Shown: positions 1 to 64,000 of the stretch, piece by piece
Layout: each line of letters starts with the position of its first letter
Position numbering within the stretch: the stretch's first letter is position 1
Assembly (NCBI GenBank): GCA_038049695.1
Contig: CP142453.1
Span: forward strand, 115,670,001-115,734,000
DNA: 64,000 nucleotides
Direction of reading: 5' to 3'
From: Cinnamomum chago
Taxonomy: Eukaryota > Streptophyta > Magnoliopsida > Laurales > Lauraceae
Made by a program: the position numbers and the translations under genes
Notes under the pieces: model-generated
Databases searched by the model: none
What the model saw: only the letters and a program-made list of their open reading frames with translations
What the model was told of the DNA's origin: nothing

Positions 1-1319
1 ATTTGTTGTAGTTCAGCATCAAATACTTATTTTAGTTGTTTACACTTAAAACGATCACTTTATTCATTGACTCTGAAGTTAGTAGTAAAGCTAACATAAC
101 AAGCAGTTTCTATGAGATTCTCGTTTTTCCTTTAAGAAAATGCATGACGCTTTATTGAAATATATGAAAAGAAGAAGCTTGCAATGATGAAAGAAATAAA
201 TGTGTTAGAAAATTATCAAAGTTTTTCAATTTAAACCTCATGAGTATGAACAATAATAAATAATATATTCATGCCCTTGAAATGCCCTTTTATAATAAAA
301 AAATTCACAAAAGTTATATATATTAAGGAACTAAAAAATTGTACAGAACAACAATAATTTTACGATAGCAATCTATAAGACCTACCACTAAATTGCAATT
401 ATGGAATTATCTTTAGCAGTCATTAATATTAGAAGAGAACCAATATTTAGTAGTAGTTATCACATTATCCAACTTGTGATTATTCTTCTACCAGGGGTAT
501 AAATCAAGATCAATACAACTATTATGTTAGATTGAAAACTCAATTATTCTAACTAAATAAAATACAAACACATGAAGCAAAAGGAAAAAGAATATTAATT
601 TTTTTTTCATGGTAACTTTCATTAAAAGAGAGAAAAAAACAGGGCGGACATAAAATGAGTTTAAGTTTGTACATTTCACTTTCTTATTTATGATATTTTG
701 TCAGTTGCTGCTTTTTTTCTTAAAAAAGAAAAAGAAAAAACTAAACATAAAGCAATAATGCAAATGTAGTACTTGTATATATGGGATTTGCTTATAAGTT
801 TTGGAGGTCCCTATACCTTTTTCAAAGGCCATAACAAATAATATACAACTGAAGGAACATCAAATTACAAATATTTAAGGTTAGTGCACAAAAGATTAAA
901 GGGTTAATATTTAAAAAATAATAACAAAGGATTACATCCGTACAAAGAAAATATTCTCATATCTTCTGGAAACCTCGCGGAGCTCTCTGATGTTCTTAAC
1001 TCTCAAATTTCAAATACAAATACCACTCAAGTATCTTTTACTTCCACCAAAAAATAAATAAATAAATAGAAACTATTTGCACAATTAGCATTATTTCAGG
1101 TAAAAAAAAAAGAGAATGTTAATTCTCTCGTGTGTAGTCAATTTGATATTTGAATTATAACACAACCACCAATTGCCCACCAGCAACAATAACAAAAGTA
1201 GCAAGCTAGCTAATACCTTTTGTTGCGACTTTTAAACTGATTTTTAAGCTGATGGCGAAGTATTTAAAAGTGCCCACAAAATTATAAGTATCGAACACCA
1301 AAAAGGTAGTAAGTAAAAT
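1..1319. other. AT-rich intergenic DNA, no gene seen
   Basis: AT-rich sequence without a supportable coding exon. The only recognisable item is a T run followed by a LINE-tail motif (listed separately). Short open frames here have no protein-like composition. Confidence 0.6.
599..632 (-). mobile_element. LINE 3' tail remnant
   Basis: A nine-base T run followed by CATGGTAACTTTCATTAAAA. On the minus strand this is the A-tailed end of a plant LINE, and it matches the 29464-29505 insertion almost base for base. I could not assign a target duplication. Confidence 0.45.
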
Positions 1320-2062
1320 ACACTTGATTCCTTTTCTTGCATTTTGTTGGACAGGTGTATAGTGAAAAATAATAATACTAAGAGGGGCCCACATCGTGCA
1401 GTTTATTGGGAATATCTATATATATATCTATAATAATACTAAGTGGGGCCCACATCTTGCATTTTATCGGGCAGGTTTGTAGTGAAAAATAATCATACTA
1501 AGTGGGGCCCACATCTTGCATTTTATTGGACAGGTGTGTGGTGAAAAAGTACTACGCTTTAGTGAAAATTATAAGTGGGCCGTGGTGTGTAGTGAAAAGC
1601 ATTGTCATTTTGTTCTCTTTTATAAGAGTAGATAGATAGATAGAAAGATAGAGATAGAGAAATAGAGAATACTAAGTGGGCCCACATCTTGCATTTTATT
1701 GGACAGGTGTGTAGTGAAAAAGTATTAGACTTTACTCTCTTTTATATAAGGGTATAGATGTATAGATATAGATAGATATAGATATAGAGATAGAGAAATA
1801 GTAATAATAATAATAATGTATAGATTATATTATTATTATATAGGTGGGGCCCACATAAGTTCTTCTCTTTTAGAGGGGTAATAATAATATATAGATTATA
1901 TTATTACTATCTATGTGGGGCCCACACAAGTTCTTCTCTTTTATAATCTTATTATTACTATCTTAAATGGGGCCACATTTAGCATTTGATTGGACAAGTG
2001 TGTAGTGAAAAAAAAGTAAAAAGTTTTGCATCTTGCTCTCTTTTATAATAGTAGTAGATATA
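1320..2062. repeat. Cluster of degenerate repeat modules (MITE-like)
   Basis: At least five related modules share GGGCCCACATCTTGCATTTT, then ATTGGACAGGTGTGTAGTGA, then CTCTTTTATAAGAGTA. They are separated by GATA/TAGA-rich and TAATAATA-rich stretches. Module starts are near 1333, 1442, 1501, 1677 and 1970, with truncated GGGGCCCACA units near 1844 and 1916. Spacing is irregular, so this is not a simple satellite. It looks like short nonautonomous elements inserted into or expanded within one another. There is no coding capacity. Confidence 0.6.
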
Positions 2063-2453
2063 TTTAGGCTGTCAACTAGGTAGTTAGGTCATTAGGTGGA
2101 CAATGAAGACTACACTACTCTGTTCTGTTCAGTAGCTGTTGTGCATGATGTAAATCGTCCCACAATTCATAATGGTTTTGTAGATGGGTCGCTATTTAGC
2201 TGGGCATGCAGGACACGAGCACCACTCGTGATGCATGTGTGCCTCATGGAAATATAAATGCTAAAAATACTATTTACTTGGAAGAAGTTTATATTTCATC
2301 CCCACGAACTAACGAATGGGGAGAACTTCACTGCAGCTATGCTGCTTCCTTTTTTCATCAAAGGGCAGCACCTTATTAAACTTATGTGTGGAGCTAACCT
2401 TTGGCAAATCCATACAGTTTACGCACCTTCACGCCCTTTGTTTGTCTATATAA
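2063..2453. other. Intergenic, nothing assigned
   Basis: A 70-codon open frame at 2258-2470 has no recognisable domain and no splice or homology support. No repeat was identified here. Confidence 0.4.
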
Positions 2454-2468
2454 GTAAGATGGTCGGTT

Positions 2469-2644
2469 AATTATAAGGGATAGCTCAGTTGGACTAGAAT
2501 CACGGTTAGCACTCGAAAATTATAGATTCGTAATTGCACTACAACATTGGGGTTATAGAGGAGTTTACCCGGCTTTCTTTTGGGCCCAGAGGGATTAGTC
2601 CAACCCAAAGGTTGGAAACCCTCCGATGGCTTTAAAAAAAAAGA
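2469..2644 (+). mobile_element. tRNA-derived SINE, family A, full length
   Basis: A pol III A-box-like TAGCTCAGTTGG, a weak B-box-like region, then a tail block with TTTACCCGGC, GGGCCCAGAGGGATTAGTCC and GGAAACCCTCCGATGGC, ending in A10 or more. It is flanked by 15-bp direct repeats at 2454-2468 and 2645-2659 (13 of 15 match). About 176 bp. The same tail occurs in the copies at 7054, 51143 and 56140. Confidence 0.85.
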
Positions 2645-2728
2645 GTAAGATAGTCAGTTTAAATCAATAAGATGGCCATTATATTGGCTACATCTTGAAC
2701 ATGTCATCAACTTTTAATCCAGACTCTT

Positions 2729-2895
2729 AAGGGATAGCTCGGTTGGTTTAGGACCATGGTTGTTTTTAAAGATCGATGGTTTGAAACTATACTACCACAC
2801 TGGGGCTACAGGAGATTTACTTGGCTTCTCATGAACTGGTACTTATTAGTTATGCCCAAAGGACTGGGACACCCTCTATTATTATAAAAAAAAAA
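2729..2895 (+). mobile_element. tRNA-derived SINE, family A, diverged copy
   Basis: Starts GGGATAGCTCGGTTGG, has TACTACCACACTGGGGCTAC in the middle, and ends GGGACACCCTCTATTATTAT plus an A run. The tail is more diverged than in the copy 85 bp upstream. No clear target duplication was seen. Confidence 0.75.
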
Positions 2896-4080
2896 TCCCT
2901 CACTTTTCTCTTCTTTCTAAACAAGTGGAATGGCGACCATCTCTGATCTCTTGTCATCGAATGAACGGCCCACTTAAATTTGCATTACAAGGGATGTTAG
3001 GGTATGTGAATATGATAAAGTCATAATATGACTTTGATTTGAGTAACACCCCCACTCGATGAAGGTGGTTGGATCTACTGCCTGCACACTAGTACGTTGG
3101 ATTGAAATTTCGTCCTCCAACAAGTCAACACTATGTCGGTGAGTAAGAGTATCTAAAATTTCTAAAAAGCCCCCACTTAGTGATACCTACTACATTTTCT
3201 TTAGCTAATTGAGGAACCGTGGGTATCTTTTAATACTTCTCTTTGGTTGGAGCTCACTCCTCAATACTCAATTTTGAGTCATTTCTTTCGAGATTGGTTG
3301 GAGCCCGACCTGTCCAAGTTGGAGGACTTCATATGCATTACAGCTCCATTAGGCCCACCTTTGATTAGTGCAACAACTTTCACTCTTATCTCTCCATAAC
3401 TTGCAATCATACTCAATTCTTATTTTTATCAAACTTTTACTCATCTTTGGATTGAATCTCAACAAAATCTATGGTTAGAAGATCGTTAAGTTTTTAGACA
3501 GTTAAATTAATGGCTAGGATAATCGAATAGGGTGATTTTTTGAATGACCTTTATCTATAAAGAGACCTAGTTATCCGGCCCATGCCCAATAGCAGGACTG
3601 CATCCTAGTATTGGGCCCCATGAGCAGGAATGCATATACCCAATATACAGTCTGTTCTTAGGTGAAAACCTTCCATAATCCGTTCTACTTCTTATAGATT
3701 ATTAGAATGGATTGCTAACATAATTGTACGTTTGAAGCATGTTATAATTTGTACTGACGCAGTTGGATTCCTGTTGATGAGACATGCAAAAACAAAAGCG
3801 AAGGGTATCCTGTGGATCTAGACCAAGGGTTGGATAAATATCACTTAAATCATATCATCAACAAATCATCCTAATTCTGGATTTTTGGGCCTTAAAGTTT
3901 AGTAAATTTATAACTTTTTTATTTTATTTTTATGACTCAATCATTGTGCAAGATTAGTATCTAATTTGACTGAGTAGTGATTACTCACGACGAGGATGCA
4001 AGATATGTGTGTGCGAGAGGTTTGGATGAATCATAAGTAGGATCCATGGTAGGATATATGTTGAGAACAAGGGATTGCCT
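2896..4080. other. Intergenic; old dispersed repeat possible
   Basis: No gene. Parts of about 3420-3660 resemble 33370-33560 in word order (a GTTAGAAGATCGTTAAG-like stretch, then a region ending in exported-repeat-like sequence), suggesting two old copies of one dispersed repeat. I cannot name the family. Confidence 0.3.
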
Positions 4081-4081
4081 A

Positions 4082-4560
4082 GTTGATTTTTCTTTTATGA
4101 TAAAGCAAAATTCAATTAAAGAGAGCAATACTATAACAAAGAAGGCCAGAACACTACATCCCATACATAATGGATAGGAGCCAAAGGCGGAAAAGAACCA
4201 TCCCAAAAACAATCATTGCTCAACAAAGAGCGAAATTGAGATAAAGAATGGGTCGCCAAAGGAGAACTTAAAAACACAATCAAAAGATAAAACAATGTCA
4301 GAATGTCATTGATGGAAGTAAAATGAGGACCAATCCTTTATTTCGTTGATGCATTGCACCACCTCCAAGGCTCAGAATAAAACCTAAATCCTTGAGAATC
4401 CTCTAACTATTGCATATTTTGGTATAAAATATCGCGACCACTTCATCCTCTTTAATTGAGTTGGGAGACAAAAGCTGTTGCTGCCTCTCCTCACCAGGAA
4501 GAATCATCAAAGCATAACAAACCCACAACCTGCCCTTCCATATGGCTTTTTGAAAGAGGC
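4082..4560 (-). mobile_element. LINE 3' fragment with RNase H (RVT_3-like) remnant
   Basis: On the minus strand about 4560-4310 gives disrupted RNase H-like peptide: HFDASFKKPYGRAGCGFVM, then EDEVVAIFYTKI, LKDLGF, AMHQ, NKGLV. This follows the order of the plant LINE RNase H domain. The 3' part gives SLIEFCFIIKEKS and ends in an A-rich tract at about 4082-4095. It is 5'-truncated, with several stops and shifts. No endonuclease or reverse transcriptase is present. Confidence 0.6.
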
Positions 4561-4736
4561 ATCAAAATGGGGTTGCCTAATTGGTTGCGAACCTCGCTTC
4601 TCATCTAACTGCGTATGGATCGATCTCTTGGTATACTTTATGCATTCCCCTTGTAAATTATTCATCCATTTATTATTCAACTTGCAATTTAATAATAAGA
4701 AATTTGCAATGTATAAAGCGATCATGCTTTATGACA

Positions 4737-4755
4737 TTTTTTTTTCTTCTTTTTT
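4737..4755 (-). mobile_element. Tail-only retroinsertion (T tract with target duplication)
   Basis: A 19-base T-rich tract lies between two identical 13-bp repeats (ATGCTTTATGACA at 4724-4736 and 4756-4768). The pattern is that of a target-primed insertion in which only the poly(A) tail was copied. A local slippage duplication is the alternative. Confidence 0.5.
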
Positions 4756-4799
4756 ATGCTTTATGACACTGAAGTTATGGGCTAGGATAGTTTAATATG

Positions 4800-6950
4800 A
4801 CTGATATTTAGCCCACCCCTATCCAAATTCAGTTCTATCATCCACCTCTCTAATCTACTATCAATATCTAGGTTTGTCCACATGAAGACTGAAGTCATAT
4901 TCTTTTATGTTAATTAATTGTCCCACATAAGAAAGGGGCATTTCAGTCATGTGAAAAGTATAGGATGACATGGACATTTGTGTTATGGTAAGAATGATTC
5001 TTTTTGAGAAATATCACATGCCACACGCCAATAGCAAATCCAGCCTCCACCAAGCATGTATAAAAGATTTACATATGAATGATTTTCATGTAATGCATAA
5101 TAGTTAGTATAATGATATTTATTTGTACTGATTTACATATGTAACAGATAAATATATGTGAAAATAATGTGCACATAACACCACTTCCTTATAAAAATTC
5201 ACACGCAACCGGAAGGTGGTAAAACCAGTTACGCACTTTACTGTAGCAAAGCGGGGGCATTGTTGAGGTTCGAACCTCGCTGGTAGCATTTTTTTAGGCC
5301 CCAAACTAATGATTTGAGCGGTTCGTCTTCTTTATACGGTTAAAAAGAGCCATGAGGTAAAATCTCTTATCTTAACTCTTCATGGTTTTTGAGAGATTCG
5401 TGAAAAATGTTAAAAAAATCCCATGTGTAAGAATTTAATTTTTTCGTATTTCTGTGGGGCCCTAGGTGACCCTTTAGAGCAGGATCGGACTCCTTTTTCT
5501 TGCCGTTATTTCTCATAATTCTCAAGATGATTATAACTTCATTCTTCAAACATTTAAATAATCAATACTTTTCTAATAAACCTTAAACAAGGGCTAATCA
5601 CATCTAATGTTTTTTTAAATAGAAAACTAGTAAATGATGCACGGTGGACATTGTAATGATAACAAATGCTACATTAATATGAATAATTGCAAAATAATGA
5701 ACGCGTTGAATATATGATTGGGTACTAAATACTGATATATGGGTATCTATCAGCCCTATGGTAGAGTTCAATAGACATTTTATACCAAACAAATGGCCCT
5801 TTATTTATTGTATTTTCCATTTTATCCACTAATATTTGATGACAGCAAGATGACATATTTCTGGTGAGAATTAGGTGCTTGAACATTTTGAACATCATTG
5901 GAGAATAACATTTGGGCTAGGGTTAGGTGAACACATCGTGTTGAGTTAAGACGAGGTTTGACTTATAACTTCAGGCTCTGGGTTATCTGCTTTCGATGTG
6001 GTACTCATGTAATTCTAAACATTGAAAACTCAGGTGCTGGAGGACATCACGACAGACGTCCTTCTTCATGGGGGTCACAATCGTATGGACCTTACACAAC
6101 ATGTACTTATAGTCAATTACTTTGTGTTTTAGACATATTTGAGTTAATTCGAGCTGGTTTATTGCTTGATTAATTACAGTCCTCCAGCCTTTAAACAACT
6201 ATGTTGCTTATTGCTTACAAAAAGAAGCACAATGTTCACCATGGTAACGATGTGCTTTTTGCACACTTGGCATTGACATTTGACACACATACCATTGTCA
6301 GGAAATTAATGCCTCTAAAAATGTTGAGATATTTTCAAATTTGAGGTGCAATAAATTAATTTTAAATAATTCATCGTCGCCATCATCATCATCCAGTTCC
6401 ATGTCACAACTATATTTGAGTCAAGTCTACAAATTTTATTTTGCCATTCCAATCTATCTTGGGCCAAATCATTGATTAGATTGTAGTACCTATTCATAAT
6501 TACTACTTCCATCCATTTCCTTTTGACATATCTTTTTTCCTTACCAAATTAATTTAAATAATTAAAAATAATAAATACAAACTAAATTTAGAAAACTAGA
6601 TTTTTTTTTTAATTTTCCTTATTTTTCATTTCTGTTATGATTTTGTCATGATATTTTCCGTTTTCTGTGATATCGAAAAATATAACAATGCAATCAGAAA
6701 GACACCAGTTCAAGTAATATAATACAACATTTCTGTGACATTTTCAAAACTTGACATATATTTGTGGTAGTGGTGCCTGGAGTAAAATAAATAGACTAGT
6801 TTGGGCAATGGATGCAACTAGCAGCAGGTAAGAATAAAGTCTATGATGTGGTTGCAACTGGGCTAGTATATATGCCTTTCTCCATAAACATCTGACGCAA
6901 TGGGATGACAAGCATGTTCATATTTTAAACAAAAAGTACATACAAATAGT
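4800..6950. other. Intergenic, no gene seen
   Basis: Several short frames overlap on both strands (for example 5958-6173 and 5983-6198) without domain content. One fragment near 5936-6003 resembles part of the Cassandra LTR (separate entry). The rest is unassigned AT-rich DNA. Confidence 0.5.
5936..6003 (-). mobile_element. Cassandra LTR fragment (fossil)
   Basis: About 68 bp aligns by eye with the section of the 50.4-52.1 kb Cassandra LTRs that runs from GTTGAGTTAA through GGTTTGACTTATAA to TTTCGATGTGG. Only a fragment remains, with no 5S-like part. Old by its divergence. Confidence 0.55.
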
Positions 6951-6954
6951 CTCA

Positions 6955-7460
6955 TAGTGAGTCGGAACCCCCAATCACACCCCTGCAACTCCGGTCGAAG
7001 TTCCACATAATGATAATCTGGACCATTCATCTTGAATCCCGCCATAAGCACTTTTTTTTCTGTTTTTTTTGCTATCGGAGGGTTCCCAACCCTTCGGGCT
7101 GGACTAATCCCTCCGGGCCCAGAGGGAAGCCGGATAAATCCCCTGTAGCCCTAGTGTAGTAGTGTAATCTCGAACCCACAACCCGCCATAAGCACTTCAA
7201 TAGGAGTTTGACCAACAATTAAATTGTGCACACGAATGATAACATAATTAGCATAAACTTATGTATTATTAATCAAAATACTTTAATCCTGTTGTCAATC
7301 ATGTAGGCAATCTAATGGTGGGACGATCTTCTATTAAATGGAAATTTTCAAATATGCGATTGGAGGGTATGGGATTCAGAATGAATGGTCCGGATTATCA
7401 TTGTGTGCTCCCAGGGTGGAGTTCTAGACATCTGTTACCGGAAGCCCGTGATAAATGCCA
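6955..7460. repeat. Inverted repeat pair interrupted by a SINE
   Basis: GATTCAAGATGAATGGTCC and TTATCATTATGTG on the minus strand (about 7048-6990) correspond to GATTCAGAATGAATGGTCC and TTATCATTGTGTG on the plus strand (7372-7412). Arms of about 50-90 bp point away from each other, with the SINE at 7054-7181 in the centre. Probably a decayed foldback/MITE or two opposed copies of one repeat. Confidence 0.5.
7054..7181 (-). mobile_element. SINE family A, 5'-truncated, with 16-bp target duplication
   Basis: Flanked by perfect 16-bp repeats CCCGCCATAAGCACTT (7038-7053 and 7182-7197). On the minus strand it begins at the B box (GGTTCGAGATT), continues through the shared tail (GGGCCCGGAGGGATTAGTCC, GGGTTGGGAACCCTCCGATA) and ends in an interrupted A tract. 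It is 128 bp, with the 5' half missing. The perfect duplication suggests a fairly young insertion. Confidence 0.9.
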
Positions 7461-7469
7461 TGGGGAATA

Positions 7470-9240
7470 TCCGTATTGTCCTATGATAGATTTCCCAATT
7501 TGTAGAACCGTTGAATATTCGCCTGGTGGGTAGTTGGGTAGTGTGGCTTTACTTCCAATACAAATCGTTCTCTTGAGGCATTTGGTTGCAACTTGCAAGT
7601 TAAAATTGTGTGATCACTGACCAATGAGAAACTGGTATAGTAGGCCTGATTCTGATTGAATTAAAATTTGGCAATGCAAATAAATGAAAAGAGGCACTTT
7701 GATGCACTAGCCAAGGTAGGCCTCTCTCATTATTTGTGGTTTTTATATGGGCATAAAATATTTTCTAGAGAATCCATCTGACTCTCCTGACCAACATGAA
7801 TAGAGGATTTTCACCTATGAGCAAAACCGCGTTTGTGCTTACATGCTGCAGCTTGTGGGCCCACTTGGATGCTTTTTTTATCATTGAAGTTTGAATGGAT
7901 GGTAAGGTCTCTTTTAGGAAAAGGGTCATGCAAAAAAATCATCCCAGGTCAATGATCTGATCAGCCCTTGATCTAATAGCCTTAAAATTTCTTTTAACCA
8001 TAGAAATTTTTTTTTTATTCAATACAATGGTATAGCTAAAGGTTTCATGGGCATAAAGCCGGCATGGTGACAAATCATGAGGGGATAAGACGGTTCAAAA
8101 AGGGAAAAAAAAAAAAAAAACTACACTGTTCAAAGGTGAGCCCTAGCGACCCCCATAGAGCTGGATTGCACAAGTAATCTGCTCATAGGAGAAAATTCTT
8201 TCACAAATTACTTTGATCAAATTGCTAATGATGTTGGGTCTTTTTGAATAGTTAATCTAACAAATCTTCTCTTCCGAGATAAAGATGAAGCAGGAAGCCT
8301 GTCACGAGCCTTTGTAAGTGTCTTCCACTTCTTCATTAGGAAAAACAAAAAGGCAAGAAAACCAGTCTTTGAGTATGAACGCATACAAGTATTTATGCCA
8401 AATTGGTGACTCTTCTTTTCACTACCAGCACCTCGTCTCATCTTTCACTTTATCTTTCTTGTGTGATGCTCCAACTTTCTGTCTCAATACTTGTTGTTTC
8501 TTATTAGCTAGTATTCTTATTATTATTCTTTCCATTACATGTGTGGACACCAACCTTGCTAGATTCACGCTACTAAACTAACCAGATTTTAACTGGTAGG
8601 CACACCACACATGCCATGCCACTCTTGCACGGCAACTCATCACATGAATGCATAGATCTCCAGCCACCTACCAATTTCTATCGCTTCAACTCACATGTGT
8701 GACGCCAGATGAATTAAGATGGGTTGAACCGGAGGATTGCTGGGTTGGACCATTTTCCATTTTAACAAGTGTCTGTTTGCATATGGGCCATGTGGATCTA
8801 CATTAGTGGCAGAAAAAAAGAGCCCAAGTCGACATAAATATCTGAAAATGAGATTTCTCCTACTTCCATATTTGATGGAGAGCCGCTACCGTCAAGTAAT
8901 GATAAAACACTAACTATGACAAGATCCTAAAGTGAAAGATGATCATGATTCTATATACCTAAGCACTTGAGATGTTCAAGAACCAGTTATAAGAACCATT
9001 TTAGATAAGGAAAAACCCACAGGTCAAGAAGCATGAAACTGCAATTTGAACCTGTTTTAATATTTTCATTTATTTTTTATTTTTATTTTTTAAATTATGG
9101 TGTCACTGAGGAACCAGATTAGACCATTGGTTGAAACAAATTGGTTTGAGCCATCTAGTCAAGTAGTTCAAAAGGCCAGTTTAGAGTTTATATCAGGCTC
9201 TTGGATGGTTGAAGTAGATTCTTCTGGCATGACGTGTCTG
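7470..9240. other. Intergenic, nothing assigned
   Basis: No coding exon or intact repeat recognised. The open frames at 8217-8441 and 8318-8581 overlap on opposite strands and have no domain signature. Confidence 0.45.
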
Positions 9241-9246
9241 TAATAA

Positions 9247-9526
9247 GGGCCTGTTTGTTTCATGGAAAATGCCAATGAATTCTAAGAAATGTATTTCTAA
9301 AAGTGGTTTAAAACTAAAGAAGAAGATGTGAAATCTGTTAATCACCATGAAATAATCGCCCTTTAATGAAAAATAAATATTTAACTAGGGGGAAGTGGAA
9401 AACGAAAAATCTTTAACTAGGGTTCCATCTATATCTCCACCCTAAATTTTTTACTCCGTGCCTCTTTAATAATGAACCCATTTTTCAAAAGTATAGGAAT
9501 TCAATTCCACGCGAACAAAAGGGCAC
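9247..9526. mobile_element. Tourist/PIF-Harbinger-like MITE
   Basis: 280 bp with imperfect terminal inverted repeats (GGGCCTGTTTGTTTCATGGA against GTGCCCTTTTGTTCGCGTGG), flanked by TAA at 9244-9246 and 9527-9529. A three-base TWA target duplication with GGGCCTGTTTG ends is typical of PIF/Harbinger MITEs. No coding capacity. Confidence 0.75.
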
Positions 9527-9529
9527 TAA

Positions 9530-11090
9530 ATACTCATCTAAAACAGCATTTGAGATGGTTTTCTTGCATGGCTGATGGAGTTGATATGAATATGCATCAT
9601 TTCACTGAAATTCCCTTGAATGAATTCCCCACTTGAAAGAAAATTGGTTGAAGAGTATTTTGCAAGAAATACTTAAGTGCATCCGAATATTCACTTACCA
9701 CTTTCCGACCATTCCAGTGGAGCCACGCAACCAAAAAACAAAAGCTTCCCAAGTGATTAAAAAGGAAATTGCACGCCTCTTTATCATAGATTCTATACCT
9801 CCAGAATGTGAGGGCCTCCTCTGCCACACTTGTTGGCATCTGTAACTGGGGCCCACTAGTGGCATGTGGGTGGGCCCCAGCCAGTGTGGGACCCCCCGAT
9901 CTCTTGCTGTAGCAAGCTTCTTTATCAGTGGTTTCCTTGTAAAGACCTCTATATATATATAAGTCCTTAATTGTCTCCTACTTGAACTTGAGCAGTAACT
10001 TTATTGCTATCCACCCTCTATTGAGTGGAGAGTTACAACTTACAATACCAATGCATGTGGAATCACCAATCTAATAAGAACATTCCAATGGTTTAGTTCT
10101 CTGAACCAAATAGCCTTGAAAGAAAAAAAAAAAAGGACTTGATGGATTCGGTTTCTAGATGGTAATAACTGGTAAACTACACTGGAAAGTCTAGGTAGTT
10201 GGAGGAACATGGCATTGGTATCAAGGAGATGGCATATTATCTTTAATTTTTTATAATGAGTTGGGAGACTTCCAATCTCCAACTTGCCTCTCAGTGGAAA
10301 AGAACTGCTCAGTCTCTCTAACGCTTTTGAAGGGTCTTGATGTTTCTTTCATCCTATTTTTTCTAACTACTTTCTTTGCGGTACTTGTGGACCAGAGCTT
10401 GATGTGGTGTAAACCATTTCCATGATGGGGGCCATTATAATTAGAGGATTTTTGTAAAGGACCCCTTCAATTGCGCCTTTGTAGGTTTGGACTTTGGTTT
10501 TGGATATGGTAGTCACATCCCACTTCCTATACCACTAGTTGTCACTTTTAGGTTCTCAGTTATGTTATCGAATAAATCCAGAAAAGAACGTGAAAACAGA
10601 GATATGACTGCTTATAGAGATGCAAAAGACTTGACTTTAGCACCAGGTCATGGGCTTTACAATATCTAATGACCTGTTACAATGTCTATTGATTCTTTCA
10701 GATCTATCAAGATAAGATACAAATATAGTACAAGTGCAAATATATATATTCTTCCTCCCTAATATAGTTTTATAAATTCTACATGAGAAGACTTCCAAGG
10801 AACAAAGTCCTAACAAACTGGTTTTCATGAGGCTATGGGGGAAGGTTATATTTTAGTTGATTAGGTGATTTTAGCCTGAGGGAGGAATGGGACTGCTCAA
10901 TAGCTAATCAGTGTGGACCATGAAAAGTGGACAGGACCCATTGAAATATTTCAAGATCGATAACCGTGGATTGCCTCATCGCCACAACATGTGATCTAAC
11001 CCAACACCCTTTAACTTTATGGGTTGTCTTTATGGTGAGCATGTGCTTGTGTTCATATGATGAGCTGCCATTGTGTATGATTGTTCATAG
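9530..11090. other. Intergenic, nothing assigned
   Basis: Overlapping frames at 9597-9839 and 9633-9845 lie on opposite strands and show no family features. No repeat structure was recognised. Confidence 0.4.
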
Positions 11091-11102
11091 CCCTATATAA
11101 GT

Positions 11103-11154
11103 ATGGAAGGAGAGATAGCATAGCCCTATGAGTATGGAAGGAGAGATACTTGAT

Positions 11155-11199
<45 letters not shown>

Positions 11200-11226
11200 A
11201 GTATGGAAGGAGAGATACTTTGATTA

Positions 11227-11261
<35 letters not shown>

Positions 11262-11262
11262 A
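11103..11262. repeat. Triplicated unit with (CT)n and (TA)n tracts
   Basis: AGTATGGAAGGAGAGATA occurs three times (near 11101, 11131 and 11199). The second and third are followed by TTGATTACTCTCTCT. (CT)n runs at 11157-11198 and 11227-11242, then (TA)n to 11261. This looks like slippage plus unequal duplication around the microsatellite. Confidence 0.85.
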
Positions 11263-11700
11263 ATGCTCATGTGAGATAATCTCTCATTTTATAGGGGCCC
11301 CACCTTATCTCTCATAGTAAGGTGAGAGCATCTCTCATTAAAACTTCTTCATATTTGGCCCACAGTGAGACCCCATTGGTCATGGGACAAGGGGGACAGA
11401 AAGATTCACGTGGGGTCAACTTACATATCAAATTTAAAGTCAATCCAATACCTCTAACCCCTTCATCCATAGTCAACAAGTTTAATAACTTCATATCAAA
11501 GGAGAAAAATTGACCCTCAATCCAACAGTCTAGTTCATCCTAATCCATGCAAATTCATGAGATTTAATGCCTATAAGGGGGTTATGAATGAGTGATCAAT
11601 TTAGATAGGTCATAAGGTGGGCCCCAATGGGCGTTCCGAACGGTGCTGACTGTAAGGACGGTTACAGGACCGCCTCCCATATATATAGACACACGAATTC

Positions 11701-12015
11701 GGAAGGCAAATGATTAAGATATAAGGTTGCCTAGGGGCCTTGTGTGTTAAAACAGTGCAATCTTATCTACATCTATATATCTATGTTATGAATCATGCAT
11801 TCCTTGAGGCATGCATGTAGAAGAACTGGACTAAACATCTTAAATGACTTAAATGTTAGGAAGGCAATGATTAAGATACAAGTTTGCCTTTCTAGGGGGA
11901 TAGTGTGTAAAGACTGAATTCTTATATATATCCATGTATCCGCGTTAATTATCAATAATGCAATCTGTTCCTAGTGGCATGCACGTAGGAGATCTGAACT
12001 ATACATCTAAAATGA
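11701..12015. repeat. Two-copy tandem duplication, period about 158 bp
   Basis: GGAAGGCAAATGATTAAGAT at 11701 recurs as GGAAGGCAATGATTAAGAT at 11859. The units stay alignable through GGCATGCATGTAG versus GGCATGCACGTAG to AAATGAC. Moderate divergence implies an old duplication. No coding sense. Confidence 0.8.
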
Positions 12016-12318
12016 CCTTACATGAAAGTTTCTTAACCCAAATTAGTTGCACATGTAGGATGATCTCCTTAAGTTAAGGACTCAGACTCTTGATATTCAA
12101 GATGAATTCTTCACATGGATCGGTGGGGTGCAATTTAAATGGTGATGATCAAGGTGGTGAAATACCCTAAACTCATGATTGATATTAGGTAGGTGAGCTG
12201 AAATTAAATTTTAAATAATCTTGTACTATGTTATTCTTCTTATATAAATTGAGAGGATTTCTTCTCAAGATAACCACGGTGAAATTATTGGAATATATTG
12301 ATTTTTGGAATTCTTTAT

Positions 12319-12851
12319 GGGCATGTTTGTGTAACACTTTTCCGCGGAAAAGTATACGGTTTTCCGCAGAAAACCCATTTTTCCGGCGTTTGGTGCGGAA
12401 CAATTCCGCGGAAATGTTTTCCTGCCTCGTCAGCATTTTCCTTGATAATTGTGGAAATGAGTTTCCCATGGGGGGGTATGGGAAATGGTTTTCCTCGGAA
12501 AACTTCTCCCTCTTTTCCTCACTCTTGTCCATTTCAACCCAAAAACCCTATAACTCCTTCATTTTTTTATTTCTTTATATAAATTATTATTTAATGTTAA
12601 ATAAATAATATACATGTTATGTTATTTTCTTCAAAAAATTATATCACCAAATAAGAAATTTTGATTTTCTATAAGGAATCCACAGTCGCACCAAACAACA
12701 TCTGCACCAATTCAATGAGGAAACTCTTTTTGCACCAAACATGAATTTCTAAATTCTACAGAAATCCTTTTCCGAGGTTTTTATTTCTATGGAATTTGCT
12801 GACGTGGCAATTTCCTCTTTCCGCGGAAAGGGTGTGTACACAAACGTGCCC
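12319..12851. mobile_element. MITE with long inverted ends, 533 bp
   Basis: The left end GGGCATGTTTGTGTAACACT plus TTTCCGCGGAAA pairs with the reverse complement of the right end (GGGCACGTTTGTGTACACAC plus TTTCCGCGGAAA). The trinucleotide TAT is found on both sides, which suggests a PIF/Harbinger-like element, although the usual target is TTA/TAA. Several further TTTCCGCGGAAA-like palindromes lie inside. Open frames at 12185-12608 on both strands are products of this symmetry, not genes. The 30681 element has the same ends. Confidence 0.75.
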
Positions 12852-12854
12852 TAT

Positions 12855-13680
12855 AGGAGTCTCCTTGTTTAATCCTCATCCTCCTAAAGGAGGAGGCCCA
12901 TGAAGCCACAAAAGACACGAGTTCGATCTTATCCAAACTCTACAATGAGGAGATCAGAAGTGAGTCTCACACGTGTCGCATGCACGCTCAACAACCCTAA
13001 CCTATCTATTATTTAAGTTGAGCTTTCAATTCATACATTGGTTGCTCAATGGTGAGGCACTTCTCTTTCCACATAAACAACCAGGGTTCAATCAAGGATT
13101 CGGGTAGTGTGTGTGAGTGGGAGATGAATTGCATAAGTACTAGGGATTAATATTGTCAACCTTAGTCTAATCTGAAAGTAAAAAAGGATCAATCCTGACC
13201 CACAGTTAGGAAGTTGGGTTCAGGTTGGATTGATCATAGTGCAATTAGTCTGATTGAATTGGGACAATTCAGGTCATGCTAGTGGGTCGACAAATAGCTA
13301 GACTTGGACTCTGACAAAAACCTAACCCATTCAGTAATTGTGTTAAAAATGTCCATATAGGCCCAACCCAAAAACTCAAAAGAGTCTTTAAAAATCACCA
13401 TATCTGAATTTTGGTTTCTCAAGTCTGGTACTGCAATTCCCATTCGTTACAAATCACATTTGCTATTGCACTATTGTCTATTTCTGCATCTGAGTTTGGC
13501 ATGCCTGTGGACCATTGTTGTTGGAGATTGAATTTAGGAAGTAGAGGTTGTGTAGAGTATCTCTCGAGCTTTAGACGCCTTTCAGTATCAAGGGTGGGTA
13601 CTAGCCCCACTTAATAACCTAAACGTGGTCTAGATCCATCTGAGTCATGGGGAAGGAGTGAGATGAAAGGTCTATCGAGG
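12855..13680. other. Intergenic, nothing assigned
   Basis: No gene. Some stretches are rich in GGGTT/CCAACCC-type words seen at hAT-like ends elsewhere, but no paired ends were found. Confidence 0.4.
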
Positions 13681-13746
13681 AACAAGAGCGTGTGGCGCAG
13701 TGGAAGGTGCTCCCGTTTGCAACCTTAGATTGTGAGTTCGAGTCAT
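13681..13746 (+). mobile_element. tRNA-like SINE, family B, old copy
   Basis: ACAAGAGCGTGTGGCGCAGT, then GGAAGGTGCTCC and the B box GAGTTCGAGTC. This matches the reverse complement of the 49931 and 63860 copies. It has A and B boxes spaced as in a tRNA but no acceptor-stem pairing, and no A tail remains. Confidence 0.65.
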
Positions 13747-16372
13747 ATTAGTCATATGATTTGGCCTATATACTTAGGCCCAAGCATTAAGAGTTGAGCT
13801 TGCCCTAATTGTGGGCCCCACTGAAACTCGAATGTGGATTTGAGGCCATAGTTGTGACACCTATCACCCAGATTAGGCCATTTATAAGGTCAAACAAACT
13901 TAGTTGGATCTGACTCAATGGTAACTCATCCTTGATGTAATAGCAAATCGTCTGCCTAGTGGGTTACCAAGTGGATGCATGTCCTATTGAGACGTGGACA
14001 AACACTATCTCACTTTTTTTCAGCAATATTTTGCATATTATTGAGAAAATGACTTTGATAGTTTGATTACCATTACTTTGGGGTTATGAGCACACCATAT
14101 GTTGACCCACCAAATCAATGGTTTCACCTACAGAACAATTTATCTAGTTGGACCTAATGTGGCTTGGTTGGGTTAGACATTGACTAGGCCACCCTGAACC
14201 CTGCTCGAACCCAACCCAGCCCCTCTTCGGACAGGATATGAACAGACCGCAGACATTCACCTTTTGGCCTGATAGCTGAATAATCAGGTCCAACTGCATA
14301 GGGGTAGTAAAATAGAAGTCTAATTTGGATGGTTACAGATGATCACATATGGGTCCCACGAGATTCACCATTAAGATATAATTATCTTATTTTTCTTTTC
14401 CAAGAAAACTTGTATTCTTCAAGCCCATTTCTACCTTACAGCCATGAAGATTAGATGCCTACGCCCTTCTTTAACCTTTTTTTTCGTTTTTTCAATTATT
14501 ATTGACTCCAAGATTCAATATAAGATTAGATCATAGCAAAATTTACATGGCCAAGTTTTGCCCAAATAAATTGTTTGGGTCCAGACCCACCTCATCATTA
14601 GGTCAAAATAACAAAATAGACTAGGCTGGGACTAGCACTGGGGCCTCTCTATGTGCAACCCAAAGAATATGAAAAATTGCAACGCTATGGCTAAGGATGT
14701 AACCAGGTTGAGTCCAGGCCAAAATCAAGTAGCACCAAGAACTAATCAGGTTTTTTTTTATTCTTTTTTTCTTTAATGCAATCTGGATTTGAGCCAAACC
14801 CATCACAGGTCCTATATGCATGACCAAGAAATATAAAATGACTTGAAAACGAATCTGGGTAAGTGATCCAGATCATAGCATGCTCAACTAAGCAGCAGCA
14901 CCGCAAGCCTACCATGCATTGATGTTGCCAATAAATTTTAGGACGCATTTGTTTTGTGTAATTGAATATACAAGGCATAGGACCTGTAAGATTTCTGTTT
15001 CTGAAAGTGGTAAAAATTGAACAGAAGTAAATTTCCAAATCTCCCCTTCCATGGAAAATGAATTGCCATCCATCACGCTGGTACAGGCTGGGCAGGTACC
15101 TTAGTGGGGCCTACACCTCGGGGCGGAAAGATAAAGGATCAAAAGATGTAGATGGACCCTACCTCTATAAAATTGAAAGCACATCAGAACTTCCTAATCT
15201 GTTATCTAAGGCCCACGAGTTAATGGTTTTTATTCAATAGAATTGGCCCCTCAGTTCAAGTCCAGTTGCGAGTCCAGTCGCAACGTATGGGTGCATGCTT
15301 GGTGAATCCATTCAGACCAATGATCAGGTGGGCCCCACTAGGTGTGCACCGGATCATTGATTCAATTGCTAGAAATGTGAGACTTTCATCTACGAGCATA
15401 CCTTATATCCTTCATCAAATGTGTCCAAGTTCCAACAAAGGTTAAAAGAAGTGAGGGTTGAAGAACATATTATAGAGATGTAGATTCCCAAGATTTGAAT
15501 TACTAGAATGATGGCGGCTGGATCTCTATTTACCATACCCCCTTAATGTAAAACTCATTTTCCATTGAAGTGAGATTACTTGATGCCCATTTGCGGATCT
15601 TCACTTTGTTTCTCCAATTTTAATTACTTTTTGAAATCAACAAAAACGTTGAACATTTCTCACCAACAAAACAAGAACAACATTTGATACTGATACTGGC
15701 ACCGGAAGTCTGGAATGCAATCCTTAATTAACAGTATAATTTTCCATAATTACAAAAGGCTCTTCTTAATCGATTTCAAAGACACCAATGCCTTTCTTGG
15801 GGTCACTCAAATACAAATCAGATTGTAGCCGGCTGCAAATCAGTAGGCCAACCATACCAATGTCTGCATGCATTCTTTTTGGCAAAGAAGCGACCCGTCC
15901 AATGGATCAAGTTTTCCCTCAAATTTTATCGATCACCTCATGTTTTACTTTCATCTTACATGTGTAAAACTTCAGATACAAAAAATCTTGAAAGGCTGTG
16001 GTCTGCATCCTATATAAATTCCTCTCCTTCTGTTCATGAGGTTGGTGCAATTCTCACAAACATCATGCTGCAAGGCAAGAAGACAGCAGTTATATTCAAT
16101 TCCCCCAGTTACTTGAGAATAATGAGTGCAAATTCCTGGCCATTTGTGAAAATCACTCACCTCTTAAAAAAACACTGTAGTAAGCTGAAGTATTGAGATA
16201 AAGAGCAGACAGATTTGACAACCAATTCACATTACATGTCATGGCCTCTAACAGATATTAAATGAAAAGGGTTGATATAGATAAGGCTAGTGAGTTAAAT
16301 TGATTGGAAGAGATTTTCCACTAAGTGAAGAAAGATGGTAGAAGAAGAAGTCCCATCTAGATTTCTGCAGAG
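13747..16372. other. Intergenic / probable 3' UTR of the AsnRS gene at the right end
   Basis: The last few hundred bases before 16373 would hold the 3' UTR of the minus-strand AsnRS gene; no poly(A) signal is clear enough to place its end. The 105-codon frame at 15879-16196 runs opposite to it and has no recognisable features. The rest is unassigned. Confidence 0.4.
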
Positions 16373-19300
16373 TCAGAATTCAGCAGACCCGGGAGTTCGA
16401 GGGAATGGGATTGCATCCCTTATGTTCTCTACTCCAGTTGCAAACTGCACGAGCCTTTCAAATCCCAATCCAAAACCAGCATGAGGAACTGTCAAATGGG
16501 CAAACATGAAAAATCAAGCATCTGTTTCTGTTTGACAGCTAAAATAACAGTTTCAAGTAAGGGAGGAGAACAAACACTCCATCACACAACCAAATAAAAG
16601 TAATACTGGAGAACAAATATACAATATGTTAATAGTGTCTCATGGACCATCCCTTTTTTTGTCTTGTACTTCACAAGAGACTCAAACTCATGCACAATAC
16701 ATGGCATCCCTATCCCTGACCAGAAGAGCAACAACAGCCAGGGACTCATGGACCATCTTTTAGTGTGTCCAACAATCATATTCATCTAGGTTTTTTTTTA
16801 TTAGTAACTTTTATCCCATAGAGAGAATGTTTTTTCCCCAAACAACAAAATGGCTATCTTTTTTTTACTGGACACTGATCCAGTATTTTCTTACACCTTT
16901 TCTTCTCTTTTTCTTCTTTTTTTCGGCTCTTATAACCCCAGATATCTCCCTCCAAAAAAACCTAAATCAAGTTTCAATTTGGCATCAAAGCAATAATTTC
17001 AAAGGCATGATTTTCCTTGGGGCTAGTGCTGATGTCAACAGCGAATGAACAAGGATATCCTGAAATCTAGCGAAACTTATGATTGTGGACAAATCTTGAT
17101 TCTAGAAAGATGGTAATCTTTTAATGTTTCTAATTTTTTAGGGCCTGTTGTTTGCATTAGAATAAATAGGTATTGAATACACGGGGCATAGTTGTCAAAT
17201 CTGGTCCGGTCCCCATTCTGGTTTCACCGTGTAGTGGAACATTTTGGTGTTCCAGCCAATTTCGGTATTCCGTTCTGAGAAAGACATGATTGAAAAATGA
17301 AAAATATAAAATGAATACCTACTATTGAAAATACATTAAAAATAATTTCATAAGCTTTAAACAATATTTAAAATTTAAATGAGATTTTTATTTTATTTTA
17401 AACATATTGGATATATTTTCATTGCAAATGAGCTGTTTTGTGTATGAACCATTAAAACAAAAGGATACAATGGCTCTCGGCAGAGAGAAGAGAGGCAAAA
17501 AAAGGATGCAATGGGTAGAATCTTTGGGTGGGTGGGTGGGTGGGGTGGGGGTTCCATTCTGCCCGGGACCAAATCGGAAAAGTTCCACCCAATTCCGACC
17601 GAAGCGTAATGGAATTGACTACAATGAAATCATTGAGTAGTTAAAAATGAAGATTTTTTTTTTTTTAAATAATCCAGGGTATCTCCCGCCCAGCCCAAGA
17701 GCCTTTGGCCCTGAGCCCGAGGGACACTCGATTCTGGACAGCCGAGAATTTCCAAAAAATAAGATTAAAGGTGAATTTCCAAAAATGTACATCAAATAAT
17801 TTTCTTTTAGGAAAATAGAATCAAAAGAAGATGCTATTTGATGCTCATTTTTGGAGATTCACCTTTGATCTTCGTTTTTAACCACCCTATGTATTCCATT
17901 CCTCTGTATATTCATGCAAACATACAGGGTAAGGCTTGTTGGCATAATGTCCGGAGGGGGTCGAGGTCATATTCAGAAATCCTCTCACAAAAAAGTAGCG
18001 CCCAAAAAATAGGATTTCCATTAGAGTCCAGCTGCACCAAAAAAAGGCGCATAAGACCGGATCCCTATCCCGCTACTTTTCTGCTGATTTGGCGCTGCAC
18101 AAACGTGGCCTTAATGTTATTAAGACTACTACTTTCTGTGGAGAACTAAAAGATTGCATATGCCAAGAATGGGTCGTACAATCGATAGAGGTTGCTCTTG
18201 ATGGACAATAACTAAAAAGGGTTTGGTAACAGCGACATGCCTTTTGGAAACAGTGATGAAAGTGAGAAATGGTGGAGGTTGTGGAATATTTAAGGTTTGA
18301 ACCCTTAACAAAGGGAAAAAGAAAGGAGAAGGAAAAAACATACTGATACAAAGAAGAAGGGGGTTAGCACCAAAGGAAGTTGCTTGATAGAGAGCCTTAA
18401 TGTCAAAGCAAACAAATCTTGCAGGGTCAAACTGATGCAGACCCTAGGATTAGGGCTTAAGTCTTAAGTCTTCTTTTACTATTTATATAGATTTGTACAA
18501 GATTATTTTTAGAGTTGATTAATGAAATTGGGTTTTCCCATTGAGGTGCGCCCTCGTTTATTGTCTCTTCGGGGATTGATTGTGTCTTCTAACACGTGCT
18601 TCGGCACCCATTGTGCTTTTAACACTTCCACCGCAAGCCCTAACCCTTGGGTCTACATCACAAACTGCTTAGTGCCACCTTGATTCAGTGCCAGACGTCA
18701 CCACTCCCGGAAGTCACTTGACCGAGGCCCACAAAGGAGGTTCATGGTAAAAGGGGAATGCTTAGCAGTCCAAGTCAAGGTGTTTGATTGGTTTGGGAAA
18801 TTATTGGTAAAAGAGCCTTCAATACCAAGGAAAGCAAGACCAATCATCTATCACTCCGTGAAACTTATCTATATAAAATATTGTAACCAACTCCCAGTTA
18901 ACAAACAGCAACTACGCGGCTAACTCTCAAAAAACTTTGGGGAGACTAAGATAACACTACTAGCCTAATTGAGGCTGTTCCTCCAACCTTGGTCCATTAA
19001 TGAGCCCTTGGTTTAAAAGCCTAGAACGGTCTTGGTCTCCTATAGACCATGCATCTACAAAGCTATTTGAGCTAGACCATGCAGTAGTAGCTCCTCTTCG
19101 AAAATAGAAAAGACTACTGCTCCATTTCCCAGTCTCATTCCCCAGTCTCCAATTTTAACTTTCAGGTTCTGTCATATATGTAAAATAAGTGGACAACCAT
19201 TTGAAAGCACTTGCATAGTCTTTATAACACAATGTTAATAGCTTCTCTTTTGAAGTTGAATAGTGCATGCAGATCCAGGTGATGTCATGAAGTTACCATC

Positions 19301-22300
19301 ATCCCAATCAAAAAGCGAAAAAATAGAAAATAAAAATAATAAAAGAAATATAATATCATCACATAAAATGGTGTAAAAAAGGATAAGAAAGATTCATAAC
19401 CTGAACCAAAACGCCGCAGATCAAGGTACCACCAATAGCTTTCCTTACTGAGTTTCAACTCATCTAGACGGTTTTCAAGAAATTCCAGTCTCTCTTCTCG
19501 CTGGCTTCCACCAATAAGTTCACCAATCTAATGAATAAAAACATTAATGACAATCTGCACTGACCAGTGTGGCAGCCTATAAAGAAAAAGGACATTATTA
19601 AAGGCTCCCACGTGCCACAAAGAAGGGAGTAAGTCAAGGATGCACTACGAAAATATGATGCTGACCATAAGATTTTTCAATGCCATTTCTTAGGTTATTA
19701 GTGAACCAAACGATGAATAAATGTGTCCATTATACACTCAAATACATACAAACATAGATACACTACACATCAGTCTCACTCAGTTGCTTCATTTGCATCA
19801 TGGGGTAATCTTGGAAAACTATCCCTGGAATCTAGGGTTGTTATCTGTACAAACCTTTGTGAAAACAGGCTCAGCTTATACCAAATGTGCAAACAGATAC
19901 TAGTCTCCAGAAGAAGCAAGATGCTAGATGGTCATGCTTGCTTTTCCAACTCCAAACTAAGCAACTACCATCCTACTCTAACAAACCAATCAAACATTTA
20001 AAGAAGGAAACAAAGAGGAAAAAGAGTTTCAATACACAGCCAAGAAATGCAATGATCATGTTTCGTCTGTGTGTACAGATTTTCAGGGACAGTCAGGTAA
20101 CGCAGCCCAGGATCCGCAAACAGGGTGAGGAACAAATGTAGACAAATCCCACGATGGGTTTGCTAAATCCTAAATGGATTGAAGCAAGAACCAACTCCAC
20201 ATGGGAATTGGCTGAATCCCTCCCAGGACTCAACACATACAACTACGAGCACACTTCGTCTTCAATAGAAGAGAAAAACTCACGGTCATAGGGAAACCAA
20301 ATATAACAATCTTTATTAAATAATTATAACTCTCTCTCCCAATGGAAGGACTACATACTTATAGGAAGGGTTGCACATCCCCCCTACTAGGTAGGACTCT
20401 ACTTTCCTAAACAATAAAGGAAAGTAAATAATTAAACTTGTTTAACAATCCAAATCAAATAAAACTCTTAATTTAAAGATTCCTAAATAAATTAAAACTC
20501 TGAAATAAGACTCGTAAGTAAACTTTTTAACTTCTAATTAAATGGATGCCCTGTTGAGCCTGTGGATTGGGCCCAATGGGTTGGCCGACCCATGGGGTTT
20601 GGCCTGCATCACCGGGCCATCCTCATAAGCACATAAGCATGGCCTGGCCTGTACGGCCCACCTGCTACACCCCATGATCAATCTAATGCTTTCAGACTCA
20701 TTACTCATGTGATTAGCATGAACCCAAATTGGCACCCATCCAACTTTATCTTAACGGCTACGAATTGGACAAATTTTGAGGTCCCTAAATTAGTAAACCC
20801 CCCTCCCCACCACTCTCTCTTCTTCCCTCTTCTCTTCGTTTCCCTCTTCCTCCTCCTTCTCCTCCAGTTGATAGGAAGACATTTCAAACCCTTAAAGCCC
20901 CCATGCTTCGAGGTAGGCCCCATAGGCTTATATTTTTTTAGCTTAAGGACAGCATGGTTGTTCCTGAGAACAGGCTGGAGAATACATACATGCAAACATA
21001 TAAATAAATATATATATGTATGTTTTAGAGAGAGAAAAAGTTTCAAGTGAGCTCGTGCACAAATAGCTTAGATGCGCACGGCCCACGTAGAAATTTTTCT
21101 TGTTTGTGGCTGTGTGTAACAAGTATAAATAAAATTCTTAATGATTCAATTGGCCGACTGCCATCCACAACATGGTTGGGGCAAGGTTTTGATGATGATA
21201 TAGCATAAGTACAATTTTAAATATTACCCGAGGAACCAACAAATCCATTGCTGCAACCGTCTTTCCATCATCATTTTCCCGCATATAAAAGGCCTTGATT
21301 TCCTAGAAATACAAAATTTTGGGAACAATTCAGAAATAAAAGACGAGGATATTTCTGCCGACTTAAGATATCAAAGCCAGAAGTTTGATGCAATACATGC
21401 CTTAGGATAATCTCTTATAATCACAGGGCACCCAGCAAACACATCTTCAGTAATGTAACGTTCGTGCTCACTTTGCAAATCACATCCCCACTTCACCTAT
21501 CAAATTGCGGCATCCACATAAAAGCCAAGATCAGATGTTTTGAAGGTCAGACCTCAGGACCTCATAGAGGTTATTTAGATTAAAAGATAATATGAAATGT
21601 GTTTCCAGTTCCAATGTGATGCTCTTGTTTCATCTTTCCATATGCAACCTACCACAAAAGATAACCAATGTCCTTCCAGAACAATCAACACAAGTCAAAA
21701 GCCTTTACAATCAAACAACTAAAGGTTTCTGGTACATCAATTGAGATCATTTTCCGCTGAAATTAAGATAGGTAGATGAATATAAGGACCAAAACAAATC
21801 TACTAAATAGGCTTCTAACCAATCTCAATTTATCCAAATTGTGTTTACTTTGGTTGAAGAAAGATCTTTTATAATATTTGTACAAAACTGTTTCTACTAA
21901 ATTATTTGTGGGACACAAAGCCAAGATTGAAAGGTATTTTACAAACCTCAACCAAGAAATTCCATTTGAATAGAGAAATACAGTTTGTTGGCTGATGGAG
22001 CTGAAAACAATTTCAAAATTAGTTACAATAGGCTGCAAGATCTCTAGAACTTGCACGCCTCTACTATGCCCCAATCCTTTTGAATTATTGAAAATGCTTT
22101 CATTCTTCTACTCATTCATCACACAGTACAATCTAATCATTTATGCTTAACAAGAAGCTGTTGGGGTTTGATGTGATTGCCAAGTTTCACTTTAATTAAG
22201 GGGCAATTTTGTAAGCCTGCAGATATATCTGGATTGTCACAAGAAGCAGAACATCAGGCAACAAAGAAATGAAAAGATGATGAAGTACCTGTAGCTGAGA

Positions 22301-25300
22301 TGCATATACTAACATGCTGTATGACTAACAAGAAATTAAAGAAACAAGAATGAGTATAATCAAATTAATATACAAGTGGCTCCAGTAAAAGAGAAGATTA
22401 AGGTATGTTGTCCAAGAAGTGCATGTGTTTTAATAGCTCCGGCATGAAGAACTGAAGTGTTGCAAATACATGGAACTACGAGAAGGTGGGCGTCAATAAG
22501 GGCTCGGATAGTAGCAAGAAGCAACAAGTTAGATAGCAGAATGGCAGAGAACACAGCCCAGTAGGGACAAGAAGAAGAGCCCAAAATTAAATTGTGTTTA
22601 GATGGAAAAGGGCTTCAAGGATGATGATGACAACAATGACAATGATTGTGGTGATTATGAGAATGGCGGAACATAAAAGCATTTAAAATTTGGAAAGTCA
22701 ATCATTTATCAGTAAATTTGGAAGGTCACTTGATTTGACTCAGTCCTAACCTCCCCGGTCAAAGATCATAGAACATTCACAGACAATAATTTGACAATAA
22801 AAATTTAAAAAAATCATATAATGATTTGATCAGCTCCCTCAAAGTGATGGCTGGCAAAACAAGAAAGCAACTAAATACAAAATAAATAATAAAAAGGAAT
22901 ACAATCATAAGACAAGATTAACTAATAACTATCATTTGCAATATGTTGAAGCAACAAAAGGTGCAAATTCAAATTATGAGAAAACGTGATGTACCGGGAA
23001 TTCAAATTTCTTCTTTGCTTTCAAAAGAAGCTCAATTGCATCCGTGTATGTCAGCTGAACAAAGTCTTTTTCAGCTACATTCTGTCAACAGTAAAAGGTA
23101 ATTCTTTTAATTTTTCTAAACGAGAAGAGAACAATACTTAAAATATACATAAGCCACGAAGAGCCACATTTAAAATCTACTGAAAATGAAGCAGGAATTT
23201 GCCCAAAAAAACATTATTTTTTTGCCATACTAATCAGATTCTAGGATATAGCAGAAAGATTGAAATGGGAAAAAGTTACACTGAGCACATACACTCAACC
23301 TATCAATAATTCCTTCCTCAACCCACGTATTGAAGAAGCCCATGTCTTCTTTGCAGTTGTCAAGAACATGCTTTACCTGTCATGGAAGAGAACCAGACAA
23401 GATATTTAGGGAGAAATCAGGTCATATTTGGATCCGTGGGTAATTAAATCTGAATTTGGGCACATATGCAGGATCCAGATCTGAATCCAATTAGGTATTG
23501 AGGATCCGGATTCGAATTTCAAAGGTATATGGATCATTGGATCCCCAATGGATCTCGGTTCCAGCAAAATTTTAATTACAAAGTCATTAATAAACACTAG
23601 ACCTATTGAGAATTATTACAGAAATACCATATGGGGCATCAACACTTTTAAACATTATTAAGATATCATTAGGGATGAAAATGGATCCCCAACAAACCGA
23701 AAGACCAAGAATGACAATATTGGGTATAGATCCAATATATTGACTCATTTTTAATTCAGGCCCAGGTTTGGAATATGCCTGTTAAATATGGTAACAGAAA
23801 TAATATACATGAAAAAAAAAATTGAAAAGGTAAAAATAATATATACGTGAAATTGAAATTAGAAATGAGTAAATTCAAAGTATTTTTTGGATAATTACAA
23901 TTCATGGAAAAATCAAAGAGTTATCATTTGAGATAGTTTAGGCACATTTACCAAAGGCCAGAATCTCTGCCCCTATGAGACAAATCAAAGGGTTACCAAG
24001 TACTAGGAGAAAAGGGAGTCCATTCGAGATCTTGGACAGAGGTAAGGAATTATGGAGAAAATTTCTCCAGCGCTCCGTGCATATGGTATAAGCATACAAG
24101 ACAAATAGAAGAGCCAAAATATAACAAGACCGAAGCACACTAATAATATAAAGTATAATACAGTAGATGTGAAAGTAACCTACTACATACTGGAGATAGG
24201 CAGTTGCACATGCCATGTCATCATGCAGATCAGCAAAAGCAAGTTCTGGTTCAATCATCTTGAAAACATAAGGCAGAACAATTCATGAGCAGTTCATGTA
24301 AAATTATAGGATAAGGAAACAATAACCATTAAAAAGTTAAACTAAACATAATGCATGGCAAAAATATGGAAAAAAAAAATGAACTTACCACACAAGATAA
24401 TGCATTCACTTTTGTTTACTTTTTTTTACATAAAGAAATGTGTTTCTAACCAGTTGCTACTTGCTCGCTAATATTGATTCCTTAAAAATGCTAACCAGAA
24501 TCTCAGTAAACAATAAAAAAAAAAAAAAAAACTGAGACATGGCCAAAACAGGACAAAGTGCATTGGTAAATTATACTTCCATTATGGAAAAGGTCAAGGA
24601 ATCAAGTCCATGAAGGCCGGGTTGTCGTAACAGTGTTTCCCAACAAAGCTAAATAAAAGACTATAGTACACAACCAAAAACAAACTCAAAAAACAAAGCA
24701 GATTGATTGGTGGTTTTTCTGGCCAATTGATCTGACACACTGTTTGCCTAATTTTGAAATGAAATGCCTCCGACGCATCAAGTCACCTAATTGCCAAGCA
24801 AATATGCAATGGAAGTCAATTACATTGATCAGATTTCCTCTAACAATACACCAACCCCATCTTCAGAGACGCACAAGAAGCAATCACATAGCCAGCTGCT
24901 ACAGCTGCTTCTAATGAGCTATAATCACCATGAGGAATGGAAAAACTCTGAATTTTCATTTTTTTTACAATCCCGATAGTTTTTGAAAAATAGGATACAA
25001 TATTTTTGAAAAAATAAATATATTGTACAGGTTAACAAATTGGAATCCACAAAAAAATAGTACGTTTTTTAATGGTAAGTACAACACATAAACGGATCTT
25101 GCAATTCATATCAATCAAACATTCCAGGTTCCAATCAAAATCATGACCCTCTCTTTATTACTCTAATGCCTTTTAAAGGCCTTGTTAGTCTCTCTTGCAC
25201 TACTTTATACATCAAAATCATGACCCTCTCTTTACTACTCTAATGCCTTTTAAAGGCCTTGTAGTCTCTCTTGCACTACTTTATACATTACTTTTCACTT

Positions 25301-25338
25301 GAGTATGCACAAGGGTGCGCATATCTGTGTTCGTGCAG

Positions 25339-25371
<33 letters not shown>

Positions 25372-28300
25372 GAAACAAAAGATGAGTTTTGGACTTTTTA
25401 AACCTTAAACCTAGTGATAAGGAGAATAAACATATGACATATCCTTCTCATCATTCCCTAGATCGAAATGGTGTATTTCCCATGTGATACCTCATCAAAA
25501 TAGGAGTTGCTAAGGCATTTCGCACAAGGACTAGTATCCATGATTTGAAAAGCAATTTTCGTGGAACATCTAATGGGTTTTATACTTGTATAGGTATACA
25601 CCTATTAAGTGTTCCTACTTATAAAGAACCACTAGGCAGTAGGCATTGCACGTCAAGTTCTGATTCATTGATCACTTTCTGTGATCATGAATGTATTCAA
25701 AAATCATATGCATGTTAATAAAGTTCATATCATAGCTGTTTGACCTGGTGGGCTGACTAGGAACCCAGATGACTCAACTTGACCCATCACAATCGGGGTG
25801 CCTAGTCGGGCTGAACTCAATTTAAACAAGTTTTGGTTGAAGAAGCCCAGTTGACCTGCCCGGTTGATGTGTGACCAGGCTTGATATGTCGTCTCATGAG
25901 ACTTTATCCTTGCATATTAAAAGGCAACAAATACAAGTCTCATGCTAGTGCAATGGTAGATTTTTTCATTTTTATTTTTTTGGGTGGAAAGTAATACCGT
26001 AGAAATTAAAATATACTTAAATGAAAATTGAAAATTGAAAACACAATTCTTAAGAGAACTAAGTTGATTTTCTAATATCAAAATATTTAAAAGTTAGTTT
26101 ATTGAAACAACTCGTTGGCCAGCAAAGTTTCATGGTTGACTCAACCTGTTAATTACTTGAATCTGGTCTTAGCTTCATATGATACCACAATCATGTTATT
26201 GTCATCATTGTACTGATAATATGTGGATTATGAATACTTTTTCATGTTTAAAAAAAGAATCTTACTCTTTCAAAAGATAAAATATTATAATTTGCAACAC
26301 AATTCCCAATAAGATTCGATCTCTAGAATAATTTGCCATATAGTTTTGATTTCAGAACCTTGACACCACTAATTCCTGCTCTCCTATTAACATGAGAAGC
26401 ACAGCCATCAAAATCAGGCTTAAGAACACAGAGACCAAGGAATAATCCAAGTAGAAACTCCAATGGTCAAACGACAACAAGAAGCCCCAGCCTTAAGTTG
26501 AATATATTGCAATTTCTATAATTAGTAATATCAAAAAGTCTAGATTTTTAGGAAAATGAATATTAAGTTGCTCGCAGTCCGAGTCCTGTTGTTTTACACT
26601 TGATTTGTAGCTGTGCAACAAGAAACCATTCTGAACGTCTACGCAACATTTTTTTATTTTACCTTTTTTGGACAAGATTCTGGTTGCTCACTCTTACATC
26701 TTTTAAAAACGCTTAAACTAGAACTAGAAAAATCCTATTGACATGAACAATCCAACTTGAGCATCAATGACACATGGGTTGACACACAATCAGATGCTCA
26801 TTTCAAAGAAACAGTGTGACATAATCAATAAAAGGTAAAAGGTCATCACCTAGTGTGACATAATCAATACTGTTAATAAAAAATATAAAAAAAAATAACT
26901 TGATGATATTGCAAAAAAATTAGATGTGGGTTTTGTTAGAGGAAAGAAATAGAATGAGAACAAAAGATACCCAGAATTCAGCTAAATGCCTTGAAGTATT
27001 GGAATTCTCTGCACGAAATGTTGGACCAAATGTATAAACCTGGAATTCCAACAAAACAATTTCACAATGAACAAACAAATAGAAAATAAAAAATAAAATA
27101 AAATAACTAATCAATGAAAAGGTCAAAAATAAAAAATAAATGTCAAGAATAAGCGATCTAGAGCAGGAAGAACTGTCATACATCGGAAAGAGCACAAGCA
27201 TATGTTTCCGCATTGAGTTGACCTGAAACTGTCAAGAATGCAGGTTTTCCAAAGAAATCCTAGCACCGGAAAGAGAAACATGAACAATATATCAAAACTC
27301 ATACATATTGTGCTGCTTCAAACACAAGATAATGTCAGGAAGAACAAACAGAAAGTGTCTCTATGAGCATATATATCCCTTTGTTCATAAGAAGCCACAA
27401 CACCGTCACAAAGATCCCTAGCAACATCAAAAAACATAATACAGACTATAAGGATACAAAGAAAGAAGTAACCAAGGCATAAGAGTCCTGTTTTCTATCC
27501 TCTGGTTCAACGTAACTAGCATTTCAGAATCAATATCATGATTTAGAGCTCTTGAGCCACATTAGGTACAGTGCGGTTTTACCAACCTGTTTTGAAAACA
27601 GGTTAGGATACGGATTGGAATTCAAACCATAGACGCTCCTGTTTGACTCAAACCATTTTGACCTGACCCGACCCATTTGCCACCCCTAACTAGCATCATT
27701 GACCTTCCACGGTACAATTTTCCCAGTTACATAAACTATTGTTTTCTTTTTTCTCTTTCTCACAGGGGGTGTCTGGGCTGATAGAGACCACCCAAATAGT
27801 TATTACCTACTACTATCAAGTTGCTGGTTTTCTTGAGAAACCCTCGACCAGATAAGTGGGGGATTGGATAAAAAACCAGTTACAACCAGCCAGCAGTTTC
27901 ATGCCTGTCCAGGATCGGAGCCAACAACAGTAAAGAGGTCACAGCCAAAATTTGATTGCATGATCACCCCTCCCTAAGTAGCAAAATAATATTATGCACA
28001 CATCATCATAGGAAGCAAGAACTACTAGCTAATTGCTTATAAAATATAAAGTAAACACCGGAATAGTCAGAAAAAAATACAGTCGAGTGATTGCTCCAAA
28101 TCACACCCAAAGTCCTAATCACCTCGATGTCAACCTTAGAAGATAGACAACACAACCAGAGACGAAAAACCAAGAATTAATACAGCTCAGTACCAACAAA
28201 CCGAAAAGAGCTGTCCATGCAGTGAACAACATATCCAACCATTTACATTGAAACTATAGTTTCTTTAACTCGATCATAATTCAAACAGATCTAACAACAT

Positions 28301-31300
28301 TTTAAAGGCAATTCGGTATCATTTGATAACTAGAAGTTCCTGAACATCTTCAAGCATTTATATTGCAAAGGAAATAATTAAGATTATAAAAATTAAACAT
28401 TTGGAAGTGAATCAATGTATTTGTGGCTAATATAAAAGGATCATAAATATTATAAGTAGATAACCTACCTGTGACCAATCAATCACCCCCTCTTTCGTTT
28501 TAGGAATGGTACTGACTGGTGAATTACTGACTTCTCGGGAGCTCGGAATCTGTCAGGTTAATTGGAAAAAAAAAATAAGGGAAAACGAAAAAAGTATCAT
28601 GCAACTTCCAGGCTCAGTGATTGTTCATCTAGAAACTTTTCATTAAGCCCAAAATGAAAGTTAGAACTTATCAGTTACAAATCTTTACAAACAATTCCTT
28701 TAAACTAAAGTCATCCATTGAATCACCTGTTAGCTTCTGTTGAGAACAATTTAATCACTTTGAAATATGCATCTGAAAGTTCGAATCATCCGTCTAATTA
28801 GTGACTCTCTTTAGGAAGCCAAATGCATCATCATCTAATCAATGGCGCACATGAATAGATTAACAGTGCCAAAACAGATCCACAATCTTGAGTCCCAGCA
28901 ATGGGACCCCTTTTATGAACCCATACCAACGATCCGCTTTTCGATAGCACAATCTATTCATTTTGCCTTCCCTATTTGATGGCCCCTTCACAAATAGTCC
29001 TTTTCAGGACAGCAATCGCCATGTTCAAATGACCCTGTCGGTGTTCCTCCTAGGGATGTCAATAGACCTCTTACTACCTGCTTAACCTAGGATTCAAACC
29101 CAAAAAATCCAGGTAGAGACCCTCTCCTAGAAACCCCTCCACCCCCGCGATTGATAATCAAGTCTTGGTCCGAGTCCAATTGGCCCATACCAGAATATCG
29201 AGTTCCAATGATATTACATAAAATGCATATTTAATAAATATCGTATTAATAAATAGTTTATGAAATAAAGCATCCAGTGCAGATGGTAAAGTGTAAACAT
29301 CCTGACCACAAGCGCAAAAGTACAATTCCTAGTAACCTGTCTTTTACACATGTTTTAATTCAAACTCTAGGTCCATCGAAGTTGGGCTGGGCAGAGATGG
29401 CAAATCCTGACCCAAACTACCAACTGGGATTCACAAAAAGGAACAAAAATGTTCAACTCAAAATTTTTTTTTTTTTTTTTGAATGGTAACTTTCATTAAA
29501 ATCAGAACTCAAAAAGATATTGTTAATTGATAATGCATACCAAAGTAGTCACACAAAATTGTTCACCAGCTCCTTCACAGTCTGAAGCCGTTATAATTGG
29601 ACTTGAAATCCAGACGAATCCGTTTTCTTGGAAAAACTTGTGAGTAGCATATGCCAAGGCATTCCTTACTCTAGCTACCTACAACCATCTTGCGCATTAC
29701 AACCAATAAATAGATAAAACTTAGCAGAAATAGTCTGACCATGTTCATAAGCAAAGTAGAAGCTAATAATAAGTACAACTGCACAAACATTGAACATATT
29801 GGGAAAATGTAAATATAGCAATGATACATCATATAAAGATTCCAAATCTAAATTATCCAAACCTCTGGACCACCACATAGATATCATTTATGATTGCTTT
29901 TAACATAATTTACATTTTTTTTTCTTTTTTTCTTTCGTCAACAATATGCATGGACCTTTATGATTGTTTTTAATGTATGTGCATTTTTTTTTCCATTTTA
30001 ACTATTATCAACAATATGCATGGCTTGTGTCCACTTATCCAAACCTCTGGACCACCACATAGATGAGACATAGTCCAAAATTCTTCATAACTGAACTATC
30101 TTCGTCAATGCATAATTGGTTCACACAGACACTGGGAAGCAACACAAGCAATAAGATGAATAAGAGATTAGTTTTTTCAATGGGAAAATTGCAAGCAGTT
30201 AAAGTGGTGCAATTACAATGATTTTTTAAAGGAGGTAACTACTAGGGCACTGGCATCAGTTTAGAACAAGTATCCCAGACAATAAACAACAATGACATCA
30301 ATTGACATGACAAACTTGACAAAACATGCAGACACATACCGCACCAAATAAGTTTGTCCGAGGACGCAGATGAGCTATGGTTCTCAAGAATTCTCTGCTG
30401 GCTCTCTTCTTTTGAATAGGAAAGGTTGTTGGATCACACTGCCCAACCTAGAGAAAGGAAAGAATGACAAATTGGTCCACACAAAATAACAAAATGTGAG
30501 CACAAATACCAACATATGGGTCAAAATTCTATATAAAGAAACATGCATGACTGACCAGACATGTTCCTGAAAGTAAATCAGAAAAACACTTGGATTAGAA
30601 ATGCATATTCTTCTCTCTCCAACCAAACCTTCCAAGAAGTTGCATACAGCATTAAGTTGCTAGAAATGCAAATTCTTGAAGGGAACGTTTTTGTAACACA
30701 AGGATTCAGCTCTCCACAGAATTCCTTCTCTGCATGGGATGGAATCCCGCTCCCCACCTTCATCGCGTTTCATTTTCCTCTACTGTGAACAACATTTCAA
30801 GAATGTGCCTCTTCTGCATGGAAAGTCATGGGTGCAAATGACAGAAAATTTTAGATATGTGGCAAATTGGAGCAATTTTCCTCAATTGCAAACTCATCGT
30901 GTTACACAAACGTGCCCAAAAAGGTGTAATAACCAAATAAAGACTGCAGCTGTAAAAGGAGGATACCCAGTAATTAAAAAACAGTATCTTCCCAAGGAGA
31001 AAATCAAGAAGTGTGCTGCTTACTATAGTGAGTTTTGCCAACTTCAATTCCACTTTCTGCTTAGATCCTTGACTCCTTACTAAAATCCCCTCTACACATA
31101 AAGAGGTACCAGTTGTGATGAGGCCAGAATCCACCTATTTAAGACACCGGTATTGAAAAACTAATTTACTTCAAAGTTAACTATAGGCATACCATAGTCA
31201 AAAAAATATAAATGATAATGATATCTAAACAGAAGAATTATTGGGCGGGCTGGATAATTACGATTTATGATTCATAGGCATGTACACGAAATGGAAACCA

Positions 31301-32412
31301 CTTCATTGAAAAAAATAATTTAATGCAGGTATTTAGCTGGTAATCCATATACACCATAATGTTTATTTTCTCAATTTCTCGTTTTGGGCGGTGGGGACTT
31401 CAAAACTTACTACCTAAATCACAAGCATATAAGTTTTCCCACATTCCTAAATGCTGCATCACCTTTGATTTCCCCAACACTTTATTCCATAACAGAAAAC
31501 TACGAAAATACAAGAAGGCTAGAACATAATTGGAAGTCATCATAGCCATGCATACAAAGAGAAAGAACCTAACTTTCTTCTTTAAGGAATCATAGCAATG
31601 CATACATGACATTATCTACCCACCCTTTCTCTAGTCAATAAACTATTTTACAATCATGAGAAGTTCAACTTACAGCAATTGTGGAGTTGCACGACTAATC
31701 ATCTACATCATCCGCACATTACCTGTTCGTAGCCTTCCGCATCCGAGCTCATCACGCATTGCAAGTTGGAAAGGCATGAGCCGTCAGTAACCTAATACAT
31801 CAAAAGCCGGGAAAAAATCACATACATAACTACAGTGCACGAAAAACCTAAAACAGACAAATGGAATGCAAATGCGAATGCGAACTAATTATGAATTCAG
31901 TGACTAGCTGCGAATTGAATTGGATTTTGTAAGCATTCGCGATCGATCTGACTGACCTCGATGAAGGTGATGCTGCTCTGCTTGCGGGACGTACGGACCC
32001 AGCCCCTGACCAGAAGCTCCTGCCCTACGCGGTCCAAGCCCTCGTCAGGGCCGCCCTTGATGTCGACGATCCTCAGCCGCTTCCGGAACTTCCCTACCTT
32101 CTCGGAGGCCACTATAGACGGAGTATCTGCGGATTCCGTCTTCGGATCGGCGGAAGAGAAAGCGCTGGTGGTTCCGCTGCAGAAGAAGCGCTTGTGAGAG
32201 GAGAGGGAGGAGAGGTTGGAAGGGACGAGGGGTGGGGGGCGGAAATGGAGGCGGAGCGAGGGGGGGAAGAGAGGAGGGTTTGTTGGGGTTTTGAGGATGA
32301 GAGGAGGATTTCTAGGGCTTGTGGAGGAGCATAGGAGGAGGAGACGAGCGGCGGAACGGGGACGGAGACGGAGACGATAAGGAGAACGTGGAGAAAGAAC
32401 AGAGGCCGCCAT
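16373..32412 (-). CDS. Asparagine--tRNA ligase, organellar (15 exons, complete)
   Basis: Charges tRNA-Asn with asparagine, using ATP, for plastid and/or mitochondrial translation. Exons in coding order: 32412-31957, 31791-31723, 31134-31024, 30447-30340, 29678-29541, 28549-28469, 27259-27182, 27039-26971, 24258-24184, 23376-23293, 23081-22995, 21496-21401, 21302-21228, 19527-19401, 16488-16373 (stop TGA 16375-16373). They give 589 codons in one open frame. Residues 1 to about 100 are rich in Ser, Arg, Leu and Pro, like a transit peptide. An OB-fold anticodon-binding domain follows (about 128-230, with [13 protein letters not shown]). The class II catalytic core has motif 1 near P275, motif 2 [16 protein letters not shown] (355-370) and motif 3 GFGLGFERL (556-564). 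Known plant organellar AsnRS is similar in length (Arabidopsis NS1/SYNO about 567). All junctions are GT-AG except intron 12 (GC-AG). All introns are phase 0 except the last (phase 1). The start is the first ATG of the open exon 1 frame. Confidence 0.96.
17526..17551 (+). other. Potential G-quadruplex run
   Basis: Four successive GGGT units followed by GGGGT and GGGGG give at least five G runs of three or more with one-base loops, on the strand opposite to AsnRS transcription. This fits the standard G4 pattern. It lies in AsnRS intron 14. Confidence 0.7.
17761..17872. repeat. Short foldback: 38-bp arms, 36-bp loop
   Basis: Arms 17761-17798 and 17835-17872 are inverted copies with 34 of 38 positions matching (arm core GGTGAATTTCCAAAAATG). 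Probably a small MITE remnant in AsnRS intron 14. Confidence 0.75.
18433..18660. mobile_element. Solo LTR, 228 bp (fossil)
   Basis: Begins TGATGCAGACCC and ends GGGTCTACATCA, forming extended TG...CA inverted ends. It is flanked by the 5-bp direct repeat CAAAC at 18428-18432 and 18661-18665. No internal domain is present, so it is a solo LTR of a small element, family not named. Perfect target repeats suggest moderate age. It lies in AsnRS intron 14. Confidence 0.85.
20126..20611 (-). mobile_element. Solo LTR, about 486 bp, reverse orientation (fossil)
   Basis: Starts TGAGG and ends GGCCTGCATCA on the plus strand. The near-identical 5-mers CAGGG and CCGGG flank it. Read on the minus strand it shares order and words with the 40532 LTR (TGATGCAGGCC start, AGGAGT/TTTAA-rich U3, a stretch with AACCCTTCCT, an AATAAAGA-type signal, GGGATTCAGCCA near the end). 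Same family, opposite orientation. It lies in AsnRS intron 13. Confidence 0.75.
21303..21400 (-). other. GC-AG intron (AsnRS intron 12)
   Basis: A 98-bp intron with donor AAG|GCATGT and acceptor TTTCTAG|GAA. Using the nearby GT (three bases further in) would shift the frame. Only the GC donor joins DYPK to EIKAFYM as in known organellar AsnRS. Confidence 0.85.
25135..25286. repeat. Tandem duplication, period 76 bp
   Basis: Two nearly identical units containing TCATGACCCTCTCTTTA and AATGCCTTTTAAAGGCCTTG (itself partly palindromic), in AsnRS intron 8. High identity implies a recent duplication. Confidence 0.9.
25338..25366. repeat. (GA)n microsatellite
   Basis: An uninterrupted GA tract of 29 bases in AsnRS intron 8. 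Confidence 0.95.
27600..27689. mobile_element. hAT-like terminus, partner not found
   Basis: On the minus strand the segment starts TAGGGGTGGCAAATGGGTCG, a common plant hAT-type terminal motif, followed by GGTCAGGTC. No matching opposite end was identified nearby, so the extent is uncertain. AsnRS intron 6. Confidence 0.35.
29464..29505 (-). mobile_element. Ultra-short LINE insertion, 42 bp
   Basis: T17 followed by GAATGGTAACTTTCATTAAA, flanked by the 9-bp repeats AACTCAAAA at 29455-29463 and 29506-29514. On the minus strand this is the extreme 3' end plus poly(A) of a LINE, copied for only about 25 nt before integration. AsnRS intron 5. Confidence 0.8.
29855..30063. repeat. Compound direct duplication
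   Basis: A 30-bp segment containing CCAAACCTCTGGACCACCAC is repeated exactly at 29855-29884 and 30034-30063. Between them CAACAATATGCATGG also occurs twice, each time with a TTTATGATTG-type lead and a T-rich tract. A two-step tandem duplication in AsnRS intron 4. Confidence 0.8.
30681..30917. mobile_element. MITE related to the 12319 element, 237 bp
   Basis: The left end GGGAACGTTTTTGTAACAC matches the reverse complement of the right end (GGGCACGTTTGTGTAACAC). These are the same terminal motifs as the 533-bp element at 12319. It lies in AsnRS intron 3, about 107 bp from exon 3. No clear target duplication. Confidence 0.7.
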
Positions 32413-34865
32413 ATCTGTCTGAAGCTAATAAGCTATAGTGTAGTCCTGTCCGTCTGTCTTGATTTATTTAGAATTGAACTGCGGCTAGCAATGGGTCGGG
32501 TTAAAGCAAGGACCACACCCGACCCGAGCTTATTTGGTATAGGTTTTATTGGGTTTGGGTACGCAAAGGCATGCTTGTTAACGATAGTGGAATCCTCTAT
32601 TAAGAGGAATCTTTACATCCGCGGAATTAGACTTTCTTATTTTAAGGATTTATAACGGAGATGGTTCATTACATTTCATGCTTCACTAGTGAAGATAAAT
32701 CAACAATGATTCCTTTATATTCAAGTTTGATAACGAGAGAGGAATCATAAAAGATAAAAAAGAATCACTTTCATCTCAAATTCATTTAACAAATCCATTT
32801 TGTAGACATGAAATAATTTAGCAAGATTTTGACAGTCTCCCCTTAACAGGATGGCTTTACGACCTGTTTAGGTACCTGTAATTTCAAACATTATATAATC
32901 GTTTCATACAAATAATGGGGAGGGGTTGAAGGTGATATCCACCAAGTTATGGTTCATATCAATTATTGATCTAAACTATCCATTTGCTAGCATACATGGA
33001 ATGGTTTCATTTGTCTAATTAAATTGATTATTAAGAACGAGGACCATCTTTGGTGGAACTGACTTGATAAAGACTCAAATTGGCTTTTGGATTTGGAGCG
33101 AGTTTGGGCTTCATTCTGTTTCATCAATGGGTTTCACGCATGCCAGCTCCATGGGCCTACTTGGGCTGCCTTTCATAGCTGAATATTTTTTCTCGAGGCT
33201 ACATCTGGTGAGGTAAAACTCCAATGTAACTATGAGTGGTCTACTTACTCATGGTCATCGTCGACTCAGAGGACTCCAATTCATTGTTTCTCACTCAGAT
33301 TCATATGATTTGGCCCATGCCGTGTTTTGTGCTCATCAAGTCTTTGCGCATTGTTGGATTCAATATAAAAGAACATAAGAAAGTGTGGTTAAAAGACTGT
33401 TAAACTTTAAATTTGTTAAATCAAAGGATATGGTGATCTGATGGGACTGACTTATGCACGTCTCTTATCATAAACAAATATTCCCATCCATCCTATCTCC
33501 AGGGGCTTACAATATGGACCAAAAATTGTGTATGTGTAGCCTCCTCGTGGGTGAAAATCTTCAATGACAAAGGATAAGGAATCCTAATTTGACACTGGCC
33601 AAACATTCGAACATCCAACAAGATCAATAAAGTTCCTTGGATTGCATCTAGACGACTGGTTCGTTTGATGAATTTAGTTATAACATTTGACAGCATGAAT
33701 GGTCTAGAGCTTCTCTAATCCTTTCGTGATTCCTTACCTTCATCTGTAAGCCGAGAGAAGTTGAAACTTTGAGGAGTAGCTCAGTTGCATCAAGAGGTTA
33801 TAGGTTCGAAACTGTACTACCACACTAGACAAAAAAGTTGAGAACGTGCGTTATATACATAATAGAGAGGGAAGTTGTGATTTTATTTTCCATGCACCCA
33901 CCATTTTCGTCATTTGAGGCAATACATTTTTCTCGCATAGGAAAGATAAAAAAAAAAGAAAAAAGAAAAAAAGAGACTTATAATTAGAAATTAAAGTTCA
34001 CAAATCATTTAGTTGAGACCAGCATTGATAAACACAATAGGCAACCAACCTCAATTGAATGATAACTATTAAGTCAAAGATTTTTCTTTGGCCATTACTT
34101 GACTTGTTCCTATTTTCATTATATGAGGACAGTCCCGTAAGGATCCAATCTTAGTTTTTATTTATTTAAAAGTAATATATATATATATATATTTTTATCA
34201 TAACTCACTCCAATCATGGACCCTATACATGTAATGAAAAACTGATTTCACGACGATACTTGATATTCCGAAAACTACTTTATTAGTTCCTATATAGTTT
34301 ATTTGATTCGCTTTTTAAATATGATTGATTTTTTAAGTTATTTCATTTAATAAAGTGGGGACTTTTTTACTCTTTACAGCGATGTATATATGTTTAATGT
34401 ATTTATTTGTGATTTTACTTATTTTACATGATTGATCGGATTGAGTTGCGATATCACAATTCAAATTTTGATTTTCGGGTGAATGTAGAGAGAGAGATCA
34501 AATTCAAAACCAAGTCATGACAACCAGAAGGTTGAACTCTCATGCTACACATGCCTCTGACCAACTATCATCAGCTTGAACAAAGTCATCCTTTAGTGGG
34601 CCTTTAGTGGGCGACGATGAAATTGTGCAAAACAAGGGTCAATGTGTCTCTCGATAGTTAATATATTCACGTAGGATATTGATACCGGGATGGCACTCCA
34701 AGCCAAAGAAATCCGGGGAAATGTTCTTGCACGAGTAAAGTAGTTCAACTTATGGAATCCACTTAAATGCAAGCTTATTAATGGAAAAAAGGGTGGAGGG
34801 GAATGTCTGATGATATAAAAATATATAGTCCAATCGAATTATGCCAGCTCTTGATTTAACAACCT
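32413..34865. promoter_or_regulatory. Divergent 5' intergenic region between AsnRS and the zinc-finger gene
   Basis: Start codons of the two genes are about 3.56 kb apart and point away from each other, so both promoters must lie in this span or close to it. I could not place a convincing TATA box. A TAGCAATGGGTCGGGTT hAT-like motif sits about 75 bp upstream of the AsnRS start. A short SINE remnant is at 33771. The rest is unassigned. Confidence 0.4.
33771..33836 (+). mobile_element. SINE family A head with A tail
   Basis: GAGGAGTAGCTCAGTTG, then GGTTCGAAACTGTACTACCA, then an A run, without the usual GGGTTTACCC tail block. Imperfect flanking repeats (AGTTGAAAC and AGTTGAGAAC) suggest a separate insertion of a short form. 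Confidence 0.6.
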
Positions 34866-34874
34866 TAAGAAGAA

Positions 34875-35720
34875 GAGTTTGGCTATCTACACACTGCAGA
34901 CTACTCTCTACTCACTGCATTTAAAAAAAATAAAAAAAATCCCTAAACTACCCCTTGCCCTCTCTTTCCCTGCTCGTTGCCGTGCTCATTGCCGTCCATC
35001 GCCCACCCACCCTCTCCCTCTTCCTCTCCTTCTCCCTTCTCCCTCTCTCTCCGCCCGGTCACTCTCTCCCCTTCCTCTCTCTCCCTCTCATCGTGGACAA
35101 GCAAATGGAGAAGAAGCAAATGCTTTGGATGTAAAATAAAAAATAAAAATTGCCATTGAAATCGGCTAATCCGATTCATTCGGCGACACAGGGCCGAACA
35201 AATAGAGTTTGTTCGGCCCTGTGTCGCCGAACGAATCGAGTTTGTTCGGCCCTGTATCGCCGAACAAACTTGATTTGTTCAGCCCTGTGTCGCTGAACGA
35301 ATCAAATTCGTTGATTTCAATGGCAATTTTTTTTTTTACATCCACAACATTTGCTTATTCTCAATTTGCTTGTCCACCGTGAGAGGGAGAGAGGAAGGGG
35401 AGAGGGTGATCCGGCGTTGGTCGGCGACGAGCGAGGAGAGGGAAATAGAAAGGGAGAAGGAGAGGAAGAGGAAGAGGGAGAAGGAGAGAGGGTGGGCGAG
35501 CAGCAGGCGACGAGGAGCAGGGTTTACGGTTTAGCAGGGAGAAGAAGGCAATAGAGAGGGAGAAGGAGAGGAGAGGAAGGGGAGAGGGTGGGCGGGCGGT
35601 GGAAGGCAACGAGCAGGGAAAGAGAGGGCAAGGGGTAGTTCAGGGATATTTTTATTTTTATTTTTTATTTTTAAATGCAGTGTGTAGAGAGCAGTTTGTA
35701 GTGTGTAGGTAGCCACTCTC
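34875..35720. mobile_element. Mutator-like foldback MITE, 846 bp
   Basis: Arms of about 400 bp are inverted copies of each other: GGCTATCTACACACTGCA on the left against GGCTACCTACACACTACA on the right (reverse complement), and both contain ACTACCCCTTGCCCTCTC. The flanking 9-mers TAAGAAGAA (34866-34874) and TAAGAATAA (35721-35729) match at 8 of 9, as expected for Mutator-type insertion. The centre holds an array of palindromes (separate entry). No transposase. It ends 251 bp before the zinc-finger start codon. Confidence 0.8.
35179..35298. repeat. Array of 22-bp palindromes, 33-bp period
   Basis: GTTCGGCC-N6-GCCGAAC-type palindromes at 35211-35232, 35244-35265 and 35277-35298, with an inverted-order unit at 35179-35199. 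The spacing is exactly 33 bp. It lies at the symmetry centre of the 34875 foldback. A related pair sits at 58701-58755. Confidence 0.85.
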
Positions 35721-35971
35721 TAAGAATAATGACATCTTAATCAAGGGTGAATGAAGGTGGCCAAGGTCTTTTGCCTAATACAAAGAAGTGGGGGTTCCTT
35801 TCAAAAGTTACAAAGATCTGGGCTGTTTACAGATTGTTGCAAACATCAGGGGTAACTAATATAAAACACAACAACATATGACCCTACTGTTCCCCACTCC
35901 CACTGAATCCAACCCATCTCTTCCCAATCCTCCCTCCCTCCCTCTCCGGTCTCCATTTCCTTCCCTCCTTC
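35721..35971 (+). promoter_or_regulatory. Proximal promoter and 5' leader of the zinc-finger gene
   Basis: The last 90 bases before the ATG at 35972 are pyrimidine-rich (CCTCCCTCCCTCCCTCTCC), like many plant leaders. No TATA box is obvious. The foldback element borders this region directly, so it could affect the promoter. Confidence 0.4.
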
Positions 35972-38900
35972 ATGGAGTACTCTTCTCTTTCCCTTTCTGA
36001 ATCCGAGCACCAGCAGCAGCAGCAACAACAATACGATCCATCCCAACCCCAAGCCTATGATCCAACCCAATCCCAACCCTACTACCCCTATCAGCCCCCA
36101 GCTTCTCATTCTCACCAGCAGCCCTACCCTTACTACCAACCGGACGACCCGAACCCTAACCCTCACACCGACGCCGCACCTCCGGGAACTTCGCAAATGC
36201 CCGTCGCGGTCGCAGCCGAGCAGCCCCATCAGGAACAGCAGCCGGCTTCTTCGGGGCTCGATAATGTGGTTGCAGCCGTGACGATGGATGAGACGGACGT
36301 GGCGATGCAGGAACGGCTGTGGCATGGGGGTAACTTTAATGTAAGGGTTGTTTTTGGGGCGCTTTTTGATTGGTTTTCCTTTTTTATGCCCTGATTGTGT
36401 AATTAGGTTCCTGTTTTTGTTCTGCTAATTTGCTTGTTGGCTGTTGATTTACTCGAGTCTTTAGTTTCTACTTGGTTGCTTTTTTTTTGGGTTCTTTAGA
36501 TTGAGTTGGGTTTCTCTCCTTTTTTATTTTTTTTCCCCAAAATGGCTGGTTTTGATGGAACTATACAAGGATGGGGTAATCATATGTATCTTGTAATCCA
36601 CATGTCACATGTCGATGATGTCTGCACTGTGAGTTCCGTGTCATTTTATATCATTTTGGGTCAAGTTATCGGAACTCCAGTCTGACATGTTACTTTGTTC
36701 TATCAGTCTCATTTAGCTTAGCTCAATTGTACCTGAAGCACTTCAGTTCTTCTCACATTTGTAATTTGGTGCACTTGATTTTCGTTGTAAATGCCCACAC
36801 CATTGCAAATGACAATCCTTATATTTTTAATTTAATTAAATTTACACCCAATCCTTCATGTTCTGCACTCACCTATGAAACTATGTTCTCGAGGGCCGGT
36901 TTGTTTGCATAGAGTACATACGAGTTGAATAGATAGGATTCAAATGAGTTTCACCAAAGTATTACTAAGGAGGTGAAGCGTGAATGATATGAGATGAGGA
37001 GTAGGATATTAGGTAGTGATGTAGATGGGACATTGGCTTTCCTAACTTTGGTGATGCTTGAGCATAATTACCTGATTTGCAGTTCGACCAATTCGGATTC
37101 AAATTTGCATTTCGCAATTCGACACTCGCTCCAATTCGAAAGTTTGATGGGGCAGGTTTAGTTAATTTGGTGTTCAATTTGCTTGTTTCATAGTTCAAGT
37201 TCGATGAATTCGTTAGACTAATTTGAATATATATTATAAATAAGTACATTCCTTTATGATATTTTATTTACATATTTTGTAAGCGATTAATCTTAGTATT
37301 TTCCTAAATTTATTTTTAAAGTACAAATCACTAAAATTTTATATGAAAGGGGGCTATTTATTTGATCATTTAGGATTTTGGATAGGTGAGACCCTCATTA
37401 AGATTCACAAATTCAATATCAGATAAGTCCAAAGGTATGGAACAAAGAAAGAAAAGGACAGACATGCTTTTAATTGGCATTCAGAGATTTGCGTTGGTCG
37501 AGCAATCAATGTGTACGAAGGAGAGAGAAACGTTAAGCTTTAATTGACATACATGAATAAATTTAGATCCTTTAAGATTGCATGTAACCGAGAGAAATCA
37601 TGAGTTCAAGGAGTGGAACTCCACAATGGGACCAACCTATTGAAATCTGAACGGTTCAAAATTCATGCCATATACTTACGCGGGGTAGCCTCAAATCTTA
37701 CATCAGTTGGAGTACATTTAACTCTTAGATTGACTGCTTTATAAAAAAAACTCGATCAACACAATCTTATGCATATTTATCATCACTTTTTTCATGAAAA
37801 AATCAAATCCAACGGTGGATCAAATTCAGATTAATGAATAGTTCAAGGATAACATATGCACCGGGAGGGCCATTATTTTGTACGGTTCAGATTTCAATAG
37901 GTGGACCCCACTAAGTTCCCACCTTTTAAGTTGGGATTTCTCAGGATTTGTATTGAGGATGCGGGCTAGCTAATTGCCGTGTGAATTGAGTAGTGACACA
38001 TGAAAAGGGAAGGAGAGAATAAAATGCCAAAGGAAATAGATTTAATTAACATCTAGCGAAGTGGGAAAGTTGGATTGATTGAGATGGAGAGAGAAACAAC
38101 GTCCTTTCCTATTCCCCATATTTGACCTTCCCATCTCCTTCGTCAACCTCTCCAAGGCGCTTTTTTTTTTTTTCTTTGTTAAAACAAATGAGAAAAAAGG
38201 AGCATCATACCTGTAATCCGGGCAAGCACTGCACTGCACAAGAGCTTGCGACAACCTTGCGAACTAGCAATCTAGATTCACCGCACTGTGCATAGACTTT
38301 GATTAAGCAAATGAGTGTCTGCAACTATGCTTAGCACGAGATTAAATAGGTATTTAACGATTTTAGTTTTGCTTTATTTCTAAAACCTATTTTTCTTTGT
38401 CTCCACTTCTTATTTAACTTTCTATAGTTTTTTTTTTTTTTTTCTTTTAATGTTATTTTAATATAGATCTCTCCTCTCTATTATACATTTCTATAAAATA
38501 ATTCCTATTTTTAGAGTGTTTCTGACTTTCGTTAGGAGTCTCCCACTTGCCAGACTTGCTTATTTTCTGAAATAGTAATGTGTTGAACTACAATGAACCA
38601 TGCGTTTTTCAAAAGCTGAATTTGGCCAAATCGAACAACGATCTGTTCGCTTCGAACTGTACGGGATTCAGATCCCATGTAACCAAACTAGGTAACTATG
38701 TGCCCGAGTATTCATTTTCATCTTCCCTTGATTCAATATTCATTAGAGAGGAGGTTATTTGATGGTCTTTTGGATATACACCATTGATTCTTCATTTTTA
38801 AGCACTTATTGGAACACAAATCTTAGAATTCCTAGGAATTCAATTACTTGTAACAAACAGGCCCTTATTGTTCCTCCATATGTTTGCCGTAGTCTACATA

Positions 38901-39873
38901 TCCCCATCACATGCACTTTGTTTGTAGACCATTTCAATGTTTCCCACCACTTGTCTTCATACAAGAATTAAGGTCTCTATGTCCAACTCCCATATAGTAG
39001 ACTAGCAACATAGGCCCATGCTAAGCCCGGGAAAAAAAAATTGTTTATAAAAGTTAGATTGCAACACTAATGCTCTCTAGATTTGGAATTGGTCTATATA
39101 GAAGAATTATAAAACAGTGAGTAATGATACTTGAAAATCTTATCCAAATAAAACAATCCTAAGTGTGCTTGGATGTGTGAGTTTGAGTCTATTATAAAGC
39201 CCGATTCTTTTTAAAAAAAAAACCCACTATGTGCTTAAGGGATATAATTAATGGAGAAGTAACAGAGAGAACTTAAATACACACACACATACACTCATGC
39301 ATATATATCAAAAGAATAATAAAAAAAGATAAAGCATTTAGAAACAACATAAAAATAAAAACAATAGGGAAAGCCGTCTTGGGGAAAAATCATCAATACG
39401 CACTGGTCGGGTTAAATCATAGTGTGATATACAGTGATTTCTTTGGCAAGTCCGTCATTGAAAATTGCGTCAGCGTCTAAAGCCAGTGCAATTGCAAAGA
39501 CAAATTGAAAAAAAAGAAGAAAAATATCTTTTAAACCAATTAATGACCTCAAGTTTACAATAGCAACAAAATAAATAATGCCAAAAGATACATACCTCCC
39601 AGTTCAGCAAATATCTTGACCACCACCTTTGCAAAACTCTTCTACAGCTAAAATCACAATCAAAACAATTTGAAATTTTCATATAATCAGGCTCGATGAA
39701 TTGGATAAATGTTTACGGGTTTTATATATATACCGGGCTTGATGAATCTAATAGTAAATAGTAGTATGGGTATTGATAACATCATCTGAAATCTTAATTA
39801 ATAATCCTAATTATGCATAGGAGTTTCATCCTCAAACAAAAACAGGAAACAAAATATTTAGAATAGAAAAAGA

Positions 39874-39906
<33 letters not shown>

Positions 39907-42900
39907 CCTACAAAAGTTGTGAGAGAGGTCTTGTCTTCAATTACAACAGAAGCCTCATGTAATATAGTTTTGAATTAGCTTTGTTGTTGAATGTTCAAAA
40001 AAAGGATTTGATTGCAAACACTTTTTGGAAACTCGAGCATAAATTTGAATTTACAGTGGATAATGGCAAGATATGGGCAATCTTTTATCCTAATTATCAG
40101 CAGTTTGAAGAGAAAAAGGAAACTGTGTAGTGTCAAATATTGGTGAGATTATGTTTTGAGATTTTCTAGGAAATGAAATTTATAAATGCTAACTAAATAT
40201 ATGGAATTTGTAAAATGCTAAAACTGATGAGGACTTTATCTCGTGATTGGGCGTGATTCATGGAGAAAAATTGGTGATTTGAAATGCAGTATGGGCCCGA
40301 AAGTGACATGGTACACTAAATCTTTGTTTTTCTCACAAGGGAAGAAAATGGAAGGTAAGATAGGGGAGTGAAGGCTTCTCATGATGCTTACATAGTGCCG
40401 CAAGAAAAGTGGGGCCATTGACGTGGCACCCTCGAGAGCACACCTCCCTATTGCTTTAATATATATATAAAGTGTCCTTATAATCTAATGTACTAGACAG
40501 ACAATCATGCAAAATCTACTTTGAAACCACTTGATGCAGGCCCAACTCATGACTCATGGGCAGGCCCATAGGCCCAACCAGACTAGCCATTTAATTAGGA
40601 GTTTTGATATAATTAGGAGTCTTTAAATTTTGATTTTAGTTTGATTTGGTTGTTTTAGGAGATTTAGTTTCCTTCAAATTAGAGAGCATTTAGAAATTTG
40701 AGTCCTACTAGGAAAAGGGGACGTCCAACCCTTCCTCTAAATGTAACCTGATCATTGGGAGAGTCACCTTTGATTATTCAATAAAGAACTCCATTTTATT
40801 TTATTTTTGGTTTTTGTTTTTTTTCCCCCATGTTGTGCCTCTCTTTGGTTGAGAGTGTTTCTGTGTTTGTGGAATCCCTTGGGGATTCAGCCAGGCTCTA
40901 TTTGGAGCTTTTGGTCTATCACTTGGAATCTCTTGAAGATTTGGTCAACCCTTGTTGTGAAGGGTGTCTACTTTTTTTCCCAGATCTAGGGGTGGGGGTG
41001 CCTCACCACTTGACCTAATTGCTCTTCTTTGTAGTTACATGCATCATTTAATTGCATTCTTGCTACCAATGGACAATTTACTTACTTTTTTTATTAACTA
41101 ATTTGCAATACATCATTTGCGAACATTATATGTTATTGCGCTCCATCCTAGGTTTCTTTCATTAAATCATTTACAACCATGGTGAATTGATTGGGGCTTA
41201 AAGTTAAAGCGGTCTCTTGTCATTTGGTGGCACTCGACTCTAATTGGGAATCCAAGTTTTATTTTACGCAAAGTTCTCATATATATTAGTTATTACTACC
41301 TTTTATAAATTTTCCTTATCAGTAATAAAAGGAGATGTTTAGTGTTAAGAACTATAATAACTATCTTTCAAGTATGAGTAACACACTCTCCCGAACAAGA
41401 AAATGGGAAAAAAAAACCTGTCCACGTGTGAAGCTTATTCCTTACATAAATCACTCATTAGCACAACTCAAATCATCTCTCTATAGTCTATATCCTGTTT
41501 CGCCAACTTGTGCACCACTTCATTTGCACTTTGGAAAACATGAAGACGGGACCCAATGATGGATGGAGTCTTACATGTTCACCATTGATGCTCAACCTTT
41601 GGAGTCCTTAGTCTTGGGATTATTCACAAAGCAGGAACACTTGCTCAATTCAATCACACAAGTGAGAGAGGGACAAGGAATATATTTCACTAAATGTATA
41701 AGAGGGAGTACATGTGTCTCTATATTAGAGGTTAAAAGATCCTAGATTGGGGTTTATCTTTCTATCTTATATGGTTATATGCCAGTCTCAACCTCTTTCT
41801 CTATATTCTCTTTTCCTTTTCATTTGGTTGTATGCTTCTCTTGTAAGCTTTTTTAAGATTTCATGCTAATCTCATCAATTTTATCAACTCTCATCATCAT
41901 CATCAAAGCCTTTATCCAACTATGTCGGGGTCGACTAAATGAATTCTGTTTTGACATTCAAGTCTATCCTGGGTTAAATCCTTGGATAAGTTGCATGCAT
42001 TTTCTTTGGATCTATCCTTAATACTTCCAACTATGATGGAGAACTTAAAAGAAATGATGTGTTTAAGTATTCTATTATTGGTTAGAACCAAACTTGAATC
42101 AATATGTTTCTACATAAATCATTTTCAAGTGTGAAATTGCTAATGTACTTTCAGCATGTATCTAAATATTTCAGTTATTCTACTCTTATTTGAGTTTTTG
42201 TGTTTACAAATAACTAACATATATAATGTTCTTGTGATGAGAAAGTACAGAGTTGTAGCGCTGAGTTACCTTTTTCTTTTTTCCTGGTATGTGTGGCGTG
42301 TGTGCGTGCCTCTCTTTCTCTCTCTCTCTCTATGTATATATATATAATCTATTTGAAATAGAGTTGATTGAGATAGATTTATTTGAAATAGAGGTGTTTC
42401 AATTATATCTTTTTACAGATAGACTGTTTGGTATGTCTGATTCAATTAGAAAAAACAAACTTGTCGTATTGGAAAACTTAAATGAGCAAAGTTGTCTAAC
42501 AGTAAAAGCAGTGCATGCAAATTTGTCATAAAGTCATAAAGGCAAACCTGTCACATTTTAGAAGTTACATGAGCAAACTTGTCAAAAAAGAAAGAAAAGA
42601 GTGTCTGATTGCTGTAGACATTTATGTCTATTGAAAAAGTGACGTTCTAGTTGCTTTCCGAAAAAAAGGCAAAGGGTCTTAAAACTGATTGATCAGTCAA
42701 TAGTCATCCACATGAAATGTAAGCAGTCGGAACTTATATAGTTTTAATTAGTTTAAGCCAAACGGACACATAAATTAGACTTGCCAAACGGCACCTTACA
42801 GCAGATCAAGGACTTTGAGTCATGCTGATTAGTGTATTGACAATTTTGACTCTCCATCTCAACAGTGAAAATATATTTGGTTGATTTCTTTCCCTTCCCT

Positions 42901-45900
42901 TAGCTATCATTTTTTTATAAGAAAAACCCATTTTCTTTCCTGAAACAATCCAAACAAATGGTTAAGATTTTTTTATCATTGTAATTTTGGCTTTGGCAAT
43001 CGGCACATCGAAGGTAGCTGGTTAGCTGCTCAGATCCTGTACTTACTTGCCACATGTACTTACAAACTCAGTCACTGCCAAAATATCTTGAATTTATCAT
43101 CTTGCACTGAAGTATTTTTGTTTTTGTTTTCATTGAGAATTTTGTGGTTTACTCTAATTATTGGTGTTTGTGATAATATAAATTTGTGTTATATTTTTGC
43201 AGTAACAATCTTGTAGTTTACAGTATATTAGTTTCTTTGTTACAGTTGAAAGTATTTTGGTCTGCTTTATGGGTAAATCTGAGATTATGGCCACTTGTTA
43301 TTGGAACGCAATTATAACCTACACATTTAGTGCCATGCCTTTTTATAGGTGAAATGCTGTCCAGTTAGTGGAGAACTTCTGACTTGTTCAATAACCTGAC
43401 GTTTTCAGGAATGCATGTTGAGCTGCCCTATAAAATTTAGTATGATTCTATCAGTGTGTTTGAAAGCATGGTATTGCCTGAAGCCTGAACTTGAATAGAA
43501 GTGAGCAAGTGGACTTGGAGTCTTCCGTTGTCTCGGTGAACACAAATGAGTAAATAGAATTTCAAATAAAATGTTGGAAGTACGAAAGGAGCCAAAAAAA
43601 AAAAGAAAGATAGGACAAGTAAATTGTATTCATATTCCCGAGTCAATGAAAAACTCAACAAGTTTCTTCTTGAGACTTGGCCATTACATATACAATGGTA
43701 TCCATGTTAATTCCAAAACTAGGTCAATGGAAGAGTTTTGGGTTGATCTGTCAAGTTATGAACATTAGCCCTTTTAGCTCGAGCTAGTCATTCAAAATCT
43801 GAATTGGGCAAAAAATGCTGTTTTGATCAGTTCTCCATGTCCCATAACTCGATGATGAGATGAAGCACACATGGGACAACCTGGGGAAGGAGGTTATATA
43901 TAAGCATGTCATATTTTTTAGTGTGTTTAATATATTGAAGAAGTGATGAAAACTGATTTGATCCCTTGTTGAAATATCTTGCGACTAAAATACTTGTGGA
44001 GAAGCCTAAATCGATGCTAATCACAACTTTTCGACGTTTTGGAAATTTGTAAATCAGCTATCTACAAGAACTAGTCCATCATAGAGAACTGGTGAGAGTT
44101 TTGCTCAAGACTTGGTTAGATGGTCATTCCAGTTTGACCTGGCAAGTCTCAAGTGACCCTGGTGAGCATGCATGCAAGCTATTATTTTGATTGCTAACTT
44201 ATAATGTCCACCAACATCATCAAATGATCTTTTTTGATATGCGAGTTGAACACACTTGACAAATGAGTGTATATAACCTCCTCAATTGATTACATGGATT
44301 CATTCAAGCAAAATTATGGTGTCAACGATGGGGTGCGCCGTTATAAGCATCAGTTTATACAGCACGATGCGTAGCTTTAAAAATTGAAGGCGATGAAAGT
44401 GAGTGCTATTTTACTGTTCTGATTTGGAGAATCCACGATTTAGGAGGGATTTGTCAATGTGTTGACTTCGAGGATCTGAGTTCTTTTAATAGCAATCCAA
44501 CACTTTCCCTGACGCTCATGGATGTTGAGAATTGTTTTAGGACATTGGAGATGCTGAAGTATGTCATTTTTCAATTAGGGAGTTGATCCCGGAGCATCAG
44601 TCTTGCCCCTCTACTGGATTCCTCTGCATGTTGGATTCTTGCTGTGTTGGATTCTTTGCCGAAAATAGGTATGCAATGTTTTTCTTTACTCTACGATAGA
44701 GGCAAATTTTTGTCGGAAGTGAGTAACCAGACTCATTAGAGGTTTTATTGTTGATTTCCATGGTTTTGGGTGAATTTAGGCAGTGTTAGAAGTGATCTGT
44801 TTCCCGGTGGGGGTTGTTATGTTCCAGACATTGAGACAGCTGGATTCCCTGCCTCTCAGGGAACCTCTCAATTGCATGGTGGATGAGTATGTCCTTCACT
44901 TCTTGTGCCTAGAATTACCCTAGTGACCATTGCTGGAATTTCTATAAAACGAGTTGAATGATTTGGAACTCAGTTGAAGCAGTCAATTTGGCTGGTTTTA
45001 TTACAAACATCAAATTTCTAATATTGGGTTTGACTCATTTACCGTTAAAAAAAAAAAGGTTAGATAACAACTTGACTAAGTTTTTATGTAGTTGTCAGGA
45101 TTTCTTGTTGATGATTCATATCACATTTTTCTCTTTTTATTTATTTATTTTTTGATCGGTAACAAAGGAATTTTATTAAAGAAGAGATGATTACAAAACA
45201 ACTAAAATAGCCAGAAGAACAACTTTCAAAGTATTACCGGTACAAGAGAAATGTACCAGCCACAAACTACAAAATATAGGCACTCAAATTACAAGATTTA
45301 TCTACCCCTTGCTTAGCTAAACAATCAGTCATCCCATTTGCAGATCTACTAATGTGTTGAAACGTGACCTGCATGTCAAAAACAAGATGATGAATCTCGT
45401 TGAAAAGGAATTGCATTTTCCATGGCCCCCTCATCGTTCTCACCTAAGATATAGCATTAGCTGAGTCACTCTCCACAATAAGATAATGATGAAATGAGGT
45501 GTGATAAATGCGTAGAGCTTCCAATATTGCCATAACTTCAGCTTCATTAGAGTCTTTGATCCCTACATATTTAGAGAACATATACAAAACTTCCCCCTTG
45601 TGATTTCATAGAACGTCTCCAATGCCGGCCAGCCCGGGTTTTCCTTTTTCCGCTCCATACACGTTGAATTTTAAAACTCCACATGGTGGAGAACACCAAG
45701 ATAGAACAATTTTCTTCCTCATAGCACCCATCTTCAAACAAGCACCCCAATTATGCATAATATAGTCTATCTTAAGATTCGAAAATTCTTTTCTAGCGCA
45801 AGCCCACTTAGCAATCCTCAAAAGAGTAGCTGAAATTAAATCCTCCTAAGATGATTCTTTACTATTAAATTTTTTTTCATTCCTTTCTTTCCATATTGAC

Positions 45901-48900
45901 CAAAGAATGGAAAGAGGAATAATCCTCCATAAGATCAAACCATTACCAACCATCGGAGTTCCCCTCCAAGCTTCAAATGCCATCTCTAATGAATCAGGAA
46001 AACACCAACTCACTCCGCATTCTTTGAGGAAGAAACCCCAAATAGATGAAGCTACCCTGCAATGCAAGAACAAGTGATCTATTGTCTCTATCTCCCTCCT
46101 ACATAAACAACAAATATCTGAAATGGAATCCGACACCAACCCCCTTCTTCTCAAAACAACTGTTGTTGAAACTTTGGCCACCACTGCCAACCAACAAAAG
46201 GCCTTCATTCTAGGTGGAACAAGCCCCGTCCGTACAGCTGCAGAAGGAGACGAAACAACACTGAAAGGATCTATTGCCCTATGGAATGACCTTGAGGGAA
46301 ACAATCCTGTAGAATGAGGCTTCCAAATATGGTTGTGTCCCTGCATAAAAAGAAAAGAAAAGAAAGAAGACTGGACAATGACTGACTGATCACCAACTCT
46401 GACTGACGGAGAGCCCTCCTGACACTAATATTCCAGGACACCATATTTCCATTCCAAACAGAACACTCTTTGACTGAAGACTCTTTGTTGGACACAATCC
46501 TAAATAGTGTAGGGAACAAAAGGTATAAGGGACCAACTCCCCCCCGCCGCGACATTTGACTCATCCCCGAAACTAGAAATGACAGCCCAAAAACCTGACA
46601 ATCTATACTTAGGGACGCTTTTTGGAACCCACCCCCATACCTCCTCTTCATACTTAGACACTATTACTTTTTTCTCCACAATGCGTCTTTTTCTTCTTCA
46701 TATCTCCACCACCATTTTGCTAATAGAGGCCAATTTTGTAAATCCAAATCTACCAAGCCAAACACCCCTGCCAATTTGGGCCTAAGCCCCTCACTCCACT
46801 TCACTAAGTGCATTTTCCTGTTTTTGACAATTTCCATCCCATTAAAAATATCTACGAATCCGATCCAACTTCTTGATAACCGCCTTTGGCATCCTATAAA
46901 GTGACATATAATAAAATGGTAAGTTGGACAAAGAAGATTTAATCAGAGTAATCCTCCCACCAAAGGAAAGATATTGTCTCTTCCAAGTAGATAGTTTCTT
47001 TTCAAACTTTTCCACCACCAGATCTCAAAAAGCCACCAACCTAGGGCTTTTGCCCCAAGAGGCAAACCAAGATACTTAAACGAAAGAGGCAAATCAATGC
47101 AAACCAAGATATTGCATTGTAGAAGAGTCCCCTTTCTACAATGCAATATGTCTGCCAGAATTTGTATGTCCTCCTTCGAGCAACCTACCCCCACCAATAA
47201 GCTTTTTGATAAATTGACCTTCAAACTCGAAACTAACTGAAAGCATCTCAGAATTCGTTTCAATGTCACAATTTCATATCACCTTGTAGAAGATAACAAA
47301 ATTGTATCATCTGCAAATTGAAGGTGTGTGACAATCTCTCCCCCCCTTGCCCCCTACCAGCTTCAAAACCTGTGATCAAACCCAACTCTTTTGCCTTTGA
47401 AAGCAGACCACCCAAAGCTTCTACCACTAAGGTGAATAAAAAGGAGATAAGGGATCGCCCTGTCGTAGGCCCTGAGAGGCCTAAAAAAGCCGAGATGGGG
47501 AACCATTCACCAAAACAGAGAAAGAAGTGGAAGAAATGCACTCTCTAATCCACCCTCTCCATGTAGCACCAAAGCCAAACCTGCCCAGCATATAATCTAC
47601 GAAATCCCAATCCACATGATCGTATGCCTTTTCCAAATCAATTTGAAAATAACACTCTCCTTATTATCTCTCAAACTTGAATCTATGAGTTCATTAGCAA
47701 TAAGAATATTGTCTAGAATTTGTCTTTTATGAATAAATGCCCTTTGATGTGGACTAATGATGAGAGGAAGAACCCTTTTTAATCTGTTAGCCAAAATCTT
47801 TGACAACAACTTATAAATGCACCTCACCAAACAAATGGATCTGAAGTCCTACAAAGCCGCTGGATTTGGAACTTCGGAATGAGACAAATGAAAGGAGGCA
47901 TTGATCTCCTTGTTCAATTTACCTCTTGAATGAAATTCTGACAACATACAACCAAAATCCTCTTTAAGGACATCCTAAGCGGATTTAATAAAAGTGAAGT
48001 TGAATCCATTGGGTCCTGGAGCTTTATCACCCGCACATTTGATAGAGCTGTGTCAATTTCTTCATCTTCAAAATCCCTTTCGAAACAGCTCTTTAGGTCA
48101 TCCTGAATCACCGGAAAGTCAATACCATCCAACGTTGGTCTAACAAAATCATCCTTAGAATATAAGCTTTCGAAAAAGCCAACAATTTCCTCCTTGATCT
48201 CTGCCGGTTTATGAAGCATAGTGTTACCCCTTCTAATCTTTCCAATGTAATTGAACTTTCTGCTCACATCAGCCATCCGATGAAAGAACTTGGTGTTCTT
48301 GTCCCCCTCCTTTAACCACAAAGCTCTAGATTTCTGCCTCCATGATATTTCTTCCATCCGATTAATCTTCCACAAGTTGCACTTAGCTTTTCTCCTTGCC
48401 TTAATCTCTTCTTGATCAAGCAATCTATCCTCTTCTATTTTATCCCAATCCTCCAAATCTCTTTCAAGGCCATTTCTCCTATCATTCAGACAACCAAATT
48501 CCCACTTGTTTCATTCCTTAATTCTAGCTTTCAGCCCCTGCAATTTCTTCATTAAAGAGAATCCTGCATAACCTTGAAACTCTAATTGACTCCACCAGAC
48601 TCTCACCTTTGATAAGAAATCCTTATGCAGAAGCCAACAATTCTCAAACCGAAATGGTTTGGCCCCCAATTAACTTCATCAGTAGAAATCATAACCAGGC
48701 AATGATCGGACACATACCTGGGTAATGCTGATTGAATTGCATCCTTGAACTTTTTATCCCATTCCTTTGATATAAGAAAGCGATCCAATCTGCTCATAGC
48801 TGCCCTTTCTTGGTTATTAGACCAGGTGTACTTCCTCCCCACCATAGGCATGTCTATTATCTCATTTCCATTAATGAACTAAGAAAATTTTTCCATGCTC

Positions 48901-51900
48901 GTAGTGATACGCCTACTCCCCTTCTTTTCTTGAGGGAACCTTACAACATTGAAGTCCCCTCCGATACACCACGGTTCAGGCCATTGATATATCATATCTG
49001 AGATCGAAGACCAAAAATCTTCCCTCTTTCAATCATCATTAGGTCCATAGACATTTGCACCAATCCACAAAAAATCCCCCCCAAAACAACTGAACTTAAT
49101 AGCCAACACCCTTTGAGTTTTGAGACCATCCTCCATCTTCAGGATGTCGTCATTCCAAACTGAAATAAGGCCCCCTAACGCGCCTTCAGCTGGCTCCCAC
49201 TCCCACTTACAACTTCGCGACCCCCAAATCTCCTGAATAACATGATCAACGTCTTTAGAAATCTTTATTTCTTGCAACAAAAGAAGACGAATCTTGTGTT
49301 TCTTTTACCAATTTTCTAATAGATGCCTTATTCTTCAGTTTTCCTTACCCTCTTATATTCCAGCTCACCAAAACCATGATTATCTTCAGATATATGAACA
49401 CCCTTTGCTGGTCTCCTAAATCATGTTGTCCTACCATCGACAGCACCCATAAACAGATTATCAACCCCTTTCTCTATTTCCTGTTGAAGAAAGGGCGACA
49501 TTTTTCTCTTTTTATTTGGAAATTCAAATGGAGACGTCTTTCAAGTCTAATTTTTTGACAGTTAAGTTAATTAACTAGAAGTCATTATTTACATTGTCTT
49601 GTGTATCTTGTAGATTTTATATGTTCGAATGTTTAACAGGGTTAAGGCTTACCATCATAAGAATTATAAATAGCTGAGATCATGTTGAGTTGGGTAGGTT
49701 AGAGAACATACCAAGTTACCCACCCAGTATAAGCGTATGTTTTGATTTAGTTACTGTGTGATTTGATGGGTTCGGCTAAAACTGGATGAGAACAGTTTTA
49801 GACGCTGGGCAATTTGTCCAGATGAGTTAAATGCCTTCTTATTGCCAGTAATAGTAAAATTGCATCTACTAGTTTCGGTTATCCATAGAAATCTTAGAAG
49901 TTACTAGTTCTTGGTTGTTACTATTGTCTTTTTTTTTTATTGGTAACATGACTTGAGTCCACAACTTCAGATTGCAATAGTGAGCACCTTCCACTGTGCC
50001 ACAGGTTCTTGTGCTAGTTCTATTGTCTTATTAATTTTATATTTGGGACATATTTTTTGCTAAGTGATAGTCATGACATTTGTTTTGTTTTTTTGTTTGG
50101 ATGTTTGTTGTTGTTGTTGTTTTTCTATTTTTTTTTTTAATTATCTATTTAAGATCTTACCAGGTGAAAGTTGTATAGACATGTTCTTGTTGTTATCTTA
50201 CCATTTGATGCAAATCCTAGGGTTAGGATTTGGATCATAGTTGCCACAGCACAATGATGGATTTCCCAAGAAATAATCACATGACGAAGACCAGTCTCCA
50301 GCGAGAAACCCCTAAGGGGAAAATTATATTAAACTCAAACTCTTGAGATTATGATCTCTACAATGCCATATAAATAGCAAAAGATACTTAGGGGCTAATA
50401 CTCTTACTCCTAATCAAACTAGGAAACTAAATAGGTGTCACAACCCTGCCCAACTCAGCATGATATTGTCCGATTTGGCCCACATGCGCACGTGAGGACT
50501 TCCCAGGCGGTCGCCCATCTCAGTACTTCTACCGCGTGAGCGCGCTTAACTACAACGTTTTTATGGGATCTGGGATCGCACGGCTTTAAAACGCGCCATG
50601 TTGATTTAATACAGGGTTTGACTTATAAGCCCAGGGTAAGGACTTGGATATTTCCGATGTGGGAATAGCGGAGACTCACCGTTGGAAGCTCGTGGTTGAC
50701 ACTAGAGATGTCACACACCCGGCCCGACCCACCATGGGGCGGGCTGGAGCGGGGCGGGCCAGCATGCCTGTTATTTTTTTTTCCATTTTTTTAGAAATAA
50801 CACTAATACCCAACACAGCCGGCAAGCCTTTCAAAATTATAATCATATAAAAAGACCAATGACTAGCAAGAGGTGTCTAGAAAGGGAGAAGATACCAAAA
50901 GGTACCTTTTCTCTTTTCTGTAAAGGGCCAATTGTAGTAATAGTATTAAATATTTCTGCATCTTCCAGGGAGGTTCCCACAACACTGATGATAGAAAATT
51001 AGAAATCAGGAGCAAGAAACTCCAATAGTGTATCTAATTTTGTCTGATAGACTCCTACACCTAGATTAGATCTCCTTCCATGAGTCAAAGGGCACCACCA
51101 CTGGGCACCAAGAAATAAAATTCAACAAGGTCATCATGATAAAGGTTGAGTCCACTAGTCCTATCACTTGAGGGTCGGGGTTTTACTCGGCTTCTCTTTA
51201 GGTCCGAAGGGATTTGTCCAGCCTGGAGAGTCTCTTAGCAAAAAAAGAAAGAAAAAAAAAAAAACCAAGATCACGAAAAATGTGTGTGCTCAAGCTTGAG
51301 CATGGCCTTTTAGGCAATTTGTCACGATATACACTTCTTATGTAGAAATATTCGAGGGTTAGAGACTTAGAGTAGTATAAATAACACTAATAAATTTAGA
51401 AAAAGAATAGGAGGGTTAGAGTATTATAGATTTTGTAAAACTGAAAAGGGCACAAAATACCCCTTATATGATCGTTTTATGGCTGTTTGGGGGGGGGGGG
51501 GAAATGGACAATTTATTTTAAAAAGTCACTTTTGGGCGGGCCGTGCCTAGCGGGCCACAGAGGGCAGCCCACATGCCTGGCGGGCCCGGGCCCAGCCTCC
51601 ACTGCCGGTTGACTGGCGGGCGCCCGGGCCGGCCCATTTGACATCTCTAGTTGACACGATGTGCCCTATGGTTAAGGGTGCCGCCCAGATTAAGTACTCA
51701 CACTCTCCCCCATCGGAAATAGAGTCATCCTCGGCTTTGATACCAATTGTCATAGCCCCGTCCAACTCAGCATGATATTGATCGCTTTGGTGCACGTGTG
51801 CGCACAAGGACTTCCCAGGCGGTCACACATCCCAATACTGCTCCCATGCGAGCACACTTAACTCCGGAGTTCTTATGGGATCCGGGATGCACGGCTTTAA

Positions 51901-54362
51901 AAAGCGTCATGTTGAGTTAATACGGGGTTTGACTTATAAGCTCACGGTCAGGACTTGGATATTTCCGATGTGGGAATAGCGGAGACTCACCGTTGAAAGC
52001 CCGTGGTTGACGCGCTACACCCCATGGTTAAGGGTGCTGCCCGGACCAAGTCCCTACAATAGGAAATCCTACAGAAATTAAAAATCCTTCCTAGTTACAA
52101 CTCTTCAATTAAAATAGAAACTTAAAAAATAAGAAAATCTCTAGACTTCCATGAGTCCCATATGTGGCCCATGAGTTTGTCTCTCGTGAAATATTGGTGC
52201 TGCTGCATGACCATTGTTACTACGTAACCTATGAGCTATTCTTTTTAAGGCTGGTAATGGGCTGGGCCAGGCGGGCTGGTCTATATGGGTTTCTGGCATA
52301 GTTGTTACCTATTTCTTAAACCAAGAAAACACCATATAAATGTCTGAATTCCATGGATTTATGCTGAAGGTTGATGATTACATTTGCATATGTTATATTT
52401 AGTCACTATCTCAGTAAAACTTGCATAACATTTAGGGCCCGTTTGTTTCATGTATCTGAACTACTAGGAATATTTTGTCTTTAATTTCCTAAAAGTGGTC
52501 CATTGAAGAAACAACGGTGAATATGGACCATTAAAATGATCCCTCCTTGATGGAAAATGAATCAAGAGGAGATAGGAAATTAATACCCAGCCATCACCCT
52601 AGAAATTCAAATCCCCTTGAAAAGCAACGTCTCATCTACATCTCCAGCTTACAGGAAATGAATACCCAACCATGATTGATGAAATTATTGTTGTCAAGCC
52701 CTTATTACCGTCAGGAGACGGGCATACCTCTGTCCATATGATTGCATTGCAACATTTATAGATGTCTTAAAGGACGTTTATTGCTATTGATTGGATCTGT
52801 CTCCTAAATCCTCATAATTTTTCTGTCTCTGAAACTTCAGCATGTTGAAACTGGGTTTTGTCTGTATTTGCAATTTGTTTTATTTATAGTAAAAATTATG
52901 TATATCTTAATGTATTTTTTTTCTTCAGAAATAGCATTTTTTTAATGCAACCACTAATTCTCTTTTAAGAAAATTAAGATATGTCTACATGGAGCAGTTT
53001 GCATGTGGCACCATTGGATTCAGTGGCTGCCATTAATTGGTTTTTTTCTGCATTTTGTACAAGGTTTTTTTTTAGATTCCATTTAGTTTTTTATTGATAG
53101 TGCCTGTCATTTGGCAAACACATGTTACTCTTCTATCTTTTTAAGTTCTTAATGATAATTTTGGAGCTGTTCTGTAGGCTGGCAGACCTTCATACAGGAG
53201 GGGGGGCAGAAGAGGTGGTGGGCCATACTGGGGTGGGGGCAGATTTGGCTACTGGCCCCCAGCAAGACCAGATGGTGGTTTCCCTTTCCGAGGAAGAGGA
53301 CGCATGGCTAGGGGTGGCGGGCGGCGGTTTCCACCGCATGCTACAGCTGCAGCTGCAGCTGCATCATCAACATCACAGCACCCAGGACCTATATCTGCTG
53401 TTGAACAATCGTCACCATCACTCCCAGCACCAGCTGCAGCACCTGCTTCAAAACCGTCTAAGGCACCACGACAACCTCCCCAGGTCTTCTGGTGTGAGAT
53501 CTGTATGGTTGAATGCAACACCCTGGAAATCCTCGAGCAGCACAAAAATGGAAAACGACATAAGAAAACCTTGCAGAGATACGAAGAGCTGCAGAAGTTG
53601 AAAAAAGCCCAGTCTGAATCACAAGTGGCTACAGTGCAACCTGAGAATATTCATGGGATTGATGAGAACAAGACTGCCTTGGAGCCAAAGGATTCTGCCC
53701 TGGAAAGCTCTCTTGCTGTAGCTGGTATGGATGAAAACAAAATGGATATCCAACAACAAAACCAGACAGCAGAACAACCTGAGGTTGCAAATGTGGACTC
53801 TACTGAAGCACCAGGAAGGAAGCGGGCGATGGAAAGCTGGGGGTACCCTCCAAAGCAGAAGAGGAAGTTTGGACGGGGTGGGAAGCATTTGAGACTGTCA
53901 GAAGCGGCACACAACTCAGAGGCTCCCAAGGAGCAGCTGTCTAGGTACTGTGCTTTGTGTAATGTTACGTGCGATACCCAGGCTGTGTTTGAAGTTCATT
54001 TGGCAGGTAAAAAGCATACATCTCGGGCTAAACGGTTTCCAGTCCCACAAGGTGGTTATGGGGCCATGGGCCCACACTCTTTTTACATGCCTCATGTCCA
54101 AGGAATGAGCTTCAATCCTCAAGGGCCAGCAGCTGGCAACAATGGGAATCATCAAGCTCAACAAGCAGTTTTGGGGACCCAAGTTCAATATGGGCTAGAA
54201 TATCAAGGGCAAGAAATTACTCCAAGACCTGAGGGGACAGCTGTGACAGTTGCAACCCAATATAATCCAGTCCCAACATGGGAAAACCCAATTTCAGGAG
54301 TGGGGTATGTTCCAGAATATGGAGTATCCTATGCTGATACTGTTGTCTTACCGGGGCCTTGA
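35972..54362 (+). CDS. U1-type C2H2 zinc-finger protein with Q-rich/RGG regions, two exons
   Basis: Exon 1 is 35972-36340 (123 codons, donor AAT|GTAAGG); exon 2 is 53178-54362 (acceptor TTCTGTAG, stop at 54360-54362). Both are phase 0, giving 517 residues. The N-terminus has a Gln run and Tyr/Pro/Gln-rich low-complexity sequence. Exon 2 opens with an RGG-like stretch (YRRGGRRGGGPYWGGGRFG) and an Ala run. Two matching zinc fingers of form C-x2-C-x12-H-x5-H follow: C229, C232, H245, H251 and C381, C384, H397, H403. This spacing is that of U1/zf-met/jaz fingers, which bind RNA, often double-stranded. A basic KQKRK segment between them may be a nuclear signal. The C-terminus is Gly/Gln/Tyr-rich. 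I infer a nuclear RNA-binding role; no precise orthologue is named. The intron is about 16.8 kb and full of transposons. A small internal exon could be missed, but the direct join keeps frame. The leader is pyrimidine-rich. Confidence 0.85.
37589..37945. mobile_element. Inverted-repeat MITE-like element, about 357 bp
   Basis: The left arm (GAGAAATCATGAGTTCAAGG ... CCTATTGAAATCTGAACGG) pairs with the reverse complement of the right arm (GAGAAATCCCAACTTAAAAG ... CCTATTGAAATCTGAACCG). Arms are about 75 bp. Superfamily not determined; no clear target duplication. Confidence 0.7.
39878..39904. repeat. (AG)n microsatellite
   Basis: 27 bases of uninterrupted AG in the zinc-finger gene intron. Confidence 0.95.
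40532..41005 (+). mobile_element. Solo LTR, 474 bp (fossil)
   Basis: Begins TGATGCAGGCCC, ends GGTGCCTCA, and is flanked by CCACT at 40527-40531 and 41006-41010. It has an AATAAAGA polyadenylation-type motif near 40781. Same family as the reverse copy at 20126-20611. No internal domain, so it is a solo LTR; exact target repeats suggest moderate age. Confidence 0.85.
45143..49497 (-). mobile_element. L1-type LINE, 4.36 kb, 5'-truncated before ORF2
   Basis: Flanked by a perfect 20-bp target duplication at 45123-45142 and 49498-49517. Minus-strand order: endonuclease (about 49377-48600, starting MVLVSWNIRG, then LLLQEIK, GALGGLISVWND, ANVYGPNDD, RLDRFLISKEW, SDHCLVMI); reverse transcriptase (about 48460-46900, with YKLLSKILANRLKRVLP, HQRAFIHKRQILDNILIANE, FKYLGLPLG); zinc-binding RVT region (about 46346-46050, PPRMKAFCWLAV, CCLCRREIETIDHLFLHC); RNase H (about 45690-45600, LKFNVYGAEKGKPGLAGIG). 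The tail is AATAAAATTCCTTTGTTACC plus an A-rich end. There are many stops and frameshifts, with the first stop right after MVLVSWNIRG. It has no intact ORF1, so it is dead. It sits in the zinc-finger gene intron, antisense to it. Confidence 0.92.
49931..50019 (-). mobile_element. tRNA-like SINE, family B, with 10-bp target duplication
   Basis: Flanked by CTATTGTCTT at 49921-49930 and 50020-50029. On the minus strand: ACAAGAACCTGTGGCACAGT, GGAAGGTGCTC, a degenerate B box, CATGTTACCAATA, then an A tail. Only about 89 bp long, with no body beyond the tRNA-like part. Confidence 0.8.
50703..51649. mobile_element. Nonautonomous hAT element, 947 bp
   Basis: Terminal inverted repeats TAGAGATGTCACACACCCGG and, on the other end, TAGAGATGTCAAATGGGCCG. 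Flanked by a perfect 8-bp duplication GTTGACAC (50695-50702 and 51650-51657), the hAT size. The ends are GGCCCGGCCC-rich. It holds a 13-base G run at 51489-51501 and a SINE at about 51143. No transposase was seen. It is inserted in the 3' LTR of Cassandra. Confidence 0.9.
51143..51265 (+). mobile_element. SINE family A, 5'-truncated, inside the hAT element
   Basis: GGGGTTTTACTCGGCTTCTC, then GGGATTTGTCCAGCC and CTCTTAGC plus an interrupted A tract: the shared tail of family A. The upstream half is weakly similar. Imperfect CAAGGTCA / CAAGATCA flanks may be the target duplication. Innermost layer of the nest. Confidence 0.7.
52434..52690. mobile_element. Tourist-like MITE, right end missing
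   Basis: GGGCCCGTTTGTTTCATGTA matches the left end of the 9247 MITE, and CCTAAAAGTGG follows as it does there. No complementary right end was found within 500 bp, so the end coordinate is approximate. Confidence 0.5.
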
Positions 54363-56038
54363 TGTCAAAGCTGCATAGAATGGTTCTAGAAATGATGAAC
54401 CGACTGTAGATCGTGGCATGCGCCATGCATAAGCATATTTTCACAGCATCAATGTTTTTGGCTGTTTTACCTATTTGAAGATGATTTTTTAGGTACAAGT
54501 TTAGACATGCAGGTACTTAAGCGTCCTCAACGTTTTTGAATTTTTTATTCAATGTTGGAAACATTTTAATTCATGATGATAGTTAAGTATTTGTTATCTT
54601 AGTGGAATATCTGAATGACCTTGCTTTTGGGAAGCGGGTGTTCGTGTTTAGCTCATTTGTCCCTTGGGTGTTGCTCAACTGGTCAGGACGTGTTTTCTTG
54701 AGTAGCCAAAACAGCAGAAAAGAAAAGAGGGAAAGTGCATTTTTAGGGCATATTTGTGCAATTGATATTTCTGTAGGCATGGAAATCAGAAATGCTTTTC
54801 CGCAATGCTGAAAGTTCCACGTTTGGTGCATGTGGAAAAAAAAAAACGCAACCTTTCCGTGTTTCTGCAAAAAGCCCATTCCCAATGAGTGGCACAAATA
54901 TGCCCAGTTTGACTGAAGAAATATTTTGATACTGGTTATTCAGTTTTATGTTTATTAGGGTTCAGAATTAGATCATCAACTAATGGGGATAAGTGTTGGC
55001 TGTGAATGTAGTTGAGTGCCTGTTTTTATTATGGCCATCAGATCCATTGTGGGGGCTCACTAGTGGTCTATCCAGACCATTTCTCTGCCGTGTCCATGGG
55101 GGAATATTGTTGACTTGTGAAGCTGGAGATATCTGTGGTCTGATTGCATCTAAGTAACACCAGTCAGATGTATTAACACTGTACATTTAGAGGATCAATT
55201 GCGCCCAGTCTCCAAGCAGGACTCAAAACAACTATTGTTTTTGTTTTGGGTCTTTACGAGGGGTTCTCATTATACAGGATTCAATTTTGATTGTAATTTG
55301 GACAGGTAGTTATATTGCATTTTTTTTTCTTCAAAAACTTGTGTGTTCTCTCTCTACTCCTATGTGATGCAGCGATCTACTTTATTTCTTTATCAAAACC
55401 ATTTTTCTAGTCTTCACTTATCTTCTTTTCATTTTTTTCATTTTTTTGAGAAAGTCCAATTTTCATCAAATTCCATCATTCCCTTTCTACTCTAATTCTT
55501 CTTTTTTCTTTCTATGCCACTAGCTCTTGGATTACATAAACATGTACTTATAACCTTTTATTTTCTTTTGCTTTCCTTGTAAAACTATGAATTTTTTTAA
55601 TGCATCGTGAATATTTAAATTGCAATGTTAGCCATATCCGGGTTAGATGATCAAGGCATGAAAATGTATTTCAACTATTGAGTTTTTTTTGGTAAAGATT
55701 TAACTATTGAGTTAAAACTATTGTTTTTATAAACATTAATCAATTCAACGGTGCACCTTGCTCATGTTAGAATGAAATTTGGAGAATGGCATTTTCATGA
55801 AGTAATACAGATGAAGTAGTTTCAGCAAAAGATGCCCCCCCCCCCCCATGTCAGTCACCAGAAAGTGGTAGCATTGGCACACAGACGTCTGCATGTGGTC
55901 AACAACATGGAATTATTTTACAAATTAAATTAACTGAAAACAGGAAATCTTTAACATACTCTGAAAATTTTTACAGTCAGAAGTACACAGATTCATGGTA
56001 AAATGTTGCGAAAACTCAAAAGCAATATTGTGGGCTTC
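54363..56038. other. 3' UTR of the zinc-finger gene, then intergenic
   Basis: The 3' UTR probably extends a few hundred bases past the stop, but no canonical poly(A) signal is clear. A 13-base C run lies at 55835-55847. No further gene seen. Confidence 0.45.
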
Positions 56039-56139
56039 CCATTTTTTTGACAATATTTCTCACCTTAGTATCATGACATTCTCTATAAATAACTGTCACG
56101 TTTGCTGTATCGATTTTCAAGGTATTGAGATAATTTCGA

Positions 56140-56393
56140 CCATTTTTTTTGACAATATTTCTCACCCCAAGGGGTTGATCGAGTGGTCAGGACCACGGTT
56201 CCTCCCTCTTCCGAAGCTAGAGGTCTTGGTATCGACCCCCGGTTCCCTCCTCTTCAGGAGCCGAATGTTGAGTTTACTTGTGCTACCACCTAGGGGCCAC
56301 AGGGGTTTTACCCGGCTTCTCTCTGGGCTCGGAGGGAATAGTCCAACCCAATGGGTTGGGAACCCTCCGTTAGCAAAAAAAAAAAAAAAAAGA
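56140..56393 (+). mobile_element. SINE with alternative head and copied local 5' patch
   Basis: Perfect 12-bp target duplication AGATAATTTCGA (56128-56139 and 56394-56405). The insertion begins with 27 bp that copy 56039-56064 (one extra T), then a tRNA-like head (GGGGTTGATCGAGTGGTC, TGGTATCGACCCC), a linker, and the family A tail (GGGTTTTACCCGGCTTCTCT, GGGTTGGGAACCCTCCGTTA) with A17. The head differs from that of the 2469 copy while the tail is the same. Confidence 0.85.
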
Positions 56394-56405
56394 AGATAAT
56401 TTCGA

Positions 56406-56979
56406 AGTATTAGTTATGTTTTTCATATGACTTTTAATGGGTTTACAGTTTACACACTTCACAAACTAAAGTCCAAGACCCAAGAGTCAAGACCGACAGA
56501 AGGGCTAGCCCATGGGCCTCAAATGGGCTCATATTAGTCACACTTAATTGGCCACCTGGGTCCTCACTTATTGGTCTTCTTTTATGAAATTCTCTGAGAA
56601 TTGGTCTTCAAATATCCTCGAGTGCAAATTCATGGACCTGAGCCTGGACCACTATTCTATTTGCATCAATTTAGTGAACCCAACTGAGTTCCAAACCAAT
56701 AAATAGGCCCAAATATTGGACTTCTATCCGGACTCTCCAATTAAGGTCCCAACTTACCATAAGCGGGCAATCATTGTCTATTTCGGTAATGTTAGAGGGA
56801 GTTCAAAGTTCAGTGTAATTATATAAATTTTAGGGATATTGCTCGTACAGCTACACTTAAAGTTGACATTTGCCCCAGAACAGATGGATTATAAATATTT
56901 TATGCAGAGTTGGTTGTGTAAAAATGGTTCGATATGGCATGGCCCTAGATATTGCACCAACAATATTACAGTGGGCAGA
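56406..56979. other. Intergenic, nothing assigned
   Basis: No gene or repeat recognised. Confidence 0.4.
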
Positions 56980-56988
56980 TAAAAAAGG

Positions 56989-57361
56989 GTGAGCTGCTAA
57001 TGCCACAGCCCAAGTTTCTATTTCCACATCCATTCTCTTTCCAAAATCTCTCTCTACACACCCCCATTATTCCCAAAATACCCTTCTCTCCCTTCTCAGT
57101 GCACTCCTCTTATTCCACCCTCCACCTTGCATCCGCCGCCCTTTCTCCCTCTCCCTCTCCTTGCCGCCGCCCTCTCTCCTTCTCCCCGTCCCTTTTGCCC
57201 TCCAGCAGTGGCTGGGGTGGGGGTGAGTGAGTGTTGAAAGAAGTTGGGAGGAAGAGATTCTGATAGATGTTCTTTTAGGCGATTTTACACAGGGATATAT
57301 TGGTCATGTAAAAAAGGATGTTGAAAGAGAAGCTTGGGTACTTATGACATTAGCAACTCTC
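56989..57361. mobile_element. Mutator-like foldback MITE 1 of 3
   Basis: Left GTGAGCTGCTAATGCCACAG against right, reverse-complemented, GAGAGTTGCTAATGTCATAA, with CCCAAG(T/C)TTCT continuing in both. Flanking 9-mers are TAAAAAAGG (56980-56988) and TAAAAAAAG (57362-57370). Pyrimidine-rich body. The coding-looking frame at 56952-57230 is low-complexity. Confidence 0.7.
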
Positions 57362-57370
57362 TAAAAAAAG

Positions 57371-58156
57371 AGAGCGGCTAATGCCACACCCGAAACTTCA
57401 TTTCCACATCCCTTCATTTTAAGACTAATATACCCCATGTGTAAAATTACCAAAATGGACATCATTCATAGTTTCATACCGCACCCAATTTCTCTCTATA
57501 CTCACCCACGCCCAACCCAGCCCAGCCACGACTGCCCCCTTCGGAGCACCGCCGGAGGGGGAGAGGGATAAAAATGAGGAGAGAGGGTAGGTATAGAGAG
57601 AGAAAGAGGGAGAATGGGGGGCATAGGTGGGCAAGGATTGGGGGAGGGGGGGAGGGAGAGGGGGAGGGGGGGATGATGGGGGAGGCACGGCCGAGCGAAG
57701 CGAAGATAGCAGGGCAGAGGACAGGGAGAAGGATGACGAACTGGATAATGATCGCTCCTTTTTGCGGCTGATGCTGGTGGGAGTAGGTGTGCTTCATTGC
57801 CGTCGACGAACCAGATCTAGTTTCTCTGCAAGAAACCCTAACCCTAAAATTCGAGAACTACCGAAGAAGTAGAAGGAAGAAACCTATCTTGATTCCGTCA
57901 ATGATAATGATGTAGTAATACAATAGCATTCATAGTTGCAGTTGCAGACATCAAAGACAGAACATGGGGCAGCCTGGGAGAGGGAGAGATGGTCAGGTGA
58001 GAGTAAGGGGGTGTACAAGGAAATTGAGGGGGAAGAGGTTTGGGTAATTTGAAAAGAAAAGGAGTGTATAGAGAAAAGTTTTGGTAATTTTTTTACTTAA
58101 GTGGTGTGCAGAGAATAAAGACGTGGAAAAGAAGTTTTGGGTCATCAGCAGCTCTC
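57371..58156. mobile_element. Mutator-like foldback MITE 2 of 3
   Basis: Left AGAGCGGCTAATGCCACACC and right, reverse-complemented, GAGAGCTGCTGATGACCCAA; both continue with AACTTC then TTTCCAC. Its left flanking 9-mer (57362-57370) is also the right flank of the neighbouring element; the right flank is TAAAAGAGG (58157-58165). The interior is purine/pyrimidine-skewed, so the long frames on both strands are not genes. Confidence 0.65.
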
Positions 58157-58165
58157 TAAAAGAGG

Positions 58166-59240
58166 GCTTCTAAATATACTACGTTTTTTACCCTTTACAC
58201 ACATAATTTTTAAAAACTTTTTTATTATATTTATATCCCTATATGCAATTACCAAAAAGGACAATCACCTATCAAACCTAAAACTCTAATTTCTCTTTGC
58301 ACACAATCCCATTTCACTTTCATCATTCCCTTCACTTTACTCTTGTTCCTCCCATTCCACCGTCTCATTCATCCCTTCACTCTCATTCCCTTCTTCTTCC
58401 AATCTCATTCTTTCTTTCACATCATCATCTTTCCATTTATCACATTCTACTCTCCCTTCGTATCCCATCATTATCAAACATATTATTTCTTAGTGAAACC
58501 TCACTCTTAATATTATATTTTTGTTTAATGGATGAGTAAACTAACAAGCAAAATGTAGTTTCTGAACATAATAGCAGTGAGAAGATGAGTTGTTATGTTG
58601 TTAATTTTGGTTTTTGCCTTTTCTCAAAGATTGTAAACCCTTTTTTAATTTTTGTTGCCTCGAAACGTTCGGATTATCAGTGCATAATAAACTAACAAAT
58701 GTTCAGCCTCTTATAGCTGAACATATCAATTTTGTTCAGCCGTATCTGGCTGAACATATTGATTCTTTTCTCTCATTTTCCTTTACTTAGTAATCAACGA
58801 TGAGTTTGTTGTGAGTTTTATTGTAGACTGATTGTAAGTACTAAAGTCCTGATTAGACATGGTGAATCATAGATGTCTATGATGACCCTATCTATGATGA
58901 AGCTCAAATACACGTTCAAAGATGAACAACAAATGGAGAAAATGTAGCAAACATTACTTGATTGAAAGGGGGTAAGAGAAAATGGTAATGATAGCTGGAA
59001 AAAATATATAGAGGAGGAGACGAAGAAGATGATGATCTTGGGTACGTACACTCACCATATAACAGATAGAGAGGAGGAAGAAGAAAAGGAGGACGAGGGT
59101 TTTTATCCATTGGAAAGAGGGCTTCAAGTGATGGTGGTAAGTTGTGTCTTGTGTGTAAAGAAAAAAGAGATAAGGCTATATTAGGTATGATTTGAGTGTG
59201 TAGAAAGAAATACCAAAATTTTAAATTTCTTAAGCCGAGT
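58166..59240. mobile_element. Mutator-like foldback MITE 3 of 3 (ends approximate)
   Basis: The left part (GGCTTCTAAATATACTACG, then TTTACACACATAATT) resembles the reverse complement of the right part (GGCTTAAGAAATTTAAAATT, then TCTACACACTCAAAT). The centre contains two palindromes with a 33-bp period (58701-58722 and 58734-58755) like those of the 34875 element. CT-rich left half and AG-rich right half mirror each other. Confidence 0.55.
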
Positions 59241-59262
59241 GTGGAGTGAAATTGTACTTAAA

Positions 59263-59589
59263 GGTCTGTTTGGATAGGCAAAAAGTAGAGTAGAGTGAAG
59301 TTAAATGGGCTATAACAGTCTAAAATTTCAACTTTACCCCGTTTAGATGAGTCTGACCCTATAGATGAAGTAATGTTATGAGCCACATGTACTCCATTTC
59401 ACTTCAACTCTAAATACTTCCATTTTCTTGAGTAAAAATGGATTATATTCCAAACCTTAACTTCAAAATAAGCATCCAAATGGAGTGAAGGGAAGTACTA
59501 TACTTTAACTTCAACCTACTTATCTTCACTCCACTTCATATATGAAATCCACTTCATTTCACTTCACTCCTCATTTATCCAAACAGGCC
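59263..59589. mobile_element. MITE, 327 bp
   Basis: Left GGTCTGTTTGGATAGGCAAA and right, reverse-complemented, GGCCTGTTTGGATAAATGAG, then AGTGAAGT in both arms. Rich in ACTTCA/TGAAGT words internally. No clear target duplication, superfamily undecided. Confidence 0.7.
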
Positions 59590-59771
59590 AGGGAATTATT
59601 TTGTTGGGTTCGAAACACCTTTTTGATGTTGATTCACGTACACTGTCCTTTGAAGCTGTGGTTTTGTCTAATGGTGAATGACACTCATCAAAGGCAATGG
59701 GTGATTTCAATACATGGTTTCTTCCGCAAGCTATATTTTAGAAAGTCAACGGAAAGAGGATCCCAATCCTT

Positions 59772-60835
59772 GGGCACGTTTGGCAACGATCCACACAGTG
59801 GAATCCTCGCCTATTTTCTTCACGATCGCAGAAAATCCACTGTTGGTAACAAATTTGACCATATGAGGTGATTTCTCAAAATACCTCAATAATCCTCGCA
59901 AGCAACGAATTTGCCAGTCGGACCACTCCCACTGAAATTCCGCAAATCCGCGCGTTAGCAGAAACGCGGATGAACAATGCAAATGAAGCTAACTATGGGG
60001 TTATCCATTTTTTGTTTGAAAACCTACGTTTGGGTCCCATACTGACAAACCAAACTGTTCATTACATTAAAACGATAAATAATGGCTATTTAATGAAGTT
60101 TCAGCCGTTGATGTTTTGTAAATTGTCAGATATTTGTAAAACACTTCAAAACGTTGGATCATAAGATCTGGATTTTTGTGGGCCATATATGTGCAATCGG
60201 AACCGTCCAGTTTGTTAAGAAGGCATAAAACGGCCATGGGGTGAAATATGGAATCATAATTCATCATAGACAGTGAGAAAAATGTAAAAAATGTAATGAC
60301 CATAGATCACCCCAAAATGTAACGTTTTCTGACAGTTTCAAGAGCACACACAGGTGGTAATAGACTGGAAACTTTATGGGCTTTGGAAACTTATGTTATG
60401 GGGCCCAAAATAACGATCCGAACCCTCCATCATTTTTAGAAAATTCAAAACGGCCAGTATACCAATTTTCAACCGTTGATTCGTTATACTAATTGAGATA
60501 TTGACAAAACTGTCCACAACTTAAAAAATAAAATTTAAAATTTGTGGGACCCACAATGAAAATCTAAACCATCCATCATCTCTGAAAGGCATGATTTGGC
60601 ATGGGGTTCAAATTTTAGGATCTGATTCATGGCGGATTACGAGAAAAAGGCAAAAAAAATTGTAACCTTTGGATGTAATATATACAAATCCATAATTCTC
60701 CATTATTTACAAAGCATGGATCGCCGTGGATTTTCTTTCTAAGAAATTCCACATGGAGGAGTTCATAGTATAAGAAGAGTTTAGCAATCCTCTGGATAGA
60801 TCCAGAGGATTCCATTCTTGTTACCAAACGTACCC
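59772..60835. mobile_element. MITE-like element with internal direct repeats, 1.06 kb
   Basis: Ends GGGCACGTTTGGCAACGATC and, reverse-complemented, GGGTACGTTTGGTAACAAGA, both followed by TGGAATCC. Four internal imperfect units start near 60031, 60178, 60398 and 60544, each with a GTGGGNCC-like block, an AACCNTCC block and an AAAACGGCCA-type block. No coding sense. Confidence 0.7.
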
Positions 60836-60839
60836 TAAA

Positions 60840-61263
60840 CAAGTCCAAAGCGGATTGGGCTTGGGCCGGCCCGGCCCATACGATGAGATCGCTGCCTATG
60901 TTTCCGCCAGTCTTCCCTTCCTGTTTGGGCACCTTACTTGTAGAGTCAAGTAAGGTGAAACCCCATTCTAAAAAAAAAAATCCCACCAAAAGCACTTTAC
61001 ATTAAATTTCCCACCAGATTTTTTCCAAAAAAATAAAAAAAGTAACCTCATTTACTCACTAAAATACAAAAAAACTCCACTTTTTAATAAAAGAAGTCAA
61101 CTAAAAATAACTAAAAATAAAATACCAATATTATTTATTTATATTTTATTATTTCTTCAAAATAACCTCACTCAACTCTACACCAAACAGGTTTGTAGTT
61201 AGGAGTTAGGGCAAGACACAGCAGGACAGATTCACTAAAGTGAAACGGAAACTGCCCTAGCTG
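60840..61263. other. Intergenic, A-rich
   Basis: A-rich DNA with no gene seen; it may form the 5' flank of the unrecognised frame at 61433. Confidence 0.4.
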
Positions 61264-61291
61264 CTCAATCCTCAATCCTCAATCCTCAATC
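61264..61291. repeat. Heptamer tandem repeat (CTCAATC)4
   Basis: Four exact copies, 23 bp before the left arm of the long inverted repeat. Confidence 0.9.
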
Positions 61292-61313
61292 CTTTTCGGT
61301 CCCCTCCATGTTA

Positions 61314-61516
61314 GATCATCTTATCCCCAATCATCAATGTAAGAAAAAATGCTATCCAGTAGAGTAGAAAGCCAAGAAGGCGTTGCAGAGGAGTCATCTG
61401 AAGCTAGGGAAGGATTCGATTGAGAGCTTCAGATGACTCCTCTGCAACGCCTTCTTGGCTTTCTACTCTACTGGATAGCATTTTTTCTTACATTGATGAT
61501 TGGGGATAAAATGATC
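61314..61516. repeat. Near-perfect inverted repeat, 92-bp arms, 19-bp loop
   Basis: Arms 61314-61405 and 61425-61516 differ at one position by my alignment; the spacer is 61406-61424. The right arm lies in the reading frame that starts at 61433, encoding most of the first hydrophobic segment, so the left arm is an inverted copy of coding-like DNA. A transcript would fold into a long hairpin. It is unlike the TIR elements nearby, having no target duplication and a very short loop. Confidence 0.95.
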
Positions 61517-62175
61517 TATCTGGTGCCGTTTATTGTTTGTGGGATCATTCGAAATAATCTTGATATGAGCCAGTTGATTCCCTTCCCAAGCCCCCACCCA
61601 CATACTTGAATACACGATCGTCCTTGATTCCCTTGCTAAGCCCCCACCCATACTGGAATGCCACAATCGTCCACCCTGTTTTTCTTAATAGCTCACCACC
61701 TCCATCATCACTGACACCACCTCCATTGCAGTGGGCTCATATAGAGACCATAGGCAAGAATTCCATTCACAAGGTATGGGGATTTATCTGTGCCTGTGTG
61801 TATTACACTGGTGAGGTTGGGGCAAATCTGCATTATGTTCTGGAGTACGCAAAAAAAATGGTGAAGTGGATTAAAGACGCTGATGACATCCGAAAGTTTG
61901 TAATAAACACTCCGTGGCTGATGAATTTTGGTGCAGCAGTATGGGGTTTTATTATGAACAGACAAAGAACCATTGTATGGTTGGTTTTTCTTGCCTTCAT
62001 GCTCATATCGGTATCCTCGGGTGATTTTCCATGATGTTTTTGTCCATGCTTCCAGGTTTAAACTTTAACCAAAATTTTAAATTTAGAGATGCTACAAGAT
62101 TTTATTTTTATTTGAACGTTTCATTTTCTCTTTTGCAGGGATCAATTCTCTGCCGAGATCAGTAGTGGATTTAGC
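61433..62175 (+). pseudogene. Unrecognised membrane-protein reading frame, probably disrupted
   Basis: From an ATG at 61433 a 58-codon frame encodes hydrophobic segments (LLGFLLYWIAFFLTLMIG, then YLVPFIVCGII) and stops at 61607-61609. A second open frame from about 61606 to 62034 encodes a Pro/Ser-rich part, then a segment with WGFICACVYYTGEVGANLHY, and a hydrophobic C-terminus (TIVWLVFLAFMLIS). The frames meet at two imperfect copies of a roughly 50-bp tandem duplication (about 61573-61624 and 61623-61672); a single unit would place both parts in one frame. A possible donor at 62010 and acceptor at 62158 would add a short last exon ending within about 20 bases. I do not recognise the family. 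It could be a recently broken small membrane-protein gene, or coding-like chance. The start of this frame is also one arm of the 61314-61516 inverted repeat. Confidence 0.35.
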
Positions 62176-62179
62176 GAAG

Positions 62180-62767
62180 TAGAAGTAAGTATATTTTTAC
62201 TTTGCCTAAAAGGGAAAAACCCAAAAAGCATGAATCATTGTAGGCTTTGTTGTGTGCTAATCATGTGTTAACCAAACATTTATATCAATGGATTGAACCT
62301 CATTAAACTTTTAACGCTTCTTTTTTCAATTTTTTTGCTTGAGAGGCTGTTAAATCAAGAGACGGACAAACCTTTGGAGTTAGTACAATGGCATCTTGAA
62401 CAAGGTCAAACCATGGCAATTGTGGTTGATAGAGCATTTTAGTGTAAAAAATGAATGCCCAGGCACACAATCCATTCCTGCCCAAAGAAAAAATTGGGGA
62501 CTGGACCATTGATGGGTATTGGGACCTTATACGGAAAAGAATCATCTGATTCATTGAAATTTTAGGGGCAGACAAATGAACTCATCAACCACCTCTGCAT
62601 AATAAATGGCCTAATACTCTCATGTAAAAAAAAAAAAACACGCACGTCACACCAAAACCCATCATCAAATAGATGATTATTGCCTCAATAAAAAATAAAA
62701 CCACCTAAAGCACCACCCTCACAAGTCAGCTTGTCTGTGGCTGTACATAAGTGTAAAATGCATCAAA
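62180..62767. other. Between-gene or intronic DNA, nothing assigned
   Basis: No domain in the 90-codon minus-strand frame at 62303-62575. If the Kelch exon belongs to a gene starting further left, this would be intron. Confidence 0.4.
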
Positions 62768-63235
62768 TCAGATGGCAGCGGGCTTCTTAGACTCCTCTGA
62801 CATATTGGCAGGAGGAAGTAGCGCAGTGGCCCGACGGTCAGGACTCGAATATTTTCTGTATACCACCTTCAGTTTACTCTGTGCTGCAGATGAATGGAAG
62901 CTCAACAACAGCTTCAGAGAAATCCTTAATCTGGGTCTCAGTGAACTGTGTGGTGCCTGAGCGTTTTACCATGTCTTCCATCTCTTGGTCTGACTTAGCT
63001 GCCTTGAGACACCGCACAAGGAAAACATATGGCTTGGGAGCTGTTAAGCTCCATTCAAGCTCATTCAGAATGCTCTTCTCCTTTCTTAGTATCCCTTCTC
63101 TAGTGTATGTCATGTCTGTTATGCAGATGAAGTCATTGATCTCTGGTCCCTAAATTTCTTCATATTTGCTAGCAATGAGCATGGCACTGACACCCACCTA
63201 CTGTTGCATCCTCATATGCTCAGGCAATTTTCTGT
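62768..63235 (-). pseudogene. Cyclin B C-terminal pseudogene (processed-like)
   Basis: Reading the minus strand from about 63210, the translation follows the cyclin B C-terminal cyclin fold: VGVSAMLIASKYEEI, INDFICITDMTYTREGIL, NELEWSLTAPKPYVFLVRCL, SDQEMEDMV, then after a gap FTETQIKD, and finally LKVVYRKYSSPDRRATALLP up to a TGA at 62768-62770. A stop interrupts the frame after KYEEI. About 40 codons are missing between DMV and TETQIKD. A one-base shift separates TETQIKD from the C-terminal tail. Normal plant CYCB genes have several introns across this span and none is seen, so I infer a reverse-transcribed copy, although no clear poly(A) tail or target duplication was found. The parent gene is not in the window. 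It lies antisense to the presumed intron upstream of the Kelch exon. Confidence 0.8.
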
Positions 63236-63566
63236 CATATGATGTGGCTGTTTCTGAAAAACCCAAGTCATTTTTGGGTCCAGTGTTGTGCTCACTGCTA
63301 CTTCAGGTCTTGTACCTTTCGTGACCGTGCTCCTAAAGAAACTGATTCCACTCTACGGAAGTGTATCTTAAAACACTGGAATTTTGTTCTCCCAGAGCAT
63401 AGGAGAACAAAGTCTCCTACCGTAAAACACAAGGTCTCCTATGGTAAAGACACCTACCTCCTCCCACTTACATATATGCACAAGCACCGCACACACGCAC
63501 GACTTCTATATTAATACCTTTAAAAAAAAAGGTTAGTTCTGTGTTGAGTCTTGTCAATCTTTGCAG

Positions 63567-63638
63567 CATGGAGCAGCAATCGTCCAAGAAAAAATGTACA
63601 TTTTTGGTGGAAATCACAATGGTCGTTACCTTAATGAC
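63567..63638 (+). CDS. Single Kelch-repeat exon, probably ACBP4/5-like (partial gene)
   Basis: A 72-bp, 24-codon exon with acceptor TTTGCAG at 63560-63566 and donor GTATGT from 63639. It reads HGAAIVQEKMYIFGGNHNGR followed by YLND. This is a Kelch beta-propeller blade (hydrophobic strand, diglycine, then an aromatic residue). The wording closely resembles the first Kelch blade of plant acyl-CoA-binding proteins ACBP4/ACBP5, from memory of that family. Those proteins carry an N-terminal ACB domain and bind acyl-CoA in the cytosol. I found no ACB domain upstream in this window, and the following exons would lie past the right edge. It may be an interior exon with a long upstream intron, or an orphan gene fragment. 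Confidence 0.5.
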
Positions 63639-63859
63639 GTATGTTGTCTTATAACTTATTTTAATTATAATATCTTTAAATATTTTATACACTATATCTT
63701 TTTAATTGCTATATCATACAACCATATTTCAGGAGTAATTTTATTTTAAAAAATATTTTCAGATATAAAGTTTATGTTAGTTTAAACTGTTAGATTTATG
63801 TTCTCCACTTCTTTGTCCTATGATATTATTCAGTATGTGTATGTGTATAAGTATGAATG

Positions 63860-63934
63860 GTAACATGACTTGAACCTGCAACCTTTCGGTTGAGACAATG
63901 AGCATGTTCCAACTGTGCTACAGGTTCTTGTCTG
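63860..63934 (-). mobile_element. tRNA-like SINE, family B, old copy
   Basis: On the minus strand: ACAAGAACCTGTAGCACAGT, then AACATGCTCATTG, B box GGTTCAAGTC and ATGTTACCATT. Matches the 49931 copy. A tail and target duplication not recognisable. Confidence 0.65.
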
Positions 63935-64000
63935 TTTTTCAACTGTTACTTATAATTACTAATCTTCACTATACATTTAAGTCCTATACACTTCCTTTCT

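What the first reader, a model, noticed from the sequence alone, without database searches (positions are those of the whole stretch)
61314..61516. Young inverted duplication of a coding segment: candidate hairpin-RNA or proto-MIRNA locus
Two 92-bp arms differ at only one base and are separated by 19 bp. One arm sits inside a readable hydrophobic reading frame (start 61433). The near-identity means the event is recent. Inverted duplication of a gene piece is the proposed birth route of plant MIRNA genes (established model). Transcription through it, from a promoter for the downstream frame, would give a long perfect hairpin able to feed DCL proteins and silence the family that donated the arm. 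Function is inference.
Basis: partly seen in the sequence, partly recalled or inferred. Interest (0 to 1): 0.7.

Follow-up and report, generated by a model that had tools for sequence, protein, structure and literature searches.

The report
Young hairpin from duplicated gene fragment
In what looks like a plant chromosome, a short piece of a decaying gene was recently copied back to front just in front of itself, making a near-perfect hairpin, and another copy of that gene 46 kb away has a larger hairpin of its own; whether either makes silencing RNA is untested.

Summary
The inverted repeat is real: 94-nt arms (61312-61405, 61425-61518), one mismatch, 19-nt spacer, far beyond shuffled sequence. 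It is not a high-copy element: the whole-assembly search found the arm at three places, its two arms and one paralog 68 kb away. That paralog, copy D, carries the right arm once, in place, so the left arm is a reverse-complement copy set into the 5' leader. Both arms share six of seven sites that differ from D; at the seventh the left arm keeps D's base. This fits a real, recent event and speaks against an assembly artefact.

The source is a decayed gene family, four copies found within 71 kb. Copy C carries an independent inverted duplication (897-nt arms, 99%) with the same antisense-first layout. Template switching is the best origin. By exact 21-mers, A's hairpin could reach D, and C's could reach A and B. 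No transcript or small-RNA data were available: silencing is unproven, and decayed duplicates collecting replication errors is the likelier reading.

The parts
61312..61405 (-). Left arm: reverse-complement (antisense) copy of the exon-1-like segment, in the 5' leader
   Evidence: 94 nt, 99% complementary to the right arm; D matches it only in inverted orientation, at D's single copy; keeps D's base at the only arm mismatch
61425..61518 (+). Right arm: native copy (end of leader plus start of the exon-1-like frame)
   Evidence: Colinear with paralog D over 61412-61569, 92% identity
61406..61424 (+). 19-nt spacer, chimeric: 61402-61418 is the reverse complement of a unit of D's leader tandem repeat; the rest is native leader
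   Evidence: Exact 17-nt match at C3:115799894-115799910
61298..61311 (+). Short tract at the outer junction with no recognised origin
   Evidence: A 13-nt pattern from it has no other match with up to 1 mismatch in the 164-kb region
61433..61609 (+). 58-aa hydrophobic remnant frame starting inside the right arm
   Evidence: D has a 124-aa frame; 67-nt length difference
61564..62034 (+). 156-aa stop-to-stop frame (exon-2-like) of the same decayed gene; relatives in copies B and C
60837..60925 (+). Promoter-like upstream block that aligns in copies A, B, C and D (limits approximate)
   Evidence: alignment; GGCCCA is present in A, B and D but reads GGCCCT in C; taking GGCCCA as a plant site II-type element is recalled
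60926..61182 (.). High-copy MITE-like insertion between the upstream block and the hairpin
   Evidence: 2749 first-look candidates, 40 scored: the window itself and 39 other places at 88-91% identity; absent from D (sequence printed)
59254..61710 (+). Segment with an inverted duplicate at C3:115799444-115801761 (copy D), in several blocks
   Evidence: 92 of 1661 aligned bases differ over 59254-60918

Best explanation
This is a recent local inverted duplication inside one member (copy A) of a small, decaying, locally spread gene family. Most likely a replication fork switched template onto the opposite or nascent strand and copied about 107 nt of exon 1 and leader repeat backwards into the 5' leader, where D has about 200 nt of tandem repeat instead. 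The result puts an antisense piece between the family's upstream promoter-like block and the sense piece, so a transcript from that block would fold into a long, nearly perfect hairpin that also buries the start codon at 61433. A second, independent inverted duplication with the same layout exists in copy C. Shown: the sequence, the layout, that the arms are closer to each other than to D, the second case. Inferred: template switching, and that A's ancestor looked like D. Not shown: transcription, dicing, any silencing.
For: Arm found at 3 places in the assembly. D carries a single arm in native context. Of 7 sites where an arm differs from D, 6 are shared by both arms; at the seventh (61510) the left arm equals D. 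The inverted tract is chimeric, with a leader-repeat piece joined at AGCT and TCG (joints read by eye). Copy C: 897-nt arms, 99%, plus a nested 43-nt perfect pair at its centre, set into exon 1 at a short ATTGG match (by eye). In the 164-kb region the repeats of A and C are the only inverted repeats less than 5 kb apart with arms of 90 nt or more at 98% or better (A's arms; one search reports A as one 207-nt palindrome at 92.8%, spacer included); none of that class in 5 control stretches of 10 kb. That template switching creates reverse-complement repeats and RNA hairpins is published (PMC8794818; abstract and passages seen).
Against: Template switching was not observed; break repair or foldback priming could leave the same footprint. 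The chimeric spacer needs a second switch or a later deletion. The outer joint has about 14 nt of unknown origin. Only D is close enough to polarise the change. The two whole-region alignments do not align the replaced stretch well, so its size rests on the BLAST blocks. Gene conversion between arms could make the event look younger. A's history is mosaic: it is 76% identical to B over 61415-62207 but 87-98% over 62232-63204, which this account does not explain.
Confidence: 0.82

Rival explanations
1. Working hairpin-RNA or proto-MIRNA locus: the locus is transcribed from the shared upstream block, the hairpin is diced by DCL proteins into 21-24-nt RNAs, and these reduce transcripts of the family, mainly copy D.
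For: 94-bp near-perfect stem; a 37-nt stretch identical between the arms and D was found nowhere else in the assembly within 3 mismatches; 17 of 166 distinct 21-mers of the arms (both strands) match D exactly; upstream block aligns in all four copies. Birth of MIRNA loci from inverted duplications of coding genes, with the donor promoter in the case of MIR163, is published (PMC1790633, 12 passages seen), and pseudogene-related miRNA genes are reported to arise mainly by inverted duplication (PMC3237417, abstract and one section read).
Against: No expression or small-RNA data. No Rfam match at the locus. The family is decayed and small. A MITE-like insertion separates the upstream block from the hairpin. 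The only clear target is D, itself truncated.
Confidence: 0.2
2. Neutral by-product: a pseudogene cluster that collects inverted duplications because nothing selects against them. (This concerns function; it is compatible with the origin given as best explanation.)
For: Stops or frameshifts in B and C, frame truncation in A, no exon-2 part in D; no intact relative found elsewhere in the assembly by capped searches.
Against: Two near-perfect events in one four-copy family with the same antisense-first layout is suggestive, though the first was the starting point of the search and only 50 kb of arbitrary control was available.
Confidence: 0.6
3. Palindromic transposable element (MITE or foldback element).
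For: Palindromes that look like such elements exist in this genome: control L045:4904-5030, 127 nt in all, 95% self-complementary.
Against: Arm found at 3 places only; the right arm runs on into gene sequence shared with D; no target-site duplication seen at the ends (by eye).
Confidence: 0.02
4. Assembly artefact (foldback chimaera).
For: No reads were available to check.
Against: The left arm keeps D's base at the one mismatch; the insert is chimeric with leader-repeat sequence; leader sequence shared with D resumes upstream at 61226-61279.
Confidence: 0.03

Closest known systems
Recently evolved plant MIRNA loci born by inverted duplication of coding genes (e.g. Arabidopsis MIR161, MIR163; PMC1790633, 12 passages seen)
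   Same: Two arms similar to a coding-type gene family; a promoter-like block of the gene of origin stands upstream, as reported there for MIR163
   Different: Arms still 99% paired; that paper notes DCL1 acts poorly on perfect dsRNA, so a siRNA-type hairpin is closer. No small RNA known here; the donor family is decayed
Gene-cluster inverted repeats that silence relatives in trans (soybean CHS I locus, PMC3804491, start of abstract in a listing; Arabidopsis Cvi VIM4-VIM2, PMC13213937, abstract read)
   Same: Inverted copies inside a local gene cluster with relatives close enough to be targets
   Different: There siRNAs and effects are shown; here A's arms are only 94 nt and nothing is known of expression
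Template-switch mutations creating RNA hairpins (PMC8794818, abstract and passages seen)
   Same: Reverse-complement copy beside its source, with the state before it inferred from a relative
   Different: The passages seen treat mammalian microRNAs and rRNA genes (word 'plant' 0 times); here a 94-bp stem in a probable plant gene family

Membership tests
Plant MIRNA gene (inverted-duplication class) | Foldback whose arms match a gene family along their length | tested here: met
   Arms 99% to each other, 92-93% to copy D over 92 nt
Plant MIRNA gene (inverted-duplication class) | Precise miRNA/miRNA* excision, DCL1 dependence | not testable with these tools
   No small-RNA reads
Known RNA family (Rfam 15) | Match at the gathering score | tested here: not met
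   Two hits in the window, both 5S rRNA and elsewhere; a young locus would not be expected to match
siRNA-producing hairpin (hpRNA) locus | Long near-perfect inverted repeat able to fold as one transcript | tested here: met
   A. C: (repeat only, not folded)
siRNA-producing hairpin (hpRNA) locus | Transcript across both arms and 21-24-nt siRNAs | not testable with these tools
   No RNA data
Template-switch mutation | Reverse-complement copy next to its source, with a relative lacking it | tested here: met
   Copy D
Template-switch mutation | Short matches at the joints | tested here: inconclusive
   AGCT and TCG at inner joints of A, ATTGG in C, read by eye; the outer joint of A has about 14 nt of unknown origin
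MITE / foldback transposon | Many dispersed copies | tested here: not met
   3 places found in 1.06 Gb: the two arms and D (that search skips very common words)
MITE / foldback transposon | Target-site duplication | tested here: inconclusive
   None seen by eye at the ends
TMEM43 (PF07787) as the donor gene family | Score above the Pfam cut-off | tested here: not met
   15.7 bits against 23.3, 15.3; nothing in the assembly at E<=1, but no control genome rang either

The most novel reading that the evidence does not exclude
Within one 71-kb cluster two of four decayed copies independently turned into antisense-first hairpins with complementary reach: by exact 21-mers A's hairpin matches D (17) but not B or C, and C's matches B (62) and A outside its hairpin (16) but not D. 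Together they could silence the whole family: a self-silencing pseudogene cluster caught at birth, both hairpins made by template switching near the 5' end of the gene.
Probability: 0.1. Interest if true: 0.65.

Novelty: new member of a known kind. Interest (0 to 1): 0.4.

Why it matters
In the inverted-duplication model of MIRNA birth, many known cases have diverged from their source. Here a relative without the event, the joints and a parallel case in the same family can be read side by side, so the first step (the mutation) can be separated from the later one (recruitment by DCL proteins). Small-RNA data from this species would show directly whether brand-new hairpins are diced and whether relatives feel it.

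Tried and rejected
Rejected: MITE or foldback element (3 places found); TMEM43 as parent gene (below cut-off); an intact parent elsewhere (protein searches find only the C3 cluster plus one weak C4 hit at E 0.44; DNA search with C's arm finds only the cluster; all these searches score only the best candidates); Rfam family.

Led nowhere: paper search (33 papers, 12 listed, none judged relevant from title and abstract start), joining template switching, MIRNA, inverted duplication and plant, gave 2 papers, judged unrelated in the same way, for template-switch-born microRNAs, gave 21 papers, 8 listed, of which only PMC8794818 looked relevant. I recall a later paper on de novo miRNAs from template switching; it did not appear in these listings. 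One search listed PMC2708354 on small RNAs from rice pseudogenes, not opened.

A wider background count of palindromes was not possible: 5 control stretches of 10 kb at positions I picked and six 3.3-kb loci brought in by a repeat search were scanned. Against a claim of rarity: one of the 5 stretches holds a 127-nt palindrome at 95%, one an array with inverted matches at 82-88% (and a 32-nt palindrome at 94%), and one of the six loci a palindrome of about 107 nt at 87% with a 33-nt core at 97%.

Full report
What is there. The inverted repeat has 94-nt arms (61312-61405, 61425-61518), one mismatch and a 19-nt spacer. In 50 dinucleotide shuffles of the surrounding 6 kb the longest exact inverted arm with its partner within 500 bp was 9-14 nt; the real one is 85. 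The RNA form of 61300-61530 folds at -175.6 kcal/mol, z -24.6, 0 of 200 shuffles as good. The window lies on contig C3 of an unnamed 1.06-Gb assembly with 14 contigs. That it is a flowering plant is my inference from size and content.

Where the arm comes from. Searching the assembly with the right arm gave three places: the two arms and C3:115799717-115799808. The last belongs to copy D, an inverted duplicate, in blocks, of window 59254-61710: 92 of 1661 aligned bases differ over 59254-60918, 12 of 158 over 61412-61569. Copy D has the exon-1-like segment once, colinear with the right arm. Between the blocks that match 61226-61279 and 61412-61569, D has about 200 nt of imperfect tandem repeat; in the window copy (A) the left arm stands there instead. 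So the right arm is native and the left arm is the copy. Of 7 sites in the 92 aligned bases where an arm differs from D, 6 are shared by both arms; at 61510 the left arm has D's base and the right arm does not. By parsimony the duplication came after most of the A-D divergence of this segment, and one base has changed since. Between the arms 1 of 94 sites differs, against 5.5% between A and D; with one difference the uncertainty is large, and gene conversion between arms could hide age.

How it was made. The inverted tract does not stop at the arm: 61402-61418 is the exact reverse complement of a unit of D's leader repeat, joined at AGCT on one side and at TCG on the other (by eye). The outer end (61298-61311) has no recognised source in the 164-kb region. 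A chimeric, inverted, locally templated insert in place of other sequence is what replication template switching leaves; the mechanism is inferred. It is reported to create RNA hairpins in other genomes (PMC8794818, abstract and passages seen).

The family. Protein searches of the assembly found relatives only within C3:115731314-115799800, apart from one weak hit on C4 (E 0.44); a DNA search with C's arm found only the cluster. These searches score only the best candidates. Alignment within the joined 164-kb region shows four copies: A (window, +), B (115771779-115773876, +), C (115777586 to about 115779720, -) and D (-). An upstream promoter-like block aligns in all four; its GGCCCA motif is in A, B and D, while C reads GGCCCT. 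None looks intact: B and C have stops or frameshifts, D lacks the exon-2 part, and A's first frame is cut to 58 aa against D's 124. No frame of the family reached a Pfam cut-off; the only hint, TMEM43 at 15.7 bits against 23.3, is not accepted. A's history is mosaic: 76% identity to B over 61415-62207 but 87-98% over 62232-63204. I cannot explain that.

A second hairpin. Copy C holds arms of 897 nt, 99% complementary, 254 nt apart, with a nested 43-nt perfect pair; 9 of 897 bases differ. In gene orientation I read the order as upstream block, start of exon 1, antisense body, centre with the rest of exon 1, sense body. This is the layout of A, at a different place and with a different insert, so I take the two events as independent. 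In 164 kb these two are the only inverted repeats less than 5 kb apart with arms of at least 90 nt at 98% or better (one search gives A as one 207-nt palindrome at 92.8% because the spacer is included). Five control stretches of 10 kb had none of that class, though one had a 127-nt palindrome at 95% and one an array with inverted matches at 82-88%; one of six further 3.3-kb loci had a palindrome of about 107 nt at 87%. Since the first case was given, the second falling in the same family (about 5% of the region by my estimate) is suggestive, not strong.

What it may do. If transcribed from the upstream block, A would give a hairpin that also covers its own start codon. Of 166 distinct 21-mers of A's arms (both strands), 17 match D exactly (57 with up to 2 mismatches), 0 match B (3 with up to 2) and 0 match C (0 with up to 2). 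Of 2030 from C's arms, 62 match B, 16 match A at 61519-62300 and 0 match D exactly (over set stretches of each copy). A 37-nt core shared by A's arms and D was found nowhere else in the assembly within 3 mismatches. This makes silencing possible, not shown. Against it: no RNA data, a decayed family, and a high-copy MITE-like insertion between the upstream block and the hairpin in A. I put a working small-RNA role at about 0.2 and a neutral by-product at about 0.6.

Comparison. It resembles MIRNA birth by inverted duplication (PMC1790633, 12 passages seen; PMC3237417, abstract and one section read) and gene-cluster inverted repeats that silence in trans (PMC13213937, abstract read; PMC3804491, start of abstract in a listing). 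A hairpin-derived siRNA acting in a pollen drive system is a further case of what such loci can do (PMC11390486, abstract read). Structural features are met; all small-RNA features are untested, so it is not filed as a MIRNA gene.

Noticed in passing
L025:3586-5633 (C3:115777586-115779633): Copy C of the same family: 897-nt inverted duplication at 99%, with a nested 43-nt perfect pair; potential very long hairpin and the best small-RNA candidate of the cluster.
   Followed up: yes
window 62232-63204 and C3:115772650-115773876: A and copy B are 87-98% identical here but only 76% over the gene part 61415-62207: mosaic history, unexplained.
   Followed up: no
window 60926-61182: MITE-like insertion; 2749 first-look candidates in the assembly, 40 scored (the window itself and 39 others at 88-91%).
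   Followed up: partly
window 60500-60838: Dispersed repeat inside the A/D duplicated segment (131 first-look candidates, 40 scored; apart from the window itself and D at 93%, 69-89% identity).
   Followed up: partly
window 50484-50597 and 51800-51906 (-): Two 5S rRNA Rfam hits just above cut-off (38.4 and 39.8 against 38 bits); possibly 5S-derived SINEs or decayed 5S copies.
   Followed up: no
window 62877-63149 (-): Cyclin_N fragment (E 1e-6, above cut-off) in a tail shared with copy B and in parts with places on C1, C3 (31.4 Mb), C4 and C5; looks like a cyclin pseudogene piece.
   Followed up: no
window 63537-63746: Kelch-repeat frame (Kelch_1, above cut-off), probably an exon of a gene running off the window.
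   Followed up: no
window 34874-35721: Large nested quasi-palindrome with a 33-bp tandem repeat inside; looks like a foldback element.
   Followed up: no
L004:5822-6037: Copy D's leader is an imperfect tandem repeat carrying two ATGGCTCT start-like sites (sequence), apparently duplications of the exon-1 start seen in B and C.
   Followed up: partly
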